Below, piece after piece: positions 1 through 64,000 of a DNA stretch of 64,000 nucleotides (its first letter is position 1; each line of letters begins with the position of its first letter). Where the stretch lies: the NCBI RefSeq assembly GCF_013408655.1, contig NZ_JACCBP010000001.1, forward strand, positions 2,914,001-2,978,000. Direction: 5' to 3'. Source of the stretch: Pigmentiphaga litoralis. Lineage in GTDB: Bacteria > Pseudomonadota > Gammaproteobacteria > Burkholderiales > Burkholderiaceae_B. Under the pieces are notes generated by a model, which saw only the letters and a list, made by a program, of their open reading frames with translations, had not been told where the DNA came from and ran no database searches. The position numbers and the translations under genes are program-made.

Positions 1-357
1 CTGACCGAAAAGCTCAAGAGCTGCGAAGAGTTCCTGATCCTGCCGGAAGCAACCGAGAAAGCCGATCCATCGTGGTTCGGCTATCCGATCACCGTTAAGG
101 AAGACGCCGGCGTAACGCGTCTGGACCTGACGACCTACCTGGACCAGAACAAGATTGGCACGCGTCTGCTGTTCGCGGGCAACCTGACGCGCCAGCCGTA
201 CATGCTGGGCCGCAACTTCCGCATCTCTGGCGAACTGACCAACACCGACCGCATCATGAACCAGACGTTCTGGATCGGGCTGTACCCAGGCCTGTCGCGT
301 GAAATGCTCGACTACACCGTCGAAAAGATCGAAACGTTCCTGGGCGTGAACTTCTGA
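1..357 (+). CDS. rfbH: RfbH-type CDP-4-keto-6-deoxyglucose 3-dehydrase, C-terminal part
   Basis: The window opens inside this gene; 118 C-terminal residues are visible, ending NF before TGA at 355. The stretch with SWFGYPITVK, NKIGTRLLFAGN, QPYM and the IMNQTFWIGLYPGL motif matches the C-terminal domain of RfbH/DdhC. These are PLP- and [2Fe-2S]-dependent enzymes that, with a reductase, remove the C-3 hydroxyl of CDP-4-keto-6-deoxyglucose to make the precursor of 3,6-dideoxyhexoses (established for the family). The PLP and cluster residues lie upstream of the window and cannot be checked. The next gene is an SDR enzyme and the two after that are transketolase subunits, so this looks like the entry step to an unusual O-antigen sugar. 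Confidence 0.85.
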   Translation: MTEKLKSCEEFLILPEATEKADPSWFGYPITVKEDAGVTRLDLTTYLDQNKIGTRLLFAGNLTRQPYMLGRNFRISGELTNTDRIMNQTFWIGLYPGLSREMLDYTVEKIETFLGVNF

Positions 358-367
358 TAACGGAACA

Positions 368-388
368 TGCCGGGCTCAATGCCCGGCA
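368..388 (+). repeat. Perfect 8-bp intercistronic hairpin
   Basis: TGCCGGGC (368-375), a 5-base loop, then GCCCGGCA (381-388), directly after the rfbH stop. No T-run follows, so it does not look like a complete intrinsic terminator. An mRNA stabiliser or partial attenuator between rfbH and the SDR gene is possible. The next gene's start codon lies 5 or 23 bases downstream, depending on which start is used. Confidence 0.6.
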
Positions 389-392
389 GGAT

Positions 393-1472
393 TTGACGAG
401 CGGAAAACAAGTGACTGTCAGCAGCATCGCGGAAGACGATTTCAAGCACATCCTGGAGCATGGTGAAGGGGTGTGGGAAGCGCTGAGGGGCAAGTCCATC
501 TTCCTCACCGGCGCAACCGGCTTCGTCGGCAAGTGGATGCTTGAAGCGCTTTGCCGGGCGAACGATATTTACGGCCTCGGGGTGAAAGCCACCCTGCTGA
601 CGCGTCGGCCTTCGGCCTTCACGACTGAAGCGCCGCACCTTGCCCGGCATGCTGCCATCGAACTGCTTGAGGGTGACGTCCGCACCTTTCCGGCTGACGG
701 GCTTCCCTCATTCGACTACATCGTTCACGCTGCCACGGACGTGTCCGCGGACGCAAGTCCAGCAGCGCATCTCGACGTGTTCGACGTAAACCTGACGGGC
801 ACTCGCCGCGTCCTCGACCTGGCGCGGCGAGGAGGCTGCGAGGGACTGCTACTGACAAGTTCCGGCGCGGTCTACGGCAGCGTTCCTCCGGACATGAGCC
901 TGACGCCGGAAACCTACCTGGGCGGCCCTGATCCGATGCGGCTCGCGTCGGCTTATGGACTCGGAAAAAAGAGTTCGGAGTGGATGGCAACCGCTTACGA
1001 CAGCGCTTACGACATTCCTGTAAAGATCGCCCGGATCTACGCCCTTGTCGGACCCTACCTTGCGATCGACAAGCACTTTGCCATTGGCAATTTCATCAAG
1101 AACAAACTGGCATCCGAACCTATCGTGATCCAGGGGGACGGTACTCCTTTCAGATCCTACTTGTACGCAGCCGATCTGGCGTTGTGGCTCTGGACCATCC
1201 TTGTCAAAGGCAAGCGTGCCGAGGCCTACAACGTGGGGTCCGACATGCCGATTTCCTTGGGGGATCTGGCGGCTCGGGTCGCGAAGGCGAGCGGAGCCGT
1301 TGTACCTGTCCACATCCGGCAGACTCCGTCTCCTGCAGCACCGGCGCAGCAATACGCGCCTGACATCACGAAAGCACGCGATGACCTGGGTCTGGCGGTC
1401 CGTGTCTCGCTCGATGATGCGATTGAAAGAACACTTGCCTGGCATCGCGCAGGTGGCACGCGTGCCGCCTGA
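393..1472 (+). CDS. NAD-dependent epimerase/dehydratase (extended SDR), dideoxyhexose pathway
   Basis: A 359-residue extended short-chain dehydrogenase. The Rossmann motif GATGFVG is at residues 40-46 and the catalytic YGLGK (YxxxK) at 188-192, preceded by LLLTSSGAVYG. After RfbH one expects a C-4 ketoreductase (as in CDP-paratose/abequose synthesis) or, if the following transketolase builds a side chain, a reductase of that side chain comparable in role to YerF of yersiniose synthesis; the sequence does not decide. The longest frame starts at TTG 393, but GTG at 411 (MTVSS) has a more plausible spacing to upstream purines. The gene is followed after a 65-base gap by the transketolase pair. 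Family assignment is firm; substrate is inferred. Confidence 0.85.
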   Translation: MTSGKQVTVSSIAEDDFKHILEHGEGVWEALRGKSIFLTGATGFVGKWMLEALCRANDIYGLGVKATLLTRRPSAFTTEAPHLARHAAIELLEGDVRTFPADGLPSFDYIVHAATDVSADASPAAHLDVFDVNLTGTRRVLDLARRGGCEGLLLTSSGAVYGSVPPDMSLTPETYLGGPDPMRLASAYGLGKKSSEWMATAYDSAYDIPVKIARIYALVGPYLAIDKHFAIGNFIKNKLASEPIVIQGDGTPFRSYLYAADLALWLWTILVKGKRAEAYNVGSDMPISLGDLAARVAKASGAVVPVHIRQTPSPAAPAQQYAPDITKARDDLGLAVRVSLDDAIERTLAWHRAGGTRAA

Positions 1473-1537
1473 GTACCAGAAGCCCGACATCGGAATGATC
1501 ACTGGCCCGACGGCCAGCTTTACACAAGAGTCTCTAC

Positions 1538-2344
1538 ATGGCTGATTTCGATCCAAAGCGCATTCGAAGAACCATTCTGGACATGGCCTACTCGGGCAAG
1601 ACGGTCCATATTGGTTGCGCGTTCTCCATCGTCGAATTGCTAGCGGTTCTTTATAGAACGCACCTTCGATTTCCGGATGACAATCCCCGGCACGAACACC
1701 GGGATTACATGGTGCTGAGCAAGGGGCATGGCGTCATGGCTCAGTACGCATGCCTTGGTGAAAAGGGCTGGCTGAGTGACGAAGCCCTGCACAATTATTT
1801 CAAGAACGGCAGTGCGCTGAAAGGCCTTGCCGATACGCACATCCCGGGCGTCGAAGTGACGTCGGGCTCACTGGGCCATGGGTTGTCGGTCGGCACCGGG
1901 CTTGCACTTGCTGCGAAGCTCTCGAAAACCGATCAGAAGTGCTTTGCAATTGTCGGCGACGGAGAAATCAATGAAGGCCCGATCTGGGAAGCTGCGTTGT
2001 TCGCCACCCACTTCAAGCTCGACAATCTGGTCGTCATCGTCGATGCCAATGGCTTTCAGGCAATGGGTACGACCGACGAGGTCATGGCACTCGGCAACAT
2101 CGAATCGAAGTTTGCCGCGTTCGGGTTTGACGCAGTAACGATCGACGGCCACGACGAGGACAGCATCGACGAGACGGTGCGCAAGCTGTGCGACACCCAG
2201 AATGGCCGTCCGAAGGCATTGATTGCGCAGACAGTCAAAGGCAAGGGGGTGTCCTTCATGGAACATGACAACATCTGGCATTACACGCGCCTTAACGAGA
2301 CGACGTATGCCGACGCCATCGCGGAACTGGGGGCTGCAGCATGA
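1538..2344 (+). CDS. Transketolase, N-terminal subunit
   Basis: 268 residues covering only the ThDP pyrophosphate-binding half of transketolase. The motif GDG (140-142) with Asn171 in VDANGFQ forms the ThDP/Mg2+ site, and the conserved histidines H24, H64 (KGHG) and H114 (LGHG) are present. The stop overlaps the start of the C-terminal subunit (ATGA at 2341-2344), so the two chains are almost certainly co-translated and form one enzyme. Split transketolases occur in several specialised pathways that move two-carbon ketol units, including apulose and sulfosugar metabolism. Lying between RfbH/SDR and a flippase, this pair probably acts on a nucleotide sugar rather than in the pentose phosphate pathway; that role is inference. 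Confidence 0.92.
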   Translation: MADFDPKRIRRTILDMAYSGKTVHIGCAFSIVELLAVLYRTHLRFPDDNPRHEHRDYMVLSKGHGVMAQYACLGEKGWLSDEALHNYFKNGSALKGLADTHIPGVEVTSGSLGHGLSVGTGLALAAKLSKTDQKCFAIVGDGEINEGPIWEAALFATHFKLDNLVVIVDANGFQAMGTTDEVMALGNIESKFAAFGFDAVTIDGHDEDSIDETVRKLCDTQNGRPKALIAQTVKGKGVSFMEHDNIWHYTRLNETTYADAIAELGAAA

Positions 2345-3237
2345 GAGACGCTTTTTCCAACGCACTTGTCGCCGCCGCAAAAGCTGATCCAAAGGTGCTC
2401 TTGCTGACCGGCGACCACGGTTACGCCCTGTTCGACGCGTTTCGAAAGGCCTGCCCCGACCAATACATCAACTGCGGCATCGCCGAGCAGAACATGGTGG
2501 GCGTTGCGGCCGGCTTGGCCAAGGCAGGATATCGACCCGTGGTGTACGGACTGGCGGCCTTCGTCCCGGTACGCGTTGTCGAACAGATAAAGATCGACAT
2601 CTGCTATGAGCAGTTGCCCGTCATCCTGATCGGCGACGGCGCGGGCGTCGTGTATAGCCACCTGGGCGCCAGCCATCAGAGCTTCGAAGATATCAGTGTC
2701 CTGCGACCGATCCCTCATCTTTCCATCTACTCGCCTGCCGATCGGCACGAACTGACCGCGAGCATGGATGCAATGTTCGCTTCGAAATCGGCGTGCTACA
2801 TGCGAATGGGCAAGGCCGACCTGGGCGACGTGCATGAGGGACCTGTCACAGCCGAATCCGCGATCATCAACGTCCGCGATGAAAAAGAAACAACCTTGAT
2901 CATCGCAACGGGTTCAGGCGTGAATACCGCCTTGCAAATCGCTGACTCGCTGGGGGGCGCCGCGGTGTATTCAGTTCCTCGCATCAAGCCGTTCACCGCT
3001 GCCGATCTCGGTCCGGTCATTGGCGGGCGGAAACGGATCATCGTGATCGAGGAGCACTCGGTGCATGGTGGTCTGGCCAGCACCATTGCAGAATTGATCG
3101 TCGGAAAGTTTCAAGGACAGTTCCATGCCTACGGCGTGCGCGACCAATTCTCGGAAACCTGCGGCGATTACAGGCACCTGATGCAGGAACACGGGCTTTC
3201 CGCGCAGGCGATCATGCACGATCTGGAAGCTGCCTGA
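2341..3237 (+). CDS. Transketolase, C-terminal subunit
   Basis: 298 residues with the pyrimidine-binding and C-terminal domains of transketolase. The catalytic glutamate that activates ThDP is E49 in GIAEQN, and the segment with GDGAGVVYSHLGASHQ is the usual substrate-channel loop. The C-terminal domain begins around residue 180. Translationally coupled to the N-terminal subunit by a 4-base overlap. A generic housekeeping transketolase would be a single chain of about 660 residues; this two-gene form within a polysaccharide cluster points to a dedicated sugar-branching or chain-extending step. Followed by a 54-base gap to the flippase gene. Confidence 0.92.
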   Translation: MRDAFSNALVAAAKADPKVLLLTGDHGYALFDAFRKACPDQYINCGIAEQNMVGVAAGLAKAGYRPVVYGLAAFVPVRVVEQIKIDICYEQLPVILIGDGAGVVYSHLGASHQSFEDISVLRPIPHLSIYSPADRHELTASMDAMFASKSACYMRMGKADLGDVHEGPVTAESAIINVRDEKETTLIIATGSGVNTALQIADSLGGAAVYSVPRIKPFTAADLGPVIGGRKRIIVIEEHSVHGGLASTIAELIVGKFQGQFHAYGVRDQFSETCGDYRHLMQEHGLSAQAIMHDLEAA

Positions 3238-3291
3238 TTCATGCGACTGTTGAATCTGCCGAGTTGAGACCTAGAAGACCGTGAACAATCC

Positions 3292-4491
3292 ATGAAGGGG
3301 AACTTCTCGCTGATCATGCTGCGACTGGGCAGCATCGTTCTTCAGCTCGTCTACATCAAGATCTATACGAACTTTCTGACTGCTGAAGAGTTGGGACGCT
3401 TTTTCTATCTGATCGCCCTGTCGTATTCAGCCAATGCCCTGGTGTTCATACCGCTTGATTATTACCAGCAGGCGAAGTTGATTGCTTTCTACGATAAACC
3501 GGTACCAATCAAGGCGTTTCTGGGACTCAACGCCAAAGCCGCCTTGATTGCACTGATTTTCGTTACGGTCGTGGGCAGCATCTTCTGGCATTACAGCAAG
3601 ATCGAGATGCACGAAATTCCGCAGGTGCTGCTGTACTCGGCCCTGTTGCACGTCTGTACGGCAAGCCGGAACCTGCTGAATAACCTGCACCGACGCCTGT
3701 TCGTGGTGGTTGCGCTCATTCTGGAAGCTTTATTGCGGGGCGGACTGTTTGCAGGTTCACAACTGTTCCGGCCCCCAACGGCGGAGACCCTTTTTCAAAC
3801 TGCGATCATTGCCTATGCGATCGAAGCGCTGATCATCGGGTATTACTTCAAGAAAAACGTTCCGATATCGCAAGACTCGACTTACCGACTGAGCATGCGT
3901 GACGCAGCGATCGCGTCCTATCCCGTATCGTTTTCAGCCGTCTGCAACTGGATCCAGATACAAGCTTACCGCCTGGTCTATGTAGGACTCGGCTTCGCCT
4001 CGATCGCAGGTATCTATGCGACCGTGGCAAACGTCGGATCCGTCGGGATGAACGCCTTGGCCCAAATAGCTTCGCAGATCCTCACGCCAAGGCTCTATCG
4101 GTCACAAGGAACGTATCTGCTGAAATACCTGACCATCGCCGTCGGTCTGGTGTTCACTGCGATCGTTGGATATGCGGTTCTGGGCCAACTCGTTCTCAAG
4201 ATCTTGACTCGCGAAACGCTGGCCGCATACTGGCCGATCCTGCTCTTTGGAGCATCCGTTGAAGGCTTGAACTTCCTGATTGGCATCATTACGACGTATT
4301 TGACGATCAATCAAAAGGCGACCCAGTTGGTTACTGCAAACCTTCTTGGCGTCGTTGCCGTTCTGGTTTCATTCTATGCCGTTTACCTATACGACCTGTC
4401 GAATGTTTATCTGATCGGTATTCCATTGCTGGTTTCCCAGCTCGTCGTATGCTTGCATCTGTTTTATCTGACTCAAATCAACAACCGATAG
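3292..4491 (+). CDS. Wzx-like polysaccharide flippase
   Basis: 399 residues, overwhelmingly hydrophobic, with about 12 predicted membrane segments and a start typical of the MOP/PST superfamily (LGSIVLQLVYIKIYTNFLTAEELGRFF). These proteins move undecaprenyl-linked repeat units across the inner membrane. It lies between the dideoxysugar genes and the first GT2, with TAG 8 bases before the next start, so it belongs to the same transcript. It is the only flippase candidate seen in the cluster. The Wzx assignment rests on topology and context because the family has weak sequence conservation; confidence in the exact substrate is low. Confidence 0.82.
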   Translation: MKGNFSLIMLRLGSIVLQLVYIKIYTNFLTAEELGRFFYLIALSYSANALVFIPLDYYQQAKLIAFYDKPVPIKAFLGLNAKAALIALIFVTVVGSIFWHYSKIEMHEIPQVLLYSALLHVCTASRNLLNNLHRRLFVVVALILEALLRGGLFAGSQLFRPPTAETLFQTAIIAYAIEALIIGYYFKKNVPISQDSTYRLSMRDAAIASYPVSFSAVCNWIQIQAYRLVYVGLGFASIAGIYATVANVGSVGMNALAQIASQILTPRLYRSQGTYLLKYLTIAVGLVFTAIVGYAVLGQLVLKILTRETLAAYWPILLFGASVEGLNFLIGIITTYLTINQKATQLVTANLLGVVAVLVSFYAVYLYDLSNVYLIGIPLLVSQLVVCLHLFYLTQINNR

Positions 4492-4498
4492 GCCATCA

Positions 4499-5326
4499 GT
4501 GCTCTGCCCTAACGTCACCTTTGTTGTTTTCACTTATAACGAACAACAACGCATTACTAGAGTCCTGCAGAACTTCGCGGGCATCGGCCCGATACTGGTG
4601 GTTGACAACGACAGTACGGACCAGACTGCAGACATCGCCCGCTCATTCGGCGCAACGGTGTTGCTGAACAAGAACCAAGGGTGGGTCGAAGACGAAGTAA
4701 CCGCCGCACGCGTCAAGGAAGCGGTACAGACCGACTGGATCTATTGGGGGTTTGCAGACGAAATGATCGATCATGAAACCGCTGGTGCGATTGCTGCTGC
4801 TGTTGACTCGAACGACTACGACATCGTTAATATCACCCGGAAAAACTACTATTACGGCAAGTTTTGCCACGATGCTTTTGCCGATCGCATGAACCGGATT
4901 TTCCGTAAAGCCGCCATTGACTTCAATGGCAATGTGATTCACGGTTTCGGCAAGGTCACCGTCCCGGAATCCCGTATCAAGATGCTGGACGATCGTTATT
5001 TTGTGCACCACTTCATCTCGAACGTCGCAAAGTCCTACATTCTGACCATGGATCGTTATACCGACGTGCAGGCGTCACCGAGCCTTTATCGTTCGCCTCT
5101 GCGCCTCGTGCTGGCGTCCCTCAAAATGGCTCTGACGCAGTATGTCCTTCGCGGCGGCTACAAAGCGGGGCCCGCAGGCGCCTTTCTGACCGCCAATTGC
5201 GCTTTCTACGGTTGGATGCTTTCCATGAAGGCTTACGAGAAAGCCCATGGAGTGGACCGCCCTTCCATCGAGGCCAGCAACGACACGGTGCGCGACCACG
5301 TTCTCCAGAGCTTCAAAGCCAAATGA
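4499..5326 (+). CDS. Family 2 glycosyltransferase
   Basis: 275 residues starting from GTG. The N-terminal GT-A fold is recognisable by TFVVFTYNE and VVDNDSTDQTADIA, followed by GWVEDEVTAARV and a DEM segment near residue 90. No transmembrane anchor is apparent, so it should work on the cytoplasmic face of the inner membrane, adding one sugar to the lipid-linked repeat unit. The start lies 7 bases after the flippase stop and the stop overlaps the acyltransferase start (ATGA at 5323-5326), which marks a tight operon. Donor and acceptor cannot be read from the sequence. Confidence 0.88.
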   Translation: MLCPNVTFVVFTYNEQQRITRVLQNFAGIGPILVVDNDSTDQTADIARSFGATVLLNKNQGWVEDEVTAARVKEAVQTDWIYWGFADEMIDHETAGAIAAAVDSNDYDIVNITRKNYYYGKFCHDAFADRMNRIFRKAAIDFNGNVIHGFGKVTVPESRIKMLDDRYFVHHFISNVAKSYILTMDRYTDVQASPSLYRSPLRLVLASLKMALTQYVLRGGYKAGPAGAFLTANCAFYGWMLSMKAYEKAHGVDRPSIEASNDTVRDHVLQSFKAK

Positions 5327-5973
5327 GTCTTTTCGCTAAACTGAAGAAGTTCGCTGCCCTGTCTTCATTCGAGAAGCGGTATATCTTGTCCGGCGTGATG
5401 GCACGCATCAAGTCAGCAACGGTGTACCGACGCGAATTCGGTGCCATAGGCAGCGGCACGTGGCTGAAACGTCCGCGGCAAGTCATGAGTCCGAAAAATA
5501 TCTTCATCGGTTCCAATGTCAGGATCGAGAGTGACGCCATTCTTTATTCAGTTGGCGCTTACGGAAAAAGCGAACACAACGGACGCATTGTCATCGAGGA
5601 CGGCGTCTATATGAACCATAGCTGCAACATTACTTGCGCGCAGGAGGTAACTGTTGGACGTGACGTCGCGTTCGGGCCTAACGTCTTTCTGTGCGATTTT
5701 GATCATGGTTATGACGATCCTTCCATTGGAATGATTCAGTCGCCATTGGTCAGCAAGGGTCCCATCCGTATCGGAGCCAGATCATGGATAGGTGCCAATG
5801 TGTACGTTGCCAGCGGAGTCCAACTGGGTGAGCATTGCACCGTCGCGGCCAATAGCGTCGTGACCAAAAGCTTCCCCGACAACTGTGTCATTGCAGGCGT
5901 TCCTGCAAAGCTGATCAAACGGTTTGACGCCGCCACCTCGTCGTGGGTCAAGGCCTCTGCCACCAACACCTGA
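5323..5973 (+). CDS. Hexapeptide-repeat (LbetaH) acyltransferase
   Basis: 216 residues from the ATG at 5323, which overlaps the previous stop; an in-frame start further upstream would run deep into the glycosyltransferase and is rejected. Repeated [LIV]-G-x(4) hexapeptides from about residue 60 to 190 (IFIGSNVRIES, VTVGRDVAFG, IRIGARSWIGANVYVASGV, VAANSVVTKSF, IAGVPAKLIKRF) build a left-handed beta helix. The DFDHGYDD loop is typical of WbbJ/NodL-like sugar O-acetyltransferases. It probably acetylates a repeat-unit sugar or acts on a sugar intermediate using acetyl-CoA. Confidence 0.88.
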   Translation: MSLFAKLKKFAALSSFEKRYILSGVMARIKSATVYRREFGAIGSGTWLKRPRQVMSPKNIFIGSNVRIESDAILYSVGAYGKSEHNGRIVIEDGVYMNHSCNITCAQEVTVGRDVAFGPNVFLCDFDHGYDDPSIGMIQSPLVSKGPIRIGARSWIGANVYVASGVQLGEHCTVAANSVVTKSFPDNCVIAGVPAKLIKRFDAATSSWVKASATNT

Positions 5974-6031
5974 CGTGCCGCGAGTTTCTTGCGGCGCGAA
6001 CACCGAACAAATACATCAAGGAAGGATCATC

Positions 6032-7168
6032 ATGAACGTACTTATCACTGGCGGCGCAGGCTTCATCGGTTCAAACCTCGCATTGCACCTGATCTCCCTG
6101 GGTCACAGCATCACCGTGCTGGACAACCTATCGCCGCAGATTCATGGTGATAACGCCAAGGACAAATCGGAACTGTTCCTGACGATTCGGGACAAGGTAC
6201 GATTCATTGAAGGTTCGGTCACCGATGAGCAGGCCTGGATCCAGGCGATGGATGGTCAACATGCGATCGTGCATCTGGCGGCCGAAACCGGCACTGGCCA
6301 GTCGATGTACGAAATCAAGAAATACGTTGATGTGAACATTGGCGGGACAGCCCTCATGCTGGACCTCCTTACCAACACCAAGCATTCCGTCTCACGCGTT
6401 GTGGTGGCATCGTCACGCTCCATCTACGGCGAAGGCAAATACCGGACCGCAGACGGATCGTTCGTCTATCCCGGTGCCCGAACCAACGACGCGCTGTCAA
6501 AAGGCATCTTCGAACACGTGGACTCCACGACGGGAGAACCGCTGACGCTTGTTGCCACCGACGAGGATGCCAAACTGCATCCGTCGTCCGTATACGGCAT
6601 CACCAAGCTCAACCAGGAGCAGATGGTTCTTACCGTATGTTCGAGTCTCGGAATTGCGGGCACTGCACTTCGCTACCAGAACGTCTATGGCCCGGGCCAG
6701 TCACTGAGCAATCCCTACACCGGCATTCTTTCGATTTTCTCGACCCGCATCAAGAACGGAAACCCCATCAGCATCTTTGAAGATGGGCTGGAAAGCCGCG
6801 ATTTCGTGTTCATCAGCGATGTGGTCAAAGCCACCACGCTGGCATTGCTTCGTGACGGCACCAGCACGGAGGTCTACGGCATCGGCTCTGGCATTGCCAC
6901 GACCGTCAAGGAGGTCGCAGACCGTCTGATCGCCGCCTATGGCACGCCGGTACCCGTCACAACCACAGGCGCCTATCGCCTGGGTGACATTCGTCACAAC
7001 TTTGCAGACCTGGAAAAAGCGCGCTCGCAGTTGGGCTTTGTGCCCGAAGTGTCGTTCGAGCAGGGAATCAGCGAATTCACGAAGTGGGTCAACAAGCAGG
7101 AAGTGCAGGTGGACAAGTACGAAGCCAGCATCGAAGAGATGAAGGCGAAGGGCCTGTTCAAGGGTTAA
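6032..7168 (+). CDS. NAD-dependent nucleotide-sugar epimerase (possibly dTDP-rhamnose 4-epimerase type)
   Basis: 378 residues from ATG 6032, which has GGAAGGATC just upstream as a Shine-Dalgarno; the longer frame from 5924 overlaps the acyltransferase and is not used. GGAGFIG at 7-13, catalytic Y188-x3-K192 in SVYGITK, and VASSRSIYGEG are extended-SDR hallmarks. DNLSPQIHG after the first beta strand resembles the group that includes WbiB-type dTDP-L-rhamnose 4-epimerases, so a 6-deoxy-talose or related donor is possible. UDP-sugar 4-epimerase is an alternative. Located between the acyltransferase and a second GT2 in the same direction. Confidence 0.88.
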   Translation: MNVLITGGAGFIGSNLALHLISLGHSITVLDNLSPQIHGDNAKDKSELFLTIRDKVRFIEGSVTDEQAWIQAMDGQHAIVHLAAETGTGQSMYEIKKYVDVNIGGTALMLDLLTNTKHSVSRVVVASSRSIYGEGKYRTADGSFVYPGARTNDALSKGIFEHVDSTTGEPLTLVATDEDAKLHPSSVYGITKLNQEQMVLTVCSSLGIAGTALRYQNVYGPGQSLSNPYTGILSIFSTRIKNGNPISIFEDGLESRDFVFISDVVKATTLALLRDGTSTEVYGIGSGIATTVKEVADRLIAAYGTPVPVTTTGAYRLGDIRHNFADLEKARSQLGFVPEVSFEQGISEFTKWVNKQEVQVDKYEASIEEMKAKGLFKG

Positions 7169-7185
7169 CAGTCCGCGATCCTTGC

Positions 7186-7220
7186 GAGGGCTCCGTGGTC
7201 CAGACACCTGACGAGCCCTC
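7186..7220 (+). repeat. Inverted repeat downstream of the epimerase
   Basis: GAGGGCTC (7186-7193) pairs perfectly with GAGCCCTC (7213-7220) across a 19-base loop that itself contains GTG/CAC. It lies in the 86-base gap between the epimerase and the next glycosyltransferase. There is no T-run, so it is not a typical rho-independent terminator; it may stabilise the upstream mRNA. Confidence 0.45.
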
Positions 7221-7254
7221 ACCCACCTGAATTGCTTTTGGCCCAGAGTCCAGC

Positions 7255-8154
7255 ATGATCAAAATCGGTATCGTCACCGTACTATTCAATAGCAACGATG
7301 TCCTTGAAGGTTTCTTTCGCAGCCTGCAGAAACAGACTGGCATCGATATATCACTTTACGTGATCGATAACAGCGCCACGCCCGAAGGCAGCGAACTGTC
7401 CGAGAAGCTCGGAGCCGATTACGGCATCAAGACCACAGTCGTCTTCAACAACGCGAATCTGGGTGTGGCCAAGGGCAACAATCAAGGGATTGAGCTCGCA
7501 CTGGCGGACAACGTCGACTATGTCGTGCTGTCGAACAACGACGTCGAATTCCATTCGCCAGACATGATCGCGGGGATGATCGCCGAAATGATCAAACGCG
7601 GCGCGAAAGCCAGCGTACCGAAGATGCTCTACTTCGGGACGCGCATTATCTGGTGCGCGGGTGGTCATATTTCCTCGCTGAAGGCGACTTCGCCTCATCA
7701 AGGAGATCTAGAAACAGATCGCGGCCAGTACGATACGGTCCAGGTAACCAACTACGCGCCGACCTGCTTCATGATCCTGGACCCGTCAGTTTTCGAGGTC
7801 GTCGGACTCATGGACGAGCAGTACTTTGTCTACTACGACGATACTGACTTCGTATGGCGCATGAACCACAGCGGATTTTCGGTACTTTATGTTCCGACAT
7901 ACGAGCTGTTTCACAAGGTCAGCTTCTCGACTGGCGGTAATGACAGCCTCTTCAGTCTGTATTACGCCACCCGGAACCGGCTGTTCTTTGCACGAAAGAA
8001 CCTCCACGGGCTTACACGTTGGATTGCCATCGCTTACACGGTGGCGGCGATGTCAGTCAAAAGCATTCGATTCACACCAGATCGTCGCAAGCGGGTATTC
8101 AAGGCGATGCGGGATGGGTTGAACACGGCGATGATCGCCCAGCCGAAGCACTGA
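7255..8154 (+). CDS. Family 2 glycosyltransferase, rhamnosyltransferase-like
   Basis: 299 residues. IGIVTVLFNSNDVLEGF, the nucleotide-binding YVIDNSATPEGSE and the metal-binding region LSNNDVEFHSPD are arranged as in WbbL/RfbN-type rhamnosyl- and related glycosyltransferases. YYDDTDFVWRM is the conserved acceptor-side motif (D[DE]D-x-E/D-W). The C-terminal 60 residues carry an amphipathic/hydrophobic stretch that may associate with the membrane. Last gene of the first plus-strand run; the next gene lies convergent on the minus strand. Confidence 0.88.
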   Translation: MIKIGIVTVLFNSNDVLEGFFRSLQKQTGIDISLYVIDNSATPEGSELSEKLGADYGIKTTVVFNNANLGVAKGNNQGIELALADNVDYVVLSNNDVEFHSPDMIAGMIAEMIKRGAKASVPKMLYFGTRIIWCAGGHISSLKATSPHQGDLETDRGQYDTVQVTNYAPTCFMILDPSVFEVVGLMDEQYFVYYDDTDFVWRMNHSGFSVLYVPTYELFHKVSFSTGGNDSLFSLYYATRNRLFFARKNLHGLTRWIAIAYTVAAMSVKSIRFTPDRRKRVFKAMRDGLNTAMIAQPKH

Positions 8155-8250
8155 CAGGCGAAAACCCCTGATCACGAATGTTCGTCGTCCGGGGTAGATC
8201 GGCCTAACAATCCTGGACCGGCAGACAAGACGCATCGCTGTGTTTTGCTG

Positions 8251-9240
8251 TCACGCAAAGACATCGTCGATCCACCCGTCCAAGCTGTAACGCTGAAGGA
8301 TGGAGGGATCACCAGCCCGAAAGTCCGTATTGAAGAAATCGGCAGGTACCACCGGTTCATTCCGGTCGATCACCAGAATGTTATTGCTGTCGTAGAAATC
8401 GTAGTCTCGCACCTGCGCGTTCGTGGTGATCAGTTTTTTGTGTGCCGCGAGTACTTCCAGCGTTCGCATGGTCAAGCCTCGCTGCACCTTGCGCTCCACG
8501 TCGGCGATCGCAAATGCCTGCTGAAACAGTGCAGCATTCTCACTACCAGAGAGTGGAACAAACTTGAAATCAGCGATGCCCGAGTGCTTCAACCTCGGGT
8601 CCAGGACCTTTCGCCCCCAGAACACAAGTTTGCTGGCCAGGAAAAGATAGTAATAAACCCGGGTTCCCGGTGGCAGTGCCTCCCGCAGCTTGCGCAAGAC
8701 AGGGAATCGGTCTGTATGGGCAGTGCCCACAAACAATACGTCTATCGCGGGCTTCGTCGATCCCGGGCTTGCAAGGTATGAATCAGCATAGAAAAGCGGC
8801 CTGAAGCGCACGCCCGGAGTCTGCTTCGCATCCACTGGATCGAAGGTCAGAACTTCGTCAAACAGAGAGAGCTTCGAGAACGCGCCCTTGGAGTTCTTGA
8901 AGCTATCCCAAAGATAGAATACCTTTTTCGCCGACGGGAAGCGCGCGAACATTTCCTTAGTCACTGCGATGCTCATGGATTCACCCTTGATAATCAGGAT
9001 GTAATCGAATGAGTCGGCCGCCATGGATGCAAAAATGCTCCTGAAATGGCGGTCGGCGAACGGCTTCATCATCCCCGGGCTGATCCGGGTTGCGATTTTG
9101 GCAAAAGTGCTCAGGGAGGGCCGGTCGCCGACAAACGTGACGTCAGCGCCCCTGCTCCTCAGCTTGGTTGAGATCTGTGTCTCATAGCCAAAGAATTGCG
9201 GCATCACCAGAAGAATTTTTTTGTTTTGCAGATCTACCAT
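8251..9240 (-). CDS. Putative glycosyltransferase, CgeB/GT-B-like
   Basis: 329 residues when started at ATG 9240 (MVDLQNKKILLVMPQFFGYE), which is where the Rossmann-like N-terminus begins; the longer open frame upstream lies over the neighbouring glycosyltransferase and has an improbable composition. Features are an N-terminal beta-alpha segment, YILIIKGESM, DVLFVGTAHTDRF in the middle, and a C-terminal TMRTLEVLAAHKKLITTNA segment typical of GT-B enzymes related to CgeB and capsule glycosyltransferases. Specificity unknown. Last gene of the minus-strand operon that runs from Wza to here, convergent with the GT2 to its left. Confidence 0.7.
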   Translation of the reverse strand: MVDLQNKKILLVMPQFFGYETQISTKLRSRGADVTFVGDRPSLSTFAKIATRISPGMMKPFADRHFRSIFASMAADSFDYILIIKGESMSIAVTKEMFARFPSAKKVFYLWDSFKNSKGAFSKLSLFDEVLTFDPVDAKQTPGVRFRPLFYADSYLASPGSTKPAIDVLFVGTAHTDRFPVLRKLREALPPGTRVYYYLFLASKLVFWGRKVLDPRLKHSGIADFKFVPLSGSENAALFQQAFAIADVERKVQRGLTMRTLEVLAAHKKLITTNAQVRDYDFYDSNNILVIDRNEPVVPADFFNTDFRAGDPSILQRYSLDGWIDDVFA

Positions 9241-9322
9241 GGTTCGAATCTGTGTGACCCTTGGTCGCAATGTTGGAAACAAGACAGCGGAAAGAAGCGA
9301 CGCATTCGACTTGAAGCGATTG

Positions 9323-10450
9323 TCAGCGTAATCGGTCCAGCAATGTCTCCGCCACCTTTTGCGGGTGGTACGCCGCTCGAACCTTTTCAGCCAGATTTGC
9401 GTTGTCTGCATCCTGGCCCGGGTTTGACAGCAAAGCCGACATCGCTGCCGCCCACTCATTTGCGCTCAGTGGGTCAGCCACGTAGTGGGCATTGCCGAAG
9501 GTTATCTCGCGCAACGATGGGATATCGCTGAGCAAGGTAGGTACACCAAGCCCCATGGCCTCTATGGCAGGCATACCGAAGCCTTCATAGATGGACGGCA
9601 ATGCAAACAGTGAAGCATTGCGATAATACTGGCCCAATTCGGCATCGGACACGAAACCCAACAGCTTTACACGATCTGCCGCCGATTCAGATAAAGACTG
9701 CCGCACAAATGCGATATTTTCCGGCGTTTGTTTACCCACCAGATAAAGATCGACGTCCGGATTCTGTTTGGACAATTGATCAAACGCCTGCAGCAATGTC
9801 CGGACATTCTTGTGCGGAAAATGATGGCATACGGTCAGCACATACGGGCGCGCGCTCGCAGTCGCGGCAACATTGCCACTTGCGGGCTGCTCGAACCTCT
9901 CGAAGTCAATCGCGTTGTAGATAACCGTGCATTTACGACCGCACCGATCGCCGAAATACTTGAAGATCTGCTGCCGCTCAAACTCCGATATCAGGAAAAC
10001 AACTTCCGCCCACTCGAACATCTTCGGAAGGTAAAAGTCGAGCCACTGACGCCGGCGCTCCGAGTGATATTGGGGTAGGGGCTTGTACTGAATGTCGTGC
10101 AGGAGGACTGCAGTGGGCCGCCGGCGGCGTATCGCTGGCGGCACGAAATAATTTGGATATAGCACCCAGTCATCGTTTGAACGCAGGAATTCAAAGAGGG
10201 TTTCTTCGATGAATCGCATGCTTTTCGGACCGGGAAGTGCTGGAGTCGCCCTCTTCAACACACCAGGCGTAGTGTCCAGCCAGGCGCGGAACTCCGGCGC
10301 CAGCCTGTCGATGTCCGAGTATGCAACCGTCAGATTGGCGTCGGTGTGCGCAATGCCTTTGGCAAGGTTGTAGAGGGCCGACTCAGTGCCTCCGATTCTT
10401 TGGTGATGAATGGTCTGGAGGGGAATCGTTAAGTTCAAAGGCAAAGTCAT
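9323..10450 (-). CDS. Family 4 glycosyltransferase (GT-B)
   Basis: 375 residues from ATG 10450 (MTLPLNLTIPLQTIHHQ). The GT1/GT4 signature is clear: RIGGTESALYNLAKGI near the N-terminus, VLTVCHHFPHKNVRTLLQAF at the start of the donor domain, and the E-x7-E motif in IYEGFGMPAIEAMGLGVP. It should transfer a hexose from a nucleotide sugar to the lipid-linked glycan. Starts at 10468, 10492, 10540 or TTG 10555 are also in frame and the real one could be any of these; 10450 and 10468 fit the family best. The gene lies just downstream of the acyltransferase. Confidence 0.85.
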   Translation of the reverse strand: MTLPLNLTIPLQTIHHQRIGGTESALYNLAKGIAHTDANLTVAYSDIDRLAPEFRAWLDTTPGVLKRATPALPGPKSMRFIEETLFEFLRSNDDWVLYPNYFVPPAIRRRRPTAVLLHDIQYKPLPQYHSERRRQWLDFYLPKMFEWAEVVFLISEFERQQIFKYFGDRCGRKCTVIYNAIDFERFEQPASGNVAATASARPYVLTVCHHFPHKNVRTLLQAFDQLSKQNPDVDLYLVGKQTPENIAFVRQSLSESAADRVKLLGFVSDAELGQYYRNASLFALPSIYEGFGMPAIEAMGLGVPTLLSDIPSLREITFGNAHYVADPLSANEWAAAMSALLSNPGQDADNANLAEKVRAAYHPQKVAETLLDRLR

Positions 10451-10570
10451 TGCTTCAGTGTGTTGCATACGATCAATTGCATGATCCTGCATGGTCGGGT
10501 GCGCCGGTGGCCTGCACGCCGTGTTGGCGACGAGCGTCATCGCCTTACCCGGCAAGCAGGCTCATCAAAG

Positions 10571-11572
10571 TCAGCCCTTGCGCCCGAGAAAAGGATTCTC
10601 GATATATCTGAAGGAGAGATAGGCCAGCACAAGAACAATGGCGCAGATCGCCAGCGTAGAAAGGTAAGGCGCGCTGGCGAAGAGACCCAGACTTACCGCG
10701 ACCTGGACCAGCGGGAAGTGATAGACATAGATTCCGTAAGACATATCGCCATGCTTTCCGAAATTGCCCAGATGCATCGCATGCAAAGCAAACCAGACGA
10801 TGGCGGCACCCAACCCCAAAGGCCCGACCACGATCTGCACATATTCGAATGGAAGGTTGTAGGCGACGATGCCAAGCAACGCTACCCACGCCGGGATGTC
10901 CCGTTTTGCCTTAAACCAGAAATAGAACAATGCGCCTGACAGGAAGAAACACAATTGACCCGGAAGCTGCTTTCCAAAACGGCTATAAATTTCATCGCCG
11001 TGCACTTCGAACAGGTAGAGAAAAGTCAGCCGATATGCGATGGAAAGAAAATAGCCCAGCGCCAGAACCTTGAACGCGCCAAACTTCCTGCACGCCAGCA
11101 TGATGAACGGCACCAGGGCGTAGAACATTATCTCGATCTTCAAGGTCCAAAGGGAGCCGTTCATGCCAATGTCGACATGGTCCTCAAAGACACCCGGCAA
11201 GCTCACCTGCTTGAAGTTAAGGAAGATCAGATTGTAGAAAAGGTACTTGTACGTCTCCGCCGCCGCAAAAAACTCCTGCAAGCTCAGTTTCGTGAATGCC
11301 ACGCCGATCACGAACGTGAACAGGATCGCCACGAGATACGCGGGATATACACGACGCAGTCGCTTCAATGCATAACTGAACATCGAGCTCGATCGCTCAC
11401 AGCTCATGCATATCAGGAACCCGCTGATGATGAAGAAGGCATTCACTGCAAACGCGCCCGAAATCAGGCTGAGCCCTCTCAGTTCTGGCGCTTCAGACAA
11501 CATGCCGATGTGAAACAGCATGACCATGAACGCAAGGGTAAAACGCAGAACGTCAAAATTATTGGTCTTCAT
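10571..11572 (-). CDS. Acyltransferase 3 family membrane protein (OafA-like)
   Basis: 333 residues with about ten membrane segments. The start NNFDVLRFTLAFMVMLFHIG carries the conserved R-[FL]-x-[AL]-[AF] plus histidine of the family, SGFLICMS is the second motif, and the end has RYIENPFLGRKG. Such proteins acetylate (or otherwise acylate) surface sugars in the periplasm after flipping. It sits between the polymerase and a glycosyltransferase, so it probably decorates the same polysaccharide; two soluble hexapeptide acyltransferases and a second acyltransferase 3 also occur in the window. Confidence 0.88.
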   Translation of the reverse strand: MKTNNFDVLRFTLAFMVMLFHIGMLSEAPELRGLSLISGAFAVNAFFIISGFLICMSCERSSSMFSYALKRLRRVYPAYLVAILFTFVIGVAFTKLSLQEFFAAAETYKYLFYNLIFLNFKQVSLPGVFEDHVDIGMNGSLWTLKIEIMFYALVPFIMLACRKFGAFKVLALGYFLSIAYRLTFLYLFEVHGDEIYSRFGKQLPGQLCFFLSGALFYFWFKAKRDIPAWVALLGIVAYNLPFEYVQIVVGPLGLGAAIVWFALHAMHLGNFGKHGDMSYGIYVYHFPLVQVAVSLGLFASAPYLSTLAICAIVLVLAYLSFRYIENPFLGRKG

Positions 11573-11685
11573 TTTCCGATCATTAGGCCTTGCGGCATCG
11601 TTTCTGTATTCGACGCTCAGGAGTCGCCTTGCCTAGCGCACGTTTTCGGCAATATGGCGCCTTAAGACAACGGCATTATCAGATA

Positions 11686-12999
11686 TCAGCGTTTCGTAGC
11701 AGCTAAATTCGAAAGATATTTTCCAGGCATAATAACAAACCGTTTTCGCTGGACCAAAAATATTGATATGAACACCGCCGGTATAAAATAAAGGCTCAGC
11801 GCGTAAAACGCTGAAATCGGAATGAGTGCATAACTAAGCACTACGGTGACCACTGCCAGCACGAAAGTATCGTTCGTGCCGTTTATCAGTGATTTTGCTA
11901 TGCGCATGAAGCACCCCAGCAGAAATCCCGATAGCGCAGGCACCATCACGACGCCTATCCAGCCGAAGCTCACATAGCCCCAAAGCGAGATTGGTAGCCG
12001 AAGGCCGCCTGAAACAATCTCTGTAACGTCAGCGCCGTCGTTAAGCTGGTTCAGCGTCCACACGGATGGATTCCATTCATAGGAGAATGGCACAAGACCT
12101 CCAATGAATGTTCTTCCATACGTCCACGGCGACCCATGTGAAATGAACGCCTCCAGCAGGTTCAATTGATCTACCATGTCCGGAGCCCCTGCGGCTACCA
12201 TATCAGCGAAGCTCTGGCCACCTTCACTGGTCGAGAAAAGCTGGAGGCCAGTCAGCACCGAAAGCATGTAATTAAATATACTGCCTGCCAGATTAAGACC
12301 AATCACGAATACAAAATAGATTAAAAACCAACGAAGTTTACGAGCCGCCAAGACCCCGCCGGCCAAGATCAACCAGTTCGCGGCCGCGCCTTTTGCAAGC
12401 GACACCATAATCAGTAAGCCCAGCAATACGCTGGCAAAAAGGAACCATCGCTTCTTAGTTACGAATGAGTAAACTGCGGCGATTGGCATCACAAAGATCG
12501 CGATCATTAAGCCTGATCGAAAGAACCAAGCGGCACGCAGATAGCTATCTCGGTACTCACCTTTGAACTGCTTGGCCGATAGCGGGTCAGCCGCGAACAT
12601 AGGTACAAAACCCATAATCACGTACCCTAGGACCAATAAACCAATAGCTAGAACCAGTAGTATCTTCAGCTGCTTTGCAGCATTACGTTCAAAGTTTCGG
12701 GTTTGCAGAATCGCGATTTTTCGCTTAATCCAGCCTTTGCGAACTGAATAGAATCTAGACGCTTGAAGTCCAAGGAGGTATGCGATCGCACCAACAAACG
12801 AGGTCCAGACGTAAATGTCCAGCGATTCTTGAGAAAACCCAGCGTAATAATTTGTGAACAGTCCGGGAATTAAGTAGCCAATTACAATAAATCCCGCGGA
12901 GACATGCGTGACAATATTCGTCCGGCTGAACCAAATTGTGTAGGCTCCCACAATCTGTATGGAAAGGCCAATAACAAGGATAATGCTATAGAAGAGCAT
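11686..12999 (-). CDS. Wzy-like O-antigen/oligosaccharide repeat-unit polymerase
   Basis: About 437 residues if started at ATG 12999 (MLFYSIILVIGLSIQ); an in-frame TTG at 13044 would add 15 residues. It has 10-12 hydrophobic segments and a large periplasmic loop (roughly residues 245-320) containing HGSPWTYGRTFIGGLVPF, in keeping with OatWY/Wzy-type polymerases that join lipid-linked repeat units. The base composition is visibly more A+T-rich than the flanking genes, which is usual for wzy genes and suggests acquisition by transfer. Assignment is by topology and context. Confidence 0.75.
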   Translation of the reverse strand: MLFYSIILVIGLSIQIVGAYTIWFSRTNIVTHVSAGFIVIGYLIPGLFTNYYAGFSQESLDIYVWTSFVGAIAYLLGLQASRFYSVRKGWIKRKIAILQTRNFERNAAKQLKILLVLAIGLLVLGYVIMGFVPMFAADPLSAKQFKGEYRDSYLRAAWFFRSGLMIAIFVMPIAAVYSFVTKKRWFLFASVLLGLLIMVSLAKGAAANWLILAGGVLAARKLRWFLIYFVFVIGLNLAGSIFNYMLSVLTGLQLFSTSEGGQSFADMVAAGAPDMVDQLNLLEAFISHGSPWTYGRTFIGGLVPFSYEWNPSVWTLNQLNDGADVTEIVSGGLRLPISLWGYVSFGWIGVVMVPALSGFLLGCFMRIAKSLINGTNDTFVLAVVTVVLSYALIPISAFYALSLYFIPAVFISIFLVQRKRFVIMPGKYLSNLAATKR

Positions 13000-13302
13000 G
13001 ACGTGCCTGAGGACGTTACTGCGCACCGCTAGGTGAACTACCAAAACTCACTATGCGAGATTGGTTCACAGGGATCAAATAGAATCGACAAACGGGAGTT
13101 AACGTTTAATCCAGCCCATAGGAACCTTCCAATACTTTCAAAGGGTATTACATCAGCGAAGGTATTGATCGCCAGCTTCCACTTTCGGGCAAACGGGCTA
13201 TTCAGCTTGACAGGCCAGCAAACGTTTCAGATTGAACATTCTCGGAAAGCACGGCTCAACTGCACTGACACTGATATGAAGCAGGCATCACTCAACCGCT
13301 TG
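13000..13302. other. A+T-rich intergenic region between wzy-like and wzz-like genes
   Basis: About 300 bases with no convincing reading frame on either strand and a lower G+C content than the flanking housekeeping genes. The polymerase promoter may lie here, but I could not identify a good -35/-10 pair. The base composition matches the adjoining polymerase gene, so the segment was probably acquired with it. Confidence 0.5.
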
Positions 13303-14496
13303 TTAACGACCAAGTGCGCGTCTGAATGTGGTACGCAATTTTCCCAGCTTTTCCGCTGCGACTGGATCACGTCCACCGGCCCACAAAATCTGTCTAACAA
13401 AAACAAATATCAGCAGTAGAAAACCGGCGATAAATGTTGCAGCTACGGCAATAGTGGCGCGCTTAGGCTTTGACTTCAATTCAGGTGGATTTGCGACGTC
13501 GACCACCTGGATGGACGCGCCCTCGCGGCTTTCGTCGATCTTCGCTGTTTCGAACTGGCGGGCGAACAAGTCGAACAAGGTCTCCTGGTACTTGAACTCA
13601 CGGTACTTGGCGATGTAATCATTGCCCCCGACATTCCCTGCGGGCTGCTCACGCTCGGCCTTGGATAGCTGATTCCGAAGCGCCGACAACTCGGCTTGCG
13701 CCTGACGAAATTCCGGGGCCGTCTCGGTCAGATAGCTGCGCATTGCCGCGAGCCTGACCTCTTGCGCAGTCACCTGCGCGCGCAGGCGGGCCGGGCCTTC
13801 CAGCGCGGTGGACGGGTTCGCGTTCAATGCCGATGGGCTCACGCCGCTGGCGGCAAGGGCCTGTTCGGCGCGGATCAGGTTTTCTTTGGTGGACGCGAGC
13901 TGCTTCTCGAAGAACACGCGTCGCTGCTGGGCTTCCGTAATGGCAAGCCTGTTCAACAGCTCACCCAGCTCGGCCACGTACGTGTTAGCCACATTCGCTG
14001 CAAACTTCGGATCATGATCATCGAATTCGACGGTGATCAGGCCATCCTTGCCTGCATTGATGCGCGTGTTGCCATCAAGCGTCTTGCGGGTGGACTGCCG
14101 GTATTCCTGCTCATAGCGTTCCATCAATGCAAACTTGTCGATCAGGGCATCCTGCACCGTGTTGGTTCGCAGAAAGGCAACGTATTGGTCGGACGGATTC
14201 TTGATGCCCGCCGCAGCGCCTGCGAGGCCCCCCAGGCCGCCCAATGACTGCAGCATTCCAAGCGCCGCGCTCTGTTGCTGTTGCGGAGGAAGGAACTTTG
14301 CAGTCGCAGTGAACGTGGGAGTGATCGCGAAGCTGATGGCCAACGCGATTACGCCGACCAAAAGGGGTCCCAGGATCAGCAGACGCAGGTTTTCCGCGAT
14401 GACCTGCATGACGTCTATCAGGCTCAACTCGTCGTCGTTGGCAAGATAATCGCCAGGAACGCTGCCTGCGGGCTTGTTGATGGTGCTTTCGGTCAT
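13303..14496 (-). CDS. Wzz/GNVR-type polysaccharide chain-length determinant
   Basis: 397 residues. The N-terminal Wzz domain (ELSLIDVMQVIAENLRLL) is followed by a membrane segment at about 37-57, a long periplasmic part with coiled-coil character between about 165 and 290, a GNVR-like region (YREFKYQETLFDLFARQFE), and a second membrane segment near 345-365. The C-terminus is short and basic and lacks any Walker/BY-kinase domain. It regulates chain length or bridges to the outer-membrane exporter. It starts 4 bases after the wza-like stop, so the two are one transcription unit. Confidence 0.9.
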   Translation of the reverse strand: MTESTINKPAGSVPGDYLANDDELSLIDVMQVIAENLRLLILGPLLVGVIALAISFAITPTFTATAKFLPPQQQQSAALGMLQSLGGLGGLAGAAAGIKNPSDQYVAFLRTNTVQDALIDKFALMERYEQEYRQSTRKTLDGNTRINAGKDGLITVEFDDHDPKFAANVANTYVAELGELLNRLAITEAQQRRVFFEKQLASTKENLIRAEQALAASGVSPSALNANPSTALEGPARLRAQVTAQEVRLAAMRSYLTETAPEFRQAQAELSALRNQLSKAEREQPAGNVGGNDYIAKYREFKYQETLFDLFARQFETAKIDESREGASIQVVDVANPPELKSKPKRATIAVAATFIAGFLLLIFVFVRQILWAGGRDPVAAEKLGKLRTTFRRALGR

Positions 14497-14500
14497 TACT

Positions 14501-16990
14501 TTACAAGTCCCTGATCACGCTAAGCGCCGCGACGCCAAGTCCGAGCTGCGAGAAGATCTGCGTCCAGTCTTTGAGCTGTCTTGCGACAAAGTTGCCTGTG
14601 GTCTCGCGATCCAGCTTTTCAGGAACGACGATGGTGTCGCCGGGCATCAGTGCCACCGACTCGACGCCACTGCTGAAGAATCCAGTGCTGGAGGCAAGGA
14701 TGCTGCCGTCAGCACGGACCACGAACATCTGCTTCAGATCCGCTTCGGGCCGCACGCCCGCGGACTTGATGACCTCACCCACGGTACGGCCGTTCTTGTA
14801 GATGAAGACGTTTTCGTTGTTGATGGCTCCCACGGCCGAGACAAAGCTCGGCACGGTTGGCACCATGACGCGGTCCCCGTCTTCCAGCGGCAGGTCAGGT
14901 AACGAAGCAATGCTCATCGACGGATTGCCCGCGCTCATTTCCAATGCGATACGGCCATTGCTGCGCAGCTTGCGAAGCGCTTCAAGCTGCGAGCGCGCCA
15001 GCGCCTGCTGCTGCTGAGCCACGGCCGCCTGCGCGGCGGCATCAGCTGTATTCCGGTTCGCCATGATGTACAGGATCTGGCTTTGCTGTTGCGATTCCAG
15101 ACGGCGGATCAACAAGTCCAGGTTTTGCTGCTGCTTCTGGCGAACCGATTCCCGATCGATTTCGATTCCATACACATATGCCTGGGGCGTCGTTCCGCCG
15201 ACACGCTGGATCAGCTGACCCATGGTTTCGCCGGGCAGCACCTCGTAGATGCCTGGCGCGCTGACCTCACCTTCCACGCGAACCAGCCGGGTGCGTTTCT
15301 CGGCGGGAAGCCTGAGATCGTTCTGGCTGAGAATCGTGACCACGTCACCCGGCTGCAGCACCAGGTTCTGGCTTTCGTCGCCCTGGAGCACAGCACGGCC
15401 CAGATTGAACGGAATCAACTGCGTGCGCAGCTTGTCACGGTCAAGCCGTTCGACCACGGCGTAGTCCCAATTGATTTCATCGACCATGCTCCGCACCCGG
15501 CGGTCCACCTGATTACCGGCCTTGGTGGCGTCGGAGCCAAGCGCTTCAGCGTTCTGAACCAGCAGATTCTTGCGAACGTAATAGTCGGCGGTGATGAGGG
15601 CGTCGCGTTCGGGAATCAGATCTCGAACCTTCATACCCTTGAACCAGCGATAACGCAGCGGCGCTGCCACGTTGCCCTGCAGCGTGACGGCATTTGCGAA
15701 TGCCGGGCTGATACCCAGCAACGTCACGATGTCGCCATCGCGAAGCGGCGTCGCCAGGCCAGCGTTATCCAACGCAAGATCCTGCACTTGCCTTGGCGGA
15801 TTCTGTTGGGGCGCGACCCGCTCGATCAACGCTTTGTGGGAAGTTGCCAAAGTAGGAACGCCGCCCCCCAGCGCAAGTATGTCACCCAGCGAGTTGCCAA
15901 CACTTTGCCCAGGCTTCAGCTCATAGATGGCCGCGTTATCCAACGCGCCTGCAATGGCTACCCGTGGCCCGACGGGTGGAATGACGATGACGTCGCCCGA
16001 GGCGAGCGGTACATCGCGCCCTTTCTCACCCCGACCGATGAAGTCATACAGGTCGAAAGTGGTGACCACCTTGCCGCCGCGCTTCAACTCGATGTTGCGC
16101 ATGCTGCCATTGGCGTTCGGCCCGCCACTTGCGAATAGCGCGTTGACAAGCGTGCCGAGACTCGACAGGTTATACGTGCCAGGCTGCTGAGCCTGCCCAA
16201 CGACATACACCTGGATGGAGCGCAATTTGCCGAGGCTCGCATTCAGGTTGAAGTTCGTAAAGGTCTTGCCAATGCTTTGCCGGAGGACTGCTTCCACGTC
16301 TGCGACGCGCGTTCCAGCCAGGTTCACAACGCCCACGCGCGGGATGCTTGCCTGCCCGTTGCGGTCGATCGTGACGCTGCCCTTGTAATCGACGCCGCCC
16401 CAGACCTGGACCTGCAGCTCATCGCCCGGACCAAGAACGTAATCGTCGCGCGCGGGCGCGCCGCCGTCTGGCGAGTAAGTCACCTGAGGCAGGTCAAACA
16501 GATCCTGTCCATAAACGGGCAGGAGGCGGCCGGTCGACTGCTGTACAAACTGCTGAAACTGGCTGATCTGCCGCTGGCGGGCCGGTGCATTCCCGTCTTT
16601 TTTCCCGCGCCGGGATGCGTCCGGGCCTTGCTCGCCGTTCATGTCGAGATCTTGCGGCCCACGCGAATCACGCAACGTGTTGGGGCCGGAGTCCAGCGAG
16701 TTGTTTCCCGCGCCCATGGGGGAAGTGCCAACTCCCATTCCGGGGACGTTATTGGCCCCGGTGGACGTTCCCGTACCGATCCCGCTGTTCGTCGCGCTTG
16801 TTGCCCGGGCTCCGTTCATCCCTGAACCGGTGACCGAACTGGGAGAAACGTAGGTGCCCCCGCCGGAAGTCGGCGCAGTGCTGCCCAAGCCATTCAACGA
16901 AAACTGCGCGAAGGCAGACGTACTGACCAGTGCAGCAAGTACGGCTGCAACTGTGCCGCGAAGCGGGCGGTGAAGGTAGGTGTAGGTCAT
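14501..16990 (-). CDS. Wza-like outer-membrane polysaccharide export protein, multi-SLBB
   Basis: 829 residues from ATG 16990, chosen because MTYTYLHRPLRG plus a hydrophobic run ending in SAFA|Q makes a normal signal peptide; ATG 17014 and 17032 are in-frame alternatives. No lipobox cysteine is seen. A low-complexity Gly/Ser/Thr region (about 30-130) is followed by the Poly_export domain (DDYVLGPGDELQVQVWGG) and several SLBB domains (IQVYVVGQAQQPGTY, VRVEGEVSAPGIYEVLPGETM and others). At more than twice the length of E. coli Wza it belongs to the long exporter group. Together with the Wzz-like protein it forms the export channel; no Wzc kinase or Wzb phosphatase gene is nearby. Confidence 0.9.
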   Translation of the reverse strand: MTYTYLHRPLRGTVAAVLAALVSTSAFAQFSLNGLGSTAPTSGGGTYVSPSSVTGSGMNGARATSATNSGIGTGTSTGANNVPGMGVGTSPMGAGNNSLDSGPNTLRDSRGPQDLDMNGEQGPDASRRGKKDGNAPARQRQISQFQQFVQQSTGRLLPVYGQDLFDLPQVTYSPDGGAPARDDYVLGPGDELQVQVWGGVDYKGSVTIDRNGQASIPRVGVVNLAGTRVADVEAVLRQSIGKTFTNFNLNASLGKLRSIQVYVVGQAQQPGTYNLSSLGTLVNALFASGGPNANGSMRNIELKRGGKVVTTFDLYDFIGRGEKGRDVPLASGDVIVIPPVGPRVAIAGALDNAAIYELKPGQSVGNSLGDILALGGGVPTLATSHKALIERVAPQQNPPRQVQDLALDNAGLATPLRDGDIVTLLGISPAFANAVTLQGNVAAPLRYRWFKGMKVRDLIPERDALITADYYVRKNLLVQNAEALGSDATKAGNQVDRRVRSMVDEINWDYAVVERLDRDKLRTQLIPFNLGRAVLQGDESQNLVLQPGDVVTILSQNDLRLPAEKRTRLVRVEGEVSAPGIYEVLPGETMGQLIQRVGGTTPQAYVYGIEIDRESVRQKQQQNLDLLIRRLESQQQSQILYIMANRNTADAAAQAAVAQQQQALARSQLEALRKLRSNGRIALEMSAGNPSMSIASLPDLPLEDGDRVMVPTVPSFVSAVGAINNENVFIYKNGRTVGEVIKSAGVRPEADLKQMFVVRADGSILASSTGFFSSGVESVALMPGDTIVVPEKLDRETTGNFVARQLKDWTQIFSQLGLGVAALSVIRDL

Positions 16991-17604
16991 TATCTGCAGA
17001 AGAATGCGTCCCATCACCGTAGGATTGGACACAACGGTGACGGGAGAATTGTGGATTCGGACGAACGACGCAATTTGATCGGGTTGTTGCTCTGACAGCG
17101 ATGCTCACCAACCGACACGCCCGGATGACTAACCCTCGTCCTGTCGGAGCAAGGCGTAAGGAGCAGTGCCGGGAACACGTGAAGGCTGTAATCTGACCGA
17201 GCATCAGACACTCGCAAAAGCGGCTGTCTTCGCGCGATGGGGAGTTTATCAGAGGGCTGGCGGAATTCATTATCACAATCCGCTAGTGCCGGTGAAGCCG
17301 TCCTTTGCGGGGATTGCTGCACCATCCGAGCACGCCTCAAGCTTGACAACGCAGCTACGCCTGATTCCGACTCATTTTCCTTGTACCAGTCGGTTCGCCG
17401 CGTTCCGCACGCGGACAAGTTTTTCGCGTAATTCCGGTCAATCAATTGTCTTCCGCCCGTTTGTTGTAGATTCCCGGCTTTTAATTTGTGTCCTATTGTT
17501 TAAGCTGCACGTGAAACCCCACAGCCTCTTACAAATTCACTGAGTAGCGGCCACAAGCCAAGCCGTTCATCGCAAAATCACGCATCCCCAAAAAGAGCGC
17601 TTTC
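16991..17604. promoter_or_regulatory. Divergent control region between wza-like gene and galU
   Basis: About 610 bases without a believable gene; the longest frame (17166-17543) has no family features and an odd composition. The region must contain the promoter of the minus-strand export operon and that of galU. A weak candidate for the minus strand is TTCACC, 16-base spacer, GATAAT in the area 17270-17300. No JUMPstart/ops-type element (GGCGGTAGC core) was found. The galU-proximal 150 bases are relatively A+T-rich. Confidence 0.4.
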
Positions 17605-18441
17605 ATGAATCCTGTCCGTAAAGCCGTATTTCCCGTCGCCGGCCTTGGCACCCGTTTCCTGCCCGCCACCAAGGCAATTCCAAAGGAAATGCTGCCCGTC
17701 GTCGACAAGCCACTGATCCAGTACGCAGTTGAAGAAGCCATTGCAGCAGGTATCACCGACCTGATCTTTGTGACCGGTCGGAGCAAGCGCGCAATCGAAG
17801 ACCACTTCGATACGATGCCCGACCTGGAAGCCGAACTGACCGCCAAGGGCAAGCATGAGCTGCTCGAGATCGTGCGCGGCATCCTTCCCGCCAACATTAA
17901 TTGCATCTTTATTCGCCAACCCGCTCCGCTTGGGCTGGGTCATGCCGTCCTGTGCGCTGAACCTGCGGTTGGCAACGAGCCTTTCGCTGTGCTGCTGCCG
18001 GATGACCTGCTCGATGCCGACGTGTCTGTCACCAAGCAACTGGTCGATGTGGCTCGCGCAAACAACGGTAGCGTGCTGGCGGTTCAGGACGTCGAACGCA
18101 AGGACACGTCCAAGTACGGCATCGTGGACACCCACGAAGCGGCTGGCGCCACGGCAGAAGTGTTCGGCATGGTCGAAAAGCCCAAGCCCGAGGAAGCACC
18201 TTCCACTCTGGCAGTCGTTGGCCGCTATGTGCTGGAAGGCGAGATTTTCGACCACCTGCGCAAGATCGGCAAAGGCGCCGGCGGCGAGATCCAGCTGACG
18301 GACGGCATTGCCGCCCTGATGAATGCCCAACGCAAAGTATTTGCTCACCGCTACGAAGGCAAGCGCTACGACTGCGGCAACAAGGCGGGTCTGTTCGAAG
18401 CAACAGTTGCGCTCGGCCGCAAGTACCACGGCTTCGAGTGA
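17605..18441 (+). CDS. galU: UTP--glucose-1-phosphate uridylyltransferase
   Basis: 278 residues, the normal GalU length. The nucleotidyltransferase motif [22 protein letters not shown] is at the N-terminus (residues about 9-30), followed by [20 protein letters not shown] (metal-binding Asp) and FGMVEKP, and the C-terminal RYDCGNK. It makes UDP-glucose from UTP and glucose-1-phosphate in the cytoplasm, feeding LPS core, O-antigen and capsule synthesis, which fits its place next to the export genes. lptG follows after 56 bases in the same direction. Confidence 0.97.
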
Positions 18442-18497
18442 GGGCTCGGGCGGGCGCTTCCTTTACACTGCAGCTTGTCTAGACCTGCGCTGTCCAA

Positions 18498-19673
18498 GTG
18501 AAAACTGCCCGCCGCTACCTCGCCACTGAGATCTACCGCTCGTCCGCCGTCGTGCTCATTGCACTGGTGGGCCTGTTCACGTTTTTTGCGCTTGTGGACG
18601 ACCTGGATAAGGTCGGCCGCGGCGACTTCAAGATCTACCACCTGCTCTTTCTTGAGCTGCTGGCCCTTCCCACCCGCCTGTACGACATTCTGCCGATCGG
18701 CTTGTTGATCGGTTCGATCCTTGCGCTTGCTGGGCTGGCTCAGCGGCATGAGTTGGTGATCTTGCGAGTGTCTGGCATCAGCGGGATGCGGATGCTGGTG
18801 ATGCTGTGGATCGTGACGATCCCGGTGGTCATTTTTGCGCTGATCCTGGCTGAATTCCTGACGCCGGCCGCCGAGCTTAAATTGAGCGAAGCAACCTTGT
18901 CGCTGACCGGCAGCGCCGGCAAGAATGCCGGGGTATTGCGCAGCGGCTACTGGTTCAAGGAAACCACGCCCGAGGGTGACCGGATCATCAACGTGGGCGC
19001 GCTGCAGTCCGGCGGTGGGGCACTGACGATCACGCTGTATGACTTCAATGCTGAAAGACAACTGACGTCGACGGTCACCGCTGTGAGTGGCGCTTTTGGT
19101 ACAGGCGAGCTTTCGTTGAAGGATGTGACGGTCAACACTATCAGCCCAGAGACTGAGTCCGCGTTGGCCAAAGGTTCGCGTGCAACGACGCCGCCGGTGG
19201 TGGTTACCAAGGAAGCGACGCGCTCCGTCCCAACGTCTCTGACGCCAGAATTGCTGTTTGCCCGGGTCCTAACACCTGAGCGAATGTCTTTCATCGACCT
19301 CTTTGACTACATCGGATACCTGAGCGCAAATCACCTTGTGGCGGAGCGCCAGATCGTAGCTGTGTGGCGTAAGCTGATTTACCCCTTCACGTTGTTGGTG
19401 ATGGTGACGATCGCGGCGCCGTTGGGCTTCATGCAAACGCGCCGCGGCGGCGTGGGCGCAAAGGTGTTCCTGGGAATTTTGCTGGGCGTCGGGTTTTTCA
19501 TGCTGAATCAGCTGTCATTGAACGTCGGCATGCTGAACAAGTGGCCGGCGTGGTTGACGGCAGTGGGGCCGAATGCGTTGGCCCTGGTGCTGGCGATGAC
19601 GGCAGTGCTGATCGTTGAGTACGGCAGCACGATTTCGCGGCGATGGAAGGCGCTGCGGGGGTCGCGGGCATGA
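18498..19673 (+). CDS. lptG: LPS export ABC transporter permease LptG
   Basis: 391 residues starting with GTG. YjgP/YjgQ family: three N-terminal membrane helices ([23 protein letters not shown], then [20 protein letters not shown]), the coupling-helix segment [13 protein letters not shown], a periplasmic beta-jellyroll (about 125-270) and three C-terminal helices. LptG with LptF and LptB drives LPS from the inner membrane into the Lpt bridge. No lptF gene is adjacent, although the two are usually paired. The stop overlaps the apaH start (ATGA, 19670-19673). Confidence 0.93.
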
Positions 19674-20491
19674 GCATCTGGGCGATCGGTGATCTGCAGG
19701 GCTGCTGCGACTCGCTGGACGCCTTGCTGGCGCGGCCCGAGATCGCCAATGATCCGCAAGCTCGTTTCTGGTTTGCAGGTGACTTGGTGAATCGGGGTCC
19801 GGCCTCGCTCAAGACGCTGCGTACGGTCATGGCGCTGGGCAACCGGGCAGTCAGTATCCTGGGCAATCACGACCTGCATCTGCTGGGCGTGGCGGCCGGG
19901 ATCCGAAAGCCCGGAAAGTCGGATACGACGCAGGAAATCCTGGATGCGCCGGATGCGGACCAGTTGTTGGCGTGGATACGGTCGCGGCCATTGGCGCACT
20001 TTGAACGCGGGCACCTGATGGTGCACGCGGGCGTGTTGCCGGCGTGGACGGCGGCCCAGACGCTTGGGTTGGCGTCCGAGGTCGAATCCGCGTTGCGCGG
20101 ACCGAAGTGGCGGGACTTTTTGACTCGGATGTACGGCAATGCGCCGGCGGCCTGGTCGGATAGCCTGCAAGGCCCGGATCGTTTGCGGGTGATCGTGAAT
20201 GCGTTGACGCGCATGCGCTATTGCACGCTGGACGGCACGATGGACTTTGACGCCAAGGACGCGGCGGGCGATGCGCCTGCCGGCCATGTGCCATGGTTTG
20301 ACGTGCCGGGCCGCGCAACGGCGTCGGTCACTGTCGTGTTCGGCCATTGGTCGACTCTGGGCCTGGTACGCCAGCCTGGAGTCCTGGGCCTGGACACCGG
20401 CTGCGTGTGGGGGGGACAACTGACGGCGGTGCGGCTGGATGACCGGCAGCTCGTCCAGGTTCAATGTCCGCAGTATCGAGTTCCTGGTTGA
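19670..20491 (+). CDS. apaH: Symmetrical bis(5'-nucleosyl)-tetraphosphatase ApaH
   Basis: 273 residues from ATG 19670, overlapping the lptG stop. The metallophosphoesterase signature is complete: [15 protein letters not shown] (D-x-H-like first motif with GDLQG as in ApaH), [10 protein letters not shown], and [21 protein letters not shown] supplies the C-terminal histidine. It hydrolyses Ap4A to two ADP and can remove Np4 caps from RNA. The coupling to lptG is positional only; no functional relation to the cell envelope is required. Confidence 0.95.
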
Positions 20492-20542
20492 TTCGAAGGT
20501 CTGAGACCTTTTCTTAAAAATATTCTTGCGGAGCTTTGCTTC

Positions 20543-21955
20543 ATGATCCCCGTAATCCTGTCAGGCGGTTCCGGTACGCGCCTCTGGCCTCTGTCTCGCG
20601 CGCTGCATCCCAAGCAATTCATCAAGTTGCTGGATGATGTCAGCCTGTTCCAGGGCACGCTTGAGCGCTTGCGCGGCCTGTCGACGGGGGCTCTGGCTCC
20701 CATCATCGTGAGCAATGAAGCGCACCGTTTCATCGTGGCCGAACAATGCCGTGCGATCGACGTCAACCCGCAGGCCATCCTGCTGGAGCCGGTCGGCCGC
20801 AATACCGCGCCAGCCATTGCCGCTGCCGCGATTGCCGCAACGGCCAAGGGCGATGACCCTATCCTGCTGGTGCTGGCTGCTGACCACGCCATCAAAGACA
20901 TCCCCGCGTTCGAAGCTTCGATCCGCGCCGGTCAACCTGCTGCCGAAGCCGGCAAGCTCGTGACCTTCGGCATCGTGCCGACGGCGGCCGAGACGGGCTA
21001 CGGCTACATCCGCGTGGGCGAACCGACGACGACGATGAGGCCGATTGCCGTCGAAGCCTTCGTTGAAAAGCCCAATTCCGAGACAGCCCAGGAATACGTG
21101 TCGGGTGGCCGCCACCTGTGGAACAGCGGCATGTTCATGTTCAAGGCCTCGGTGATCCTGGCTGAGCTGGAACAGCACTGCCCGGCCGTGCTGGCTGCAG
21201 CGCGCGCTGCGTTCGATGCCGCCAAGACCGACCTGGATTTCATCCGCCTGGACAACGCGCAGTTCTCGGCTTCGCCCGACGACTCGATCGACTATGCCGT
21301 GATGGAAAAGACGGACAAGGCCATGGTCGTGCCGATGGACGCCGGCTGGAGCGATGTTGGCGCCTGGGGCTCGGTGTGGGCGACGTTGGATCGCGACGAG
21401 TCGAACAACGCACTCAAGGGCGACGTGATTACGGCTAACGTCACGAACAGTTATATTCACGCTGAGCACCGACTGGTGGCTGGCCTGGGACTGGACAACA
21501 TGGTGATCGTTGAGACGTCGGATGCTGTGATGGTTGCGCCGATGGACCGTGTTCAGGACGTGAAGAAACTGGTTGATCAACTGAAGGCCAAGAAGCGGTC
21601 GGAAGTGACGGCGCACCGGGAAGTGTTCCGTCCTTGGGGCTCGTACGATTCGATCGACAACGGTGGGCGCTATCAGGTGAAGCGGATTACCGTGAAGCCG
21701 GGTCAGAAGCTGTCGGTGCAGATGCACCACCACCGTGCCGAGCACTGGATTGTGGTGTCGGGTACAGCTACGGTGCTGTTGGGCGACAAGGAAATCCTGC
21801 TGACGGAAAACCAGTCGACCTACATTCCGGTTGGTGTGGTGCACGCGCTGGAAAACCCGGGCAAGATCCCGCTTGAACTGATCGAAGTGCAGTCGGGTGC
21901 GTATTTGGGTGAGGACGATATTGTCCGGTTCGAGGATCGTTACGGCCGCGCATAA
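20543..21955 (+). CDS. manC: Mannose-1-phosphate guanylyltransferase / mannose-6-phosphate isomerase
   Basis: 470 residues, type II bifunctional PMI-GMP. The N-terminal nucleotidyltransferase carries LSGGSGTRLWPLSR and PKQF, with FVEKP near residue 175. The C-terminal cupin isomerase domain (about 350-470) has WGSYDSID, the metal-binding segment QMHHHRAEHW and ENQSTYIPVGVVHALENPG. It supplies GDP-mannose for the polysaccharide. No phosphomannomutase or GDP-mannose-converting gene is seen in the window. The gene ends the plus-strand run and is followed by a strong terminator. Confidence 0.96.
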   Translation: MIPVILSGGSGTRLWPLSRALHPKQFIKLLDDVSLFQGTLERLRGLSTGALAPIIVSNEAHRFIVAEQCRAIDVNPQAILLEPVGRNTAPAIAAAAIAATAKGDDPILLVLAADHAIKDIPAFEASIRAGQPAAEAGKLVTFGIVPTAAETGYGYIRVGEPTTTMRPIAVEAFVEKPNSETAQEYVSGGRHLWNSGMFMFKASVILAELEQHCPAVLAAARAAFDAAKTDLDFIRLDNAQFSASPDDSIDYAVMEKTDKAMVVPMDAGWSDVGAWGSVWATLDRDESNNALKGDVITANVTNSYIHAEHRLVAGLGLDNMVIVETSDAVMVAPMDRVQDVKKLVDQLKAKKRSEVTAHREVFRPWGSYDSIDNGGRYQVKRITVKPGQKLSVQMHHHRAEHWIVVSGTATVLLGDKEILLTENQSTYIPVGVVHALENPGKIPLELIEVQSGAYLGEDDIVRFEDRYGRA

Positions 21956-21986
21956 ACCTAAAGACCGGTTTTCGAGTTGCGCAGTT

Positions 21987-22020
21987 AAAAGCCCAGTGTC
22001 CTAACGGACCTGGGCTTTTT
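21987..22020 (+). terminator. Rho-independent terminator after manC
   Basis: AAAGCCCAG (21988-21996) pairs with CTGGGCTTT (22010-22018) across a 13-base loop and runs into TTTTT. A short A-run on the left side could let it also act on the opposite strand for the convergent aminotransferase gene. Confidence 0.85.
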
Positions 22021-22061
22021 GTTGAAGCGTCGTCACCTGCTTGTCGGAGTGCATCCCGCAA

Positions 22062-23243
22062 TTAAGCGCGGCGCCAATTGGCAACCACAGCATCAATGAC
22101 GTATTGCTGTTCAGTCTCCAAAAGTGTCGGATAGAGCGGCAACGACAACGTGGCATTTCCAATGGCCTCGGCATTAGGAAGCGCACCCAAAGAAATCCCC
22201 AATTTTTCTTTTAGATAAGTCAGGGTGTGAATAGCGCGATAATTAACCGCCGTACCGATACCGGCCGTCTTGAGATCAACCAACATCGCATCGCGACGCT
22301 GTCCATGAGCTGCAACACTATCGACAATCTGTATGGTAAAGAGATGGTGCGAACTCTGTCCGCAACGCTTAACCAATCCGATCTCCAGGACACGGCTGCT
22401 CAATTCCGCCTCGTATCGATTCGCAAGCTGCTCACGCTTTTCGCGTTTAGTTTCTGCCTTCGGAAGCTGAGCCATAAGCACCGCCGCATCTAAGTCTGTC
22501 ATATTGGCCTTATAGCCGAGTTCCACCATATCCCAGTGCTGATGCACCGATAGATGCCTGTCGCTCGCAGATCGCGACATCCCATGGTTGCGCAGGCGCC
22601 GGAGCCGATCGGCCAAAGTCGAATTTCTAGTCGAAATTGCTCCGCCATCACCGGAAGTCAGGTTTTTGGTTGCATAAAACGAAAAAACCGCGCAGTCACT
22701 AAGATCACCTGGACGTACACCATCGCGCTCCATCTCCACACCATGCGCCGAATCTTCCACAATAAACAACGAGTGCCTGTTCGCGATGTCATATAACGCT
22801 CGCATATCGGCAAGTTGACCATAGAGGTGGACAGGCAAAATACCCACTGTCCGAGGGCTAATGGCTGCCTCGACGGCCCGCGGCTCGATCAATCCTGTCG
22901 TCCGTTCGACATCCACCAAAACTGGGCGAGCACCCAGATGCAATATGGCGCTAGCAGTCGCGGCGAAGGTCATCGCCGTGGTGATCACTTCATCGCCGGG
23001 TCCGACACCGAGTGCCTTGAGCGCCAGCAGCAATCCCATTGAACAACTATTGGTTCCGACGACATGGGGTGCAATAGACGTGCTGCCGGGCACCCCTTCA
23101 AGACCACGCACCAAGAACTTGGCGAGTTCCTCCTCGAAGGCTTCCACCTTGGGTCCCAAAGTCAAGAAAACCGTGTCGAGCACCTGCCGCCACGCCACCG
23201 CTTCGTCAACTCCCATCTGATGCCGGTAAAACTCGACTTTCAT
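22062..23243 (-). CDS. DegT/DnrJ/EryC1/StrS family sugar aminotransferase
   Basis: 393 residues, fold-type I PLP enzyme. The Schiff-base lysine is K193 in FSFYATKNLTSGDGG; D164 and H167 in VEDSAHGVE contact the cofactor, and VGTNSCSMGLLLALKALGVGPGDEVI is the family's N-terminal phosphate-binding region. It should transaminate a keto group on a nucleotide sugar to give an amino sugar. Its ATG overlaps the stop of the upstream SDR epimerase (TAATG at 23241-23245), so the two act in one pathway. An N-acetyltransferase for the new amine is not obvious apart from the membrane acyltransferase further upstream. Confidence 0.92.
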   Translation of the reverse strand: MKVEFYRHQMGVDEAVAWRQVLDTVFLTLGPKVEAFEEELAKFLVRGLEGVPGSTSIAPHVVGTNSCSMGLLLALKALGVGPGDEVITTAMTFAATASAILHLGARPVLVDVERTTGLIEPRAVEAAISPRTVGILPVHLYGQLADMRALYDIANRHSLFIVEDSAHGVEMERDGVRPGDLSDCAVFSFYATKNLTSGDGGAISTRNSTLADRLRRLRNHGMSRSASDRHLSVHQHWDMVELGYKANMTDLDAAVLMAQLPKAETKREKREQLANRYEAELSSRVLEIGLVKRCGQSSHHLFTIQIVDSVAAHGQRRDAMLVDLKTAGIGTAVNYRAIHTLTYLKEKLGISLGALPNAEAIGNATLSLPLYPTLLETEQQYVIDAVVANWRRA

Positions 23244-24325
23244 TACGCGATGCTGGCTTCAGGAACCGACACTACGGGCAGCATAAGGCCGAGACCTGAT
23301 TGAGCAAACAACGCGCGGTAGTGTCGCACCGTGTTCGACCGCTCATCATTAAGATCCACCTTTCCAGAACCGATTGCCTCGATGACCTCATGTATTCCCT
23401 GCTTGACCGACGTTGAAGCTGAGAATCCCAACTCAGTCTTTGCCGCGGCGAAATCTACATTATAGTTTCTTGAATCGCGACATTGCTTGCTGTACGCAAT
23501 AACTGACCCTGGCAAGCAGAGCTGTATATCGATGGCCAAATCTCGAATCTGCCAGTTATTTTCTCCCACACCGATGTTGAACACCCTGTTCGAAACAAGC
23601 CTCGAAGGCGCATTCAGCGCAATAATAAACGCCGATGCCGCATCACCCACGTGTACAAAAGGCCGCCACTGAAGGCCATCACCATCGACACATATTTTCC
23701 CCTCCGCGTATGCGGATTTCACCATGGCATTCAATGCGAGGTCGAATCTCATGCGGGGTGACACGCCAAAAAGGGTTCCGAGCCTAAGAACGACCGGTTG
23801 AAAAATTCCACTGGAGCACCGGCCTTTCGCTAAAAGCAGCTGCTCAATCTTTAGTTTAGACTGTGCATACAAGGTCTGCGGAGAGCACTGCGTCGCCTCC
23901 GTCATCTGCAGGCGTTCGCCATATCCGTAAACCGAGCATGAAGACGCATACACATATCGTCGTACGCCTACCGTCAAGGCCAGTTCAATCAGCCGCGAAG
24001 CGCCGCCGACATTTATGGCAGTCGTAACAGCCGGATCGAGGTCACACGCTGGATCGTTGGAAATGCCACATAGATCAACGACCGAATCAACGCCTTCAAG
24101 TACTGAATCATCGACATCGCGTATATCGGCTCGTACTAACTTCAGTGACCCTCGCTTCGCCGATGCGGTTGCCGCAAGACTATCGCCAAAGAAAAACCGG
24201 TCTAGTACTACGACGCTGTATCCCGCTTCAACCAGCAGCGGAACCAAGATACTGCCGACATATCCAGCTCCACCAGCAACCAACACCTTTCCGCCGGGTG
24301 ACCTGGCAGCAGAGAATTCATTCAT
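23243..24325 (-). CDS. NAD-dependent epimerase/dehydratase (extended SDR)
   Basis: 360 residues with GGAGYVG at 18-24 and the catalytic YAQSK in QTLYAQSKLKIEQ, preceded by YASSCSVYGYGE. It resembles the wide family of UDP/GDP/dTDP-sugar 4-epimerases and dehydratases; the precise reaction is unknown. Translationally coupled to the aminotransferase. Composition is more A+T-rich than housekeeping genes of the window, in line with the rest of the polysaccharide locus. An acyltransferase 3 gene lies 31 bases upstream. Confidence 0.88.
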   Translation of the reverse strand: MNEFSAARSPGGKVLVAGGAGYVGSILVPLLVEAGYSVVVLDRFFFGDSLAATASAKRGSLKLVRADIRDVDDSVLEGVDSVVDLCGISNDPACDLDPAVTTAINVGGASRLIELALTVGVRRYVYASSCSVYGYGERLQMTEATQCSPQTLYAQSKLKIEQLLLAKGRCSSGIFQPVVLRLGTLFGVSPRMRFDLALNAMVKSAYAEGKICVDGDGLQWRPFVHVGDAASAFIIALNAPSRLVSNRVFNIGVGENNWQIRDLAIDIQLCLPGSVIAYSKQCRDSRNYNVDFAAAKTELGFSASTSVKQGIHEVIEAIGSGKVDLNDERSNTVRHYRALFAQSGLGLMLPVVSVPEASIA

Positions 24326-24356
24326 GCTTACTTTCTCGATGATTTAGGTGGTGGTA

Positions 24357-25475
24357 TCAGTCCACAGCTGATGCGAACCTAGGCAGGACTTTTCGACGGA
24401 AGCGATTATCAACTACTAGAAATACTAGACGAGCAAACGCGACACATACAACGAATTCCACCGCGATCCACAAAGAAAGGGGAACGCGATCACCACTCTT
24501 TCGAATGAGATAAGAAAAAACGATGACCAGCGGGTAATGAGTCAAGTAAAGTGGGTAGGCAATGTTCCCTAGCCAGTGGCAGATACGGGTGTAACGATCA
24601 CCTGCATGCGCAAGACTCCCCCACATCAAAATAATCGGGAAAATTATTGTAATAGCGATGCTTTCATAGATCCAACGAGAAACGGGCAGGGACGTCAGAA
24701 GGACTGCCGCAAGGAGAAAGTGCGGAATCACCGCGTAAATTCCACCGACGCCAAGCCGGCAGCTAAAACATCGATAGATCAAAACGCCGCAGAAGAACGG
24801 GAAAAACGCCCGCACTAACGCTAAGGGAATAAACACAGGCAAAGGCAATGAAAACCCTGCGACTGTGGCCATGTAATGGTGGGAATGATCTCCGATATGA
24901 CTCCAGTTCATTCCCCCAGTGACCGCACCGAAAACAAAACACTGATAGGTGGCGGCTGCCGCGCCAGCTATAACCAGAATTACCAGTAGGGACTTTCTCA
25001 TATTCACAAAGAAAGCTCCAAACAGAAAAACCATCGACAACTCGGCCATTATCGACCAAGTAACACCATTAAACGGATAAATAAAATCCCACGTGTCAGT
25101 CAGCGCGAAAGGTGAAGGCACTAAAAAAACCGACAAAGCCAAATTAATCGCAACCACAATCCAGTTGACGCTTTCGGCCAACATTGAAACTTTCAACAAA
25201 TAAACGCTGAACCCAAGTGCAAGACCCAGTAAAATCGCGGGGTAGTAGTTCGCTGCACGTACAAGAAATAGCTTGCGACCAGAGACTTGACTTGATGCCT
25301 GAGCAGCATAATATGAGGTAATACAATACCCACTAAGCATGAAAAAGAAATCTACTGCTAAGCCTGCATGAGGGATAATGTATTCCCGCTCCAAACCAAC
25401 GAGAAAGTGCAGGACTAGAATTACGATTGATGCAGTTCCACGGAGGCCATCAAGAACTGGAGACGGTTTGACCAT
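24357..25475 (-). CDS. Acyltransferase 3 family membrane protein
   Basis: 372 residues with about ten membrane segments. LDGLRGTASIVILVLHFLVG carries the typical LDGLRG and histidine motif, and FFFMLSGYCITSYY the second conserved block. It probably O-acylates a surface glycan in the periplasm. First gene of a three-gene minus-strand unit with the SDR and the aminotransferase. It is A+T-rich relative to the neighbouring plsC/pyrC, marking the right border of the polysaccharide region. Confidence 0.87.
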   Translation of the reverse strand: MVKPSPVLDGLRGTASIVILVLHFLVGLEREYIIPHAGLAVDFFFMLSGYCITSYYAAQASSQVSGRKLFLVRAANYYPAILLGLALGFSVYLLKVSMLAESVNWIVVAINLALSVFLVPSPFALTDTWDFIYPFNGVTWSIMAELSMVFLFGAFFVNMRKSLLVILVIAGAAAATYQCFVFGAVTGGMNWSHIGDHSHHYMATVAGFSLPLPVFIPLALVRAFFPFFCGVLIYRCFSCRLGVGGIYAVIPHFLLAAVLLTSLPVSRWIYESIAITIIFPIILMWGSLAHAGDRYTRICHWLGNIAYPLYLTHYPLVIVFSYLIRKSGDRVPLSLWIAVEFVVCVAFARLVFLVVDNRFRRKVLPRFASAVD

Positions 25476-25739
25476 TTATCTTCTCATCGATGGCATTAGT
25501 AACTTAAAGGACAACATCCTCGGAACCCGGTATTCCGCATAACATTCTCACACAAACGTCCCGCACTGCTCAACTTTTGTTCTTAGCCTAGCGACTGAGC
25601 GGAGATGCCGTCTACTCTTGTCCTGCACTGCAAGGATGGAGGTATCCACTGCATGACAAGCGGTCAGCGAAATGCTACTGGCAAACCCACCTTGTACGTT
25701 GAAGATAAGTCGGCAGGGAAGCCACGCGCCGGGGAAGCT

Positions 25740-26513
25740 TTATCTTGTTTTCCGCACGAACTCCCCCTCGACCACCTGCTCCCGGATCGCCCGCCGCGTC
25801 TTCTCCGACAACTCGTGCCGCGATCCGTAGCCGGATTCGCTATCCGACCGGCGGATGGGCTGCAGGTATACGACGTCTACCGACACCCCACTCTCCCCCA
25901 GCACCCGCCACGCGTTGGCGATCAACGATTCGTCTCCCACATACGCGGCGAAGCTGCTGCGTTGGCCGCGCAATCGGTAGCGCAAGGCCACCGGCTGTAT
26001 GGCCACGCCGGATTGCAAGGCCGGTTCAAATAACCCCGCATGGAAGGGCAGCACGTCCATTCCGTCTGACGTGGTGCCTTCCGGGAATAATCCGACCAGC
26101 TGATGCGTTTCAAATCGGCGGCCCATTTGAATGCCGACATTCGTTACGGCTTTGCGGTTTCCGCGTTCGATGAATATCGTGCCAACCAGGGCGACCAGCC
26201 AACCCAATATGGGCCACTGCCGGATTTCGCGTTTGGCCACGAATATCGTGGCGCGGCGGCTGCATAGAACGAATATGTCGATCCAGCTGACGTGGTTGGC
26301 AACTAAAAGGCCGCTGCCGAATGCCAGTGGCTCGCCAATGACGTCAACGCGGACGCCGCAGATCCGCAGCAATACCGTGGACCACCATTTGTAGAGGGCG
26401 TCGCGGCGCGAGATGGAGGCCCACTGGTAGTAACCGAGCAGGATGACGAAGCCCAGCAGGATCCAGGCGATGACGCCGACGATGCGGATCAGGAAACGCA
26501 GCAAGTGCAGCAC
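25740..26513 (-). CDS. plsC: 1-acyl-sn-glycerol-3-phosphate acyltransferase
   Basis: 257 residues when started at GTG 26513 (VLHLLRFLIRIVG), five bases after the pyrC-like stop begins; the longer frame upstream is a shadow of pyrC. An N-terminal membrane helix (about 10-28) precedes the acyltransferase H-x4-D motif NHVSWID (H74, D79), the RGNRKAV region and the FPEGTTSDG motif. It acylates lysophosphatidic acid to phosphatidic acid at the inner membrane. Downstream partner of pyrC in the same operon, an order common in this bacterial group. Confidence 0.92.
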   Translation of the reverse strand: MLHLLRFLIRIVGVIAWILLGFVILLGYYQWASISRRDALYKWWSTVLLRICGVRVDVIGEPLAFGSGLLVANHVSWIDIFVLCSRRATIFVAKREIRQWPILGWLVALVGTIFIERGNRKAVTNVGIQMGRRFETHQLVGLFPEGTTSDGMDVLPFHAGLFEPALQSGVAIQPVALRYRLRGQRSSFAAYVGDESLIANAWRVLGESGVSVDVVYLQPIRRSDSESGYGSRHELSEKTRRAIREQVVEGEFVRKTR

Positions 26514-26515
26514 GA

Positions 26516-27808
26516 TCAGCGCGCCGTTTGATAGGCGATCAGGCCGCCCACGATGGTCGTCATCACCTTGCCGGGCAGTTCCATGCCCAGGAAGGGGGTG
26601 TGTTTGCCTTGGCTGAGCAGGGTGTCGGCGCTGACCATCCATTCTTCGTCCAGGGCGACCAGGCACAGGTCGGCTTGCGAGCCCAAACCAAGTTGCCCGC
26701 AGGATGCGAGGGCGCGGGTGCCTAACAGTTTGGCGGGTTCGCTGGTGACGCGGGCGATGGCCAGGGACAAGGGCTGGCGGCAGTCGCGGGACCATTTCAG
26801 TGCCAGGGACAGCAGCAGTTCCAGGCCGGTGGCGCCGGCTTCGGCTTCGGCAAAGGGCAGCATTTTGTAGTCGTCGTCGACCGGGGTGTGGTCGGAGCAG
26901 ATGGCGTCGATGGTGCCGTCGGCGAGACCCGTACGGATGGCGTCGCGGTCGCGTTGTCCGCGCAGGGGCGGAATCAGGTGGCAGTTGGAGTCGAAGTAGC
27001 CAATGTCGATGTCGGTCAGGTGGACGTGGTGGGCGCTGACGTCGCAGGTGACGGGCAGGCCTTCGGCGCGGGCGGCGCGGACCAGTTTCAGGCCGGCGGC
27101 GCTGGACAGGCGGCACAGGTGGACGCGGGCGCCGGTGGCGCGTTGCAGTTCAAAGATGGTCTGCAGGGCCAGGGTTTCGGCTTGTTCGGGGATGCCATTC
27201 AGACCCAGTCGCGTGGCCATGGCGCCGCTGGCGGCGACGCCGTCCGCAGCAAGCCAGGGATCTTGGGGGCGCAGCCAGAGGGCGTAGTCGAAGGTGCGCG
27301 CGTATTGCATGGCGCGCATCAACACGTTGGTGTCGGTAATGGCGACATCGGCTTGCGAGAAGGCGACGCAGCCGGCCTCTGTCAGCTCGGCCATTTCGGT
27401 GAGGACTTGGCCCTTGAGCCCGACGGTGATGGCGCCCAGCGGATAGACGTGTGCCTGGTTGAGCTGGCGCGCACGGTGCTTGAGCATTTCGACCAGGCCA
27501 GGTTCGTCCAGGACGGGGTCGGTGTCGGGCGGCAGGACGAGGCTGGTGACGCCGCCGGCCAGCGCGGCGTTCATTTCGGATTCGAGCGTGGCGCGGTATT
27601 CGAAGCCGGGTTCGCGCAGACGGGCGGACAGGTCGACGAGGCCAGGCAACACGGCAAGGCCAGTCGCGTCGATGACCCGGTTGGGCACGAAGCCGCCGGG
27701 CGCCGCGCCGATGCTGACGACGCGGCCGCCCGCGATATACAGGTCTTGCACGGCGTCGACGCCATTGGCCGGATCGATAAGGCGGCCGCCTTTGATGTGC
27801 AGATTCAT
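26516..27808 (-). CDS. pyrC: Dihydroorotase-like protein lacking the metal HxH motif (PyrC'-type)
   Basis: 430 residues from ATG 27808. The amidohydrolase fold is evident from MNLHIKGGRLIDPANG, LPGLVDL, LREPGFEYRATLESEM, GAITVGLKGQVLTEM and ICSDHTPVDDD. However, the place of the catalytic D-x-H-x-H-x-R is D59-L-S61-A-R63-L-R: both metal-binding histidines are replaced by Ser and Arg. This is how non-catalytic PyrC' proteins of Pseudomonas look; those pair with aspartate transcarbamoylase for assembly. It probably has a structural role with PyrB, and another gene elsewhere would supply the true dihydroorotase. It overlaps nothing upstream but is followed directly by plsC. Confidence 0.88.
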   Translation of the reverse strand: MNLHIKGGRLIDPANGVDAVQDLYIAGGRVVSIGAAPGGFVPNRVIDATGLAVLPGLVDLSARLREPGFEYRATLESEMNAALAGGVTSLVLPPDTDPVLDEPGLVEMLKHRARQLNQAHVYPLGAITVGLKGQVLTEMAELTEAGCVAFSQADVAITDTNVLMRAMQYARTFDYALWLRPQDPWLAADGVAASGAMATRLGLNGIPEQAETLALQTIFELQRATGARVHLCRLSSAAGLKLVRAARAEGLPVTCDVSAHHVHLTDIDIGYFDSNCHLIPPLRGQRDRDAIRTGLADGTIDAICSDHTPVDDDYKMLPFAEAEAGATGLELLLSLALKWSRDCRQPLSLAIARVTSEPAKLLGTRALASCGQLGLGSQADLCLVALDEEWMVSADTLLSQGKHTPFLGMELPGKVMTTIVGGLIAYQTAR

Positions 27809-27867
27809 GAGGTCAGTGATTGCCTGTGACCCCGGAATTCTACAGGGCGCCGCCTGCGGCCAGATGA

Positions 27868-29121
27868 CTATGCCTTGTCGTACGCCAGGTAGTCCTGCTG
27901 CACCCAGATGTGGTCGGCAATGTATTTGGCGTCGTGCCACACGCCCCAGATGAAGGACGAGGACCGGTTGGTCAGGTTAGGCAGGCCCAGGAAGTAGATG
28001 CCCTTTTCGGCGGAGATGCCGCGTTTTTGCAGGGGGTCGCCTTTGTCGTCGAAGGCGGCCACATCAAGCCAGTTGAAGTCGTATTTGAAGCCGGTGGCCC
28101 AGAGGATGGTGGTGATGCCGGCCTTGGCCAGGTCCAGGCTCAGGATCGGATGGGTCAGGCTGTCGGGGTCGGCTGGGATGACCCAGGCGTCGGGCTCGGG
28201 GGGCAGGTCCAGGCCGTTGCGAATGATGTATTCATCGGCTTCGCGCAGGACGTCGAAGTAGTCGGCGTCGCCTTGAGCGATGTTCTTGCCGAGGCCTTCG
28301 TCGAAGGTCATGACGCCGCCCACATAGGCGCGGGTGATGCCGACCAGGGTGATGCCGCTGTGGGCGAGCTTGCGGAAGTCGATGGTCTTGCCGCCCTCAT
28401 AGCCGCTGACGGCAAACGCCACGTGTTCTTTCTTGGGCTTGACCTTGACCTCGTCCCACTTGCCAAGCGCGGCCAGCCACCAGCAGTAGTCGCGCTGGCG
28501 ATAGGAACGCGGGGGACGGTAGTGTTCGCCGACCGACAGGTAGACCTTTTTGCCAGCCTTGTTGAGTTCGTCGGCGATCTGCGAGCCCGATGCGCCGGCG
28601 CCTACGACCAGCACGGCGCCGTCGGCCAGCTGGCTTGGGTTCTTGTACGCGGAGGAATGCAGTTGCTGGATGCCCGCGCTTTCCGGAACGATCCTGGGGT
28701 AGGACGGCGTCTGGAACGGCCCGGTCGCGGCAATGACATTCATGGCTTCGATGACACCACCGTCCGATGTCGTCACGGTAAAGCCCGGGCGGCCTTCGTT
28801 GCGCTTGACGTGCGTGACAGCGACGCCGGTGCGGATCGGGGCCTTGAGGAGCGTTGCATAGTCCTCGAAGTATTTCGCCATGCGTTCTTTGGGCGGGAAG
28901 GTGTCCGGGGTGACGTCGTCGAATTTCAGGCTGGGGAAGCGGTCATGCCAGGCCGGGCCGTTGGCCACCAGCGAGTCCCAGCGTTCCGAGCGCCACCGTT
29001 CGGCAATGCGGCCGCGTTCGAGCACGATGTGCGGAATGCTTAGGGCGCTCAGGTTTTCGCTCATGGCGACCCCGGCCTGGCCACCACCGACCACCAGCGT
29101 ATTGATTGTTTCGACTGACAT
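27868..29121 (-). CDS. FAD/NADPH-dependent monooxygenase (CzcO/FMO-like)
   Basis: 417 residues. Two dinucleotide-binding motifs are present: VVGGGQAGVAMSE at the N-terminus (FAD) and VVGAGASGSQIADELN near residue 180 (NADPH), with LHSSAYKNP before the second in the position of the FMO fingerprint. GPAWHDRFPS and LLWATGFKYDFNW-like segments are typical of bacterial flavin-containing monooxygenases acting on small amines, sulfides or ketones. It is divergent from the ABC transporter ATPase gene, with an inverted-repeat operator candidate between them, so it probably belongs to the same catabolic programme. Substrate unknown. Confidence 0.88.
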   Translation of the reverse strand: MSVETINTLVVGGGQAGVAMSENLSALSIPHIVLERGRIAERWRSERWDSLVANGPAWHDRFPSLKFDDVTPDTFPPKERMAKYFEDYATLLKAPIRTGVAVTHVKRNEGRPGFTVTTSDGGVIEAMNVIAATGPFQTPSYPRIVPESAGIQQLHSSAYKNPSQLADGAVLVVGAGASGSQIADELNKAGKKVYLSVGEHYRPPRSYRQRDYCWWLAALGKWDEVKVKPKKEHVAFAVSGYEGGKTIDFRKLAHSGITLVGITRAYVGGVMTFDEGLGKNIAQGDADYFDVLREADEYIIRNGLDLPPEPDAWVIPADPDSLTHPILSLDLAKAGITTILWATGFKYDFNWLDVAAFDDKGDPLQKRGISAEKGIYFLGLPNLTNRSSSFIWGVWHDAKYIADHIWVQQDYLAYDKA

Positions 29122-29228
29122 TGTTCATCCCTAGATAGGTCGGCTCGACGGCGAGCGACAGCTTCATGCATGGCGTCGAGTGTGGCCACAGTCGGCCGGG
29201 CTGGGAACCCGGTTTTTTGGACTCGGAG

Positions 29229-29269
29229 CTTAGGAAAAAGCTTAGGCACCTTGTTCTGATTTTCCTAAG
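29229..29269. promoter_or_regulatory. Inverted-repeat operator candidate in the FMO/ABC divergent region
   Basis: CTTAGGAAAA (29229-29238) and its exact reverse complement TTTTCCTAAG (29260-29269) are separated by 21 bases; a further copy of AGCTTAGG follows the first arm (29239-29246). It sits in the 227-base region between the divergent monooxygenase and ABC ATPase genes. The symmetry and position suggest a regulator-binding site. Confidence 0.5.
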
Positions 29270-29348
29270 GGCCGGGTCAAATTCCACAAAGCATCGATTG
29301 CAGGGGGCTGCCGTATCCTTCAAACAGGTCGTCAATCCCCAGGAAGCC

Positions 29349-30488
29349 ATGAACTCAGTCGAACCCGTTGCCTCCGCGTATGACACCGCGCCCTCCTCCA
29401 TCGCGGTCAGCCTGGAAGGCGTCGTCAAGAAATACCGCGACCAGACCGTGCTGCACGAGCTGTCGCTGAAGATCCGGCGTGGCGAATTCCTGACGCTGCT
29501 CGGACCGTCGGGCTGCGGCAAGACGACCCTGCTGAATCTGATCGCCGGTTTTGCCAATGCGGACAATGGCGAGATCTTTATCGATGGGCAGCTGGTGACC
29601 AACGAGCCGGCGCATCAACGCCAGATCGGCATCGTCTTCCAGAGCTATGCGCTGTTTCCGCACATGACCGTGGCGCGCAATATCGGCTACGGCTTGCGGG
29701 TGCGCGGCATGGCCAACAGCGAGATCGATCAGCGCGTGAAAGAAGTGATGGCGATGGTGCGGCTGGATGGCCTGGCCGATCGCAAGCCGCGCGAGTTGTC
29801 GGGCGGCCAGCAGCAACGTGTGGCCCTGGCCCGCGCCTTGGTGATCCGCCCCAAGGTGCTGCTGCTGGACGAGCCGTTTTCGGCGCTGGATAAAAGCCTG
29901 CGCGGATCGATGCAGGTGGAAATACGCGAGATCCAGCGGCGCCTGGGCGTGACCACGATTTTTGTAACGCATGACCAGGGGGAAGCCTTGGCCATGTCGG
30001 ATCGCATTGCGGTGATGTCGGCCGGTGTGATCCGCCAAATCGCGACGCCGGATGAGCTGTATCGCAATCCGCAGGATCCGTTCGTGGCGTCCTTCCTGGG
30101 CGACGTCAATATCCTGCCCGGCCATTATCACGGCGAGAACGCATTGGGTGTGCACGTGCGCCTGGGGGCGGGCCTGATCCAGGTGCCGCGCGAACGCCTG
30201 GTGGGGGGATCGCACGAAGGTGGCCGGCTGGACATGTATGTGCGGCCGGAACAGATCCGCATGGAAGGCCTGCATGCGGCATCGGTGCTGAGCGGCACGG
30301 TGGTCAATCATGTGTTCCAGGGTGACCATGTGAATTCTTATATCGATGTGGATATTCCGGTGGCCGGGCGGCAATTGGTGATGGTGCGCAGCGCCGGGCT
30401 GGACGCGATGCGGCTGTGGCCCGTCGGGGCCGTGGCGGGGCTGGCGTTGCCGGAAGATGGCATCAGTCTGTTCACGAGAACACCATGA
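29349..30488 (+). CDS. ABC transporter ATP-binding protein, spermidine/putrescine (PotA) type
   Basis: 379 residues from ATG 29349 (AGGAAG upstream). Walker A GPSGCGKT at 52-59, Q-loop in VFQSYALFPHMTV, signature LSGGQQQRVALARAL, Walker B VLLLDEPFSAL and H-loop FVTHDQGEA are all intact; a C-terminal TOBE domain (about 290-375) is typical of PotA/FbpC-type importers. The matching permeases and binding protein are on the opposite strand at 32845-35576. It overlaps the GST start by four bases (ATGA at 30485-30488). Confidence 0.93.
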   Translation: MNSVEPVASAYDTAPSSIAVSLEGVVKKYRDQTVLHELSLKIRRGEFLTLLGPSGCGKTTLLNLIAGFANADNGEIFIDGQLVTNEPAHQRQIGIVFQSYALFPHMTVARNIGYGLRVRGMANSEIDQRVKEVMAMVRLDGLADRKPRELSGGQQQRVALARALVIRPKVLLLDEPFSALDKSLRGSMQVEIREIQRRLGVTTIFVTHDQGEALAMSDRIAVMSAGVIRQIATPDELYRNPQDPFVASFLGDVNILPGHYHGENALGVHVRLGAGLIQVPRERLVGGSHEGGRLDMYVRPEQIRMEGLHAASVLSGTVVNHVFQGDHVNSYIDVDIPVAGRQLVMVRSAGLDAMRLWPVGAVAGLALPEDGISLFTRTP

Positions 30489-31234
30489 CCACGATGCAAC
30501 TTTTGTACGCGCCTACGTCGCCCTTTGTGCGCAAGGTGATGGTGTGTGCGCACCTGACGGGGCAGGCCGACCAGATCGAATGGTTGCCCAGCGCGGCGCA
30601 TCCGATCCGGCGGGACGACCGCATTGCCGCGCATAACCCGCTGGCCAAGGTGCCGACGCTGGTTCTGGAAGACGGGCAGTCTTTGTATGACAGCCGCGTG
30701 ATCTGCGAATACCTGGCCAGCCGCGCGGGGGACACGCAGTTGTTCCCCGCATCAGGCGCCGCGCGTTGGCAGGCCTTGACGCAGCAGGCGCTGGGTGATG
30801 GCCTGCTGGATGCGGCCTTGCTGGCGCGCTATGAACGCACGGCGCGCCCTGCGGACATGCAATGGACCGAGTGGTATGACGCGCAGCTGGTCAAGGTCGA
30901 AGCCGGACTGGCCGAAATCGAAGACCAGGCCGCCGCACTGTTTCAGGCGTCGGTAGATCCGTTGTCCGCGCCCGCATCGAATGCGCCGACGTCGAACGCG
31001 CCTACTTCGAATGCGCCGACGTCGAACTTGCCCGCATCGAACTCGCTCACTTCGAACTCGCTCACATCCAACACGCCGACCATCGGCGACGTCACCCTGG
31101 GGTGCGCGCTGGGCTATCTGGACTTCCGGTTCCCGAAACTGGATTGGGCCGCGCGTTACCCCGGCACCGCACGTTGGCATGCCGTGTTTCGCACCCTGCC
31201 CGCGATGCAGGCCACCCTACCGCACGATGCCTGA
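30485..31234 (+). CDS. Glutathione S-transferase with a pentapeptide-repeat linker
   Basis: 249 residues from ATG 30485. The N-terminal thioredoxin-like domain (LLYAPTSPFVRKVMVCAHLTG, LVLEDGQSLYDSRVICEYL) and an alpha-helical C-terminal domain mark a cytosolic GST. Between about residues 162 and 199 the protein has an insert of near-perfect repeats of the type APTSN/LTSN encoded by 15-bp units, which is not part of the GST fold and probably forms a flexible loop. In operon with the ABC ATPase upstream and the AroQ-like gene downstream. GSTs in such settings often cleave or isomerise catabolic intermediates; its reaction is unknown. Confidence 0.9.
   Translation: MTTMQLLYAPTSPFVRKVMVCAHLTGQADQIEWLPSAAHPIRRDDRIAAHNPLAKVPTLVLEDGQSLYDSRVICEYLASRAGDTQLFPASGAARWQALTQQALGDGLLDAALLARYERTARPADMQWTEWYDAQLVKVEAGLAEIEDQAAALFQASVDPLSAPASNAPTSNAPTSNAPTSNLPASNSLTSNSLTSNTPTIGDVTLGCALGYLDFRFPKLDWAARYPGTARWHAVFRTLPAMQATLPHDA
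30968..31080 (+). repeat. 15-bp tandem repeat inside the GST gene
   Basis: Seven consecutive 15-bp units of the kind GCGCCGACGTCGAAC, with substitutions, followed by a partial eighth. The length keeps the reading frame and encodes APASN, APTSN (three times), LPASN and SLTSN (twice). Unit-number changes would lengthen or shorten the protein without frameshift. Confidence 0.9.
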
Positions 31235-31243
31235 GGCTGCCCC

Positions 31244-31702
31244 ATGACACCCCCCACCCTGCCCCCCGCCACGGTCTGGTTCCTGAATGGTCCCAACGCC
31301 AATCTGTATGGCCTGGATGCCAACAACACCTACGGGTCGGACAGCTTTCCCGTGCTGCAACAACGCTGTGAAGCCAAGGCCGAGAGCCTGCAGATCACGC
31401 TGAACTTTCGGCAGTCCAACTACGAAGGCCAGTTGATCGACTGGATACAGGAAGCGCGCGGCGTTGCCCAGGGCATCATCATCAACGCGGCCGGGCTGAC
31501 GTATTCGTCCATCCCCATCCTGGATGCGTTGTTGTCGTTCCCGGGCAGCATCATCGAAGTCCACATGAGCAACATCTGGAAGCGCGAGCCCTTCCGTCAT
31601 CACTCCTATATTTCGAAGGCGGCGCATGGCGTGATCGCCGGGCTGGGTGGAGATGGGTACGAACTGGCGATCGAGGCCATGTCGCGTCTGATCCGCCGAT
31701 GA
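31244..31702 (+). CDS. Type II 3-dehydroquinate dehydratase-like protein, divergent active site
   Basis: 152 residues, normal AroQ length. Family motifs FLNGPNANLYG, NYEGQLIDWI, IINAAGLTYSS, IEVHMSNIWKREPFRHHSY and GVIAGLGGDGY are present, with the catalytic Tyr (Y30), Asn (N81), Glu-x-His (E105, H107) and Arg (R114) kept. But the mobile-loop arginine of the G-x-R-E-P segment is replaced (D25 followed by Ala), and the conserved His of LTHTS is Tyr87. It is thus likely a paralogue with a different substrate rather than the shikimate-pathway enzyme. The stop overlaps the next start (ATGA, 31699-31702). Lies in a catabolic/transport operon. Confidence 0.85.
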   Translation: MTPPTLPPATVWFLNGPNANLYGLDANNTYGSDSFPVLQQRCEAKAESLQITLNFRQSNYEGQLIDWIQEARGVAQGIIINAAGLTYSSIPILDALLSFPGSIIEVHMSNIWKREPFRHHSYISKAAHGVIAGLGGDGYELAIEAMSRLIRR

Positions 31703-32661
31703 CGTCTCCTTCCGGCACCCTGGTATTTTCCAGCGCGTTCGATGCCTTTGAGGTGTGGCGGGACGCGCTGCACGCGCATCTGCCCGGCATGGCCATCGTC
31801 GATGCTGGGGCAACAGGCGCGACAGGCGAGATCACCGATCCCGCTGCTATCCACTACGCTTTGGCCTGGAAGCCGCCCGAAGGCTTCTTCGACAAGATGG
31901 TGAATCTGCGGCTGATCATCAATCTGGGCGCGGGCGTGGATTCGCTGGTGGGCCGTCGCGACCTTCCGGCGGGTGTGCCGATTACCCGCATTACCGACCC
32001 GCAGATGGCGCGCATGATGGCGGGCTATGTGCTGTTTGCCACGCTGCGCCACGCCCGCGAGATCCCGCATTTTGAGCAGGCTCAACGCCGCGGGCAATGG
32101 GCGTACCGGCATCCGCGGTCGCCCGAGACGATTCGTGTCGCGGTGCTTGGCCTGGGCGAGCTGGGTGCACTGGCTGCCAGCGAAGTGCAGCGCCAGGGCT
32201 TTACCGTGATGGGGTGGTCGCGCAGCCCGCGGCAGATCGACGGTGTGCAATGTTTTGCGGGCATCGAGACGCTGGATACGGTGCTGGAGCAGGCCGACAT
32301 TCTGGTGGTGATGTTGCCGCTGACGACGGACACGCGCGGCCTGCTGGACCGTGCGCGGCTGTCACGTCTGCCCAAGGGCGCGGCATTGATCAACGTGGCG
32401 CGGGGTGCTCTGGTGGACCAGGCGGCGATGACGGACCTGCTGCGCGACGGGCATATCGGGTCGGCGACGCTAGATGTGTTTGCGCAGGAACCCTTGCCTG
32501 CGGGCGACCCATTGTGGGCGATGGAAAATGTGTTGATCACGCCGCATCTGGCGTCGGTGGCGATCCCGTCATCGTCGGCGAAGCAAATCGCGGACAACAT
32601 TTTGCGAGTGTCGCGGAGGGAAGCGCCGGCGAATCAGGTGGATCCTTCGCGCGGGTATTAA
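31699..32661 (+). CDS. D-2-hydroxyacid dehydrogenase, glyoxylate/hydroxypyruvate reductase (GhrA-like)
   Basis: 320 residues. NAD(P)-binding GLGELG in the middle (VAVLGLGELGALAA), and the catalytic Arg (NVARGALVD), Glu (DVFAQEPLP) and His (ITPHLAS) of the D-isomer-specific 2-hydroxyacid dehydrogenases are present. The ITDPQMARMMAGYVL segment resembles the GhrA group, which reduces glyoxylate, hydroxypyruvate and similar 2-keto acids. Last gene of the ABC ATPase-GST-AroQ-like operon; a 14-bp repeat array begins right after its stop. Confidence 0.92.
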   Translation: MTSPSGTLVFSSAFDAFEVWRDALHAHLPGMAIVDAGATGATGEITDPAAIHYALAWKPPEGFFDKMVNLRLIINLGAGVDSLVGRRDLPAGVPITRITDPQMARMMAGYVLFATLRHAREIPHFEQAQRRGQWAYRHPRSPETIRVAVLGLGELGALAASEVQRQGFTVMGWSRSPRQIDGVQCFAGIETLDTVLEQADILVVMLPLTTDTRGLLDRARLSRLPKGAALINVARGALVDQAAMTDLLRDGHIGSATLDVFAQEPLPAGDPLWAMENVLITPHLASVAIPSSSAKQIADNILRVSRREAPANQVDPSRGY

Positions 32662-32773
32662 GGCACCGACATCAGCACGCTGAGTTCAGCGCACGGACAT
32701 CAGCGCACCGACATCAGCGCACCGACATCAGGGCACCAACATCAGGGCACCAACATCAGCGCACCGACACCAG
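32662..32773. repeat. Eight-unit 14-bp tandem repeat array
   Basis: Eight consecutive 14-bp units starting at the base after the GhrA-like stop codon; typical units are CGCACCGACATCAG and GGCACCAACATCAG, with unit 2 most diverged. The core resembles that of the 15-bp repeats in the GST gene 1.7 kb upstream. Spacers are absent, so it is not a CRISPR. Confidence 0.92.
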
Positions 32774-32811
32774 CAAGCAGGTACCAGGACAAGCCCATCA
32801 GCATGCTGCAC

Positions 32812-32841
32812 AAAGCGCGGGATCTCCCCCGCGCTTTTTTT
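32812..32841 (+). terminator. Rho-independent terminator between convergent operons
   Basis: AAAGCGCGGG (32812-32821) pairs perfectly with CCCGCGCTTT (32828-32837) across a 6-base loop and is followed by more T residues. It ends the plus-strand GST/GhrA operon and lies 4 bases from the stop of the convergent permease gene. Confidence 0.88.
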
Positions 32842-32844
32842 CGC

Positions 32845-33666
32845 CTAGTGGCTGTCTTCGATGTTCAGCACTTTGCCCAGCCCCAGAAAGTAGTTGGCAA
32901 ACGCAAGCACACAGGCGGTCACCACGATGTAGACCGCCGACAGCGCGGCCAGGGTCGGATCGGCAAATTCGCGGACATAGTTGTACATGGAGACCGGCAG
33001 CGTCTGCGTGGCCTGGGTCGTGATGAACAAGGACGCCGTGAATTCGCTGAACGACATGATTGCGGCGAACAACCATCCACCGAACAAGCCGGGCGCAAGC
33101 AGGGGCACGGTGATCGTGAACAGCACCTTGAGCGGCGATGCGCCCAGGCTGGCGGCGGCCTGTTCCAGGCGTTCGTCCAGGTTTTCCATGGACACGTAGA
33201 CGCTGCGCAGCACAAAGGGCAGCACCAGCATGACGTGGCACAGAATCACCACGGCATACCCGCGCTGCAGCTTGAGCTGCGACACCAGGATCAACAGGCC
33301 CAGGCCCAAGGTGAAATGCGGGATGACCAGCGGCGAATGCAGGATGGCCTGCAGCGTTTCCTTGCCGACAAATTCCAGCCGTTTGACGGCGATGGCGAGG
33401 CCCGTGCCGACGACCAATGCGATCACCGACGACCATGCGGTAACGATCAGGCTGGCATGAAAGCCGTCTTTGAAGTCGCTGTAGGTAAAGACGCGTTCGA
33501 ACCATTTCAACGACCAGCTTTCGGGCGGGAAGCTGAGCATGGCTTTTTCGTTGAAGGCGGCCAGCACGGCCACGACCACCGGCAGCATGACGAAGGCCAG
33601 GATCAGGAAGACGACAACCGGGCCGGCAATACGCAGCGGCAACGAGACGGAATGGTGGGTGCGCAT
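32845..33666 (-). CDS. ABC transporter permease (PotC-like)
   Basis: 273 residues with six membrane segments. The EAA-type cytoplasmic loop that contacts the ATPase is visible as AAASLGASPLKVLFTITVPLL. Family: binding-protein-dependent inner-membrane permease of the spermidine/putrescine type. Its ATG at 33666 lies just before the stop of the other permease gene at 33668, so the two are coupled. Together with the other permease, the binding protein and probably the ATPase at 29349 it forms one importer. Confidence 0.93.
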   Translation of the reverse strand: MRTHHSVSLPLRIAGPVVVFLILAFVMLPVVVAVLAAFNEKAMLSFPPESWSLKWFERVFTYSDFKDGFHASLIVTAWSSVIALVVGTGLAIAVKRLEFVGKETLQAILHSPLVIPHFTLGLGLLILVSQLKLQRGYAVVILCHVMLVLPFVLRSVYVSMENLDERLEQAAASLGASPLKVLFTITVPLLAPGLFGGWLFAAIMSFSEFTASLFITTQATQTLPVSMYNYVREFADPTLAALSAVYIVVTACVLAFANYFLGLGKVLNIEDSH

Positions 33667-33667
33667 G

Positions 33668-34525
33668 TCAGTGCCCTCCGGCCAGTTTCATGCGCCGGGT
33701 GAACCGGCCCAGGATGACAAGCGCGGCAATGGTCATGGCCAGGCCCGCCACGCTCAGGCTGGCCGCCAGCGGAAAGTTCATCGACGAAAATCCAAGTTGA
33801 TAGACCAGGGTGGACACCGTCGGCACGCGGCCCCCGCCTATCATCTGCGGGGTGGCAAACGCGCTGAAGGTCCACGCGAACGCGGTCGTCACGCTGGCCA
33901 GAATGCCGGGCATGGACAGCGGCAGCGTCACGGTCAGGAAGGTGCGGATGGGGCCGGCGCCCAGGCTTTGGGCTGCCTTTTCGTAATCGCGGTTGATGTG
34001 CGAAATGGCGGTGGCCAGCATCAGCACCACCACCGGGATGGTCACGTGCACCAGGGCGACCAGCACGCCCAGGTGGGTGAACATGAGCGACAGCGGCTGA
34101 TCGATGATGCCCAGCTTGCGCAGCATCGTGTTCAAGAAGCCATTGCTGCCCAGGACGATGATCCACGAGTAGGTGCGAACGATTTCGCCCAGGAAGAGCG
34201 GCGTGATCGAGATGATGAGAATGGCGGACTTGAGCACCCGCCGGCGCACCCGCACCAGGGCGTAGGCCAGTGGATAGGCCACCAGCAAGGACAGGACGGT
34301 GGTCTCGACGCTAAGCCGCAGCGTGTTGATGAACGCATCCAGATAGATCGATTTGTTCAGCGTGGTGAAGTTGGCCAGCGTCAGGCCACCAACGTCCATC
34401 GATCCGGGCACGAAGGCCCGGAAGCTGAACTGGAAGACACTGAGCAGCGCCACGCAGATGCAGACCGCGACCAGAAAGGCCGGGGACAACAAGGAGGCTC
34501 TGAGCCCGGAACGCATGGCCATCAT
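33668..34525 (-). CDS. ABC transporter permease (PotB-like)
   Basis: 285 residues with about six membrane segments and the EAA loop KAAQSLGAGPIRTFLTVTLPL. YSWIIVLGSNGFLN and PTVSTLVYQLGF are characteristic of PotB-type permeases. Positioned between the binding protein (25 bases upstream) and the PotC-like permease. Two ATG codons at the N-terminus (MMAMRSG) make the exact start uncertain by three residues. Confidence 0.93.
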   Translation of the reverse strand: MMAMRSGLRASLLSPAFLVAVCICVALLSVFQFSFRAFVPGSMDVGGLTLANFTTLNKSIYLDAFINTLRLSVETTVLSLLVAYPLAYALVRVRRRVLKSAILIISITPLFLGEIVRTYSWIIVLGSNGFLNTMLRKLGIIDQPLSLMFTHLGVLVALVHVTIPVVVLMLATAISHINRDYEKAAQSLGAGPIRTFLTVTLPLSMPGILASVTTAFAWTFSAFATPQMIGGGRVPTVSTLVYQLGFSSMNFPLAASLSVAGLAMTIAALVILGRFTRRMKLAGGH

Positions 34526-34550
34526 TCTTGGGGCTCCTGGTCGTGACCGA

Positions 34551-35576
34551 TCAGTTCATCAGGTTTTCAGTGAACCACTTGCGCCATTCGGCCGTCTTTT
34601 CGGCGCGCAACTGGTTGTCGATCACAATCGCTTGCGACTTCCACTGTTCCTTGGTGGTGAAGACACCGGGCAAGGCTGCGTCGGCGGCGGACACCTTGGC
34701 GTTGTCGACGACCGGGCTGGCTTTCTTGAAGGCCACGATCTTGGACTGCACGTCGGACGACAGGGCAATGTTCATGAACTTGTAGGCCAGTTCGGTTTTG
34801 GTCGACCCTTTCATGATGCCCATGGCGTCGACGCCCAGCACGGCGCCTTCTTTCGGCATGACGACCTTGATGGGCACGCCCTGGCCGATCATGTAATACG
34901 CATTCATGGACAGCAGCACCTGCACCGGCGTTTCGCCCGTGGCGATCAGTTGCTGGCTGTTGGCGTCGTTGGTGTAGAACGCCTTCATGTTGGGCTTGAG
35001 CGCCTTCAGCTTTTCCTGGCCCTTTTCCCAGGTCTTGGCATCGCCACCCGACAGCATGGCGGACACGGCAATGATGTGGCTGGGGTCAAAGTCGGGTACC
35101 GACAGCTTGCCTTTCAGTTCAGGCTTCCACAGGTCGTTCCAGCTGTCGAACTTGATGTTGGCCGGCACGGCGTCGGGGCGATAGCCGATGGTGTAGACGT
35201 AGGCCCAGCTGCCGATGTGGAAGGGGCTGATCTTGGCCTGGTCCACCAGGTGCGAGTAATTCGGGATCTTGGACGTATCGAGCTTTTCGAACAGATTGCC
35301 GTTGGCGTACAGCCAGCCGATATGCGAGGTGGTGAAGGTGATGTCGCTTTCGGGGGTCGACGCCAGCTTGGCTTTATTGAGCCGGTCGATGGTGCCGCCA
35401 GTCACGTATTTGACGGGCACGCCGGTCTGCTTCGTGAATTCCTTTCCGATGTTCTCGTCAATGAGGTCACGGAAACTTCCGCCCCAGGTACTGATGACGA
35501 GGGCATCCTGAGCCCAGGCCACATTCGCAAACAAGGTTGCCGACAGCAAACCGGCAGTCATGAGTTTTCGGATCAT
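34551..35576 (-). CDS. ABC transporter periplasmic substrate-binding protein (PotD-like)
   Basis: 341 residues from ATG 35576, which gives a clean signal peptide (MIRKLMTAGLLSATLFANVAWA|Q); a longer frame upstream would bury it. The mature part begins with LVISTWGGSFRDLIDEN, followed by GVPVKYVTGGT, typical of the family 1 polyamine/opine-type binding proteins. First gene of the minus-strand transporter operon. The ligand is probably a small cationic or amino-acid-like molecule; the accessory enzymes do not resolve it. Confidence 0.93.
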   Translation of the reverse strand: MIRKLMTAGLLSATLFANVAWAQDALVISTWGGSFRDLIDENIGKEFTKQTGVPVKYVTGGTIDRLNKAKLASTPESDITFTTSHIGWLYANGNLFEKLDTSKIPNYSHLVDQAKISPFHIGSWAYVYTIGYRPDAVPANIKFDSWNDLWKPELKGKLSVPDFDPSHIIAVSAMLSGGDAKTWEKGQEKLKALKPNMKAFYTNDANSQQLIATGETPVQVLLSMNAYYMIGQGVPIKVVMPKEGAVLGVDAMGIMKGSTKTELAYKFMNIALSSDVQSKIVAFKKASPVVDNAKVSAADAALPGVFTTKEQWKSQAIVIDNQLRAEKTAEWRKWFTENLMN

Positions 35577-35580
35577 TGCA

Positions 35581-35633
35581 GTGCCCTCTGGGTTGAGTGA
35601 AGCGGTGTAGGGCAATGATGGGAGACAGGGCAC
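35581..35633. promoter_or_regulatory. Inverted repeat in the PotD/RidA divergent region
   Basis: GTGCCCT (35581-35587) is repeated inverted as AGGGCAC (35627-35633), spaced by 39 bases, in the 162-base region between the divergent binding-protein and RidA genes. A possible regulator site for the LysR protein encoded at 36918; the arms are short, so chance is not excluded. Confidence 0.25.
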
Positions 35634-35738
35634 ACGGCACCAAGTCACCTTTTCCTTATGCCTGGCTCACAATTCCCGAGGTGCCGCCTGAAAGGCCCCA
35701 CGGTACAAAGTCGAGACTGACTTTTGGGCGACCCGATC

Positions 35739-36152
35739 ATGAAACACACACGCATTCGGACCTTCAACACCAAGGCCACCTACCCCGAGCAGAACCTGGA
35801 CAACGACCTGTGCCAGGCCGTGGTGGCGCGGGGGCGCACCGTGTTCCTGCGGGGCCAGATCGGCCAGGACCTGGACACGTCGGAAAGCGTCTGCATCGGT
35901 GACGTGGCCGGGCAGGCGGAACAGGCCATGAAGAACATTGCCATGCTGATGAAAGAAGCCGGCGGCGAGCTGGAAGACATCTGCAAGATCACGATCTACA
36001 TCATCGACCCGCGCTATCGCGAGGCGGTGTATCGCGTGGTGGGGACCTGGTTGAAGGGCGTGTTTCCGGTGTCGACCGGGATCGTGGTGTCGGCGTTGGC
36101 CCGGCCCGAATGGCTGGTGGAGATCGACGCCACCGCCGTGATCCCGGACTGA
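35739..36152 (+). CDS. RidA family (YjgF/YER057c/UK114) protein
   Basis: 137 residues from ATG 35739; TTG 35724 in the same frame is less likely. The trimeric RidA fold is indicated by VFLRGQIGQDLD, AEQAMKNIAMLMKEAGGELEDICKITIYI and the C-terminal SALARPEWLVEIDATAV, where the Arg binds the carboxylate of imino/enamine acids. RidA proteins deaminate reactive imines produced by amino-acid or amine catabolism. Two bases separate its stop from the DUF1028 gene, implying one transcript. Confidence 0.93.
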   Translation: MKHTRIRTFNTKATYPEQNLDNDLCQAVVARGRTVFLRGQIGQDLDTSESVCIGDVAGQAEQAMKNIAMLMKEAGGELEDICKITIYIIDPRYREAVYRVVGTWLKGVFPVSTGIVVSALARPEWLVEIDATAVIPD

Positions 36153-36154
36153 CC

Positions 36155-36826
36155 ATGACGTTCTCCATCATTGCGCGCTGCCCCGCGACCGGGCAGTTCG
36201 GTGCGGCGGTGTCGTCATCGTCCCCCGCGGTGGCGGCCCGCTGCATCCGCGCCCGTAGCGGCGTCGGCGCGGCGGTCAGCCAGAACATTACCGACCCGGG
36301 CCTGGGACCGCGGTTGCTGGACTTGATGGCCGCGGGGCACGGGCCGCAGCAGGCGCTGGACGCCCTGCAGGACCGGCCCTTTATTGCCTACCGGCAGCTG
36401 ATGGCGATCGATGCCACAAACCCGCCCGCGATCTTTACGGGCGCCAGCGCCTTGGGCACCCTGGCGAGTGCACTGGGCGAGCATGCCGCGTGCGCCGGCA
36501 ACATGCTGGCGTCGCTGGACGTGCCGGCCCGCATGCTGGAGGCATTCGATGCGGCCGACGGCGCGCTGGCCGAACGCCTGATGCTGGCGCTCCTGGCCGG
36601 GCAGGCGGCGGGTGGCGAGGCAGGCCCGGTGCATTCGGCCGGTTTGCTGGTGGTGGGCGACCTGGACTGGCCCATGGTGGACCTGCGGCTGGACTGGGTG
36701 GATGCCGATCCCGTGCAGGCGCTGTACGAGACGTGGAAGATCTACGAGCCGCAGGTGCAGGATTACATCACCCGCGCCCGCGACCCGCGTGCGGCGCCCA
36801 GCTTCGGCGTGCCCGGAGATCTGTAG
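36155..36826 (+). CDS. DUF1028 family protein (Ntn-hydrolase-like)
   Basis: 223 residues from ATG 36155. The N-terminus MTFSIIARCPATGQFGAAVSS and the following VAARCIRARSGVGAAVSQN are the DUF1028 (COG3342) signature, a family predicted to have an Ntn-hydrolase fold with Thr2 as possible nucleophile. TGASALGTLASALGEHAACAGNML and AGLLVVGDLDWPMVDLRLDW are further family blocks. Function is not established; linkage with RidA, an ABC importer and a LysR regulator suggests cleavage of an amide-like substrate in the same pathway. Confidence 0.88.
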   Translation: MTFSIIARCPATGQFGAAVSSSSPAVAARCIRARSGVGAAVSQNITDPGLGPRLLDLMAAGHGPQQALDALQDRPFIAYRQLMAIDATNPPAIFTGASALGTLASALGEHAACAGNMLASLDVPARMLEAFDAADGALAERLMLALLAGQAAGGEAGPVHSAGLLVVGDLDWPMVDLRLDWVDADPVQALYETWKIYEPQVQDYITRARDPRAAPSFGVPGDL

Positions 36827-36917
36827 GCGACCGGCCTAGTCATCCGCGGCAGGCGACCGCGGCGGGTCGATCTGGCATGCTATGGCTCCTGCGTCAGCCG
36901 CCCTTCCGTACCCTGCC

Positions 36918-37895
36918 ATGCTCAATCGCCTTTCCTTGCGCCAGATGGAATATTTCGTGGCCACTGCCAAGCTGGGCAGCATTGCCTCGGCATCGGCCCA
37001 GGTCCACATTTCATCACCGTCCATCTCGGCCGCGATCGCGCATATCGAAGCCGAACTGGGCGTGCAGCTTTTTGTGCGACATCCGTCCAAAGGCCTGGCG
37101 CTGACGACCGTGGGCACGCTGGTGATGCAGCAGTGCGAAGACCTGCTGGAACGCGCGTCTCGCCTGTATGACATTGCGTCGGACTCCAGCAATGCGATCC
37201 AGGGTGTGCTGCGGGTCGGCAGCTTTCAGCCGTTGACGCCGATGCTGGCGCCCGAAGTCATTTTCGGTTTTGCCCGCGCCTTCTCGAAAGTCGAAGTGCG
37301 GCTGGTGGAAGGCGATCAGCAGGAGCTGATGAACAAGCTGCACGCGCACGAGATCGATGTCGCGATCACCTACGACCTGCAGCTGACCGACGAGATCACC
37401 TTCGAAACGCTGGCCCATCTGCCGCCCCACGTGCTGGTCAGCGAACTGCATCCCCTGGCGCTGCAGCCCGCGGTCACGTTCGAGGAATTGTCCCCGGAAC
37501 CCATGGTGCTGCTGGACTTGCCCATAAGCCGCGAGTACTTCCTGTCCTTGTTCGCAAAGGCCGGCGTGCCGGCCAATGTTGTGGCGCGGTCGCGGTCCGA
37601 AGAAGTGGTGCGGTCGATGGTGGCGAATGGCATCGGCTACACGCTGTTCAACGTGCGGCCGAAATCCAATCAGTCGCTGGACGGCAAACGCCTGGTGCGG
37701 CGCCGCCTGGCCGGCGAGAACCGGCCAATGCTGCTGGGCCTGGCCACCTATAGCGCCATGAAACGATCCCGCCTGGTGGAAGTGTTCATGCAGCGTTGCC
37801 GGTCCTACATTTCGGACCAATACATTCCCGGCATGAGTGCGGCGAGTTTCTTCGATCCGCACATGGTGGCGCCGCCGCCCGACAGCGTGGCCTAG
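36918..37895 (+). CDS. LysR-family transcriptional regulator
   Basis: 325 residues from ATG 36918. Winged helix-turn-helix at about 7-66 (LRQMEYFVATAKLGSIASASAQVHIS, then PSISAAIAHIEAELGVQLF), followed by the periplasmic-binding-protein-like effector domain. Encoded 91 bases after the DUF1028 gene in the same direction, so likely the local regulator of the importer and enzyme genes; the divergent regions at 29122-29348 and 35577-35738 are its possible targets. Confidence 0.93.
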   Translation: MLNRLSLRQMEYFVATAKLGSIASASAQVHISSPSISAAIAHIEAELGVQLFVRHPSKGLALTTVGTLVMQQCEDLLERASRLYDIASDSSNAIQGVLRVGSFQPLTPMLAPEVIFGFARAFSKVEVRLVEGDQQELMNKLHAHEIDVAITYDLQLTDEITFETLAHLPPHVLVSELHPLALQPAVTFEELSPEPMVLLDLPISREYFLSLFAKAGVPANVVARSRSEEVVRSMVANGIGYTLFNVRPKSNQSLDGKRLVRRRLAGENRPMLLGLATYSAMKRSRLVEVFMQRCRSYISDQYIPGMSAASFFDPHMVAPPPDSVA

Positions 37896-37929
37896 GCGCC
37901 GCCGCGGGCCACCACCCCGTCTGCGCGCT

Positions 37930-38643
37930 TCAATGCGTCGTTTGTGACGCTGCCGACGCCGAGGCCACCACGATGGGCTGCAGTCCGGCCAGATCGTCGA
38001 AGCTGGGCATGCCGGTGTCACGCAGCATGGACAGGCTGCGGATGGGCGGGACGCCCGCCACCACGCGCGCCGGATTGCCCGCTGCGATCGTGTTGGCCGG
38101 GATGTCGTGCGTGACGACCGACCCCGCGCCAATCACGGCGTTGTCGCCGATGTGGACACCCTTGAGGATCACGGACCGTGCCCCGATGAAGACGTTGTCG
38201 CCGATCACGACGGGCTTGGCGCCGATCCGATCGGGGTCGCGTTCATAGCGGCGATTGGGCGCCGTGACCGGATGAAAGTCGTTGTCGGCAATGATTACGT
38301 CGGACCCGATCAGGCAGTGCCGCCCCACCGTGACCGACTTGGCCGCGCAGATGACTGTGCCAGTCAGGCCGGCGTCATCGCCGATCGAAATATGGGCGTG
38401 CGGGCGCACCGTTCGCAAGATGACGGGGTTGATGACACCCAGATCGGCCACCATCGATGTCGAAACGAGCACGGTGCGCTGGCCGATTTCCAGGGTGGAG
38501 TCTGCCATCAGGGTGATGATGGGAAGTCCCAGGAAGGTCACGCCCTTTTTCAGGGAGACGCCCGGCTGGCAGGAGGCGACGGTTTTTCCTGCACGGCAGT
38601 ACAGGAAGTAGAGGCGCCGCAAGACTTTCTTGATGATTTTCAT
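37930..38643 (-). CDS. Hexapeptide-repeat acyltransferase (WcaF/CysE-like fold)
   Basis: 237 residues from ATG 38643 (MKIIKKVLRRLYFLYC); the longer frame gives a non-native extension. Hexapeptides are seen from about residue 75: ISIGDDAGLTGTVI, VTVGRHCLIGSDVIIADNDFHPV, VVIGDNVFIGARSVILKGV, IGDNAVIGAGSVVTHDI, and IAAGNPARVV at the end. It resembles acetyltransferases of capsule and LPS clusters, but it is isolated from the polysaccharide region here, between a LysR gene and pyrB. It may be a displaced fragment of a surface-glycan locus. Confidence 0.87.
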   Translation of the reverse strand: MKIIKKVLRRLYFLYCRAGKTVASCQPGVSLKKGVTFLGLPIITLMADSTLEIGQRTVLVSTSMVADLGVINPVILRTVRPHAHISIGDDAGLTGTVICAAKSVTVGRHCLIGSDVIIADNDFHPVTAPNRRYERDPDRIGAKPVVIGDNVFIGARSVILKGVHIGDNAVIGAGSVVTHDIPANTIAAGNPARVVAGVPPIRSLSMLRDTGMPSFDDLAGLQPIVVASASAASQTTH

Positions 38644-38824
38644 GGCGAGGGCATCCGCTGGGAACTGTGTTCCGCGTCGCAGTGCAGGAAACCTGACCAC
38701 TGAACGCCTCGCCATTAAACGGCCGCGGTTGCGGAACACCTAGACGCGTATGCCGTACGCCCATGGCGTAGCGGCTCTAGATCGAATGCCGGTGGTCATC
38801 CGCAAGGCGGGTTACCGGAGCAGT

Positions 38825-39772
38825 CTAGGCGCCTGCCACGATACTCATGACCGCCATCCGCACGGCAATCCCGAACGTGACCTGATTCAGGATCACCGCC
38901 TGTTTGCCGTCGGCGACGGATGAGTCGATTTCCACGCCGCGATTCATGGGCCCCGGGTGCATCACGATGGCGTCGGGGGCGGCCAGCGCCAGCTTGTCTT
39001 GCGTCAGGCCGTAATGCTTAAAGTATTCCTGTGCCGAGGGCAGCAGCGCGCCGCGCATGCGTTCGTTCTGCAGGCGCAGCATGATGATGACGTCGACGCC
39101 TTTCAGGCCTTCGGCCATGTCGGTAAAGACTTTGACGCCCAGGCTTTCCATGCCGGCAGGCAGCAGGGTGAGCGGCGCGATCACGCGGACTTCGGGCACG
39201 CCCAGGGTGGTCAAGGCATGGATGTCGGACCGCGCCACCCGCGAATGCAGCACGTCGCCGACGATCGCAACCGTCAGCTTGGTGAAGTCCTGCTTGTAGT
39301 GACGGATGGTGTACATGTCGAGCAGCCCCTGGGTGGGGTGCGCATGACGGCCGTCACCGGCATTGATCACGTGGATGTGCGGCGCGACATGCTGGGCGAT
39401 CAGGTGCGGCGCGCCGCTGGACGCATGGCGGACCACGAACAGGTCCGCCTGCATGGCCGACAGATTGTTGATGGTGTCCAGCAACGATTCACCCTTGCTG
39501 GCCGACGACGCATTGATATTCAGGTTGTAGACGTCGGCTGACAGGCGTTTCGCGGCGATCTCGAACGTGGTGCGGGTGCGCGTCGAGTTTTCGAAGAACA
39601 GGTTGAAGACGCTCTTGCCGTGCAGCAGGGGCACCTTCTTGACGTCGTGGTCGGCCAGCGGCGCATACGACGCGGCGGTATCGAGCACGTGGTTGATGAC
39701 GGCGCGCGGCAGCCCTTCGATGGACAGCAGGTGCGTCAGTTCGCCGTTACGGTTGAGCTGGGGGTTACGCAT
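38825..39772 (-). CDS. pyrB: Aspartate carbamoyltransferase catalytic subunit
   Basis: 315 residues from ATG 39772. The carbamoyl-phosphate site STRTRTTFE (63-71), [11 protein letters not shown] and [11 protein letters not shown] are all intact. It makes carbamoyl-aspartate in pyrimidine synthesis. The start overlaps the ruvX stop by 8 bases; no pyrR lies between them although many relatives have one there. The usual downstream neighbour, the pyrC-like gene, is about 11 kb away at 26516-27808. Confidence 0.97.
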
Positions 39773-40211
39773 GCGGCGTGTCCGGCGGGCTTTCGGGCGT
39801 GATGTCCGTCGGCGGCTCGTCGAAGTAGCTTTGCAGGATGATGGCGGCGGCAACGGCATCGACGCGCTTTCCGCGGCGCGATCCGCCCATTTCCGACTGC
39901 GCGGCCAGGCTGGTGCCGCGCTCGTCCACCAGCACCACCGGCAGACCGAAGCGGCCCTTGAGCTGGTTGGCGAACTTGCGGCAGTGCGCCGTCATGGGTT
40001 GCTCTTCACCATCCACATTGAGCGACAGGCCCACCACCAGGCGGCCCGGCTGCCATTCCTTGATCAGTGCGTCGATGCGGGCAAAGCGCGCATCGCGTGA
40101 CGTATTGCCCAGGACTTCCAGCGGCCGGGCATGGGCGGTCAGGGTGTTGCCGACCGCAATGCCGATGAACTGGGTGCCGTAGTCGAAGGCCAGCAGCGTC
40201 TCGTCAGGCAT
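39765..40211 (-). CDS. ruvX: Holliday junction resolvase-like / pre-16S rRNA nuclease RuvX (YqgF)
   Basis: 148 residues from ATG 40211, overlapping the algH stop by 8 bases. RNase H-like fold with catalytic acidic residues in [25 protein letters not shown] and [14 protein letters not shown]. YqgF matures the 5' end of 16S rRNA in E. coli and is essential there. Middle gene of the tightly overlapping algH-ruvX-pyrB unit. Confidence 0.95.
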
Positions 40212-40776
40212 GGCCGGCTTCGCCCGCCAGCATGATGGGGTCGATGCCAAGAAGCTTGAGGGCCGCGTTGAAGCGCTGTTCGGGCGGCGTATTGAAGATG
40301 ATGTCCGGGCTGGCCATGACGGTGAGCCAGGCGTTGTCGGACAATTCTTCTTCCAGCTGCCCGGCGCCCCAGCCCGAATAGCCCAGGGTGACCAGGAGGC
40401 GCGGCGGACCATCGCCTTCGGCGACGGCCTGCAGCACGTCGCGGGACGTGGTCAGGGCCAGTTCGCCCACTTCGACCGTGGACATGTACTTGCCGGTGGG
40501 CGCGTGCAGCACGAACCCCCGGTCGGTCTGCACCGGGCCGCCGTAAAAGACCGGTTCGGTGTGGCCGTCGGTGTCGACGTCGTCGATGTCGAGTTCGATG
40601 CGTTCCAGAAGGCCGGCCAGGGTCAGATCCGTGGGCCGGTTGATCACCAGCCCCAGCGCCCCTTCAGGCGTGTGTTCGCAGACGTAGATGACCACGCCTG
40701 CAAAATTGGGATCCGCCATGTTGGGCATGGCGATCAGAAACTGGTTGGAGAGGTCGATGGCGGGGCTGTCGGTCAT
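40204..40776 (-). CDS. algH: YqgE/AlgH family protein
   Basis: 190 residues. LSNQFLIAMPNMADPNFAGVVIYVCEH and GALGLVINRPTDLTL are the highly conserved start of this family; FYGGPVQTDRGFVLH and LVTLGYSGWGAGQLEEEL follow. Its biochemical function is not established, though AlgH affects alginate regulation in Pseudomonas. Conserved partner of ruvX, with overlapping genes here. First gene of the unit; the rubredoxin gene lies 31 bases upstream on the same strand. Confidence 0.95.
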   Translation of the reverse strand: MTDSPAIDLSNQFLIAMPNMADPNFAGVVIYVCEHTPEGALGLVINRPTDLTLAGLLERIELDIDDVDTDGHTEPVFYGGPVQTDRGFVLHAPTGKYMSTVEVGELALTTSRDVLQAVAEGDGPPRLLVTLGYSGWGAGQLEEELSDNAWLTVMASPDIIFNTPPEQRFNAALKLLGIDPIMLAGEAGHA

Positions 40777-40807
40777 GCTGGGATTGTAATGCGGCTGCGC
40801 GGAATAC

Positions 40808-40972
40808 TCAGATCTCTACCATTTCGAAGTCTTCCTTCCGGGCGCCGCATTCCGGACAGACCCAGTTCGGCGGCACGTCTTCCCAACGGGTGCCGGGGGC
40901 GATGCCTTCTTCAGGCAGACCGGCTTCTTCGTCGTAGATCCAGCCGCAAATCAAACACATCCAGGTACGCAT
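40808..40972 (-). CDS. Rubredoxin
   Basis: A 54-residue protein from ATG 40972 to TGA 40808, easily missed because of its size. Two C-x2-C-G motifs, CLICG near the N-terminus and CPECG near the C-terminus, bind one iron; WIYDEEAGLPEEGIAPGTRW and WEDVP between them are classic rubredoxin sequence. It is a cytoplasmic one-electron carrier. Divergent from the thiD-like gene, and upstream of algH on the same strand, an arrangement common in Burkholderiales. Confidence 0.95.
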   Translation of the reverse strand: MRTWMCLICGWIYDEEAGLPEEGIAPGTRWEDVPPNWVCPECGARKEDFEMVEI

Positions 40973-41110
40973 TATCGAGTTTCGCTCTGTAGGCCGACCC
41001 GGAAATCAGGGATTCGGCGGGCTTCCATTAGAATCACGCATCTTACCCAAACCCGTTGGCCCCCGTCGCGCGCCGTCGCCGGCGTTCGCCACCTTTTACA
41101 GATTTCACGT

Positions 41111-42040
41111 TTGCCAGCCTCTGCCTTGACCCCTCCCCTTGTCCTTACGTTCGCGCCGTCAGACCCCAGTGGTGGCGGCGGGATCCAGGCCGACCTGCTT
41201 ACCTGTGCCAGCATGGGGTGCCAGGCCCTGACGGTCCTGACCGGGTTGACGGTGCAGGATTCGGCGGGCATCGAAGACAGCCAGGAAGTCGATCCGGAAT
41301 GGATCGACGATCAGGCGCGCAGCCTGCTGGAAGACATGCCGGTGCGCGCCTTCAAGATCGGCGGCATGTTCAGCCCCGAAGCCGTCAGCACGATTGCCGA
41401 GATCCTGGCCGACTATTCGGCCATCCCTGTGGTGCTGCACCTGGGGTCCGATCCCCTGGAAACGCAGGATGCCGAGGCCGAAGATTCGGCCGAAGAAATC
41501 CTGTCGGCCGCGCTGGAACTGCTGGTGCCGCAGGCGACCCTGGTGGTGGTGGACGCGATGCGCCTGCGCCAGTGGGTGGCCGATGGCCTGCTGGAACTGG
41601 AATCGAGCTCGGAATCGGGCGTGCAGGCCCTGCTGCGCCTGGGCGCCGGCTGGGTGCTGACCACCGGGCTGCATCTGGGCGGCGAAAATGTGGTCAACAC
41701 CCTGACCGGGGCGGGCGAATCGCCGTCGGACGTGATCGAGGTGGAATACCGCTGGATCCGCCTGCCGGGCAATTTCCGCGGCGCGGGCAATACGCTGTCC
41801 GCCGCGCTGGCCGCGATGATGGCCGGGGGCGTGGAAGCGCCCGACGCCGCCGCCGAAGCGCAGGAATACACGTGGCAGGCCCTGTCCGCCGGCTTTCAGC
41901 CGGGCATGGGGCGCATTCTGCCCGATCGCTTTTTCTGGGCCCGCCAGCCGGATCGTGACGGCGGGCACCCTTCTACCATCGGCGACGATACCGTCAGCGG
42001 CGCGGCCATCGATCCCGCGCGCGGCGGTCTGTCGTCCTGA
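41111..42040 (+). CDS. thiD: Hydroxymethylpyrimidine/phosphomethylpyrimidine kinase-like protein (ThiD family)
   Basis: 309 residues starting at TTG 41111 (a second TTG at 41126 is possible); ThiD is usually about 265, and the extra length is an acidic insert near residue 120 (DAEAEDSAEE) and a C-terminal tail. APSDPSGGGGIQADL and LTVLTGLTVQDSAGI are ThiD hallmarks. The ribokinase-type anion-hole motif reads FRGAGN227TLSAAL, where ThiD normally has Cys (GTGCTLS) and ribokinases Asp. It lies 20 bases before thiE, so a thiamin role is likely, but activity deserves caution. Confidence 0.87.
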   Translation: MPASALTPPLVLTFAPSDPSGGGGIQADLLTCASMGCQALTVLTGLTVQDSAGIEDSQEVDPEWIDDQARSLLEDMPVRAFKIGGMFSPEAVSTIAEILADYSAIPVVLHLGSDPLETQDAEAEDSAEEILSAALELLVPQATLVVVDAMRLRQWVADGLLELESSSESGVQALLRLGAGWVLTTGLHLGGENVVNTLTGAGESPSDVIEVEYRWIRLPGNFRGAGNTLSAALAAMMAGGVEAPDAAAEAQEYTWQALSAGFQPGMGRILPDRFFWARQPDRDGGHPSTIGDDTVSGAAIDPARGGLSS

Positions 42041-42060
42041 CCTTGCCGGGAGCACGGACG

Positions 42061-42747
42061 ATGTCGTCAGCCTTTCCCCCTGCCAGTCCGGTACGCGGCC
42101 TGTATGGCATCACGCCTGAATGGGATGACATCGACCGGCTGGTCGACGGCATCACATCCGCTTTCCGGGGCGGCATGCAGGTGCTGCAGTTCCGCCGCAA
42201 GCTCGCTTCCGGGGACCGCAAGCTGGGCGAGGCACGGCGGCTGAAGGATCTGTGCGACCGGCTCGGAATCGTCTACATCATCAACGATGACTGGCGCCTG
42301 GCGCTGGACGTGGGCGCGACCGGCGTGCATCTGGGCCGGGATGACGGCGATCTGGCGCCCGTGCGTGCGCAGGTCGGCCAGGGCATGCTCATCGGTGCGT
42401 CCTGCTATAACGAGCTGGCGCTGGCCGAGTCCGCGGTGCGCGAAGGCGCCGATCACGTGGCGTTCGGGGCAGTGTTCACGTCGCCGACCAAACCCCTGGC
42501 CGTGCGCGCGCCCCTGTCGTGCCTGACCGCGGCACGCGACTTGCGCCTGCCGCCCAACGGCGCCGACGCGCGCCGCCCCGCCGTCGTCGCCATCGGTGGC
42601 ATCACCCCCGACAACGCGCCGTCCGTCGTCGCTGCCGGGGCCGACGCGCTGGCCGTGATCAGCGCCCTTTTCGAGACCGACGACATCGAAGCCACTGCCC
42701 GCGCGTTCAGCCGGGCCTTCGCGTCGCCTGCTTCAACCCCTATCTGA
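42061..42747 (+). CDS. thiE: Thiamine-phosphate synthase
   Basis: 228 residues from ATG 42061. TIM-barrel motifs VLQFRRKLASGDRKLGEARRL, YIINDDWRLALDVGATGVHLGRDD, IGASCYNELALAESAVREGADHVAFGAVFTSPTK and VVAIGGITPDN correspond to the pyrophosphate-, Mg2+- and thiazole-binding loops of ThiE. It joins HMP-PP and thiazole phosphate to thiamin phosphate. Lies between thiD-like and hemL with a 13-base gap to the latter. Confidence 0.95.
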   Translation: MSSAFPPASPVRGLYGITPEWDDIDRLVDGITSAFRGGMQVLQFRRKLASGDRKLGEARRLKDLCDRLGIVYIINDDWRLALDVGATGVHLGRDDGDLAPVRAQVGQGMLIGASCYNELALAESAVREGADHVAFGAVFTSPTKPLAVRAPLSCLTAARDLRLPPNGADARRPAVVAIGGITPDNAPSVVAAGADALAVISALFETDDIEATARAFSRAFASPASTPI

Positions 42748-42760
42748 ATAAGGCCCAGCC

Positions 42761-44047
42761 ATGACCCGCAACGCAGAGCTTTACGAGCGCGCATGCCGCA
42801 CCATTCCCGGAGGCGTGAATTCGCCCGTGCGTGCCTATCGGTCGGTGGGCGGCACGCCGCCGTTCATTGAACGCGCGGCCGGCCCGTATGTGTGGGATGC
42901 CGACAAGCAGCGGTATATCGATTACGTGGGCTCGTGGGGGCCGGCGATTCTGGGTCACGCCCACCCGGCCGTGATCAAGGCGGTGCAGGACGCGGCCGTG
43001 AATGGCCTGTCGTTTGGCGCGCCGACCGAAGGCGAAGTGCAGCTGGCCGAGATGCTGTGCGAACGCATGCCATCGATCGAGCAGGTGCGCATGGTCAGTT
43101 CGGGCACGGAAGCGACCATGAGCGCGATCCGGCTGGCGCGGGGCTTTACCGGCCGCGACAAGATCATCAAGTTCGAAGGCTGCTATCACGGCCATGCCGA
43201 CAGCCTGCTGGTCAAGGCCGGGTCGGGCCTGTTGACCTTCGGCAACCCGACGTCGGCGGGCGTGCCCGCTGAATTTGCCGCGCACACGCTGGTGCTGGAC
43301 TACAACGACCTGGACGCGGTGGAAGCGGCCTTCAAGGAATACGGCGGCCAGATCGCGTGCATCATCGTCGAGCCGGTCGCGGGCAACATGAACATGGTCC
43401 AGCCCAAGCCGGGATTTTTGCAGGGCTTGCGCGAGCAGTGCACGCGCCATGGCGCGCTGCTGATTTTTGATGAAGTCATGACCGGCTTTCGCGTTGGCCC
43501 GCAGGGCGTGCAGGGCCGCGTGGGCATCACGCCCGACTTGACGACGCTGGCCAAGGTGATCGGCGGCGGCATGCCGATGGGCGCATTTGGCGGCCGCCGC
43601 GACGTGATGGCCAAGATCGCGCCGCTCGGTCCGGTCTACCAGGCTGGCACCTTGTCGGGCAATCCGATTGCGGTGGCGGCCGGCATCACGACCCTGCGCC
43701 TGATCGGCGAGCCAGACTTTTACGCGCGCCTGGAAACGCAGACCGCGCGGCTGGTGAAGGGGCTGTGTTCGCTCGCGTCGGAAGCGGGCATTCCGTTCAG
43801 CGCGGATTCGGTCGGCGGCATGTTCGGCATCTATTTCCGCGACACCATCCCGACGTCGCTGGCCGAAGTGTCGGCATCGAATGTTGACGCTTTCAACCAG
43901 TTTTTCCATGCAGCGCTATCGCGCGGCGTGATGTTCGCGCCGTCGGCGTTCGAAGCCGGCTTTGTGTCGGCCATGCATGACGATGCCGTCATCAAGAACA
44001 CGCTGGACGTGGCGCAAGCTGCGTTTGCGGAGATCACCGCGCGCTGA
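42761..44047 (+). CDS. hemL: Glutamate-1-semialdehyde 2,1-aminomutase
   Basis: 428 residues. [23 protein letters not shown] at the N-terminus is characteristic of HemL; the PLP lysine is in [18 protein letters not shown], and [18 protein letters not shown] and FDEVMTGFR are the other cofactor contacts. It converts glutamate-1-semialdehyde to 5-aminolevulinate in the C5 haem pathway. In the same direction as thiE and argJ, a stable neighbourhood in this group. Confidence 0.98.
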
Positions 44048-44109
44048 CCGTTGCCGGCTTCGTTGTCCCTTTTGTCTTTTCCTATTCTTACTGCCTGCGA
44101 GGACCTTCC

Positions 44110-45336
44110 ATGGCCGTCAACCTGAACATTCCCGCCCAGGACACGATCCTGCCTGTCGATGGTATCGAGATCGGCGTGACCGAAGCCGGGGTCCGCAAGG
44201 CCAACCGCCGCGACCTGACCGTGTTCCGGTTCGCGGAAGGCACGTCGGTGGCCGGTGTGTTCACGCGCAACCGCTTCTGCGCCGCGCCCGTGCTGGTCTG
44301 CCAGGATCATCTGGGCAAGGGCACGGCCATCCGCGCCATGGTCATCAATACGGGTAACGCCAACGCCGGCACCGGCGAGTCTGGCCTGGCCGCGGCACGC
44401 GCGACCTGCGATGCGCTGGCGGGCTTGCTGGGCGTGGCTTCCGATCAGATCCTGCCATTTTCGACCGGCGTGATCCTGGAACCGCTGCCAGTGGATCGCA
44501 TCGTTGCGGGCCTGCCTGCGGCAATCAAGGCGCTGGGGCCTAACAACTGGTTCGACGCCGCGCACGGCATCATGACTACCGACACGCTGCCCAAGATCGT
44601 GTCGCGCAAGGTATCGATTGGCGGCAAGACCGTCACGTTGACCGGCATCAGCAAAGGCGCGGGCATGATCCGCCCGAACATGGCGACCATGCTCGGCTTT
44701 CTGGGCACCGATGCCGGTATCGACCAGAGCTTGCTGACGCAAGTGGCGCGCGACGTGGCCGATGTGTCGTTCAACCGGATCACGGTCGACGGCGACACGT
44801 CCACCAATGACTCGTTCATCATTGCGGCCACGGGCAAATCAGGCGTCATGGTGACGTCGGCGGAAGAGCCTCAGTACGCTGAGCTTCGCGATGCACTGAA
44901 GGCGGTGGCGACCGAACTGGCGCAGCTGATAGTGCGCGATGCCGAAGGCGCCACCAAGTTCATGACCATCAAGGTCGAAGGCGCAGGCACGCAAGACGAA
45001 GCCCTGAAAGTGGCCTATGCCGTGGCGCACTCGCCGCTGGTCAAGACCGCCTTCTATGCATCGGACCCCAACCTGGGCCGCATCCTGGCGGCAATTGGTT
45101 ATGCCGGCATCGACGATCTGGACGTGAGCGGCGTCAACCTGTGGCTGGATGACGTGCATGTGGCCGTGAATGGCGGCCGCAATCCCGACTATCAGGAAGC
45201 CGATGGCCAGCGCGTGATGAAGCAGGCCGAGATCCTGGTGCGCATCGGCCTGGGCCGCGGCAACGTGACCGAGACCGTGTACACCTGCGACTTTTCGCAC
45301 GAATACGTCACGATCAACGCCGACTACCGCTCATAA
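44110..45336 (+). CDS. argJ: Bifunctional ornithine acetyltransferase / N-acetylglutamate synthase
   Basis: 408 residues. The autocleavage and nucleophile Thr is in [37 protein letters not shown] and TGNSGVM-like TGKSGVMV complete the family pattern. ArgJ recycles the acetyl group from N-acetylornithine to glutamate in arginine synthesis. The C-terminus is the conserved [13 protein letters not shown] 16-base gap with AAGAGG leads to the DUF815 gene. Confidence 0.98.
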
Positions 45337-45352
45337 CAACAAGAGGTCACCC

Positions 45353-46414
45353 GTGGCAAAGTCCAAGCCTGTCGCACTGCCTACGCTCGACGCCGTCGAT
45401 CTGGGCGCCTTCCTGGCGCGCGCCGACCGCGTGCTCGCGCAACTGGAAGCCTTCCTGCCCCCTGCCGCGCCGGCGACCGAGTGGGAGTCGCATGCCTTCC
45501 GCTGGCGTCGTCGCGGTTCGCGCGGCTGGCTGGAACCCGTGCGCCACATTGCGCGCATCGGCATGGATGACTTGCAGCACATCGATCGGCAAAAGCAGAT
45601 CATCGACCGCAATACGGCGCAGTTCCTGGCGAACCGCCCGGCCAACAATGTGCTGATGACGGGCGCGCGTGGCACGGGCAAAAGCTCGTTGGTCAAGGCC
45701 ATGCTTGCTCAGTACGCTGACGAAGGCCTGCGCCTGATCGAGGTCGACAAGTCCGACCTGTGCGACCTGCAGGAGATCGTTGAAGCGGTGGCCCAGCGTC
45801 CGGAACGGTTCATCGTGTTCTGCGACGATCTGTCGTTCGAAGAAGGCGAGGCAGACTACAAGGCCCTGAAGTCGGTGCTGGACGGATCGATTGCCGCGGC
45901 CACGAACAACGTGCTGATCTACGCGACGTCGAACCGCCGGCACCTGATGCCTGAATACATGAACGAGAACCTGTCGGCCAAGCACCAGACCGACGGCGAG
46001 ATTCATCCGGGCGAAACGGTCGAAGAAAAGATTTCGTTGTCGGAACGGTTCGGTCTGTGGCTGTCGTTCTACCCGTTCAAGCAGGACGACTACCTGGACA
46101 TCGTCGCGCACTGGCTGGAAGAGCTGGGCTGCGATGCCGACTCGATCGCGGCCGCGCGCATGGAAGCGTTGCAGTGGACGCTGGAGCGCGGCTCGCGATC
46201 GGGCCGCGTGGCGTGGCAGTTCGCGAAGGACTGGGCCGCGCGGCACGGCGGCGCGGGCGTGACGGCATTGCCGGTGCGCGGCGAGGCGTCTGTGGATGAC
46301 AAGGCCTCGCGCAAGGCCGCCAAGAAGGCGGCCAAGGACCTGGGCAGCACGCCGCCGGAAAAGCGGCCCATGATTGCGGACTATGGCGCCGCGTCGGACG
46401 AAAGCGATCTATGA
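45353..46414 (+). CDS. DUF815 family AAA ATPase
   Basis: 353 residues starting at GTG 45353 with AAGAGG seven bases upstream. Walker A GARGTGKSS near residue 105, Walker B FIVFCDDLSF and a sensor-like YATSNRRHLMPEYM identify the DUF815 P-loop ATPases. The C-terminus carries a Lys/Ala-rich tail. The family is widely conserved next to argJ and mutT in Beta- and Gammaproteobacteria but has no defined function. Overlaps the next gene by four bases (ATGA at 46411-46414). Confidence 0.93.
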   Translation: MAKSKPVALPTLDAVDLGAFLARADRVLAQLEAFLPPAAPATEWESHAFRWRRRGSRGWLEPVRHIARIGMDDLQHIDRQKQIIDRNTAQFLANRPANNVLMTGARGTGKSSLVKAMLAQYADEGLRLIEVDKSDLCDLQEIVEAVAQRPERFIVFCDDLSFEEGEADYKALKSVLDGSIAAATNNVLIYATSNRRHLMPEYMNENLSAKHQTDGEIHPGETVEEKISLSERFGLWLSFYPFKQDDYLDIVAHWLEELGCDADSIAAARMEALQWTLERGSRSGRVAWQFAKDWAARHGGAGVTALPVRGEASVDDKASRKAAKKAAKDLGSTPPEKRPMIADYGAASDESDL

Positions 46415-47619
46415 CGGCATCGGAAACAACCGCGGCGGGAACTCCCGTCAAGCTGCTTGACGTTGCGGTGGGCGTCGTCATCCGCCCCGACGGCAGCCTG
46501 CTGCTGGGCCAGCGGCCTGACGGCAAGCCCTATGCGGGCTGGTGGGAGTTGCCCGGTGGCAAACTCGAGCCCGGCGAAACCGTGCTTGAAGCCCTAGCCC
46601 GCGAACTGAAAGAAGAAGTGGATATCGACGTGACGGCGTCGACCCCGTGGGTCACGCACATCCACGCGTACAGCCACGCCACGGTGCGGCTGTTCTTCTG
46701 CCGCGTCACGGCGTGGACGGGCGAGCCGCGCGGACTGGAATCGCAGGCGCTGCAGTGGGTTGGGTCGCGGTTGGCGACCGAAGATGAGATCTCTGCGGCG
46801 CGTGTGGCCCTGTCGGACCGCCTAGCCGCGCTGGAAGCCCGCAGGGCAGCCGGCGAGACCCCGGGCGAACTGGACATCGCGCAAGCCCGTGCCCAGGCAC
46901 CTGAAGACGCCTTGGGTCTGGCCCTGACGCCTGCCGTCGGCCCGCTGCTGCCGGCCGCCCTGCCACCCTTGCGCTGGCTGCAGGTGCCGACGCGCTATGC
47001 CATCACCCAGATTGGCGGTCCCGACGCCCTGCCCGCGTATCTGGAGCGCCTGGACGCGGCGCTGGCGTCGGGCCTGAAGCTTGTGCAACTGCGCGAGCCT
47101 GCCTGGGTCGACGGCGTCGATGCCGACAGCCTGTTTGACGCCTTGCAGCAGATCCTGGCGCGCACGCGGTTCGCCGGCGCGCGCCTGTTGGTCAACAGCG
47201 TGCACCCCGCGGCGTGGTGGTCTTTTTCTGACGGAGTGCACTTTCGTGCCACAGATGCCGCGCAGGCTTTGCATGCGGCAAATGTGGCAGAAAACGGCGA
47301 TTCTGCAAATCGGGATACTGCCCCGACCTCCCTGCCCGCCGGGAAATGGCGTGCGGTGTCTGCACATAACGCGGCGGATCTGGCGTGCGCTCGGGCGCTG
47401 GATGCGGAGTTTGCGGTGCTGGGCCCCGTGTTGGACACGGCGTCCCATCCCGGCGCGAAACCACTGGGTTGGGATGGCTTTGCCGATCTGGTGCAGGCTG
47501 CCGGGCTGCCGGTATTTGCGTTGGGCGGGCAGTCCGAGGCGACGGAGGAACTGGCGCGTGAGCACGGCGCGCATGGCATTGCGGGGATACGCGGGCTGCT
47601 CGATCTCAGCGAAACCTGA
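46411..47619 (+). CDS. mutT: MutT-type Nudix hydrolase fused to a ThiE-like domain
   Basis: 402 residues. The N-terminal Nudix domain (about 10-150) has GYAGWWELPGGKLEPGE-type sequence and a full Nudix box ending RELKEEVDI, as in 8-oxo-dGTP diphosphatase MutT. After a linker (150-190), a thiamin phosphate synthase-like barrel runs to the C-terminus (RYAITQIGG, LKLVQLREPAW, LVNSVHPAAW, GVHFRATDA, LGPVLDTASHPGAKPLGW, VFALGGQ). Such MutT-ThiE fusions are common in Proteobacteria; the second domain lacks an established activity. The stop region overlaps by 14 bases with the convergent dehydrogenase gene. Confidence 0.93.
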   Translation: MTASETTAAGTPVKLLDVAVGVVIRPDGSLLLGQRPDGKPYAGWWELPGGKLEPGETVLEALARELKEEVDIDVTASTPWVTHIHAYSHATVRLFFCRVTAWTGEPRGLESQALQWVGSRLATEDEISAARVALSDRLAALEARRAAGETPGELDIAQARAQAPEDALGLALTPAVGPLLPAALPPLRWLQVPTRYAITQIGGPDALPAYLERLDAALASGLKLVQLREPAWVDGVDADSLFDALQQILARTRFAGARLLVNSVHPAAWWSFSDGVHFRATDAAQALHAANVAENGDSANRDTAPTSLPAGKWRAVSAHNAADLACARALDAEFAVLGPVLDTASHPGAKPLGWDGFADLVQAAGLPVFALGGQSEATEELAREHGAHGIAGIRGLLDLSET

Positions 47620-48856
47620 GCGGCGACACGGCTTCCATATCGATCTCGGGTTCTTGCCCCAACGCCAGGGCTGTGATGGCATCCCCTGTCAGCGCAGCCA
47701 GCGTCAACCCGAGGTGTCCGTGGCCGCAGGCCAGCAGCACGTTCGGTGCTCCGGGTGCGCGGCCGATCACCGGCCGGCTGTCGGGCACCGAAGGCCGGGG
47801 GCCGACCCAGCGACTGATGGGCTCGGCATCCAGCCCCTTTGCCCAGCCATCCAGACCCGTCAACACCGGCACCGCGCGGTCGTGATCGGGCTTCGCGTCG
47901 GGCACATCGAACTCGGCCATGCTGGCCAGCCGGATGCCCTTTTCCATCGGCGTGACGGCCACCTTCCGTTCGACCAGCAATAGCGGCATGCGCAGCGCGC
48001 TGCTGTCGCGCGGCAGCATCACGTGATAGCCGCGCTCGGACACCAGCGGAATATGCACGCCCAGTTGTTTGGCGAAGGCCTGCGACCACGCGCCTGCCGC
48101 CAGCACCACCAGGTCGGCATCGATCCGGCCGTCCTGGGTCTGGATGCCTTTTGCGTCCAGGCCTGTTGCCGTGGCCTTCACGATCCGGCCACCGGCTTGT
48201 TCGATACGCGCGGCCAGGGCCAGCGACAGGCTGAGCGTGTCCGTCACGTAGCCCATGCTGGGGACGTGCATCGCGCCGCCGATTCCCGCTGACAAGGTGG
48301 GTTCGATGGCTCGGGCTGCGTCCGCATCGAGCCGTTCCGATGCCACGCCCAGGTCGCGACGAAAGGCGTAGGACCCCTGAGCGGCGTCCAGCGCCGCCCG
48401 GCTCCGGAAGACGTGCAACGCACCCGACTGCTTGACCAGATGGCGCGCGCGGATGTCGTCCAGCACGGGCAGCCAGCTGTCCCAGGCCTTGCCGATCATT
48501 GCGGCCATCGCCAGCGATCCGGCTTTCATGGTGGCCGGGTTGCCGTTGTTGATGAAGCGCAGGAACCATGGCAAATGTTTGGCCACATAGCCGGGGCGCG
48601 CGACCAGCGGGCCGGTCGGATCACGAAGCAGGTTGATCGTCTGGCGCAGGATGCCAGGCGTGGCCTGCGGGATGACCGACGCAGTGGCGATGTGGGACGC
48701 ATTGCCGAAGCTTGCGCCTTCGCCCGGGCCGCCGCGATCGACCACCGTGACCTGGAAACCGGCGCGTTGCAGCGCGCGGGCGCAGGCCAGGCCGACCAGG
48801 CCAGCGCCAAGGACGGCGACGGTGCCGCGGCCAGGCGGGGTGTCTTTACTGCTCAT
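47606..48856 (-). CDS. FAD-dependent D-amino-acid dehydrogenase-like oxidoreductase (DadA family)
   Basis: 416 residues. The FAD-binding motif GAGLVGLACARALQRAGFQVTVVD at residues about 16-39 is followed by GEGASFGNASHIA, as in DadA. VVLAAGAWSQAFAKQLGVHIPLVSERGYHV and WVGPRPSVPDSRPVIGRAPG are family blocks. It should oxidise a D-amino or related amino acid to the imino/keto acid, passing electrons to the membrane. Last gene of a minus-strand unit containing a peptidase and a dienelactone hydrolase-like gene; its start overlaps the peptidase stop by 11 bases. Confidence 0.92.
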   Translation of the reverse strand: MSSKDTPPGRGTVAVLGAGLVGLACARALQRAGFQVTVVDRGGPGEGASFGNASHIATASVIPQATPGILRQTINLLRDPTGPLVARPGYVAKHLPWFLRFINNGNPATMKAGSLAMAAMIGKAWDSWLPVLDDIRARHLVKQSGALHVFRSRAALDAAQGSYAFRRDLGVASERLDADAARAIEPTLSAGIGGAMHVPSMGYVTDTLSLSLALAARIEQAGGRIVKATATGLDAKGIQTQDGRIDADLVVLAAGAWSQAFAKQLGVHIPLVSERGYHVMLPRDSSALRMPLLLVERKVAVTPMEKGIRLASMAEFDVPDAKPDHDRAVPVLTGLDGWAKGLDAEPISRWVGPRPSVPDSRPVIGRAPGAPNVLLACGHGHLGLTLAALTGDAITALALGQEPEIDMEAVSPLRFR

Positions 48857-50171
48857 TGTTGGGCGCGCTCAATGTCGATATCTGCTCATTGCTCGCGGTC
48901 AGCGCCGTCCACAGCACGGCACCCGCCGTCGCCGTGGCCTTGCGCAGCACTGACTCGTCGACCAGGTCCCGCGTGTCGGCCGGTGTCAGCAACAGACGCA
49001 GCGCGCTGTCCGGCTCGTTGAAGCCTGCAATCAATCGCATGGCAGGAATGCCGACCGCCGCGAAGTTGGCATGATCGCTGTTCGACATCAGCGGCAAGTG
49101 CTGCCCGATCGGATGGCTTGCGCCCCGGGCTGCCGTATCAATCAGCGGCGCCAGACCGGCGAACCCGGAAATGAGCGCAGTCAAATTGGGCGAGCCGGCC
49201 AGCGAGTCCAGATTGACGTTGAGCTTGATGCGATCGCGCACTTCCGACGACAGCTTGGCCAACCATTCGCGAGAACCGTTCAGCGCCCATTCTTCGGCGC
49301 TGAAAATGCAGACCGTCAGACCGCGCTGCAGGCCGGCCACGTGCGGCGCGATCTGACGTGCGAGCGCCAGCGCTGCGGCCACACCGGTGCCGTTGTCGAT
49401 CGCGCTTTCTGCCAGCGGGTGGCCATCGATATGCGCCGACAGCACCACACGATCCGGCCCTGCGCCCGGCAGGTCCAGCACCAGCACATCCGTCTGCGCG
49501 CCGGTCAGGTCTTCGGCATCGATACGCACGTGCACGCGTGCGCCGGGCTGCTTGAGCACCGTCGCCGATTCGGCCGACAGCCCCATCGCAGGAATCCCTG
49601 GCGCGCCACCGCGGCCTGACGAGCCCGACACTGGCCCGACGTTGGCTTCGGGATGCGCGACAAAAAACGCGGCGGCGCCTGCCGCTTGCGCGGCCGCCAG
49701 CTTGACGCGGCGATGCACGGTGGACGTCGAGAAAGGATATTCATGCGCGACCAGCACGGCCTTGCCGCGCACCGCATCACCTGCCGCCTGAATCTGTTCC
49801 GGCGTGCCGCGACCGAGGTCGAGGACATCGAGCGTCAAGCCGTCGGCCGGCGTGGAAGCGGTGCCAAGCAGCGGCGTCGCGACCAGCGGTTGCGACGCCG
49901 TAGACGCTTCGTGTTCGTTGACCGCGCGGACCTCGGCGACATGGCAGACCCAACCCGCGTACGGCGTGGGATCTCGCCGTGTCACGGCGCCGGGCAGGAT
50001 GGCATCGAGCCGCGAGGCGCACCAGGCCTGCGCGGCCGCTTCGCTGGGCGTGCCGGCCAGCCGGCCACCGGTATCGCACAACGCGTTGAAGTCGGCCCAC
50101 AGGGCGGGATCGTTCTGAACGGCGCGCAGGTAGTCGGCCAGAGGCAGTGACATGGAGGAAACAGTAGGCAT
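48846..50171 (-). CDS. M28 family metallopeptidase
   Basis: 441 residues from ATG 50171; ATG 50153 is an alternative. The co-catalytic zinc site of M28 aminopeptidases is recognisable: SAHIDGHPLAESAIDNGTGVA (His and Asp), FSAEEWALNGS (Glu-Glu), NLDSLAG (Asp) and SDHANFAAVGIPAM (His). A PA-domain-like insert lies at about 105-215. No signal peptide is apparent, so it may act in the cytoplasm on dipeptides or N-acyl amino acids. In operon with the dehydrogenase downstream and the hydrolase upstream. Confidence 0.9.
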   Translation of the reverse strand: MPTVSSMSLPLADYLRAVQNDPALWADFNALCDTGGRLAGTPSEAAAQAWCASRLDAILPGAVTRRDPTPYAGWVCHVAEVRAVNEHEASTASQPLVATPLLGTASTPADGLTLDVLDLGRGTPEQIQAAGDAVRGKAVLVAHEYPFSTSTVHRRVKLAAAQAAGAAAFFVAHPEANVGPVSGSSGRGGAPGIPAMGLSAESATVLKQPGARVHVRIDAEDLTGAQTDVLVLDLPGAGPDRVVLSAHIDGHPLAESAIDNGTGVAAALALARQIAPHVAGLQRGLTVCIFSAEEWALNGSREWLAKLSSEVRDRIKLNVNLDSLAGSPNLTALISGFAGLAPLIDTAARGASHPIGQHLPLMSNSDHANFAAVGIPAMRLIAGFNEPDSALRLLLTPADTRDLVDESVLRKATATAGAVLWTALTASNEQISTLSAPNNEQ

Positions 50172-50180
50172 GGACGTCGT

Positions 50181-50888
50181 TCAGCCGATGTGGGCTTTCA
50201 GGAAGTCCAGGGTGCGCTGCTCAGCCAGCGCTGCCGATTCCGGGTGATACAGCGATCGCTGATCGCAATTGAAGCCATGCCCGGTCGGGTAGATAAAAGT
50301 CTGCGACGAGGCGGGCGCAATGTCGCGCACGCGTTCGATGTCGGCCAGGGCAATCAGGTGATCCTTCTCGCCCCAATGCAGCATCATCGGAATGCAGGGG
50401 CGATCGTCCATGACGGTAGTGATCGCGTTGCCGTAGTAGGACACGGCGCAGGTGATGCTGGCGCTGCTATCGGCACCCCCGCTGCCATTGCCGCCCGTGC
50501 TGCGCGACGCCGCCACCCAGGCCGCCGTGCCGCCCCAGCAGTAGCCGACAATGCCGACCTTGCCGGCATGGCCCACGGCCTGTGCTGCGGCTTCGATGTC
50601 GAGCACGGCCTGATCCCAGTCCAGCTCGCGCATCAACGCCTGGCCTTTCTTGACGTCGTCGTCGCCATAGCCCAGGTCCAGATCGCGCTCCACGCGGTCG
50701 AACATGTTCGGGGCGATGGCGAGGTAACCATGCCGGGCGTAGCGGTCCGTCACGCTGCGGATGTGGCTGTTGACGCCAAAGATCTCGGGCAGGATCACGA
50801 GGGCCGCGCGCGGCGTGCCCTCGGGTTCCGCCACGTAGGCCTTCAGTTCGAAACCGTCGGCGGCTGTCAGGTTGAGGGTGCGGGTCAT
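50181..50888 (-). CDS. Dienelactone hydrolase family protein
   Basis: 235 residues from ATG 50888. Alpha/beta-hydrolase with the nucleophile in GIVGYCWGGTAAW (Cys in the usual DLH position), the acid in HWGEKDHLI and the His in PTGHGFNCD. LVILPEIFGVNSHIRSVTDRYARHGYLAIAPNMFD is a strong family signature. Substrate unknown. A glycine/serine-rich loop near residue 135 is unusual but does not interrupt a motif. It starts the set dlh-M28-dadA-like after the Bug gene. Confidence 0.92.
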   Translation of the reverse strand: MTRTLNLTAADGFELKAYVAEPEGTPRAALVILPEIFGVNSHIRSVTDRYARHGYLAIAPNMFDRVERDLDLGYGDDDVKKGQALMRELDWDQAVLDIEAAAQAVGHAGKVGIVGYCWGGTAAWVAASRSTGGNGSGGADSSASITCAVSYYGNAITTVMDDRPCIPMMLHWGEKDHLIALADIERVRDIAPASSQTFIYPTGHGFNCDQRSLYHPESAALAEQRTLDFLKAHIG

Positions 50889-50944
50889 GTGTCTTCTCCT
50901 GGGTCTGTCTATGTCTGAATGTCTGAACGTCCGTACATCGGGAT

Positions 50945-51931
50945 TCAGTCGACCTTGATCTTGGCCTGCTGCACGACGGTGCGCCACTGCGTCAGATCAT
51001 TCTTCATCACTGCCGCGAATTCCGTGGTCGGCTTGAGCGACGGCGTGATGCCCAGTGCCGCAAAGCGTTCACGCATTTCTGGCAAGGCCATCACGTTTTT
51101 CAATGCGAGATTGATGCGATCGACAACGGCTTTGTCCAGCCCGGCTGGTCCGATGATGCCCCACCAGTTCAGTGCATACACGCCCTTGATGCCGAGTTGA
51201 TCGAAGGTCGGGATCTCCGGGAATTCCTTGCTGGGTGTGGCCGATGCAATGGCGAGCGCGCGCAGGCGTTCGCTCTTGACAAGAGGCATGCCCGACGCGG
51301 TGCTGGTGAAAGTGGCGTCGACCTGGCCCGCCATGGTCTCGTTGATGGCCAGCCCGGATCCGCGATACGGCACGCTGACGATGGACGTGGCGGTCTTCAG
51401 TTGCAGCAGTTCGGCGGCCAGATGGCCCAGCGACCCGGGACCGGCATTGGCGATATTGACGCCGCGATCCTTGCCGCGTGCCAGGAATTCGTCTACGGTG
51501 CGGCTGCCGGCAAAGGGCACGAACAGCACCAGCGGGGCCGATCCGATCTGGCTGACCGGGGTGAAGTCTTTCTCGGTGTCGTAGCCGGGCGATGCGGTCC
51601 GCACGGCAGCGTTCAACAACAGCGCGACGTCACCCAGCATCAGGGTGTAGCCGTCTGCCGGGCTGCGGGCCAGTTGGGTGGCAGCGATGGCGGTGTTGGC
51701 GCCGGCGCGGTTGATCACGACGATGGACTGGCCCATTTCCTTTTGCAGGAAGGGCGCCATGGCGCGGACGATGATGTCCGACGCGCCGCCCGGGGCGTAA
51801 GGCACCACGAGTTCGATCGGACGTGACGGGTAGGTCTCGGCAGCAGCCGTGACTGGCGTCATCAAGACGGGCGTCATCAACGCGCAGGCAAACAGGCTGG
51901 CAGACAGCTTCCGGAGGATCGAGCAGACCAT
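50945..51931 (-). CDS. Bug-family (TctC) tripartite tricarboxylate transporter binding protein
   Basis: 328 residues from ATG 51931 (GTG 51943 is in frame). A signal peptide (about 1-30, ending PVTAAAE) precedes YPSRPIELVVPYAPGGASDIIVRAMAPFL, the Bug hallmark, and VVINRAGANTAIAATQLA. Bug proteins capture carboxylates or amides in the periplasm; many, as here, have no membrane TctAB genes nearby. Together with the downstream hydrolase, peptidase and dehydrogenase it may form an uptake and breakdown pathway. Confidence 0.93.
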   Translation of the reverse strand: MVCSILRKLSASLFACALMTPVLMTPVTAAAETYPSRPIELVVPYAPGGASDIIVRAMAPFLQKEMGQSIVVINRAGANTAIAATQLARSPADGYTLMLGDVALLLNAAVRTASPGYDTEKDFTPVSQIGSAPLVLFVPFAGSRTVDEFLARGKDRGVNIANAGPGSLGHLAAELLQLKTATSIVSVPYRGSGLAINETMAGQVDATFTSTASGMPLVKSERLRALAIASATPSKEFPEIPTFDQLGIKGVYALNWWGIIGPAGLDKAVVDRINLALKNVMALPEMRERFAALGITPSLKPTTEFAAVMKNDLTQWRTVVQQAKIKVD

Positions 51932-52064
51932 GATCGGTGCCACACAAGGGAGTCGAGGAAGCCGCTACCTTAAGTTTGCTGTCCGGACAGGGTCAAACGA
52001 AAAGCCGACGACTCTTATTCCAGATCGGAATGCAACCTGCCCAGGCCACCGCGACGACGGTGAT

Positions 52065-52985
52065 CTAACGGTCCAGATAGGACTGCAGGCGCATCTGAGT
52101 CAGTTGCGCCTCGGACAACATCCAGTCGAGCAGGCGATCACGGGCCGAGTTTCTGCCGGCCCCGGCAGGCACCACGCCGTAGTAGGCGTACCGTGCACGC
52201 ACGCAATCATTGAGCGGACGCACCAGTTGCCCGCTTTGCAACTGGTCGAGCACCATGAACAGTGGACAGATGGCAAGCCCGCAACCCGCGATAACCGCCG
52301 GAATGAGCACGGAAAAGCCCTCGAACAGAAGCTCCGGCCCATCATGCTGCCAGTCGGGTGCGGCGACCGCGCTCCATTCGCGCCAGTCGTATCCGCGCTG
52401 GGCGCGCTGCAGCAGGGGCAGGCCATCCAGATCGCGCGGCGACTCGATACGGCGGCCGGCGAGCAGTCCCGGGCTGGCCACCAGGGCCATCTCGCGACCC
52501 AGCAGGTAGGTGGCGCGCGCGTCGGGCCACCGCCCTCCCCCGACCCGGATTTCCATATCAAAGCGTTCGGTCACCGGCGAAAAGTCGGGCAGGCGTGGCC
52601 GCAAGCTCAGCTTGGTGGTCGGGGCATTGGCCAGGAAGCGCGGCAAGCGGGCCACCAGCCAATGCGCAGCAAAGGCCGGAGAGGCCGACAGCTCGACGGA
52701 CGATCCGGCCGCTTTTTCGCCGGCCACTTCCTGTGCGATCGCCTTGCCTTCATCCAGCATTGCCAGCGCATCGGCGGCATGCGACAGGTAGGCGCTGCCC
52801 GCGGGGGTCAGCAGCAGCGCGCGGCGCGACCGCTGGAACAGGCGAAATCCCAACTGGTGTTCAAGCACCTGGACCTGTTTGCTGACCGCGCTTTGCGTGA
52901 TGCACAAGGTTTCGGCAGCCCGCGTGAAGCTTTGCAGCCGGGCCACTTCCATGAACGCGCGAAGGGTGGAAAACGAGGCAGTCAT
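52065..52985 (-). CDS. LysR-family transcriptional regulator (GcvA-like)
   Basis: 306 residues from ATG 52985 (MTASFSTLRAFMEVARLQSFTRAAETL). The helix-turn-helix TRAAETLCITQSAVSKQVQVLE and the LGFRLFQRSRRALLLTPAG segment are of the GcvA subgroup. It is divergent from the D-glutamate cyclase-like gene, with a textbook LysR box between them, so it most probably controls that operon. The longer open frame upstream covers the divergent promoter region and is not used. Confidence 0.93.
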   Translation of the reverse strand: MTASFSTLRAFMEVARLQSFTRAAETLCITQSAVSKQVQVLEHQLGFRLFQRSRRALLLTPAGSAYLSHAADALAMLDEGKAIAQEVAGEKAAGSSVELSASPAFAAHWLVARLPRFLANAPTTKLSLRPRLPDFSPVTERFDMEIRVGGGRWPDARATYLLGREMALVASPGLLAGRRIESPRDLDGLPLLQRAQRGYDWREWSAVAAPDWQHDGPELLFEGFSVLIPAVIAGCGLAICPLFMVLDQLQSGQLVRPLNDCVRARYAYYGVVPAGAGRNSARDRLLDWMLSEAQLTQMRLQSYLDR

Positions 52986-53086
52986 GGATACGGGCAGCGT
53001 GGGTGGCAGAAGCAGACAGGGCTCCCATTCTACGGTCGGCAATCCTGCAGAAGCGACGTGAACGCGCTTTCTGCTGCCGTGCATCC

Positions 53087-53101
53087 ATAACATCCTGTTA
53101 T
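53087..53101. promoter_or_regulatory. LysR-type operator (T-N11-A dyad)
   Basis: ATAAC-ATCCT-GTTAT is a perfect dyad with the T-N11-A pattern, in the 197-base region between the LysR gene and the D-glutamate cyclase-like gene. A GATAAT candidate -10 hexamer lies at 53112-53117, so the box would cover the -35 region of the plus-strand promoter, as is usual for activation by LysR proteins. Confidence 0.6.
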
Positions 53102-53182
53102 CCAGACAGCCGATAATTTGATTTTTCAGCCGGCGTCGGGTCCACCAGAATGGATGCATCAGTGCAGCTTTCCGGAGGACAC

Positions 53183-54220
53183 ATGCCCGACATCATTGGC
53201 GACACCGTAGATCGATTGATCACGGTCGAGATGCGCAACCGCGCAATGAACCACGGCATCATCCGCCAGATCTACGACGAAGCCCGCCGCGAAGGCGGTG
53301 GCCGCCCGATCACGGCACGGGCTGCGCAAGCGCTGGCCGACCGCGTCAAGCCTGGCGATACCGTGCTGATCGTGACCGGCGCGGGGTATGCGCCCGAAGC
53401 GCCCAATGGCGAAAGCGACGGGCCGCCGGGCGCGGCTGCGCTGGCCCGCGCCTTGTTCTGGGGGCTGCGCGCCGTCCCGGTCTTTGTGACCGAGCCGTGC
53501 CATGCGCCGCCGGTCGTGGCGAGCAGCCAGGCGGCCGGCATCATGGTCCGGGACTATCCGCTGGCCAAATCGCGCCGCATGGGCGCTGCGCTGATGACCT
53601 CGCCCACCGAGCAGCATGCCGTTGCGGAATGGGCTGCTGGCATCTTCGAGACCTGCCGACCCGCGGCCATTATTGCGATCGAGCGCCTGGGCCCGAACGT
53701 GGACGGCATCCTGCATTATTCGACCGGGGTGCGCCCTGAAGGCTGCGTGGACCTGTCGCCCTTGTTCGACGAAGCCCGCAAGCACGATGTGCTGTCGATC
53801 GGGATAGGTGACAACGGCAACGAAATCGGCTTTGGCCGCATCCACGGCTTCATGCAGGACTTCCATCCGTATTGCCGCCGCTGCCAGTACGACGGCGGCA
53901 AGGGGGTGCCGACGATCGTTGCGACTGACATCTTTCTGCCGGCGTCGATTTCCAACTGGGGCGCCTATGGCATCTGCGCCATGCTGGCCTTTCTGTGCAA
54001 GCAGCAAAACCTGGTGCAGACGCCCGAACTCGAACGCAAGATCGTGACTGCCTGCCTCGACGCGGGCGGTTGGGAAATGCGGTACTGCACTTCCCGCTTC
54101 ATTGTCGATGGCACCGAAGGCGAAAGCTCGATGGCCATCGTTCAACTTCTTCGGGACATGGTCCGCGTGAACATCGCTCCGCCCGACCGCGGGCTGTCCC
54201 ACGGCGATATCGACCGTTAA
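53183..54220 (+). CDS. D-glutamate cyclase-like protein (DUF4392)
   Basis: 345 residues from ATG 53183, preceded by a strong GGAGG; ATG 53150 in the same frame is rejected for lack of such a site. IGDTVDRLITVEMRNRAMN, DTVLIVTGAGYAP, CRPAAIIAIERLGPNVDGI, GIGDNGNEIGFG and FLPASISNWGAYGICAML are conserved blocks of the DUF4392/D-glutamate cyclase C-terminal domain, which in the mammalian mitochondrial protein converts D-glutamate to 5-oxo-D-proline. Here it is followed by a Bug binding protein and a maleate-isomerase-like enzyme, suggesting a catabolic role for an acidic amino acid or lactam. The reaction itself is inferred. Confidence 0.88.
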   Translation: MPDIIGDTVDRLITVEMRNRAMNHGIIRQIYDEARREGGGRPITARAAQALADRVKPGDTVLIVTGAGYAPEAPNGESDGPPGAAALARALFWGLRAVPVFVTEPCHAPPVVASSQAAGIMVRDYPLAKSRRMGAALMTSPTEQHAVAEWAAGIFETCRPAAIIAIERLGPNVDGILHYSTGVRPEGCVDLSPLFDEARKHDVLSIGIGDNGNEIGFGRIHGFMQDFHPYCRRCQYDGGKGVPTIVATDIFLPASISNWGAYGICAMLAFLCKQQNLVQTPELERKIVTACLDAGGWEMRYCTSRFIVDGTEGESSMAIVQLLRDMVRVNIAPPDRGLSHGDIDR

Positions 54221-54236
54221 CTTCATCGAGTCCACC

Positions 54237-55232
54237 ATGACGTCTTTCTTCAAACGCCTTGTTGCGGCCGCCGTGTGCGGTATCGCGTTTTCTGCCTTGC
54301 CGCTGACCGGCGCCCAGGCGGCCACGCCCGACACGCCGTCCCTGGCCGGCAAGCCCGTGCGCATCGTGGTGCCGTACGCCGCAGGCGGCCTGGCCGACAT
54401 CACGGCGCGCCTGCTGTCCGACCACCTGAGCACCCGTCTGGGTACGACAGTCATGGTCGAAAACCGGCCCGGCGCCAATGGATCGATCGGCACGGCGCTC
54501 GTTGCAAAGGCCGCACCCGACGGGCACACGCTGGCATTGGTCGTCAGTTCCCACGTGTTCGGCAAATCCTTGATGCCCGATCTGCCCTTTGATCCCATCA
54601 AGGATTTCACGCCAGTCACTTTGGCGACGCGGACTGCGATGGTGCTGGTCGCGACGCCCGACCTGCCTGTCAAGAACGTGCCCGAGCTGATCAGCTACGT
54701 GAAGGCGCGGCCCAACCAGCTGGCCTTTGCGTCGGCCGGCAATGGGAGCAATGTCCATATATTCGGACAATCGTTCGCGGACCTGGCCGCGCTGCAGATG
54801 GCGCACGTGCCCTATAAAGGCAGCGCCGCCGCGCATGTCGACCTGATGGCCGGCCGCACGCAGATCGTGTTCGATACGCTGGGCGCCGTGCAGCCGCACA
54901 TTGCCGCGGGCAAGATGAAACTGCTGGCTGCGGGCGCGGACCGCCTGCCGCTCTACCCCGACCTGCCCACCGTGGCCGAAGCCGGCTTTCCGGGATTTCG
55001 TGCCGAGTCGTGGGGCGCCGTGATCGCCCCGGCCAACACGCCGCCGGACATCGTGAAGCTGCTCAATCGCGAGATCGTTGCTGTTCTCAACCTTCCGCCC
55101 GTACGCAAGCGTCTGGAAGATGCCGGCGCGCAGATCGTGGGCAGCTCGCCCGCTGAGTTGCAGACCCTGCTGGTGTCGGAAGAAAAGAAATACGGCGACC
55201 TGATCCGCACCATGGGCATCAAGCTCGACTGA
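54237..55232 (+). CDS. Bug-family (TctC) binding protein
   Basis: 331 residues with a signal peptide (SFFKRLVAAAVCGIAF..., cleavage near GAQA|A at about 29). KPVRIVVPYAAGGLADITARLLSDHL, VMVENRPGANGSIG and LPTVAEAGFPGF are Bug motifs. It starts 16 bases after the D-glutamate cyclase-like gene. It probably captures the pathway's carboxylate substrate in the periplasm. No membrane components accompany it. Confidence 0.93.
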   Translation: MTSFFKRLVAAAVCGIAFSALPLTGAQAATPDTPSLAGKPVRIVVPYAAGGLADITARLLSDHLSTRLGTTVMVENRPGANGSIGTALVAKAAPDGHTLALVVSSHVFGKSLMPDLPFDPIKDFTPVTLATRTAMVLVATPDLPVKNVPELISYVKARPNQLAFASAGNGSNVHIFGQSFADLAALQMAHVPYKGSAAAHVDLMAGRTQIVFDTLGAVQPHIAAGKMKLLAAGADRLPLYPDLPTVAEAGFPGFRAESWGAVIAPANTPPDIVKLLNREIVAVLNLPPVRKRLEDAGAQIVGSSPAELQTLLVSEEKKYGDLIRTMGIKLD

Positions 55233-55263
55233 CCGCACCCAAGACTGCACAAGGAGACAAGAC

Positions 55264-56055
55264 ATGAAAGCGGTTGCCCTGTACAGCCACTACGGCTGGA
55301 AGGCGAAGATCGGCCTGATCGTTCCGTCGACGAACATCGTGAACGAGCCCGAGTTCTGGCAGATGGCGCCCGACGGCGTCGCCATTTTTACCGCGCGCGC
55401 CATGCTGCTGGGCGCTGCGAGCGAAGAATCGTATTACCGGATGGCCGCCGCAGTCGACGGGGCGGCCGAACAGTTGGCCACGGCGGAAGTCGACATCGTT
55501 GCCTACGGCTGCACGTCCGGATCGTTCGTGTGTCCCATGGACGAGATTGTGGACGGCATGGCCAAGCGCACCGGAACGCCGGCCATTGCGGCAGCGGGCG
55601 CGGTGGTCGCTGCCCTGCGCGCCCTGGGCGCCAAACGCGTCGCGCTAGGCACGCCGTATGTTGATTTCGTCAACCAACGCGAAGTCGCCTTCCTGCAGGA
55701 ATATGGGTTCGACGTCACGGCCATGCAGGGTCTGCTGCTGGGCGAGACCCAGGAGGAACGCCGCGCCATCGGCCGAGTGCCGCCCGAAGCGATCTATCGA
55801 CTCGCCCGCGCCATCGACCGTCCCGACGCCGACGTGATCTTCCTGTCGTGCACCAACCTGGCATCGCTCGACATGATTGCCGAGATCGAACAGGAACTGG
55901 GCAAACCGGTTGTCACCAGCAACCAGGCATGCTTCTGGGCATGCCTGCGCAGGCTGGGGCTGAAAATGCCAGTGTCCGGCTATGGCACCTTGCTGGAGAC
56001 CTGCCTGGATCCCATCACCGACGCCGACTTTGCCCTGACGACGCCCGCGCGCTGA
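55264..56055 (+). CDS. Maleate isomerase / arylmalonate decarboxylase-like protein (Asp/Glu racemase superfamily)
   Basis: 263 residues. IGLIVPSTNIVNEPEFWQM at the N-terminus and two cysteine motifs, VAYGCTSGSF and FLSCTNLAS, mark the maleate cis-trans isomerase and arylmalonate decarboxylase group of the aspartate/glutamate racemase fold; VTSNQACFWACLRRLG follows the second. One cysteine acts as nucleophile/base in each half. The substrate could be a dicarboxylate or an amino acid; linkage to the D-glutamate cyclase-like protein makes a glutamate-type compound attractive. 31 bases after the Bug gene. Confidence 0.88.
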   Translation: MKAVALYSHYGWKAKIGLIVPSTNIVNEPEFWQMAPDGVAIFTARAMLLGAASEESYYRMAAAVDGAAEQLATAEVDIVAYGCTSGSFVCPMDEIVDGMAKRTGTPAIAAAGAVVAALRALGAKRVALGTPYVDFVNQREVAFLQEYGFDVTAMQGLLLGETQEERRAIGRVPPEAIYRLARAIDRPDADVIFLSCTNLASLDMIAEIEQELGKPVVTSNQACFWACLRRLGLKMPVSGYGTLLETCLDPITDADFALTTPAR

Positions 56056-56127
56056 CGCGGCCGCACCTTGCCCACCGGCGCGGATAACGGTAAGGTGCGG
56101 GCCGATCCTTCCTCGCGGAACCCGCCG

Positions 56128-57060
56128 GTGGTCAGACCCCTCAATTTTCGCCAGCTCGAGGCTTTTCGCGCCGTCATGCTGACCGGCAGCATCACCGGCG
56201 CCGGCCATTCGCTGTCGATCTCGCAGCCCGCCGTGTCGCGACTGATCCGCGACCTGGAAGCGGAATTGAAGCTGTCGCTGTTCCATCGCCAGGGCACGCA
56301 TATCGTCCCAAGCGAAGAAGCGCGTGAGCTGTACCGCGAAGTCGAACGGCACTTTTCCGGCGCCGAACGGATCCGCGATGCGGCCCGGTCATTGCGGCTG
56401 TCCAAGGCGGGCTACCTGCACATCGGCACCATGCCGAACCTGTCGATGGTCTGCATTCCGAAAGCCGTCTCGGCAATGCTGAGCCAGTATCCCGACCTGG
56501 TGATCTCGGTGCACCCCGACAGCTCGGTCAACCTGAACCAGATGCTGCTGCATGGCCAGCTCGACGTCGCCTACGCAGTGCCGCCGGGCGATCCGCGCGG
56601 GCTGGTGCACGTCCCTTTCCCGCCAACCCAGGCGGTGTGTGTGATGCCGCTGGGGCACCGCCTTGAGCGCAAGCGATCCGTGGCGGTGGGCGACCTGCAC
56701 GACGAGGATTTCATAGCCCTTGGGTCGAACAGCATGCAGCGCATGCAGATCAACGCGGCCATGCTGAAGGCCGGCGTGCGGCCGAACATTCGGCTGGAGA
56801 CCGTGCACTCGTCGTCCGTCGTGAGCTATGTGAGCCAGGGCGTGGGGGTGGCGGTGATCGACCCGATCGCGGTGATGGGGCCGGGCGCCGAGCAGGTCGC
56901 GATCCGGCCATTCAGCCCGAAAATTTCGATGCCGTTTGCGGCGGTGTACCGCGACATGCCTGCGCCGTCGCGCTTTGCCGCGGCGTTTACCGACATTTTG
57001 CGGGCCGTGGTGGCCGAAGAGCTGCACGTGATCGACAGCCTGGTCCGGCCAAAACGCTAA
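56128..57060 (+). CDS. LysR-family transcriptional regulator
   Basis: 310 residues from GTG 56128 (VVRPLNFRQLEAFRAVM), the start most consistent with LysR N-termini; TTG 56068 is the longest option. The helix-turn-helix is SITGAGHSLSISQPAVSRLIRDLE, followed by LFHRQGTHIVPSEEARELY and the effector-binding domain. Same direction as the D-glutamate cyclase-like operon and directly downstream of the isomerase, making this cluster flanked by two LysR genes. Effector unknown. Confidence 0.9.
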   Translation: MVRPLNFRQLEAFRAVMLTGSITGAGHSLSISQPAVSRLIRDLEAELKLSLFHRQGTHIVPSEEARELYREVERHFSGAERIRDAARSLRLSKAGYLHIGTMPNLSMVCIPKAVSAMLSQYPDLVISVHPDSSVNLNQMLLHGQLDVAYAVPPGDPRGLVHVPFPPTQAVCVMPLGHRLERKRSVAVGDLHDEDFIALGSNSMQRMQINAAMLKAGVRPNIRLETVHSSSVVSYVSQGVGVAVIDPIAVMGPGAEQVAIRPFSPKISMPFAAVYRDMPAPSRFAAAFTDILRAVVAEELHVIDSLVRPKR

Positions 57061-57074
57061 GCGGGGTGTTCCGA

Positions 57075-57293
57075 TCAGTTCAGCAGCGATTTAGGCGGCG
57101 GGCTCAGCTTGTCGCCGCTGTCCCCCGTCAGGCCGTCCGTTTCCAGCGGCGCGCCTGGGATCGCGAACTTTTCATCGGCCCAGGCGCCCAGGTCGATTTG
57201 CTTGCAGCGTTCGGAACAGAAGGGGCGGTACGGATTGTCGGTGCTCCACTCCGCCATTTTGGAGCAGGTGGGGCATTTCACTTTTTTAACCAT
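57075..57293 (-). CDS. yacG: DNA gyrase inhibitor YacG
   Basis: 72 residues. Four zinc cysteines in [11 protein letters not shown] and [16 protein letters not shown], the exact YacG pattern C-x2-C...C-x3-C. YacG binds GyrB and blocks DNA binding by gyrase in E. coli. It follows zapD by 22 bases in the order coaE-zapD-yacG, as in many Proteobacteria. Confidence 0.95.
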
Positions 57294-57315
57294 GATGCGC
57301 TGTCGTGTGCGGTCC

Positions 57316-58071
57316 CTAGATGCTGTTGCACAGGGCCAGTTGGAAAGGAACGTCTTGCTGCACGTGCTGCGGCTTCATGTCGCCGCCCTGGATCGAAAAG
57401 CGGATCGACACCATGTATTTGTTGGCGCTGATCTCGGGAAATATCCCGTCGCCCTCTTCCACGTATACGCGCAGCAACTGGAAAGCCTTGCCGCCCAGCA
57501 TCTGCCGATAGGCGCCTTCTTCGGCCACCAGGGGCTGAGGCTGGCTGGATTCCCGCAGCATTTTTAACACGATCGTCAGGCCTTCTCGCAGCGGCAAGAA
57601 CGGCTCGACCCATTGGGCCAGGTCGTTGACGCGCTGCTGGGCAGGCTTGTGCCGCCACGCGTGATAGGCCGGCAGGTCGAACTCGCATACGCCGCCCGGA
57701 ATGGCAAGGCGGCTGCGAATGCTGGTCAGCCAGTCGTTCTGGCGGATGGGATCGCCCGTCTTGCCCTGATGGTTGAGCGCCGCGGCGGCCTCTTCGATGC
57801 TGGACAGCAGCGCGCCGAGGGCTTCGTGATCGACGCCGGGATGCTCGCGCAGGCCGTGCAGGGACTGCCGGTAACGTTCAAGATCTTGCAACAAATCCGA
57901 CTTCAGATCGGCGCGGGCCGAGACGTCAAGGATCTCGAACAGGGTCGTCACTGCGACATGATGACCGCGCGCGTCGGGCTGACGCACGAAGAAGAACATG
58001 GAATCGAACAGTTTTTCCAGACGCAGAAGCGTGCGGACACGTTCGTTGAAGGGGTATTCGTATAGAACCAC
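57316..58071 (-). CDS. zapD: Cell division protein ZapD
   Basis: 251 residues from GTG 58071 ([19 protein letters not shown]), the normal ZapD length; the longer frame extends over coaE and is rejected. [32 protein letters not shown] and [19 protein letters not shown] are family blocks. ZapD crosslinks FtsZ protofilaments at the division ring. Between coaE and yacG. Confidence 0.94.
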
Positions 58072-58154
58072 TAGACCGCCCCGGATCGCAATGAGATGAA
58101 TATACCCGTCCCTGAAAGGGGATCGAGGATGATGCCGTGGCCGCCGGGCGCGCG

Positions 58155-58814
58155 CTAGTTCGGTGCTTCCGCGATCGAGCGCGGTGCGTGCGCCATGGTC
58201 AGCCAGCGTTGATGCTGGGCCAGCGTGCGCTGTACGAGCTGCTCGGGGTCCGTCGCGCCATCGTTGAGGATGACGTCGTCGGCAACGGCCAGCCGCGCCG
58301 CGCGCGTCGCCTGCGCTGCCATGATGCGATCGATTAGCGCAGGGTCGAGACCGCTGCGCGCCTGGACCCGACGCACTTGGGTGGCCTCGTCGCAATCCAC
58401 GACGCAGATCCGGTCGACCCGGTGACGCCAACGGCCGTTTTCCACCAGCAGCGGCACAACAAAGACCTGATACAGGCCCTGCACGCGGTCGGCTTCGGCG
58501 TTCACACTGTGACCGATCATCGGGTGCAATAGCGTTTCGAGTTGTGTCTTCGCGGATGGGTTAGTGAATACTAACTCTCGCATTTTGGCCCGGTCGAGCG
58601 CGCCACTGGCGTCGATCATGGCATCGCCGAAGGCCTGCCGGAGCGGTTCGATCGCGGCGCCGCCAGGGGCGGTCAGCTGATGGGCGATCAGATCGGTGTC
58701 GATGATGGCGGCACCGTGCTCTGCCAGCAGGTCGGCCACCCGCGTCTTGCCCGAGCCGATGCCGCCGGTCAGGCCGATCTTCAGGGGCGTGGGGGTGGAA
58801 GCGGGAGACGTCAT
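58155..58814 (-). CDS. coaE: Dephospho-CoA kinase
   Basis: 219 residues. P-loop GLTGGIGSGKTRVADLLAEHG near residues 14-34, then IIDTDLIAHQL (catalytic Asp), and FVVPLLVEN and RIDRICVVDCDE are CoaE hallmarks. It phosphorylates dephospho-CoA in the last step of CoA synthesis. 83 bases upstream of zapD; the prepilin peptidase gene is 161 bases further upstream. Confidence 0.96.
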   Translation of the reverse strand: MTSPASTPTPLKIGLTGGIGSGKTRVADLLAEHGAAIIDTDLIAHQLTAPGGAAIEPLRQAFGDAMIDASGALDRAKMRELVFTNPSAKTQLETLLHPMIGHSVNAEADRVQGLYQVFVVPLLVENGRWRHRVDRICVVDCDEATQVRRVQARSGLDPALIDRIMAAQATRAARLAVADDVILNDGATDPEQLVQRTLAQHQRWLTMAHAPRSIAEAPN

Positions 58815-58975
58815 GCGCGCGGCTTTCGGCTTGAAGGTTCAGCCCTCTTTGTAGGGGCAAGCGGCGCGTGGCGTCAAACGGGGCTTTGGAATGGCTGCCT
58901 TGCGGGTTACGCGGACAAGGGGCCTGGTCGGGCCTGGTGGGGGCTGGCGGCAAGCTTGCTGCCAAGTCGGTCCCG

Positions 58976-59881
58976 TCACCAGCCCATGAGTCCGCGCCAC
59001 GCCCCGTTGGACAGCAGCACCGCCACCCCTGCCACCGCCAGATACGGCCCGAACGGCAACGCCTGCCCCCGCGCCGCCCGGCCCGACAGGATCATCCCGC
59101 CGCCGATGAGCACGCCGGCGATGGACGACGCCAGGATCACCACCGGCAACGCCTGCCACCCCATCCAGGCGCCGATCGCCGCCAGCAACTTGAAGTCGCC
59201 GTAGCCCATCCCTTCCTTGCCGGTGAGCAGCTTGAACGCCCAGTACACCAGCCATAAGGCCAGATAGCCAGCCATGGCGCCGACGACCGCTTCGGAAATC
59301 GGCACGAAGAGCGCGAACAGGTTCACCAGCAGCCCGCCCCATAACAAGGGCAGCGTGATGTCGTCGGGAAGGAAGGACGTGTCTGCATCGATAAAGGCCA
59401 GCGCCACGCACGCCGCGCAGAAAGCCATCCCCGCCAGCGCCGCCCCGGTCACGCCGAGCATCGCCACGCAGGCGGCGAACAACGCGGCCGTCAGCAGTTC
59501 GACCACCGGATAGCGCCACGAGATCGCCGTGCCGCAGTTGGAGCACTTGCCTCGAAGCAGCAGCCAACTCACGACGGGGATATTGCGATACCAGGCGATG
59601 GGCTGCTTGCAGGTGGGGCAGTGGGATGGCGGATTCGACAGATTGAAGCGAATCGGCTCGGCGTGCACCTCGCCACTGAGTGCGGCTTCGATTGCAGCGC
59701 GATCCTGTCCTTCGCCGCTGCTGGCAATCAACTCCCGGCATTGCGCTTCCCACTCCCGCTGCATCATCACCGGCAACCGGGCGATCACGACATTGAGGAA
59801 GCTGCCGATGATCAAGCCAAGCACAGCCGCCAAGGCCAAGGCGACGCCGGGGGACGCGGACAGCAATTGCAGGAATTCCAT
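58976..59881 (-). CDS. pilD: Prepilin peptidase / N-methyltransferase
   Basis: 301 residues with about eight membrane segments. Bifunctional type IV prepilin peptidase: the N-terminal domain has the two zinc C-x2-C pairs CPTCKQPI and CSNCGTAI, and the aspartates of the aspartyl protease lie in ADTSFLPDD and MGYGDFKLLAAIGAWMGW. It cleaves and N-methylates type IV prepilins or pseudopilins. The usual partners pilB and pilC are not next to it here. Confidence 0.95.
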   Translation of the reverse strand: MEFLQLLSASPGVALALAAVLGLIIGSFLNVVIARLPVMMQREWEAQCRELIASSGEGQDRAAIEAALSGEVHAEPIRFNLSNPPSHCPTCKQPIAWYRNIPVVSWLLLRGKCSNCGTAISWRYPVVELLTAALFAACVAMLGVTGAALAGMAFCAACVALAFIDADTSFLPDDITLPLLWGGLLVNLFALFVPISEAVVGAMAGYLALWLVYWAFKLLTGKEGMGYGDFKLLAAIGAWMGWQALPVVILASSIAGVLIGGGMILSGRAARGQALPFGPYLAVAGVAVLLSNGAWRGLMGW

Positions 59882-60034
59882 GGACTCATCGACAAGACGC
59901 CGGCAACCGGCACAGCGAGAGAGTAACCGCGCAGGCGTCCGCCGAGGGGACGATCAGGACAGAAGTGTCCTGGGTCGAAGCGTGATTAGCACTATGGTTC
60001 GCCGCGAATCGCCGTGGGCTTGGCGTACGCCCGC

Positions 60035-60352
60035 TTACGGCGTCGCCAGCTTCATCAACACGATTCCGGCCACGATCAAACCGGCCGCCGCCAACCGCGT
60101 GGCACTGACATGCTCGCCAAGCACCATGATGCCCACCAGGAACGCCCCCACCGCACCGATCCCCGTCCAGATCATGTACGCCGTGCCAAGCGGCAACGAA
60201 CGCATGGCGAACGACAGCAAGCCGAAGCTGGCGATCATGGTGACCAGGGTAATAAGCGAGGGGTAGAGACGGGTGAAGCCGTCGGACTGCTTCATGGAAA
60301 AGGCCCAGACGACCTCGAGCAGACCTGCAATCACCAGATAAATCCAGGGCAT
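60035..60352 (-). CDS. gdx: Guanidinium exporter Gdx (SugE-type SMR protein)
   Basis: 105 residues from ATG 60352, preceded by AGGAGG; four membrane helices. The small multidrug resistance family residue E13 is present, together with W16, S42, Y59 and W62, the set that lines the guanidinium site in structurally studied Gdx proteins, and the SDGFTRL loop is typical of SugE/Gdx rather than EmrE. It should exchange guanidinium for protons as a dual-topology homodimer. Its leader has a strong promoter and hairpins that resemble a guanidine-II riboswitch. Confidence 0.92.
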
Positions 60353-60371
60353 GACGACCCTCCTGAAAGGG

Positions 60372-60422
60372 CCGGGCCGTCCCGGACTTGATGACCCACG
60401 AGAGTGGGGAGGACGTGGCCTC
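60372..60422 (-). promoter_or_regulatory. Structured gdx leader, guanidine-II (mini-ykkC) riboswitch candidate
   Basis: On the minus strand the leader holds CCGGG-ACGG-CCCGG (60385-60372), a perfect 5-bp stem with an ACGR tetraloop as in guanidine-II hairpins. 23 bases upstream is a weaker hairpin GAGG-CCACGT-CCTC (60422-60409) with ACG in its loop; a third hairpin CCCAC/GTGGG lies between. The Shine-Dalgarno AGGAGG follows within a CCCT/AGGG stem. The first hairpin does not meet the ACGR consensus, so the assignment is tentative. Confidence 0.45.
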
Positions 60423-60435
60423 TGGATGAATCTCA

Positions 60436-60463
60436 ATTATAACAATGGGGGTGACGACGGCAA
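60436..60463 (-). promoter_or_regulatory. Sigma-70 promoter of gdx
   Basis: Reading the minus strand: TTGCCG (60463-60458), a 16-base spacer, and a perfect TATAAT (60441-60436). Transcription would begin about seven bases further on, giving a leader of roughly 75-80 bases before ATG 60352, long enough to contain the hairpins described for the leader. Confidence 0.7.
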
Positions 60464-60512
60464 GCCTACGGCGCGGTGACGCCGTGGGCATAATTTTAAG
60501 CAGCCGAAGCGA

Positions 60513-60929
60513 TCAATTCCACGGATTGATGACCTCCAGCCCTGCTGCGAGAAATGGCCCCTCGTCGCGGCTTGCTACCGCATACCCCTTGGCGAAAGCC
60601 ATTGCCGCGATGTAGCCGTCGGCAGTAGGCAATGTTTTACCAACCGCTCGGGCAGCTACGCTGACCTTGGCGTACTGGCTGGCAGCCTTGAGATCGAAGC
60701 TAAGTACTCGGCCAACATACAGCCGCATCAACGCTTCAAAGATTGCAGTCAGCTCCCGCTTGCGTTTGCCCTCTGGCAAGATGCCGACCCCGAATTTGAT
60801 CTCGGCAACAGAGACGCAAGTGAGATACAGCGTACTGGGCGCCTGCCTCTGCATCCAGGCTTTGACGCGGGCGTCAGGATTCGGCTTCATCACCTCGGAC
60901 GCGACGTTGGTGTCAATGACGATAGATAC
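60513..60929 (-). CDS. PIN-domain toxin (FitB/VapC-like) without a normal start codon
   Basis: The conserved protein (about 138 residues) begins with SIVIDTNVASEVMKPNP. PIN active-site acidic residues are visible in IDTN, VAEIKFGVG and PTADGYIA. In place of the expected initiator there is GTA (60929-60927), and the frame has no ATG, GTG or TTG nearby; the next in-frame ATG lies far upstream inside the antitoxin gene. Translation might use ATC/ATT, a fused upstream start, or not occur. The antitoxin stop is at 60890, so the genes overlap by about 40 bases instead of the usual 4. The toxin may be silenced. Confidence 0.75.
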   Translation of the reverse strand, partial: VSIVIDTNVASEVMKPNPDARVKAWMQRQAPSTLYLTCVSVAEIKFGVGILPEGKRKRELTAIFEALMRLYVGRVLSFDLKAASQYAKVSVAARAVGKTLPTADGYIAAMAFAKGYAVASRDEGPFLAAGLEVINPWN

Positions 60930-61216
60930 TGGTCCGCCTGTTCCGCGCGAATCATTGCCCGCACGTTGTCGAGTACCTCGAAGTCCTCGTTGGTCAGGCC
61001 CGCCGCACGCGACATTTCCGACATGCATGTCCATGGGAGGGCGACCGGCTCTGTTTCGTGGATGTTCCTGAGCGTCGGCAAGGCTTTGTCGGCGCCGACC
61101 GTGCGCTCCAATATGGCTCGTACTTCCGCGTCGATACTTCGTCCGTGGGCCAAAGCGCGCGTCCGCAACGCGCGGTACAGCGGATCTGGCAGATTCCTGA
61201 TTTTCAGCAACGGCAT
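60890..61216 (-). CDS. FitA/StbC-like ribbon-helix-helix antitoxin
   Basis: 108 residues from ATG 61216. KIRNLPDPLYRALRTRALAHGRSIDAEVRAILE is a FitA-type ribbon-helix-helix domain that binds operator DNA; the C-terminal part normally wraps the PIN toxin. The end (ADQYLSSLTPTSRPR) is longer than usual and overlaps the toxin, suggesting loss of the original stop/start junction. Upstream 211 bases are shared with the divergent oxidase gene. Confidence 0.87.
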   Translation of the reverse strand: MPLLKIRNLPDPLYRALRTRALAHGRSIDAEVRAILERTVGADKALPTLRNIHETEPVALPWTCMSEMSRAAGLTNEDFEVLDNVRAMIRAEQADQYLSSLTPTSRPR

Positions 61217-61427
61217 TGTCGTTCTCCAGAATGCGTTCCGGTTGGTTCGAATACCCAGGCATTGCAGCGTTCCATGGAGCTGTTTCGGTCTGGGTATCCT
61301 CTCACCGCCACCGCCAATGATGCGGCCCGCCGCCCCCCTTTCTCCATCCGTAGAAGCCACAGCGCGCCCGGGGATGTAATACTTCTCCCATCGGAAGCCT
61401 GCGGAACGGCGCAGAAGGAACAAGACA

Positions 61428-62543
61428 GTGGCAGAACACGTAGACGTAGTCGTAATTGGTGCCGGCGTTGTCGGCTTGGCAGTCGCTCGGGCGTTGGCAT
61501 TGTCCGGCCGGGAAGTCCTCGTCCTGGAATCGGAACGCGGCATTGGCACGGGGGTCAGCGCGCGCAATAGCGAAGTGATCCACGGCGGGCTGTATTACCC
61601 GCCCGGATCCCTCAAGGCCAGATTCTGCGTGGAAGGCAACCGCATGCTCTATGCCTACTGCGCCGAGCGCGGCATCGGCCACGAACGGTGCGGCAAGCTG
61701 GTCGTGGCGGCGCATACGGACCAGATCCCGAAGCTGGAACAGCTGCAGCGCACCGGCACGACCAATGGCATGACCGATCTGCGGATGCTGACGGGCGAGG
61801 AAGCCATGGCGATGGAGCCGGAGCTGACCTGCGCGGCGGCGCTGCACAGCCCCAGTTCGGGCATTGTCGATACGCATGCATTGATGTTGTCGCTGCAGGG
61901 CGATGCCGAGAATGCGGGTGCGATGGTCGTGTTTGGCAGCCCGGTGGTGGGCGGCAAGGTGACGGACGACGGCATTCTGCTGGAGACGGGCGGCGACGAA
62001 CCGATGAGCTTGGTGGCCAGGCTGGTCGTCAACAGCGCAAGCCTGCACGCGCAGGCGCTGGCGAAAGCCATCGATGGGTTCCCGCCGGAACTCATTCCGC
62101 CGTCGCACTATGCCAAGGGCAATTACTTTTCGATTTCGGGCCGGGCGCCGTTTTCGCGGCTGATCTATCCGGTGCCGGAAGCGGCCGGGTTGGGCGTGCA
62201 CCTGACGATCGACATGGGGTATCAGGCCCGCTTCGGCCCGGACGTGGAGTGGGTGGACACGCTGGACTACGAAGTGGATCCGCAGCGTGCTGACAGCTTC
62301 TATGCGGCGATCCGGACGTATTGGCCGGCGCTGAAGGACGGCGCCTTGCAGCCGGCGTATTCCGGGATTCGCCCGAAGATCCAGGCGCCGGGCGAACCGG
62401 CGGTGGATTTCATGATCACGGGTCCGGCGGAACATGGTGTGCCGGGGATCATTCACCTGTTCGGGATCGAGTCGCCGGGGTTGACGTCGTGCATGGCGAT
62501 TGCCGACCACGTTGCCGGGATGGCCCGGGACAACACAAGGTAG
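61428..62543 (+). CDS. FAD-dependent oxidoreductase, L-2-hydroxyglutarate oxidase-like
   Basis: 371 residues starting with GTG 61428. FAD motif [21 protein letters not shown] at residues 7-27, followed by [22 protein letters not shown], a hallmark of the L-2-hydroxyglutarate dehydrogenase/oxidase (LhgO) group, and [12 protein letters not shown] and [17 protein letters not shown]. It probably oxidises L-2-hydroxyglutarate or a similar 2-hydroxyacid to the keto acid. The nearest downstream gene is the NlpE-like lipoprotein, 30 bases on. Confidence 0.92.
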
Positions 62544-62573
62544 ACTTCGTCTATGCATGCGCCGGAGCACCTA

Positions 62574-63380
62574 ATGCCTCACCCCACCCCTTCTTCGTCT
62601 TTCCTTTCACGCCTGCCACTGGCGCTTGGCGCCCTCGCCGTGGCGGCCACGTTGGCCGGTTGCGCCATTACCCTGCCTGACAGCAAGATTCCCCAGACCG
62701 CGGAAGCCCAGGCTGCCGTGCCGCCCCCACCGGGTGATGTGCTGGCCACCGCGCAGCGTATGAGCCAGTCGAATCCGATTCGCGAGGCTCAAACCTATCG
62801 CGGCGTGATCCCTTGCGCGGATTGCACGGGTCAGCGCGTGACCTTGACGCTGCTGCCGGACTGGACGTGGCGCATGCGCCGCACGTACTTCGGCACGCGC
62901 GATGGCAAGGACCAGACGTTTATCAGCACCGGACGATGGGAGCGGTCGCTCGACAATCTGCGCCAGATCCGCGTGATGGGCGATCGCAACGATACGGCAA
63001 CGTACGAAGTGACCCAGAACAGCGCGTTGAAGCTGGTCGATCAGGATGGCGAGCCGGCCCGGTCGGCGCTGAACTATTCGCTGACGCAGCAGTTTGATTC
63101 GGACCTGATTACCGAGCCGTTCGCCATGCGCGGGCGCGTGACATCCACCGAAGGCAAGACGACGATCGCGTTGTGCGGCACGGGCAAGACCTATCCGGTG
63201 GCATCGACCGGTCAGGGACAGGCCTTGGCGGATGCGTACAGCAAGCTGCGTGTGGCGCCGGGTACGTCGGTGCTGATGTGGGTGGATGGCCGTATCGTGT
63301 CGACCGGTCAGCCGCCGGTCGAGCAGGTGGAAGTGCAGAACCTGTCGCGCGGGACGCTCAATAGCCCTTGCGAGAATTGA
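62574..63380 (+). CDS. NlpE-like copper/stress lipoprotein
   Basis: 268 residues from ATG 62574. A lipoprotein signal with lipobox ATLAGC near residue 29 is followed by the NlpE N-terminal domain, recognisable by YRGVIPCADCTGQRVTLTLLPD with its C-x2-C pair. NlpE in E. coli is an outer-membrane lipoprotein that senses surface attachment and copper and signals to Cpx. The C-terminal domain (about 175-268) here has a different sequence (MRGRVTSTEGKTTIALCGTG). Convergent with the YitT gene, three bases from its stop. Confidence 0.88.
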   Translation: MPHPTPSSSFLSRLPLALGALAVAATLAGCAITLPDSKIPQTAEAQAAVPPPPGDVLATAQRMSQSNPIREAQTYRGVIPCADCTGQRVTLTLLPDWTWRMRRTYFGTRDGKDQTFISTGRWERSLDNLRQIRVMGDRNDTATYEVTQNSALKLVDQDGEPARSALNYSLTQQFDSDLITEPFAMRGRVTSTEGKTTIALCGTGKTYPVASTGQGQALADAYSKLRVAPGTSVLMWVDGRIVSTGQPPVEQVEVQNLSRGTLNSPCEN

Positions 63381-63383
63381 GCT

Positions 63384-64000
63384 TCACGAGCCGACATAAC
63401 GTCCCGGCTTGTGATTGAAGGTCAGGATCAGGTTGAGCACGACTGCACTCAGCACCGACCAGCCGACCTTGACCGGATCCAATGTGAGCAAGGCCAGCAG
63501 CACGATCACACAATCGATCGACATCTGCGTCTTGCCAACTGACCAGCCATACCGATCCTGCAGATACAAGGCCAGGATGCCGACGCCGCCCAGGCTGGCC
63601 TTGTGGCGGAACAGGATCAGGAAACCCGTGCCGAGCAAGGCGCCTGCGATGACGCTGGCGTAGGCGGGGTGCACCGCTTCCAGGGTCAGGAAGTGCGGGC
63701 GCAGATCTGTCAGCACCGACAGCAGCGCGACGGCGATGAAGGTCTTGATCGTAAAGCGCCATCCCATGCGCCGTAACGCCAACCAATAGAACGGCAGGTT
63801 CAGGACGAAGAAGGCTTGGCCGAACGTGAAGCCGGTCAGGTAGGTGACCAGGAAGGCCAGTCCCGAAATGCCGCCGGTGAGCAGACCCGCGCTGACGTAG
63901 AAGGTGACGCCCAGCGAGATGAGCAGGGTACCGACGACCAGGGCCACCGCGTCTTCAAAGGTGCGGTGGCGGTGGAGGTCGGCGGCTTTGGTCGACGAGG
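63384..64000 (-). CDS. YitT family membrane protein, 5' end outside the window
   Basis: The frame remains open to the window edge, so the N-terminus is missing; about 205 residues are visible. Before an internal GTG at 63947 the sequence reads HRHRTFEDAVALVVGT, as in complete YitT proteins, so the true start is beyond 64000. Five to six membrane segments (TLLISLGVTFYVSAGLLTGGISGLAFLVTYLT, FVLNLPFYWLALRRMGW and others) identify the family, whose function is unknown. Confidence 0.88.
   Translation of the reverse strand, partial: SSTKAADLHRHRTFEDAVALVVGTLLISLGVTFYVSAGLLTGGISGLAFLVTYLTGFTFGQAFFVLNLPFYWLALRRMGWRFTIKTFIAVALLSVLTDLRPHFLTLEAVHPAYASVIAGALLGTGFLILFRHKASLGGVGILALYLQDRYGWSVGKTQMSIDCVIVLLALLTLDPVKVGWSVLSAVVLNLILTFNHKPGRYVGS

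Follow-up and report, generated by a model that had tools for sequence, protein, structure and literature searches.

Does the split transketolase encoded beside RfbH in a Pigmentiphaga litoralis polysaccharide cluster build a branched sugar, and if so, from which donor? The window (the whole 64,000-nucleotide stretch that was analyzed) opens with the end of rfbH, followed by an extended SDR gene, tktN, tktC, and a Wzx-like gene (Table 1). A sequence-only reading had described this order, including the 4-base overlap of the two transketolase genes (ATGA at 2341-2344), and the sequence, open reading frames, and Pfam matches bear it out. The SDR gene begins with GTG, the longer alternative being an in-frame TTG at 393. 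The Wzx label is based on homology: among 21 homologues, which share 32-54% identity, one source gives three the name 'O-antigen/teichoic acid export membrane protein'; the gene itself has no Pfam match. Defence-system models gave no match.

Table 1. Features at the start of the window.
Feature	Position	Strand	Basis
rfbH 3' end (DegT-fold CDP-4-keto-6-deoxyglucose 3-dehydrase)	1..357	+	TGA 355-357; NF011936 163.7 bits for fragment
SDR-A, extended SDR, predicted NADPH reductase of side-chain ketone, YerF-like role	411..1472	+	PF01370 (Epimerase), motifs, family also found next to YerE-type genes
tktN, ThDP-binding N-terminal half of split transketolase	1538..2344	+	PF00456 (Transketolase_N)
TktN Leu97 codon CTT, equivalent to TktA His100, donor-side position	1826..1828	+	alignment
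tktC, pyrimidine-binding and C-terminal half of split transketolase	2341..3237	+	PF02779 (Transket_pyr), PF02780 (Transketolase_C)
TktC GDGAGVVYSHLGASHQSF: TktA His461 to Gly, Leu466 to Tyr, Asp469 to Leu, His473 kept	2632..2685	+	alignment, group comparison
Wzx-like flippase, next gene of polysaccharide cluster	3292..4491	+	three named homologues

The remainder of rfbH, together with rfbF and rfbG, lies directly upstream of the window. rfbH starts 957 bases before it (upstream flank L006:17044-18357); the whole RfbH (437 aa) scores 759.6 bits against NF011936, where the cut-off is 423, and the upstream rfbF and rfbG each exceed their own equivalog cut-offs. One cluster holds rfbF, rfbG, rfbH, a ThDP enzyme, and a reductase, which, with roles assigned by prediction, is the gene set of a pathway to a C-4-branched CDP-3,6-dideoxysugar. 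No dedicated RfbI/DdhD reductase, the electron-transfer partner of RfbH, was seen in the cluster; there are 11 FAD_binding_6 matches elsewhere in the genome, and none of the five scanned reaches an equivalog cut-off.

The sequence-only reading had suggested searching other genomes for rfbH close to split transketolase pairs. The family accounts for 50 of the best 80 loci, and RfbH lay near the transketolase pair in 43 of these 50, as against 0 of 25 loci of canonical split transketolases, and the association is therefore more than chance. All three of rfbF, rfbG, and rfbH were present in 38 of the 40 pair loci with at least 4 kb of upstream sequence, RfbH was absent from four loci with at least 3.5 kb upstream (L026, L034, L046, and L056), and six of the 50 had neither of the two SDR families that we call SDR-A and SDR-B. 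The family comprises at least 162 protein clusters among the matches listed, each at least 69% identical to its query, and the module is carried by records from Pseudomonadota, Planctomycetota, Chlorobiota, and Elusimicrobiota. By sequence search, TktN is 93% identical to a Pigmentiphaga litoralis protein. Neither Burkholderia brasiliensis nor Paraburkholderia kururiensis, the present name of that species, appears among the at least 120 matches listed, most of which lack organism names. B. brasiliensis makes yersiniose A (Mattos 2005, as reported in citing papers).

We took advantage of 51 RfbH regions from the host's order, which were picked without regard to transketolase. A YerE-type ThDP gene was present in 19 and a transketolase pair in five (L148, L151, and L166 from the window's clade; L147 and L156 from a clade that keeps His100); no region had both, and 27 had neither. 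SDR-A and SDR-B accompany both types of region, SDR-B being found in 5 of 19 YerE-type regions, 2 of 5 transketolase regions, and none of the 27 others. The SDR-A tree needs five changes between transketolase and YerE neighbors, at least four of them forced by starred branches. In one region (L119), the YerE-type enzyme scores 457 bits to 8rph (JanthE), and the adjoining SDR is 45% identical to the window's SDR. Because the two types are mutually exclusive in the 51 regions and share their SDR families, the transketolase pair most likely replaces YerE in these clusters, and the two-carbon branching job that it would do is most likely one known elsewhere from a quite different enzyme, YerE. Among the 50 pair loci, one (L048) has both enzyme types. 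Domain search and YerE-type comparators found no acetolactate-synthase-like single chain in the window's enzyme.

The motifs of SDR-A are SSGAVYG in place of the dehydratase Asp-Glu pair, YGLGK, and TRR after beta-2, which we take to mark a reductase; on the same assumed meaning of the motifs, a 4,6-dehydratase was rejected because the Asp-Glu pair is missing. SDR-A and SDR-B also adjoin the sister clade of transketolase pairs that retains His100 in the same kind of cluster (L224, L227, and L220). The SDR family therefore cannot separate acetyl from glycoloyl transfer, and we stopped treating the kind of SDR as decisive for the donor.

The donor question is better addressed from the active site, which we numbered as in E. 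coli TktA after aligning 49 family loci with 29 other split transketolases. The layout is that of the split transketolase superfamily, with Transketolase_N on one chain and Transket_pyr and Transketolase_C on the other, and the ThDP site is recognizable in the alignment (GDG...N, His66, Glu411, His473). His261, Glu411, and His473 are present in 49 of 49 loci; His26 and His66 are each found in 48, the remaining locus showing a gap. Position 100 is Leu in all 49 and in the window, and His in 29 of 29 other split transketolases. On the acceptor side, canonical split transketolases keep His461 and Asp469, but here these are Gly and Leu in 49 of 49, and Arg520 is conservatively replaced by Lys. Position 100 and these sites of acceptor and phosphate recognition depart from EC 2.2.1.1, the transfer of ketol units between sugar phosphates. 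Ser385 was dropped as a diagnostic, as Ala also occurs there in 25 of 29 other split transketolases. A housekeeping transketolase was rejected because ordinary transketolases (64% and 47% to TktA) are present elsewhere in the genome. In engineered transketolases, His100Leu opens pyruvate as a donor, and H100L, as well as D469T or D470L, was engineered for a pyruvate donor and unhydroxylated acceptors; an H102L/H474S variant uses pyruvate poorly (PMC7661550, PMC10787763, and PMC7696235 for the former, PMC7696235 for the latter, in the text available from each).

Gene content, its recurrence across loci, the exchange with YerE-type genes, and the residue changes were observed; the reactions that we infer from them would run as follows. 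RfbF and RfbG would form CDP-4-keto-6-deoxyglucose, which RfbH would convert into CDP-4-keto-3,6-dideoxyglucose together with an electron-transfer partner whose gene lies elsewhere. TktN and TktC would be the two halves of one enzyme of the transketolase superfamily whose pocket has been remodelled. An acyl group, most probably an acetyl drawn from pyruvate, would form an intermediate with its ThDP, and addition of this group at the C-4 ketone would yield a 4-C-acetyl tertiary alcohol. The SDR would then use NADPH to reduce the side-chain ketone, giving a 4-C-(1-hydroxyethyl)-3,6-dideoxyhexose. This sugar, yersiniose or one of its epimers, would enter an exported polysaccharide. We give a probability of about 0.6 to this reading as a whole, in which the locus makes one C-4-branched CDP-sugar through the transketolase pair, with acetyl from pyruvate the most likely unit, and SDR reduction. 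That the pair performs the C-4 branching appears very probable, the donor is likely to be pyruvate, or a similarly simple 2-oxo acid, and not a ketol, and for the product we lean toward the yersiniose type. No polysaccharide structure was found for a carrier of the module.

Much of what the sequence-only reading had put forward is retained here. The recurrence of the pair with RfbH and its interchange with YerE favor both the RfbH product, CDP-4-keto-3,6-dideoxyglucose, as the probable acceptor and C-4 branching by the split transketolase; a transketolase-type pair in the slot of YerE-type genes fits its claim of chemistry other than that of YerE, and a branched octose remains the predicted product. 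Reduction of that product by the SDR is likewise suggested by the motifs, the SDR-A tree, and the family's presence in YerE-type regions.

The part that fares badly is the glycolaldehyde unit. That reading had the pair carrying a ketol unit to C-4, for which xylulose-5-P, fructose-6-P, or hydroxypyruvate would be the donor, and the SDR giving a 4-C-(1,2-dihydroxyethyl) sugar; transketolase ancestry, retention of the catalytic histidines other than His100, the His100 sister clade in a similar cluster with the same SDR families, and the ketol transfer to a keto sugar proposed, without proof, for miharamycin and amipurimycin all speak for it. Against these stand the invariant Leu at position 100 and a slot common to YerE-type enzymes, YerE itself using pyruvate. 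Because replacement of His100 by Leu is a change that gives engineered transketolases pyruvate use, a glycolaldehyde donor is probably wrong for the window's clade, and we consider ketol transfer unlikely there; with pyruvate as the likely donor, the product would therefore be yersiniose-like (hydroxyethyl) rather than a dihydroxyethyl sugar. His100Leu, by taking away the ketol-side contact, would also suit an ErwE-like enzyme that takes a longer or hydroxylated 2-oxo acid to give a long branch like that of erwiniose or caryophyllose, and donor length does vary among YerE-type relatives. We rate this as improbable: no sequence feature indicates chain length, and no gene for synthesis of an unusual 2-oxo acid was identified, a weak point as few neighboring ORFs are annotated. 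It is very improbable that the SDR is an abequose/paratose-type 4-reductase giving a plain 3,6-dideoxyhexose while the transketolase works in central metabolism or on a different sugar. SDR-A-like genes do occur in 3 of the 27 RfbH regions where no ThDP gene was found, but the pair has lost His461 and Asp469, the genome has its ordinary transketolases, and the pair occupies the place of the YerE-type gene in otherwise similar modules.

In the His100-keeping sister clade, ketol transfer is plausible. Extending this, we tentatively suggest, at somewhat less than even odds, that split transketolases are a further class of enzymes that branch nucleotide-sugar ketones at C-4, the Leu100 clade using pyruvate to transfer acetyl and the His100 clade transferring hydroxyacetyl to make 4-C-(1,2-dihydroxyethyl) sugars, some of them without rfbH on 3-hydroxyl acceptors (L220). 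In the available text of a 2025 review (PMC12247030), transketolases have had no experimental use for making tertiary alcohols, there is no structure of one that accepts ketones, and of 13 candidates identified by gene cluster, all from Streptomycetes, none is characterized in vitro. A literature search of titles, term counts, and abstract beginnings, with subscription papers outside its scope, found no transketolase assigned to LPS sugar branching, and among the matches listed in one search, only that review combined 'yersiniose' with 'transketolase'. The present family is a natural one whose acceptor is named by gene context and whose residues match those engineered for pyruvate use. Tertiary alcohols could be made through it, and how ThDP enzymes select between acetyl and ketol donors could be tested with it in a simple way. 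It also predicts branched sugars in the surface polysaccharides of many Burkholderiales, which a YerE-based search would overlook.

Other systems resemble this one to differing degrees. AviB1/AviB2 and Pau11/Pau12, which presumably belong to another ThDP superfamily (pyruvate dehydrogenase E1-like), are set beside the window by description only. Both pairs come from antibiotic pathways; AviB1/AviB2 use pyruvate to attach an acetyl branch at C-4 of a sugar, and the same branching is proposed for Pau11/Pau12 (PMC4753412, available text). For miharamycin and amipurimycin in Streptomyces, a split-gene transketolase with a keto sugar as its substrate has been proposed, as here; likened by description only, that is secondary metabolism with an unproven hydroxyacetyl transfer, whereas ours are CDP-sugar polysaccharide clusters with Leu100 (PMC12247030, available text). 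The closest solved relatives, 6yak for TktN and 6yaj for TktC, are the split transketolase of Carboxydothermus hydrogenoformans, which likewise has two chains but carries His100 and, in the text available, does not accept pyruvate (PMC7661550). The positions altered in the engineered E. coli H100L/D469T lineage and in the G. stearothermophilus H102L and D470L enzymes are those changed in the window, as far as the sources available describe them; the Geobacillus enzyme has Leu at both positions only in separate variants, whereas the window's family has both. These are laboratory variants acting on aldehydes, and ours is a natural family with a predicted ketone acceptor. In the YerE pathway to yersiniose A in Yersinia pseudotuberculosis, and for JanthE and other YerE-like enzymes, the acceptor is the same CDP-4-keto-3,6-dideoxyglucose according to the available text of the review, carbon is added at C-4 by a ThDP enzyme, and the SDR families are common to both kinds of region. 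YerE is a single chain of the decarboxylase superfamily, whereas TktN/TktC is a split, transketolase-type enzyme and, coming from a different superfamily of ThDP enzymes, would fill the role of YerE.

The window covers positions 2914001-2978000 of its contig. Sequence, ORF, and family reading bore out what the sequence-only reading had described, namely the 3' part of rfbH, a gene for an extended SDR, and two overlapping transketolase genes. The two transketolase halves (tktN and tktC, the tkt pair) have the bases ATGA in common, and the nearest organism among the named protein matches to tktN is Pigmentiphaga litoralis itself (93%). The upstream 18 kb (L006) carry a WbaP-type sugar-phosphate transferase, rmlB, D, A, and C for rhamnose, and then consecutive rfbF, rfbG, and rfbH; curated equivalog cut-offs were passed by rfbF, rfbG, rfbH, rmlB, and rmlA and a subfamily cut-off by the WbaP-type transferase; the names of rmlD and rmlC come from reading the sequences. 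On the 3' side of the pair lie a Wzx-like gene, glycosyltransferases, a hexapeptide acetyltransferase, an acyltransferase, Wzz, and an SLBB export protein. We conclude that the locus and its flanks are a polysaccharide cluster, within which no electron partner for RfbH was seen.

Coordinates of the window's genes and of features at related loci (L-numbers are fetched loci)
Feature	Position	Remark
rfbH, 3' end	window, within 1-3237	before the SDR gene
Extended SDR	window 411-1472	family match
tktN	window 1538-2344	split transketolase, first gene
tktC	window 2341-3237	split transketolase, second gene
DegT-like aminotransferase and SDR, tandem	window 22062-24325 (minus strand)	family assignment by sequence reading alone
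GtrA-type membrane protein, family-2 glycosyltransferase	L007:9708-11155	after the module
Same two gene types and large DUF7024 protein	L008:9708-13411	after the module
tkt pair and YerE-type gene	L048:8001-11971	sole locus of 50 in the window's group with both
rfbF, rfbG, tktN, tktC, SDR-A, in this order	L220:2417-7000	pair adjoins CDP-4-keto-6-deoxyglucose route; no rfbH match in the 14 kb read
His100-type pair	L071:6796-9748	directly after DegT aminotransferase
His100-type pair	L061:3412-7056	after DegT aminotransferase, TylF-type methyltransferase gene between
Leu100 tkt pair with SDR-B	L166:1150-2900	oriented by rfbH
His100 pair	L166:12948-15600	oriented by rfbH; ~11 kb from the Leu100 pair

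When an alignment of tktN from close relatives was used to scan the genome collection, at least 578 places were confirmed, and we analyzed all of the best 80: 50 loci of the window's group (L007-L056), 25 canonical split transketolases, and five of other groups (L057, L060, L061, L071, and L082). The proximity of rfbH to split transketolase pairs, for which the sequence-only reading had proposed a search of genomes, recurred in 43/50 loci of the window's group and in 0/25 canonical ones, counting RfbH at ≥50% identity and within 8 kb of the pair. Among these best 80 of at least 578 places, the window's group also carried rfbF (40/50), rfbG (40/50), and SDR-A, the window-type reductase (31/50), or SDR-B, a second SDR family (13/50), with neither SDR in 6/50; none of the 25 canonical loci carried rfbF, rfbG, RfbH, SDR-A, or SDR-B. 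At the 40 loci of the group with at least 4 kb of upstream sequence, rfbF was present in 39 and rfbF, rfbG, and rfbH together in 38. L009, L027, and L055 are without RfbH but have <1.5 kb of upstream sequence; the true misses are L026, L034 (which has rfbF and an SDR), L046, and L056 (which has an SDR). In L007, L008, and L029, the genes after the module encode a small membrane protein and a glycosyltransferase of family 2, a layout like that of self-contained side-branch cassettes; family matches confirmed GtrA and Glycos_transf_2 in L007 and DUF7024 in the large L008 protein.

A search starting from RfbH, and thus independent of tktN, covered 399 genomes of the order and gave matches above cut-off in 50 genomes at 52 places, of which we typed all but the window's own. 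YerE-type genes (relatives of IlvI or PoxB with ≥400 aligned residues, ≤9.5 kb from RfbH) were found in 19 of these 51 regions and tkt pairs in five, while 27 had neither, including L107 and L154 on contigs of <5 kb. The 19 are an upper count because some lie far from RfbH or are weak (L142, L145, and L155; 24-26% to IlvI). The YerE-type enzyme of L124 scored 602 bits against 5ahk, which we take to be PpYerE. That of L119 scored 457 bits against 8rph, described as JanthE (PMC12188165). Six YerE-type proteins that were scanned fell below the acetolactate synthase model cut-offs among the 25 families shown per protein. The two enzyme types never occurred together (0/51), in line with the earlier proposal of chemistry other than that of YerE, and we conclude that the tkt pair most likely fills the place of YerE. 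One genome (G251) has three RfbH copies, with a YerE-type gene and SDR-B (L133), with a YerE-type gene and SDR-A (L140), and on a 3.1 kb contig (L154).

The strongest sign that these two unlike ThDP enzymes make the same kind of intermediate is that they have one SDR partner. SDR-A adjoins YerE-type genes in L119, L120, L123, and L140 (45%, 43%, 34%, and 30% identity to the window's SDR) and others; SDR-B adjoins YerE-type genes in L124, L128, L133, L137, and L146 and tkt pairs in L148 and L166. In the RfbH sample, SDR-A, a loose class at ≥26% identity, occurred in 9/19 YerE-type, 2/5 tkt, and 3/27 other regions, and SDR-B in 5/19, 2/5, and 0/27, respectively. On the SDR-A tree (36 rows, with the YerE-type rows L142, L158, and L164, 3/7, long and unsure), the tkt/YerE label required five changes, with starred branches forcing at least four; on the SDR-B tree (20 rows) it required two, with one forced. 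The active-site motif SSGAxYG was found in 49/56 SDR rows and the dehydratase Asp-Glu pair in none of the 56, features that we take to tell reductases from dehydratases. YxxxK was kept in all rows shown, and an Arg, which presumably suits NADPH, directly followed beta-2 in 50/51 rows shown, a few of the 56 lying outside these tallies.

When the 49 pairs of L007-L055 were aligned to E. coli TktA, His261, Glu411, and His473 were kept in all, and His26 and His66 in 48/49 (one gap each). His100 was replaced by Leu, His461 by Gly, Asp469 by Leu, and Gln118 by His, each in 49/49, and Arg520 by Lys in 48/49 (one gap); the same pattern appears in L056, L148, L151, L166, and the window. The other split transketolases (L058-L086, n = 29, including the four remodelled pairs L060, L061, L071, and L082) keep His100 in 29, His461 in 25, Asp469 in 25, and Arg520 in 26. 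The position of His100 is reported to be consistently Phe in DXPS, and a Geobacillus transketolase gained pyruvate activity from H100F and still more from H100L (PMC7661550). An E. coli 6M variant, whose changes include H100L and D469T, was engineered to accept pyruvate together with propanal (PMC10787763), the G. stearothermophilus enzyme received H102L/H474S for pyruvate and L191I/D470L for propanal (PMC7696235), and alterations of S385, D469, and R520 formed part of a stepwise move from phosphorylated acceptors to unphosphorylated ones (PMC5073344). Much of what engineers added so that pyruvate could serve as donor, with an acceptor that is both unphosphorylated and unhydroxylated, is thus naturally present in the family, and C-3 of the RfbH product, beside the ketone, is deoxy.

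From the genes and residues we infer a pathway in which TktN/TktC would convert CDP-4-keto-3,6-dideoxyglucose and pyruvate to a 4-C-acetyl sugar and CO2, and the SDR would then reduce the ketone of the side chain. This reduced carbon is described as the point of difference between yersiniose A and B, and the reduction step of yersiniose synthesis was called uncharacterised in 2016 (PMC4753412); that the two SDR families might yield the two isomers is speculation.

The sequence-only reading had instead invoked transfer of a ketol unit, which fits poorly with the window's group, where Leu replaces His100 in 49/49, and may be real in a sister clade. Pairs in L057, L060, L147, L156, and others keep His100 yet have Gly461, Tyr466, and mostly Leu469, and the identity of the SDR is by itself not enough to tell which donor is used. 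The five tkt-pair RfbH regions comprise Leu100 pairs (L148, L151, and L166) and His100 pairs (L147 and L156). Of 398 searched genomes from the phylum, 92 had a match, and in 20 regions examined from the top of that list, His100 was present in 20/20, Gly461 with Tyr466 in 15/20, rfbF and rfbG near the pair in 6/20 (L212, L213, and L214 among them being one genus), and RfbH in 2/20. Because RfbH was near so few of these top-listed pairs, most are not tied to it; L224 has the order rfbF, rfbG, rfbH, tktN, tktC, SDR-B. The His100-type pairs that follow aminotransferase genes in L071 and L061 possibly represent another keto-sugar use. In a 60-row tree, built by a quick method with a long outgroup, the 27 Leu100 rows form one clade (support 100) within a clade of Leu100 and His100 rows (99); the remodelling of the acceptor pocket seems to predate the change at the donor position. 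For the window's pair, pyruvate is the predicted donor.

Judged by titles and abstract starts, none of the papers listed in literature searches assigns a transketolase to LPS sugar branching, and in excerpts of the one review found on the subject (PMC12247030) transketolases appear only in Streptomyces secondary metabolism, as unproven. The proposed pathway would be a variant of the known one, with C-4 branching carried out by another class of enzyme.
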